Shown here one piece after another: positions 1-12,241 of a stretch of 12,241 bases of DNA; the first letter of the stretch is position 1, and every line of letters starts with the position of its first letter. The stretch is from an uncultured Pseudomonadota bacterium. GTDB taxonomy: Bacteria > Pseudomonadota > Gammaproteobacteria > Burkholderiales > SG8-41. The position numbers and the translations under genes were made by a program. The notes below the pieces were generated by a model. The model saw only the letters and a list, made by a program, of their open reading frames with translations. It was not told where the DNA came from and searched no databases. The stretch lies in the NCBI GenBank assembly GCA_946885605.1, contig CAMPGR010000118.1, forward strand, positions 1-12,241. The letters run 5' to 3'.

Positions 1-410
1 TGCTTGAAGAGATCGCGCACGCGCGCCGCGCCGAGCAGACGTTCGAGGCCGCCCGGCGCGTCCTTCCCGCCCTTGGGCGTTGCCTTGCTGCCCTCGGGCG
101 GCCATGTGATCGGCTTCACGAAGCGGCCTTCGATGCTCGTTCCCTTGCTATAGATCGCCTCGACGTTGCCTTTTGCCACCTCCTCCTTGAAAACGGTGTA
201 GGGAATGGTGACCGGCTCGCCCGGGCTCGGGAGAAAAAGCCTGACCAGCAGGTAGTTGACGAGCAGGATCGTGAGAAATGCGAGCCACGCCCCGCGCGGG
301 ACGTTGGGCGGCCGCGGCGCGCGCGGTGTGTCGGACTTGCGGGCGGGCGGCTGCCCGGTCTCCGCGGAGTTACGGTTCTGCCTCGCTTGCGTCGGCCAAC
401 TCATGCTCAT
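1..410 (-). CDS. ftsH: FtsH-like ATP-dependent zinc metalloprotease, N-terminal fragment (runs off left edge)
   Basis: The visible 136 residues are only the N-terminal part; the AAA ATPase and zinc-protease domains would lie beyond the left edge. Residues 1-40 are a polar, Pro/Arg-rich cytoplasmic leader. Residues about 41-61 form one membrane segment (AWLAFLTILLVNYLLVRLFL). The segment after it, with IPYTVFKEEVAKGNVEAIYS and GRFVKP, matches the small periplasmic domain found at the start of FtsH proteases. FtsH proteins are membrane-anchored hexameric proteases that degrade misfolded membrane proteins and some regulators. Two in-frame ATGs compete, at 410 and 404. The second has GGGA about 8 bases upstream, so 404 is equally likely. 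The gene lies 117 bases after cydB on the same strand and could share its transcript. Family assignment rests on the N-terminal domain alone, so a divergent FtsH paralogue is possible. Confidence 0.72.
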   Translation of the reverse strand, partial: MSMSWPTQARQNRNSAETGQPPARKSDTPRAPRPPNVPRGAWLAFLTILLVNYLLVRLFLPSPGEPVTIPYTVFKEEVAKGNVEAIYSKGTSIEGRFVKPITWPPEGSKATPKGGKDAPGGLERLLGAARVRDLFK

Positions 411-511
411 GTCCCGTGTCGCGCGCAGGACCCACCCCATCTCGCGCCCTCCCGGTATGACCGCCTTTTCGCTGTGTTCATTCCCACAAGCAAAAAGTTC
501 GACGAGGCGGG

Positions 512-527
512 GCGCGCACCCGCGCGC
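512..527 (-). terminator. GC-rich hairpin just after cydB, possible weak terminator or attenuator
   Basis: A perfect 6-bp inverted repeat, GCGCGC-ACCC-GCGCGC, lies immediately downstream of the cydB stop codon. On the minus strand a run of five T follows at 492-496, but about 16 bases after the stem. That is too far for a textbook intrinsic terminator. It may only weaken read-through from cydB into ftsH, or stabilise the cydAB mRNA 3' end. Confidence 0.3.
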
Positions 528-1529
528 TCAGTGATATCCGATGTCCGCGCGCACTTTGCCGCGAAACACCCAGTACGACCACCCCACGTACATGAAGATG
601 ATGGGAATGAGAAAGAGCGTGCCGATGAGGAGAAACGCCTGCCCTTCCGGCGCGGTTGCGGCGTCCCACAGCGTGATCCGGTGCGGCACGATGTACGGCA
701 GCAGGCTGATGGCGAGACCGAGGTAGGAGAGCAGGAAAAGCCCCATCGATGCGATGAACGGCGCAACGTCGTTTCCGCGCGCGAGCGCACGCCATAGCCA
801 GAGGGCGAGCACCGCAGTGATGACGGGAACCGGGGAAAAGTATGCGATGTTCGGCCAGGAGAACCAGCGCTCGGCGATGCGCTCGTGCAGCAGCGGCGTC
901 CACACGCTGACGAGCACGATAAACGCCAGCACGCCGGCGAGCGCGATCCGGGCGCGCGTGCGCGCCCAGTTCTGCAACCGCCCCTCGGTCTTCATGACGA
1001 GCCAGGTCGCGCCGAGCAGGGTGTAACCGAACACGAGACCCACCCCGACAGCCAGCACAAACGGATGCACCCAGTCCCAGGTGGACCCGACATACTGTCG
1101 GCCGTCGGTGTCGAACCCGAGGACGAACTTCCCGAGTATGCAGCCCTGCGCGAAGGTCGCGACGAGCGAGCCCCAGAAGAACGAGCGGTCCCACTTCTTG
1201 GGGCTCATCGCGGTCGGGCGGAACTCGAACGCGACACCGCGAAAGATGAGTCCCAGCAGCATGGCGAGCACGGGAAAGTAGAGCGCCGGAAAGATGATGG
1301 CGAACGCGACCGGGAAGGCAACGAGCATGCCTATACCGCCCATGATCAGCCATGTCTCGTTACCGTCCCATACCGGCGCGACCGAGGCCATCATCGTGTT
1401 GCGTGCCCCCTCATCCGGTACGAATGGAAAGAGTATGCCGACGCCGAGATCGAATCCGTCGAGCAGCACGTACATGAATACGCTCAGCGCGAGGATCGCG
1501 GTCCAGATCGGCACGAGGTCGAGAATCAT
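528..1529 (-). CDS. cydB: Cytochrome bd quinol oxidase subunit II
   Basis: This is the integral-membrane partner of CydA in cytochrome bd, which oxidises ubiquinol and reduces oxygen to water without pumping protons. The 333-residue length is normal for the family. Family hallmarks are the N-terminal LLDGFDLGVGILFPF segment (Asp24 and Asp27), the WDGNETWLIMGG motif at 54-65, and the C-terminal FMYVGWSYWVFRGKVR segment typical of the cyanide-insensitive-like branch. Many hydrophobic stretches alternate with short loops, as expected for an eight- or nine-helix protein. The ATG at 1529 lies 13 bases after the cydA stop, so the two genes form an operon. No CydX-like small membrane peptide is encoded in the 117 bases downstream, and the cydCD assembly transporter is not in the window. 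Confidence 0.95.
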   Translation of the reverse strand: MILDLVPIWTAILALSVFMYVLLDGFDLGVGILFPFVPDEGARNTMMASVAPVWDGNETWLIMGGIGMLVAFPVAFAIIFPALYFPVLAMLLGLIFRGVAFEFRPTAMSPKKWDRSFFWGSLVATFAQGCILGKFVLGFDTDGRQYVGSTWDWVHPFVLAVGVGLVFGYTLLGATWLVMKTEGRLQNWARTRARIALAGVLAFIVLVSVWTPLLHERIAERWFSWPNIAYFSPVPVITAVLALWLWRALARGNDVAPFIASMGLFLLSYLGLAISLLPYIVPHRITLWDAATAPEGQAFLLIGTLFLIPIIFMYVGWSYWVFRGKVRADIGYH

Positions 1530-1542
1530 GATCGCGATCCGC

Positions 1543-2910
1543 CTAGCGCGTCGCGGCCGAGAGCGGGCGTGCCGGGCGCCGGTCCTCGCGCGGCTCCGGC
1601 AAATCTTCCGGCATGCCGCGGTGAACGAGTCGCACGAGGTAATAGAAGCCCGCGCCGAACACGATCGCGTACGCGGCGACGTAGAAGAAGAGCGAGAGCG
1701 CGACGTCGGCGCCGGTCAGAAACGGGGTCACTGCCTCTGCGGTGCGCAAATGGCCGTAGACCACCCACGGCTGCCGCCCGACTTCCGTCGTGAACCACCC
1801 TGCCGTCACCGCGATATAGCCGACGGGTATCGACCACGTCGCCGCGGTCAGGAAGGCGGTGGAGCCCTGGAGCCGCCGCCGCGCCCACATGATCCACGCC
1901 CATATCGTCAAGCCGGCCATGACGAGCCACATCGCGACCATAACCCTGAACGAGTAGAACGTGATCGCAACCGGCGGGCGCTCGTCACGCGGGAAATCCT
2001 TGAGCCCTGGCACGTGGCCGTCCCAGTCGTGCGTGAGATACAGGCTCGCGAGCTTCGGGATGCCGATCTCCGCATGGTTGGTTTCGTTCGCCTCGTCCGG
2101 TATCGCGAAGATGATCGCCGGCTGCCCGGGGCCGCCTTCCCAGATGCCTTCGATGGCCGCGAGCTTCTGCGGTTGGTGCTCGTAGGTGTTCACGCCGTGA
2201 AGATCGCCGAGCACGGCCTGCAGGGGCACGAGCACCGATGCGAGCAGCATGCCCATCATCAGCATGAGGCGCGACTCCTCCACGAAGCGATTGCGCCTCA
2301 AGTACCACGCGCCGACGCCGATGACCGTGAAAGCGGTGGTGAGATAGACCGCGACGACGGTGTGCATGAAGCGGTATGGAAAAGAGGGATTGAAGATCGC
2401 CGCGAGCCAGTCGGTCGGCACGAACCGGCCATCGACGACTTCAAAGCCGGCGGGCGTCTGCATCCAGCTGTTTGCAGCGAGGATCCAGAACGCGGAGAAG
2501 AGCGTGCCGAGCGCGACGATGATCGCGGAGGCGAAGTGCGCCCACGGCGGCACCAGCTTGCGCCCGAAGAGGAGCACGCCGAGAAAGGCCGCTTCGAGAA
2601 AAAAGGCCGTAAGCCCCTCGTAGCCCATGAGCGGGCCCACGATGCCAGCCGTCTGCTCCGAATACCGGCTCCAGTTCGTGCCGAACTGAAACGGCATGAC
2701 GATGCCCGAAACGACGCCCATGCCGAACGACACCGCGAAGATCCGTATCCAGAACGCGGACAGGCGGAGGTACGCCTTCCGCCGGGTCCACACGTGGCAG
2801 CCTTCGAGGACGGCGATGTACGAGGCAAGCCCGATGGTGAACGCGGGGAGGAAAAAGTGAAATGCGATGAGAAAGGCAAACTGGATGCGCGAGAGCAGTA
2901 AGGGATCCAC
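1543..2910 (-). CDS. cydA: Cytochrome bd quinol oxidase subunit I, short Q-loop type
   Basis: This is the catalytic subunit of cytochrome bd, carrying hemes b558, b595 and d and the quinol site. I place the start at the GTG at 2910, giving 455 residues, because GGAGG at 2917-2921 sits six bases upstream and the product begins MDPLLLSRIQFAF as family members do. Longer in-frame readings add a Cys/Arg-rich leader foreign to the family. By motif comparison with E. coli CydA the ligands are present: His18, His183 and Met324 (in FRVM), Glu98 and Glu106, and Q-loop Lys249 and Glu254 (QKLAAIEGIWE). GRQPW at 378-382 is the family signature. The protein is about 65 residues shorter than E. coli CydA, which fits the short Q-loop branch that includes cyanide-insensitive oxidases. 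It is followed directly by cydB. Confidence 0.95.
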   Translation of the reverse strand: MDPLLLSRIQFAFLIAFHFFLPAFTIGLASYIAVLEGCHVWTRRKAYLRLSAFWIRIFAVSFGMGVVSGIVMPFQFGTNWSRYSEQTAGIVGPLMGYEGLTAFFLEAAFLGVLLFGRKLVPPWAHFASAIIVALGTLFSAFWILAANSWMQTPAGFEVVDGRFVPTDWLAAIFNPSFPYRFMHTVVAVYLTTAFTVIGVGAWYLRRNRFVEESRLMLMMGMLLASVLVPLQAVLGDLHGVNTYEHQPQKLAAIEGIWEGGPGQPAIIFAIPDEANETNHAEIGIPKLASLYLTHDWDGHVPGLKDFPRDERPPVAITFYSFRVMVAMWLVMAGLTIWAWIMWARRRLQGSTAFLTAATWSIPVGYIAVTAGWFTTEVGRQPWVVYGHLRTAEAVTPFLTGADVALSLFFYVAAYAIVFGAGFYYLVRLVHRGMPEDLPEPREDRRPARPLSAATR

Positions 2911-2916
2911 GCAGAA

Positions 2917-2921
2917 CCTCC
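2917..2921 (-). promoter_or_regulatory. Ribosome binding site fixing the GTG start of cydA
   Basis: On the minus strand GGAGG lies six bases before GTG at 2910-2908. This is the strongest Shine-Dalgarno match in the upstream region, and it rules out the 37-residue longer reading beginning at 3021. Confidence 0.8.
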
Positions 2922-3046
2922 GTTTGCAACAGCCTCGGTCGATGCTACACCAAGTCGTGTGAAAGCATAACCGCGGGCGGACCGACGGGATGGATATCGT
3001 CCGTATGCGTGAGCATCCCACGCTCGAGCCGCGTATCGCTTATCAT
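2922..3046. promoter_or_regulatory. Divergent intergenic region between cydA and the AI-2E family gene
   Basis: This stretch of about 125 bases must hold the promoters for cydAB (leftward) and probably the transporter gene (rightward). I could not find a convincing -35/-10 pair in either direction. No FNR-type box (TTGAT-N4-ATCAA) is visible, although oxygen control of cydAB is common. The location is the only support. Confidence 0.35.
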
Positions 3047-3051
3047 GGAGG
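3047..3051 (+). promoter_or_regulatory. Ribosome binding site for the AI-2E family transporter gene
   Basis: GGAGG at this position is five bases before TTG at 3057 and 17 bases before ATG at 3069. The spacing favours TTG as the start, although ATG is the stronger codon. The ATG at 3045 overlaps the site itself and is unlikely to be used. Confidence 0.5.
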
Positions 3052-3056
3052 CCCGG

Positions 3057-4157
3057 TTGCGTACAACAATGACGAGTCCCTTGGAATCGCCCACCCCCTC
3101 TCCCATGCAGGACAAGCCTTTCGTGGTGCTGCTCGTTGCGGTATCGCTTGCCTTCGCGTTGATCCTGTGGCCTTTCTATGCGGCGGTTTTCTGGGCGACG
3201 GTTCTCGCCATCCTGTTTGCACCGCTCTATCGCAGGCTCGCGCGAGCGATGCGCCAGCGCTGCTCGCTCGCGGCGTTCTCCACCGTCATACTCATTCTCG
3301 TGCTCGTGATCCTGCCCTCCGCGCTCATCACCGGGATGCTGCTGCAGGAGGGCTTCCAGATGTACGAAAAACTGCGCTCGGGGGAGTGGAACCTCGGCGC
3401 CTACGCAAGGCGGATCTACGAAGCGCTGCCGCCGTGGACAACGGCGCTCCTCGACCGCTTCCAGCTCACGAACCTCAGTGAAGTGCAGGAAAGATTTGCG
3501 GCGGGGCTCAGCCGAGGCCTCCAGTTTCTCGCGGGACAGGCGCTCAATATCGGGCAGAACACGCTCGATTTCGTGGTGAGTTTTTTCATCATGCTCTACC
3601 TGCTCTTTTTCCTGCTGCGCGACGGTCACATGCTGACCCAGCGCATCCGGGCCGCGGTCCCGCTACGCGATGAGCTGCAGCGCAAGCTGTTCCGCAAGTT
3701 CACCGAGGTCATCCGCGCCACGGTGAAGGGCACGATCGTGGTGGCGATCGTGCAGGGATTCCTCGGCGGGCTCATCTTCTGGTTCCTTGGCATCCATGCG
3801 CCGGTCCTGTGGGGCGTCGTGATGGGGTTTCTGTCGCTCCTGCCGGCTGTAGGCACCGGGCTCGTGTGGGTGCCCGCTGCGATTTACCTGCTCGCGACGG
3901 GCTCTGTGTGGCAGGGGGTGGTGCTCATCGCCTACGGCATCCTCGTGATCGGGCTCGTCGACAACCTGCTACGGCCCATCCTCGTGGGCAAGGACACGAA
4001 GATGCCGGACTACGTGATCCTCATCTCGACCCTCGGCGGCATGGCGGCCTTCGGCCTGAACGGCTTCGTGATCGGACCGCTGATCGCCGCGATGTTCATG
4101 GCGGCGTGGGGCATCGTCGCCGCATCGAAGTCGCAGACGTTAGCGGCGCCGCGCTAG
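3057..4157 (+). CDS. AI-2E/PerM family membrane transporter
   Basis: This is a polytopic inner-membrane protein of the AI-2E exporter/PerM superfamily. Members export autoinducer-2, permeate ions or act as Na+/H+ antiporters; the substrate here cannot be told from sequence. With the TTG start it has 366 residues, normal for the family. Two helices near the N-terminus (about 20-55) are followed by a helix near 72-95, a soluble middle region, and a C-terminal block of closely spaced helices. Family-type motifs are LLPAVGTGLVWVPAAIYLL (about 261-279), DNLLRPILVGK (about 302-312) and GLNGFVIGPLIAA (about 333-345). Start choice is uncertain: TTG 3057 has GGAGG at ideal spacing, and ATG 3069 gives 362 residues. 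Its stop overlaps the end of the convergent 127-residue gene by four bases. No functional link to the oxidases is evident. Confidence 0.9.
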   Translation: MRTTMTSPLESPTPSPMQDKPFVVLLVAVSLAFALILWPFYAAVFWATVLAILFAPLYRRLARAMRQRCSLAAFSTVILILVLVILPSALITGMLLQEGFQMYEKLRSGEWNLGAYARRIYEALPPWTTALLDRFQLTNLSEVQERFAAGLSRGLQFLAGQALNIGQNTLDFVVSFFIMLYLLFFLLRDGHMLTQRIRAAVPLRDELQRKLFRKFTEVIRATVKGTIVVAIVQGFLGGLIFWFLGIHAPVLWGVVMGFLSLLPAVGTGLVWVPAAIYLLATGSVWQGVVLIAYGILVIGLVDNLLRPILVGKDTKMPDYVILISTLGGMAAFGLNGFVIGPLIAAMFMAAWGIVAASKSQTLAAPR

Positions 4158-4537
4158 GCGCAGGCCGGAACGAGCCGGATCGGAAAAAGCAGCAGGACGA
4201 TCGCAACGGCCGCGATGGCGTCGCAACCCACGGTCACCGCGAGGCGAAAGCCGTCATCGTGCGGAACTTTCAATTTCCGCAGATAACGAAGCCCGGCGTG
4301 GCCGAGGACGGCGGCCGCGGCGGCGATCGTAATGACGACCAGCGCGGCGAGAAACATGGGCGGGATTCCGGTTTCTGCCGCACCGGGATGGAGCACGCAG
4401 TAAATCGCCGTTGCGACGTAGACCACGAGCAAGTGAATCGCCCACACGAAGAAGCCGAAGGCGAGATCGAGGATGCGGAAGACCGCTTCCGATTCCGGGC
4501 CCGCTTGCGCCCCGGCGTCAGTGCTGAGAGACCGCAT
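4154..4537 (-). CDS. Small membrane protein, last gene of the dehydrogenase-oxidase operon
   Basis: This 127-residue protein has about three or four hydrophobic segments: residues 19-50 with FGFFVWAIHLLVVYVATAIY, 58-84, and 99-127 ending in LLLFPIRLVPACA. The WAIHLLVVY stretch and the ending in a Pro-x-Cys pattern resemble small membrane proteins I associate with the end of caa3-type oxidase operons. That is recollection, not a search result. It may be an accessory or assembly subunit of the oxidase, since helix-bound His is common in heme or copper handling, but no catalytic motif is recognisable. Its ATG overlaps the end of the subunit I+III gene by 20 bases, with AGGA seven bases upstream, so it is almost certainly co-transcribed and translationally coupled. 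Its stop overlaps that of the convergent transporter gene by four bases. Confidence 0.85.
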   Translation of the reverse strand: MRSLSTDAGAQAGPESEAVFRILDLAFGFFVWAIHLLVVYVATAIYCVLHPGAAETGIPPMFLAALVVITIAAAAAVLGHAGLRYLRKLKVPHDDGFRLAVTVGCDAIAAVAIVLLLFPIRLVPACA

Positions 4538-7097
4538 GGGGAAATCCTGCGATGAGAAGCACCGCCGCGATTGCGACCGGCGCGGTGAAGCGCCACCACA
4601 GGAGGCAGAGGCGCAGCGTCAGGCAGTGCCATGCATCCAGCATGCCAACCGCGAGGCGGGCGATGCACCAGAACGCCATGATGGCCCCAATCGCCACGTG
4701 CGCGCCCATGTAACCGAGGAGCGTCCAGACCGCTGCGCCGTAGCTGTGCCGTGTGGCCTCGATGCCGAGGCTCTCGATCCATTCCCAGCCGAGCATCACT
4801 GCGGCGCCCGCAAGAGCCGCCGTCGCGAGCAGGCACAGCACCGTGAGCACGCGCCGTTCACGCTGGTTCATCCGCTCCGCAAGCTCGAAGAAACCGAGCG
4901 CGAGCGCGAGCACGGCAGAGAGAAGGAGCGGCTCGGCGAAGCCCGGCAGCGCCGAGCCGTCGGGCGGCCAGTCGAAGGGTTGTGCCGTCCAGAGAAACAG
5001 GTAGGCGAAGGCAAACGAAGCGACGAGCGCCGCATCCGAGATGAGCAGGACCACGAGACCCCACCATCCGACGCTCTTGTGGCCGTTGCTGTAAAGCGGT
5101 AGTGCGATGCCTCGGCCCGCATCCGCCGGCTGGCGCGGCCGTGGGCGATCCAGCGACCACAGCCAGTAGGCATATGCGGCAGCCGCGATGAGGCCCGCGA
5201 CCACGCCCAGCGCAACCGATTTGATGGTCATCGCGGCGAACATGACCGCGGTCGCCGCCGCCGCGATGAATCCGGTCCAGCCCGGTCCCGGCATCCGCAG
5301 GATTTGCTCGGGTATCGCGCTGATCGGCGCTGTGATGAGCGCTTCGCGCTCGCACGTCGGCGCATCGGGCAGGTAACCGCGGCCGGCGAGCTCATCTTCC
5401 TTGAGATGCTTGTGGTCCCACAGCGGGTAGCGCGAGGTGATCGGGACGAGGCTGCGGAATCCATGCAGCGCGGCGCCCGAAAGCCACTCGAGCGTAGGGG
5501 CATTCCACGGATTGTCGCCGGCGGGCGGGCCGTGCTTTACGTGACCCACGATGTCGATGAGCGCGATGAGGACGCCGATCGCAATGAGCAAGGCGAACGC
5601 CGACGAGACCAGGTTGAGCGCATCCCAGCCAAGACCGGGGGCATAGGTGTAGATGCGCCGCGGCATGCCGAGCAGCCCCGTGAGGTGCATCGGCAGGAAC
5701 GCGCCGTTGAAGCCGACGAACATCAGCCAGAACGCCCAGCGCCCGAGCCGCTCCGAAAGCATGCGCCTGCTGACGATCGGCATCCAGTAGTAGATGGCAG
5801 CGAAAATCGGGAACACCATCCCGCCGAAGAGCACGTAATGAAAGTGCGCGACGACGAAATAGGTGTCGTGCGCCTGCCAGTCGTACGGCACCACGGCCAC
5901 CATCACGCCGGTCAGTCCGCCGACGACGAAAGTGAAAAGAAAGCCGAGGATGAAGAGCATCGGGACGCGAAGCACAGGCTTTCCTTCCCACAGCGTCGCG
6001 ATCCAGGCGAAGACCTGTATGCCCATCGGAATCGAAATGGAGGAGCTTGCCGCCGAGAAGAAGGCGAGCGAGAGCAGCGGCATGCCGGTCGTGAACATGT
6101 GGTGCACCCACAGCCCGAAGCTCAGGAACCCGACCGCAATTGCCGCGAGCACCACCCAGGCGTAACCGGCCAGCGGCGTGCGCGCGAAGGTCGGAACCAT
6201 CATCGAGACCATCCCCGCCGCCGGCAGAAAGATGATGTAGACCTCCGGATGGCCGAAGAGCCAGAAGAGGTGCTGCCAGAGAAGCGGGTCCCCGCCCTTT
6301 GCCGCATCATAGAACGGCATGCCGAACGCGCGCTCGAGTTCGAGCAGCACATCCGCCGCGATGACTGCCGGCATGCCGATCATGATCATGCCGGCCGTCA
6401 CCAGCATGTACCAGGCGAAGATGGGCATCTTGTCGAGGGACATGCCGGGGGCGCGCGTTTTCAGAATGCCGACGATCAGCTCCACGGCGGCAGCGACCGC
6501 GGCGATTTCGACGAAGCCCAAGCCGAGCAACCATATGTCGGCATTGATGCCGGGCGAATGGCGCGGTCCGGTTAGCGGCGGATACATGAACCAGCCGCCG
6601 TCCGGCGCGACGCCGAAAAAGAGGCTCGAGAACACCATCACGCCGCCGATCGCGTACGACCAGTAACCGAGCGCGGAGACCCGCGGAAACGGCATGTCGC
6701 GTGCACCCAGCATGCCCGGCAGCAGCAGCACCGCGACGGCTTCGACGATCGGGACGGCGAAAAGAAACATCATCACCGTGCCGTGCATGGTGAAGAACTG
6801 ATTGTAGGTCGCGGCGTCGATGAACCGCATGTCGGGGTATGCGAGCTGAATGCGCATCAGCAATGCAAGCACGCCCGCGCCGAGGAAGAAGAGGAGCCCC
6901 GTAGCGATGTAGAGGATGCCGATGTGCGAGTTGTTGACCTCCGTGAAGAAGCCGAAGCGCCGCGGGAACGACCATGCGATGCGCAGGCGCTCGAAGCCGT
7001 CGGGGCCGGCGGATTGCGGATAGATCACTCGCATTGCACCCGGCGCACGCTGTTCGTCGGGGCCCGCGATGCCGGGGGCGTCGAGGGGGATGCTCAT
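4518..7097 (-). CDS. ctaD: Cytochrome c oxidase, fused subunit I + III (caa3-type, heme-copper)
   Basis: This is the catalytic subunit of an aa3/caa3-type heme-copper oxidase, 859 residues, with subunit I (about 45-520) joined to subunit III (about 610-859). Ligands are visible: heme a His105 (HGTVMMF) and His420; heme a3 His418 (VVAHFHYV); CuB His283, His332 and His333. GHPEVY at 282-287 supplies Glu285 and the Tyr287 that cross-links to CuB His283. Against classic A-type enzymes the K-channel Thr and Lys are Met358 and Gln361, and the D-channel asparagines are Val123 and Ser141, though Asp134 remains. The ATG at 7097 overlaps the coxB stop as ATGA, so I chose it over a much longer in-frame reading that covers coxB. 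Residues 545-605 form a soluble linker. ctaA, ctaB and ctaG are not in the window. Confidence 0.95.
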   Translation of the reverse strand: MSIPLDAPGIAGPDEQRAPGAMRVIYPQSAGPDGFERLRIAWSFPRRFGFFTEVNNSHIGILYIATGLLFFLGAGVLALLMRIQLAYPDMRFIDAATYNQFFTMHGTVMMFLFAVPIVEAVAVLLLPGMLGARDMPFPRVSALGYWSYAIGGVMVFSSLFFGVAPDGGWFMYPPLTGPRHSPGINADIWLLGLGFVEIAAVAAAVELIVGILKTRAPGMSLDKMPIFAWYMLVTAGMIMIGMPAVIAADVLLELERAFGMPFYDAAKGGDPLLWQHLFWLFGHPEVYIIFLPAAGMVSMMVPTFARTPLAGYAWVVLAAIAVGFLSFGLWVHHMFTTGMPLLSLAFFSAASSSISIPMGIQVFAWIATLWEGKPVLRVPMLFILGFLFTFVVGGLTGVMVAVVPYDWQAHDTYFVVAHFHYVLFGGMVFPIFAAIYYWMPIVSRRMLSERLGRWAFWLMFVGFNGAFLPMHLTGLLGMPRRIYTYAPGLGWDALNLVSSAFALLIAIGVLIALIDIVGHVKHGPPAGDNPWNAPTLEWLSGAALHGFRSLVPITSRYPLWDHKHLKEDELAGRGYLPDAPTCEREALITAPISAIPEQILRMPGPGWTGFIAAAATAVMFAAMTIKSVALGVVAGLIAAAAYAYWLWSLDRPRPRQPADAGRGIALPLYSNGHKSVGWWGLVVLLISDAALVASFAFAYLFLWTAQPFDWPPDGSALPGFAEPLLLSAVLALALGFFELAERMNQRERRVLTVLCLLATAALAGAAVMLGWEWIESLGIEATRHSYGAAVWTLLGYMGAHVAIGAIMAFWCIARLAVGMLDAWHCLTLRLCLLWWRFTAPVAIAAVLLIAGFPHAVSQH

Positions 7098-8074
7098 TGG
7101 AGTGAAGCGAGCCATGCCGCGAGCGCACGCAGCTGCGGCCCGTCCAGCCGATCGTACGACGGCATCGCGTTGCCCGGCTTGAGATGCTGCGCGCCCGCAA
7201 TCCATCCTGCGATGCTGCCCTCGCCGCCGGGGAGCGTGCCGGCGCCTATCGTGCGTCGCGCACCGACTTGCGTGAGGTCGGGTCCGAGGCGGCCTTCGCT
7301 TACGCCGCGCACGGCGTGGCACGCTCCGCAACCCAGGTTGAGAAAATGGTCCCGCCCGGCGCGGTGCTCCGCATTCGCCGGTTCCCGGACCGGCTTGGCC
7401 AGGCGTTCGAGCCATGCGTCGAACTCGGCCCGCGGCACGACGATCGCTTCGAATGCCATCAGCGCGTGCTGCAGCCCGCAGTATTCCGCACACTGTCCGC
7501 GATAGATGCCGGGCGCGCCCACATGAACGAGCATGCGTGTGGTGCGTCCGGGGATCATGTCGGTTTTGCCTGCGATGCGCGGCACCCAGAAGCTGTGGAT
7601 CACGTCGACCGAGCGCAGCAGCAACTCGACGGGCTCGCCCGCCGGCAAGCGCAATTCATTGGCGGTCGCGACCGCGGCGGGCTCGTCCGGTCGCCGGTAT
7701 GAAACTTCCCACCACCAGATATGCCCGGTGACTTCGACGGTGATCCGCGCGCTCGCGCCCGAAGCCCGCGTTTCGTGCCCGACGGTGGAGGTATACGGGA
7801 TGAGGAGTGCGAGTGTCGTTGCGGGAAGCGCAACGCCGCCGCCCCACAAGAACCATTTGCGGTTCGCGACGCTTTGCCGCCTGCGAAGAAAAGGCGCGAG
7901 GGCAAGCAGGGTCACGAGCGCGGTGACGACCACCGCACCCACGTACATATAGAGCCCGAGGACGTGGATCGACGCGGCGGTCGGGCCTGCGGGATCGAGC
8001 ACGGATTGCGGGCCGCTGCACGCAGCGAGACCATGCGCACTCGCAAGCACCAGCGTGGGCGCATCAGCGCGCAC
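7094..8074 (-). CDS. coxB: Cytochrome c oxidase subunit II with fused C-terminal cytochrome c domain
   Basis: This is the electron-entry subunit of the caa3-type oxidase, 326 residues. I choose the GTG at 8074 because GGAG (8082-8085) lies seven bases upstream and the product then begins with a signal-like stretch ending in LAAC (Cys19), a plausible lipobox. Longer readings add an Arg-rich stretch read through the previous gene. Two helices (about 37-61 and 73-94) anchor it. The cupredoxin domain holds His160 and the complete CuA set Cys195, Glu197, Cys199, His203 and Met206 in CAEYCGLQHALM, with the aromatic GHIWWWE patch at 117-123. A mono-heme cytochrome c domain follows, with CGACH at 249-253 and likely ligand Met304 in GNAMPSY. 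The start overlaps the preceding cytochrome gene by 11 bases; the stop overlaps the subunit I start by four. Confidence 0.94.
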   Translation of the reverse strand: MRADAPTLVLASAHGLAACSGPQSVLDPAGPTAASIHVLGLYMYVGAVVVTALVTLLALAPFLRRRQSVANRKWFLWGGGVALPATTLALLIPYTSTVGHETRASGASARITVEVTGHIWWWEVSYRRPDEPAAVATANELRLPAGEPVELLLRSVDVIHSFWVPRIAGKTDMIPGRTTRMLVHVGAPGIYRGQCAEYCGLQHALMAFEAIVVPRAEFDAWLERLAKPVREPANAEHRAGRDHFLNLGCGACHAVRGVSEGRLGPDLTQVGARRTIGAGTLPGGEGSIAGWIAGAQHLKPGNAMPSYDRLDGPQLRALAAWLASLQ

Positions 8075-8987
8075 CCGGCTGCTCCATCTTGCGTTCGCCC
8101 GGTGGCTGCTCGGTCTTCGTCTGTGGCGGTTTCGCCCGTTCACCCGTATCCGGCTCGCCGCCTGGGGGCGGCTTCTTCGAAACGTCCGCGGCGCCCTTGC
8201 CATGCGTGGCGCCGCCCAGGGGTGCGCCTTGCTCCACACCCACGCTGCCCCTGCCTTCATCAGTGGATTTCGTGGTCGGCGGTTCAGCGGGTGCGGTTTT
8301 TTTCGGCGGCGGCGCCTGCACGATGTCGGGCGGTGCCGGTCCGGGCGGCGGATGGCTTGCGTAGTACTGCGCGACCGCGGCGATGTCTGACCCAGGGAGC
8401 GCCGCGACGACGGTGAACATCTGCAGGCCCGCGTCGTTGGTCCTCGTGCCGTCTTTCCACGCGTTGAGCGCGGCGCTCAGGTAGTAGGCGTCGAGGCCTG
8501 CGAGATAAGGGATGTTCGGCGGCTCGCCTTTGCCTCCGGGGCCATGGCAGTTGCGGCACCCCTGCACGCCCAGGGCTTCGTCACCGAGCGTTGCAAGCAC
8601 GCGGCCGCGTTCCGGCACGCGCTCCTTGCGCGCCCGTGCATCGACAGGCGCTTCAGCTCGCGCGTAGTAGCGCGCAACCTCTCGACGCACTTCAGCGGGC
8701 AAACTGCGTGCGATCGGCTCCATCACGCGATTGCGACGGCTGCCGTCCGCGTAGCTGTCGAGCTGTTTGGAGAGGTAGTAGTCCGACTGCCCTGCGATGC
8801 GCGGCGTACCCGAGGCGGCATTCCCTTCGCCGCGGCTTCCGTGGCATCCGATGCATGCCAGTACCGCAGGAGGCGCTTCCGGCGGCAGGCGCTCGGCTTG
8901 CCCCGGCCTTTCCGCGTAAAGCGTGTGCGATACCGCCGCAAGGAGGCTGCCCGCGAGGGCGCGCGCGCTGTGAGCGTGGGCCTTCAT
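8064..8987 (-). CDS. Periplasmic diheme cytochrome c with proline-rich C-terminal tail
   Basis: This 307-residue c-type cytochrome is probably the electron shuttle between the upstream dehydrogenase and the downstream oxidase. Residues 1-25 are a Sec signal peptide (MKAHAHSARALAGSLLAAVS, predicted cut after LYA). Two cytochrome c domains follow: CIGCH at 45-49 with candidate ligand Met89, and CRNCH at 144-148 with candidate Met190. The repeated pattern of PxIAGQ/YLAG, YYL and DG resembles the c4/c553 diheme class. Residues 213-307 are a low-complexity, Pro- and Lys-rich tail without heme motifs or a membrane helix. The ATG at 8987 overlaps the dehydrogenase stop as ATGA. Canonical gluconate-type dehydrogenases use a triheme cytochrome subunit; this one has two hemes and the third may be supplied by subunit II. 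Confidence 0.93.
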   Translation of the reverse strand: MKAHAHSARALAGSLLAAVSHTLYAERPGQAERLPPEAPPAVLACIGCHGSRGEGNAASGTPRIAGQSDYYLSKQLDSYADGSRRNRVMEPIARSLPAEVRREVARYYARAEAPVDARARKERVPERGRVLATLGDEALGVQGCRNCHGPGGKGEPPNIPYLAGLDAYYLSAALNAWKDGTRTNDAGLQMFTVVAALPGSDIAAVAQYYASHPPPGPAPPDIVQAPPPKKTAPAEPPTTKSTDEGRGSVGVEQGAPLGGATHGKGAADVSKKPPPGGEPDTGERAKPPQTKTEQPPGERKMEQPGAR

Positions 8988-10753
8988 TTGCCCATCAACG
9001 GCCCCGGTGACTTGAGGTACTTCGTTACGATCGCATTCGCCGCCCAGTACGCGAGCATGCCCACCGTATCCGTGGGGTTGTAGCACGCGTTCTGCGGGAA
9101 GTTCGAGGCGCCGATCACGAAGACGTTCGGCACATCCCAGCTCTGCAGGTAGCGGTTCACCACGCTCGTTGATCGATCGGTGCCCATGATGGTGCCGCCG
9201 GTGTTGTGAGTGGTCTGGTACTCGGTGATGTCGTACGGGCCCTTTCGCGGGACACCGCTGACGATCTGGCCGCCCATCGCCCGCGCGATCTCGAGCGTCT
9301 TTTCGGTACAGAATGCCGACATCCTCAAGTCGTTCTCGGGGAAATCGAACGTGATGCGCAAGAGGGGCAGGCCCCACGCATCCTTGTACGTGGGATCGAG
9401 GTCGAGATAGTTCCAGCGCGTCGCAACCGAACTCCCGTGCACGTTGAGCGTGGAAGTGTGGTTATAGTGCCGCACCACAGCCTCTTTCCACTTGCTTCCC
9501 CACTTCGGCGTGCCGGGCGGCACGGGATGGAATCCGATCGGGCGCCCATTGGTCATGATCTCCCCGATATAGGCGCCGCCGATGAAGCCATGCGGCGCAT
9601 GGTCGAAGTTGTCGCCCGCAAAATCGGCGATGACCGTGCCGTTCGCGCCCGAGCGCATGAAAGGATTGATGTTCACGCTCTCGTCGTAGAACACCCGCGG
9701 ATAGCTCATCGTCTGGTACGCGTAGTTGCGTCCGACGACACCCTTGCCGGTCGTCGGGTCGTACGGCGTTCCGATACGAGAGAGGAGCAACAGGCGCGTG
9801 TTGTTGAGCGCATACGCGCCCACGATGACGAGCCGCGCACGCTGCTCGATCTGCTCGCCGCGCGCATTCACGTAGGTCACGCCCGTCGCCGTCTTGCCGC
9901 TGCTGTCCAAGTCGATGCGCAGCACGTTGCAGCCGGTGCGGAGCTCGAAGTTGCGATCCCTGAGCAGCACGGGCAACAGCACCGTCTGCGGCGCGGACTT
10001 CGCGTAGTGCTCGCACGCGAAGCGCTCGCAGTAGCCGCAGAATGTGCACGTGTGGAGGGTCAGTCCCTCCGGATTGGTATAGGGCTGGCTCAGATTGCAC
10101 GAGGGTTGCGGATAGGGATGATAGCCGAGCCTTTCTGCGGCCCTCCGGAAGATCGCGGAGCCGTAAGGTTCCTTTTGCGGCGGAGTGGGATACTCGCGTG
10201 AACGAGGGTCTTCGAACACGTTGCCACCGGGAATCTTTTCCCCTTTGATGTTGCCGGCTTTGCCGCTCACGCCCAGCAGGTACTCGAAGCGGTCGAAGTA
10301 CGGCTCCATCTCGGCAGCGCTAATCCCCCAGTCCTGGATGGTGATGTCATCCGCGATGAACTTCCTCCCATAGCGCGCGATGGTGCGCGTGAGCTGCTGG
10401 AAATCATCCTCCTGGAAGCGAAACGTCTCGCCGTTCCAGTGCACCATCGAGCCGCCGAGACCCGAGCCCGGCAGAAAGCCCGCAAGGCGGCGCATGGGGA
10501 GCGCCGCGTCCTTTACGGTGTGCCGGAACGTGAGCGTTTCCTTCGCCGCGTCCTGCATCAACGCCTTGCGCACGGCATAACGCAGTTCGTCGTGGATCTC
10601 GGGCGCCTGGAAGTCCGGCACGGTATGGCGCGGTTCGCCGCGTTCGAGCCCGACCACCTTCAGTCCCGCGCGGGTCAACTCCCTGCCGAGCACCGTGCCC
10701 ACGAGGCCCACCCCGATGAGGACGGCGTCGACTTCGGCAGCAGGCGCAGCCAT
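8984..10753 (-). CDS. GMC-family flavoprotein dehydrogenase with four-cysteine cluster motif (gluconate/sugar dehydrogenase alpha-like)
   Basis: This is the FAD-containing catalytic subunit of a periplasmic dehydrogenase, 589 residues. The N-terminal dinucleotide fold shows GVGLVG at 14-19 and Glu37 at the end of the second strand. LPGSGLGGSMVHWNG (94-108) is the second FAD contact of the GMC family. HNTGG with His516-Asn517 and NPTDT with Asn559 supply the active-site pair. C236-x2-C239-x2-C242-x4-C247 suggests an iron-sulfur cluster, as in bacterial FAD glucose dehydrogenases, which carry a 3Fe-4S cluster. The substrate could be gluconate, an aldose, a polyol or another alcohol; sequence does not decide. 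It has no signal peptide, so it probably hitchhikes through Tat with the small subunit encoded three bases upstream. Electrons would pass to the diheme cytochrome encoded next. Confidence 0.93.
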   Translation of the reverse strand: MAAPAAEVDAVLIGVGLVGTVLGRELTRAGLKVVGLERGEPRHTVPDFQAPEIHDELRYAVRKALMQDAAKETLTFRHTVKDAALPMRRLAGFLPGSGLGGSMVHWNGETFRFQEDDFQQLTRTIARYGRKFIADDITIQDWGISAAEMEPYFDRFEYLLGVSGKAGNIKGEKIPGGNVFEDPRSREYPTPPQKEPYGSAIFRRAAERLGYHPYPQPSCNLSQPYTNPEGLTLHTCTFCGYCERFACEHYAKSAPQTVLLPVLLRDRNFELRTGCNVLRIDLDSSGKTATGVTYVNARGEQIEQRARLVIVGAYALNNTRLLLLSRIGTPYDPTTGKGVVGRNYAYQTMSYPRVFYDESVNINPFMRSGANGTVIADFAGDNFDHAPHGFIGGAYIGEIMTNGRPIGFHPVPPGTPKWGSKWKEAVVRHYNHTSTLNVHGSSVATRWNYLDLDPTYKDAWGLPLLRITFDFPENDLRMSAFCTEKTLEIARAMGGQIVSGVPRKGPYDITEYQTTHNTGGTIMGTDRSTSVVNRYLQSWDVPNVFVIGASNFPQNACYNPTDTVGMLAYWAANAIVTKYLKSPGPLMGK

Positions 10754-10756
10754 GAC

Positions 10757-11473
10757 TTATTTGCCTTTGGGGTGGGTGTGGCCGTGGATCGCGCCGGACG
10801 CGTTCTGGGCGATGCTCATCGGCGGCCGCTTGAACGCGATGCCGTGCTGATCGACGAACTCGTAGAAGTTCGCGTAGGCGCCAGGGAAGCCGACGAGTTT
10901 CCAGCCCACCATGTCCTTGTTGCCACCGTAGATCGGATCGGCGAAGAAGCCCTCGATCGTGAGTTCCAGCAGCGACTCGAAAAAGACGTTCGACGGCACG
11001 CCGCCCAAGTCGCGCGATTCGCTTTCGAGCGCGCGCAGGTAGGCATCCTGCTCAACGGGCGCGAGCCTGCCGAGGTTCTCGGTGCCGCGCTTCCGCATAT
11101 CCTCGGCGACGCCGCGGAGCGCGTTGCGGAAGAGTTCCGCCGGTGTGAATCGCAACTGGTAGCCCTGTTCGGGCTTGCCGGGCTGCCAAGGGCCGCTGCG
11201 ATAGAGCCCCTCGCCCGCGCCCCACGGCCCGGTAAGCTGGCGATCCATGAAACGCGGAACATCGGCTTCGAGCGCGCCTGGCCCGCTTTCGTCGGCGGGG
11301 ATAAGACGCGCCACGGCGGCTTCGACGAAGGCCGCTTCGTCGGCGGTGAAGAACGCATAGCGCGGCCCCTCGCCCGCGTTCCCTGTCGCCTGTCGTTCGC
11401 ATGCCGGAACGGCGGCGACCGCGGCGATCGCACCCGCACTTTTCAGGAACGCGCGCCGGGTGGGGGGTGCCAA
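10757..11473 (-). CDS. Gluconate 2-dehydrogenase subunit 3-like, Tat-exported small subunit
   Basis: This 238-residue protein begins with a twin-arginine signal (TRRAFLKSAG, Arg6-Arg7) followed by an Ala-rich core ending in VPAC at Cys25, which could be a lipidation site. The mature part fits the gluconate 2-dehydrogenase subunit 3 family: it starts with FFTADEAAFVEAAVARLIPAD and has RFMDRQLTGPWG and FFADPIYGGNKDMVGWKLVGFPG. Family members pair with the GMC flavoprotein and carry it across the inner membrane. The start is TTG at 11473, preceded seven bases upstream by AAGGAGG. The nearby ATG at 11480 is in a different frame. The gene is first in the six-gene operon, and only three bases separate its stop from the dehydrogenase ATG. 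The partner substrate cannot be told from this subunit. Confidence 0.92.
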   Translation of the reverse strand: MAPPTRRAFLKSAGAIAAVAAVPACERQATGNAGEGPRYAFFTADEAAFVEAAVARLIPADESGPGALEADVPRFMDRQLTGPWGAGEGLYRSGPWQPGKPEQGYQLRFTPAELFRNALRGVAEDMRKRGTENLGRLAPVEQDAYLRALESESRDLGGVPSNVFFESLLELTIEGFFADPIYGGNKDMVGWKLVGFPGAYANFYEFVDQHGIAFKRPPMSIAQNASGAIHGHTHPKGK

Positions 11474-11480
11474 GGTTCAT

Positions 11481-11485
11481 CCTCC
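11481..11485 (-). promoter_or_regulatory. Ribosome binding site selecting the TTG start of the operon's first gene
   Basis: On the minus strand this reads GGAGG, within AAAGGAGG, seven bases before TTG at 11473-11471. It is near-optimal and supports TTG. The out-of-frame ATG at 11480 directly abuts the site and is too close to use it. Confidence 0.8.
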
Positions 11486-11758
11486 TTTACTCGCGAGCGG
11501 GTGTAAAACTTGCGGCAACCCTTGCAAAATGCGCACGGACCCGCCGATCACACTTACCCAACGTGTCGGGTCTTCTGCCGCCCGCGCCGACTGTGGCCAC
11601 GCATCGAATCCAGCTACGACCAGTCCGACCAGGATCGCCGCGCTACACCCCGCGGGAACTCGCGTGGTGCAAATAGCGCAGCAAAGGGCGTGCCGGCTGG
11701 CGAGCCTGGCCGCCTCTTAAACTCCCGAAGCACACCGTTGTCCCAAGACGAGAGCCTT
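11486..11758. promoter_or_regulatory. Divergent intergenic region upstream of the dehydrogenase-oxidase operon
   Basis: About 270 bases separate the leftward six-gene operon from the rightward 132-residue gene, so both promoters should lie here. A hyphenated palindrome TTGCGGCAA (11510-11518) is followed three bases later by a palindromic TTGCAA (11522-11527). They sit about 40-50 bases upstream of the operon's first codon and could be an operator. I found no convincing sigma-70 pair in either direction. The rest is GC-rich and carries no recognisable gene; one plus-strand frame is open through it but looks like chance. Confidence 0.4.
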
Positions 11759-11764
11759 GAGGAG
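11759..11764 (+). promoter_or_regulatory. Ribosome binding site for the 132-residue hypothetical gene
   Basis: GAGGAG lies six bases before ATG at 11771. It fixes this ATG as the start and argues against the longer in-frame reading that begins at 11510. Confidence 0.75.
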
Positions 11765-11770
11765 CGAGTC

Positions 11771-12169
11771 ATGGGCACTGAGAAACCCAAAAAAATAGGG
11801 ACGGATTTTGGATTGTTCTATCCGGTCGGCCATATCGTTGCCGCGTTCCCGAACCAGCAGGACGCGCTTCGCGTGCGCGACGATCTGATGCGCGGCGGTT
11901 ACGATGCTGACGACTGCGTCGTCTACAACAGCGAAGAAGTGGCGCGGATGATCTCGGAGAATCTCGAAGAGGCGGGCTGGCTGGCGCGACTGGGCAAGAC
12001 CGACGAGGCGCTGCAAAAGCATCTGGAAGCGGCGCAGCGGCACGACGCCTTTGCGCTGATTTATGCGCCGTGCGATACCTGCGCGGAGCGCGCCATGAAT
12101 GTCATCCGGCGCGTGCCCTTCGAGTTTGCGCACCGCTACCGCCGCTTTGCGATCCAGGTCATGACGTAG
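11771..12169 (+). CDS. Conserved-type hypothetical protein, possible stress-protein-like fold
   Basis: This 132-residue soluble protein has no signal peptide or membrane helix. The central stretch, VGHIVAAFPNQQDALRVRDD at 19-38 followed by a GGYDADDCVVY strand, resembles the small alpha/beta domain of general-stress (YflT/17M-like) and related proteins, where a VxVF strand is followed by a helix and a GY-x-DD turn. This is a visual resemblance only. An acidic helical region follows (about 55-93), then ALIYAPCDTCAERAMNVI with a C101-x2-C104 pair, and a basic C-terminus (HRYRRFAIQVMT). The CxxC pair could bind metal or be redox-active, but two cysteines alone are weak evidence. The start has GAGGAG six bases upstream. 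It is transcribed divergently from the dehydrogenase-oxidase operon; a functional link is not shown. Confidence 0.85.
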   Translation: MGTEKPKKIGTDFGLFYPVGHIVAAFPNQQDALRVRDDLMRGGYDADDCVVYNSEEVARMISENLEEAGWLARLGKTDEALQKHLEAAQRHDAFALIYAPCDTCAERAMNVIRRVPFEFAHRYRRFAIQVMT

Positions 12170-12199
12170 CGACGCGCGGCGACGCTGCGACACGCCTGC

Positions 12200-12241
12200 T
12201 CACGGCGTGCGCCGTGCCAGCAGTTGCTCGCGATCCAATTG
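12200..12241 (-). CDS. Possible C-terminal end of a gene continuing past the right edge
   Basis: On the minus strand, reading in from the right edge, a frame gives QLDREQLLARRTP and a TGA stop at 12202-12200. The composition is plausible for a protein C-terminus and the position is 30 bases from the convergent 132-residue gene. Fourteen codons are too few to be sure, and at least one other frame is also open here. Confidence 0.3.
   Translation of the reverse strand, partial: QLDREQLLARRTP
12201..12216. repeat. Short inverted repeat between convergent genes
   Basis: CACGGC-GTGC-GCCGTG forms a perfect 6-bp stem with a four-base loop (7 bp if the loop closes to two bases). It lies about 32 bases after the stop of the 132-residue gene. 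No T-run follows on either strand, so intrinsic termination is uncertain. Confidence 0.35.

Follow-up and report, generated by a model that had tools for sequence, protein, structure and literature searches.

A compact gene cluster in the window, the whole stretch of 12,241 nucleotides analysed here, is to be read, with moderate confidence, as an operon for a short and largely self-contained electron transport chain leading from the periplasm to oxygen. The cluster runs along the minus strand from position 11473 to 4154 and, according to the open reading frames and their translations, consists of six closely packed genes, all on this strand. The first encodes a Tat small ('hitchhiker') subunit of the Gluconate_2-dh3 family (10757..11473), followed by a GMC flavoprotein dehydrogenase of 589 aa (8984..10753), a diheme c4-type cytochrome of 307 aa (8064..8987), the oxidase subunit II with a CuA site and a C-terminal heme c (7094..8074), the fused oxidase subunit I+III, or COX1-3 (4518..7097), and a small membrane protein (4154..4537). 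The small subunit and GMC genes are separated by a gap of 3 bp, and each of the following junctions is an overlap: 4 bp between GMC and cytochrome, 11 bp between cytochrome and subunit II, provided that the latter begins with the GTG at 8074 (which is likely, not certain), 4 bp between subunit II and subunit I+III, and 20 bp between subunit I+III and the small membrane protein. The initial annotation had proposed this order and span with a spacing of 3 bp and overlaps of 4 to 20 bp; the coordinates and domains agree with it, and every measured junction lies within these values. A sigma-70 scan of the window returned 0 promoter-like sites against 1.1 in shuffles, and the 6 terminator-like sites in the window are at chance level (5.4 expected). 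The judgement that the cluster is more than chance is based on its recurrence in other loci and not on a computed expectation.

Several other reading frames surround the cluster. The 3′ end of an AI-2E family transporter gene on the plus strand (3057-4157) shares 4 bp with the small oxidase gene, and locus L193 has a homologue of this transporter (60%) roughly 4 kb beyond the start of the oxidase. The start of an FtsH-like reading frame was recognized by eye at positions 1-480, and an FtsH-like ORF was likewise seen upstream of the oxidase in locus L094. On the other side of the cluster, a divergent plus-strand ORF (11771-12169) begins with MGTEKPKK.

The small subunit is assigned to its family by Pfam (Gluconate_2-dh3, PF13618, E 3.7e-29), and its TAT_signal score of 21.9 bits is slightly below the Pfam cut-off of 22.7. 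The gene starts with a TTG codon seven bases downstream of AAAGGAGG, and the protein contains the motif RRAFLK together with a lipobox-like VPAC, the latter read by eye. Since Cys25 is the sole cysteine of the window small subunit, the inter-subunit disulfide of the BcGDH type is unlikely here; among related small-subunit rows, a cysteine within the aligned part is found in 16 of 53. A search among solved structures found no relative of this subunit.

The GMC protein is recognized by both GMC_oxred_N and GMC_oxred_C of Pfam and has a His in the stretch THNTGGTIMG. Its best solved match is the large subunit of fructose dehydrogenase (E 2.2e-25), and the substrate is probably sugar- or alcohol-like. 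Four cysteines at positions 236, 239, 242 and 247 form the motif CxxCxxCx4C, a probable iron-sulfur cluster site; the catalytic subunit of the known heterotrimers has a 3Fe-4S cluster, and their acceptor is ubiquinone. This motif is present in 46/46 GMC rows of other loci, many of which were found by a pattern containing part of it; the 46 include the five oxidase-linked rows L103, L118, L145, L154 and L167, which were found via the oxidase. The regular expressions used for the GMC active-site motifs were too narrow to base a claim on, one of them giving 'none' in 41/46 rows.

The third component belongs to the Cytochrom_C family of Pfam and carries two CXXCH motifs. Its best solved matches are 5lo9, a 526-residue 'Cytochrome C', and 6q2u, a cytochrome c4 (E 1.7e-21); the C-terminal tail of about 95 residues is rich in Pro and Lys. 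Two heme c domains and the similarity to c4 place this protein with the cytochromes c4, and thus, as read from its sequence, it is a c4-like diheme cytochrome and not the triheme subunit of the gluconate type. Heterotrimeric GMC dehydrogenases that combine a triheme cytochrome with a Tat small subunit are well known (PMC9727119). The window module resembles the glucose, fructose and gluconate dehydrogenases (8hdd, 6a2u, 7w2j) in the combination of a GMC protein, a Tat hitchhiker small subunit and a c-type cytochrome, and differs from them in its diheme c4-like cytochrome and in the Cys motif CxxCxxCx4C.

The oxidase part begins with subunit II, in which COX2 and Cytochrom_C domains are joined, with the CuA motif CAEYCGLQHALM and one CXXCH (CGACH). 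Among the relatives of subunit II, the CuA motif is present in 101/107 rows and CXXCH in 94/107. Subunit I+III matches COX1 of Pfam (E 3.8e-147) and gives no match to Pfam COX3; its residues 49-845 align to the fused subunit I+III of Thermus caa3 (2yev). The small membrane protein matched no Pfam or NCBIfam family, and tblastn detects its homologues 3′ of the oxidase in L094 (54%), L104 (31%), L113 (30%), L192 (47%) and L193 (51%). The family caa3_CtaG, which is often, not always, encoded nearby, was found in none of the nine window proteins covered by the Pfam scan.

The active site of the oxidase is conserved, and the residues of its proton channels are altered. The window subunit I+III contains the His ligands, Glu285 and Tyr287, and has Gln361 at the position of the K-channel Lys (K362 in Rhodobacter numbering). 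The Glu of the HPEVY motif is the A1 signature. This Glu, the Tyr and five of the six His ligands are present in 120/120 proteins among the matches listed (H102 in 116, with 4 gaps). In 76 loci, the HPEVY Glu is found in 75 and replaced by Asp in 1, and the Tyr and four His are found in all 76. The K-channel position is occupied by Gln in each of the 120 proteins among the matches listed and in 116/116 loci. For comparison, 18 other COX1 genes of the GMC genomes were used (the 20 loci L040-L059 minus two short rows), and these have 14 Lys, 2 Thr, 1 Ser and 1 Gln at the same position. The Gln is therefore not wholly confined to the window oxidase family. Two of these other COX1 proteins, from L041 and L056, carry Trp where the A1 Glu would stand, and their K-channel residue is Ser or Thr.

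Similar changes are seen in the D channel. Among the matches listed, 118 proteins have a residue at the N121 and N139 positions, and Asn occurs at neither: the first is V, M or I, and the second is S, with one G. Two glutamates, Glu197 and Glu206, are invariant both in the proteins among the matches listed (120/120) and in the loci (116/116), in a stretch that resembles a membrane helix. Twelve controls, picked from the 18 for Lys and Glu so that their Lys is there by construction, have Gly and Asn at the 197 and 206 positions. The K-channel Gln, the missing D-channel Asn and the two invariant glutamates together suggest that proton uptake in this family is probably not canonical. Set beside the A1-type caa3 oxidases, the window enzyme has the COX1-3 fusion, a subunit II with CuA and heme c, and the expected Glu, His and Tyr, and its family lacks the K-channel Lys and D-channel Asn. 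The window shares the fusion of subunits I and III with Thermus caa3, and its family is marked by the Gln and by Glu197/Glu206. K-channel variants of archaeal COX1 are discussed in PMC8239418, where seven K-channel losses in family A are counted under one hypothesis; the Gln variant may already be classified in the supplement of that paper.

At least 8000 proteins were scored as possible oxidase relatives, and the 120 among the matches listed include names such as Microvirga, Gemmatimonadaceae, Paracoccus, Ramlibacter and Bryobacterales. The window-type oxidase was found in 38/298 genomes of the family of G007 (threshold 1e-240), in 10/369 of the class of G001 and 17/385 of the class of G002 (both at 1e-220), in 33/48 of the genus of G275, which we infer to be Microvirga (1e-200), and in 1/247 of the phylum of G008 (1e-190). 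The thresholds thus differ between the samples, and the counts in the large samples may be low, as scoring there was limited to each genome's top 2 or 3 candidates. The two class samples are presumably Gamma- and Alphaproteobacteria. The resulting 116 oxidase loci comprise 42+10+21 places, 39 further ones, one from the phylum of G008 and three plasmid loci, and some of them are cut by contig ends.

A search of these loci by tblastn with the window proteins places a GMC gene beside the oxidase in 14/116, with the window-type module in 12 and another GMC in 2. The 12 module loci come from the family of G007 together with the genus of G275, from the class of G001 and from the class of G002. The initial annotation had regarded its proposal as void if the dehydrogenase genes took this position in only this genome; with module and oxidase family side by side in 12/116 loci from three samples, that is not the case. 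In 11 of the 12 (L103, L118, L145, L154, L197, L198, L200, L202, L204, L206 and L208), the genes are collinear and follow on one strand as small subunit, GMC, c4-like cytochrome, cytochrome-like stretch, subunit II and subunit I+III; the further cytochrome-like stretch is absent from the window. In the remaining one, L167, the dehydrogenase part is divergent from the oxidase.

The recurrence is dominated by one genus, Microvirga, whose sample provides 9/11 collinear loci, with L118 from the class of G001 and L145 from the class of G002. At E <= 1e-100, the Microvirga sample contains 16 GMC places in 15/48 genomes, of which 9 are beside the oxidase and 7 elsewhere; one of the nine loci (L208, genome G1069) has an in-frame stop within the oxidase frame. 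In the class of G001, the GMC gene was found in 2/369 genomes, namely G323, where it is beside the oxidase, and G001 itself, where it is on two contig ends and which was chosen as the sample centre for having it. Two Microvirga loci, L192 and L193, present a different arrangement, in which a GMC of another type and a four-CXXCH cytochrome precede the window-type oxidase; the GMC of L192 is close to the dehydrogenases of glucose and fructose and matches 8hdd at E 2.9e-158. The other 102/116 oxidase loci, some of them cut by contig ends, gave no GMC match within the DNA fetched, so the oxidase also serves other donors. In L098, L105, L106, L110, L112, L115, L129 and L131, a three-CXXCH cytochrome ORF adjoins subunit II in place of the GMC module. 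The clustering of neighbouring ORFs included spurious ones and serves for rough module structure only.

The history of this pairing can be followed on the trees of both partners. The GMC tree was built from the window and 24 rows picked from the 46. All five oxidase-linked rows other than the window fall into one supported clade; the window itself is placed elsewhere, beside Reyranella and Nevskia. The tree needs 2 changes of oxidase linkage. Two trees were made for the oxidase (COX1). The first has 58 rows, a simpler model and three long rows flagged; the second has 27 picked rows, a mixture model and omits those three. In both, the GMC-linked oxidases are scattered, and at least 4 changes are forced by the starred branches. 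A single clade of GMC-linked oxidases is rejected by the AU test, which took in 7 of the 12 GMC-linked loci, with the window (8 rows, p 3.7e-85) and without it (7 rows, p 4.1e-40). As the GMC-linked oxidases tested are not one clade, repeated gain or repeated loss of the pairing is probable: module and oxidase family would have come together on more than one occasion, or once at an early stage and then separated often. Counts of linkage changes do not separate gains from losses, and one gain with several losses can account for them as well.

The proposed electron route begins outside the cytoplasm. The small subunit would carry the folded GMC flavoprotein through Tat, and it may anchor GMC to the membrane via a lipid on Cys25. 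The FAD of GMC would accept two electrons from the substrate, which is probably sugar- or alcohol-like, and release them one at a time through the four-Cys motif, where an iron-sulfur cluster is probable, to the diheme cytochrome of the c4 type. From the c4 hemes, the electrons would move to the heme c of subunit II, to CuA and finally to subunit I+III, whose heme/CuB site would reduce oxygen. Electrons on such a GMC-c4-caa3 route would not need to pass quinone or bc1. Beyond the observed gene order, domains, cofactor motifs, recurrence and scattered linkage on the oxidase tree, we infer each transfer step, the exclusivity of the route and the substrate from sequence. Direct, quinone-independent electron flow is plausible on these grounds, and the position of the c4-type cytochrome, between the dehydrogenase and a CuA- and heme c-bearing subunit II, is consistent with delivery at the cytochrome c level. 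Cytochromes c4 can donate to oxidases. Periplasmic chains that bypass bc1 are also familiar from methanol or ethanol dehydrogenases, PQQ enzymes whose electrons pass through cytochrome c to an oxidase; the proposed chain would resemble these in the level of delivery and differ from them in using a GMC flavoprotein instead of a PQQ enzyme. Downstream of the caa3 operon and on the same strand, cydAB (528-2910) encodes a cytochrome bd-type oxidase, a second terminal oxidase in the window, which speaks against the self-contained chain.

A different explanation is that electrons from the dehydrogenase-c4 unit enter a common pool of cytochrome c or quinone, that caa3 drains this pool, and that the genes are clustered through co-induction. 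This appears unlikely, and it is nevertheless the strongest of the alternatives. A scan with six peptide patterns identified 39 loci of GMC relatives, several on short contigs, and cox genes were found in none of the DNA stretches around them; the four plasmid GMC loci likewise showed no cox genes, and both results speak against strict coupling. In the closest relatives, Reyranella L001/L002 and Nevskia L004 (66-67%; L009, at 67%, is cut), GMC stands together with a small subunit and a c4-like gene, and their stretches gave no match to the oxidase. The dehydrogenase-c4 unit can therefore work with other oxidases, and the oxidase is an optional partner. Related triheme GMC enzymes are quinone-linked. 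PMC9727119 gives fructose dehydrogenase as EC 1.1.5.14. On the other side, three observations are what the direct route predicts: the linkage is scattered on the oxidase tree, a second GMC type occupies the same site in Microvirga, and subunit II carries a heme c itself. Pooling is still compatible with all three.

A stronger form of the direct route, already suggested in the initial annotation, is a stable dehydrogenase-c4-caa3 supercomplex, in which the Pro-rich tail of c4 would act as a tether. The overlapping genes in functional order and the Pro/Lys-rich tail of the cytochrome speak for it, but gene order by itself does not show a complex, and we consider this form improbable. A chance neighbourhood in a transfer-prone stretch, for which the occurrence of both oxidase and GMC genes on plasmids could be cited, is very improbable, given that 11 other loci share the strand and order of these genes and that 9/16 GMC copies of the Microvirga sample are beside the oxidase.

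The proposed direct chain from the GMC dehydrogenase to the oxidase has partial parallels among described operons. In Degli Esposti et al. 2014 (PMC4013037), COX operon type a has a COX1-3 fusion, and type a-II, whose fusion is of COX1 with COX4, often includes PQQ-dependent dehydrogenases. The window is like type a in its COX1-3 fusion and like type a-II in having dehydrogenase genes inside the oxidase operon, so a dehydrogenase in this position is not unique in kind. Unlike the PQQ dehydrogenases of type a-II, the window genes encode a Tat-exported GMC with its small subunit and c4, combined with a COX1-3 oxidase. Both COX1-3 fusions and PQQ dehydrogenases in COX operons are thus known, and no paper on a GMC/c4/caa3 cluster was found in the open-licence literature, judged in part by the starts of abstracts; the accessible parts of PMC6431628 and PMC6472588 contain nothing on a GMC-caa3 cluster.

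A wider generalization is possible, though on the doubtful side: at least two GMC subfamilies would have been joined repeatedly to one COX1-3 lineage with rewired proton input, giving a modular quinone-independent chain. If this is true, the oxidase would serve substrate oxidation in the periplasm as a dedicated electron sink, and its proton pumping would be unusual or reduced. The cluster indicates a class of short respiratory chains whose flavin dehydrogenase may feed an oxidase of its own. Because the partner oxidase family consistently lacks the K-channel Lys, proton uptake without this residue in an A-type oxidase would be directly testable.
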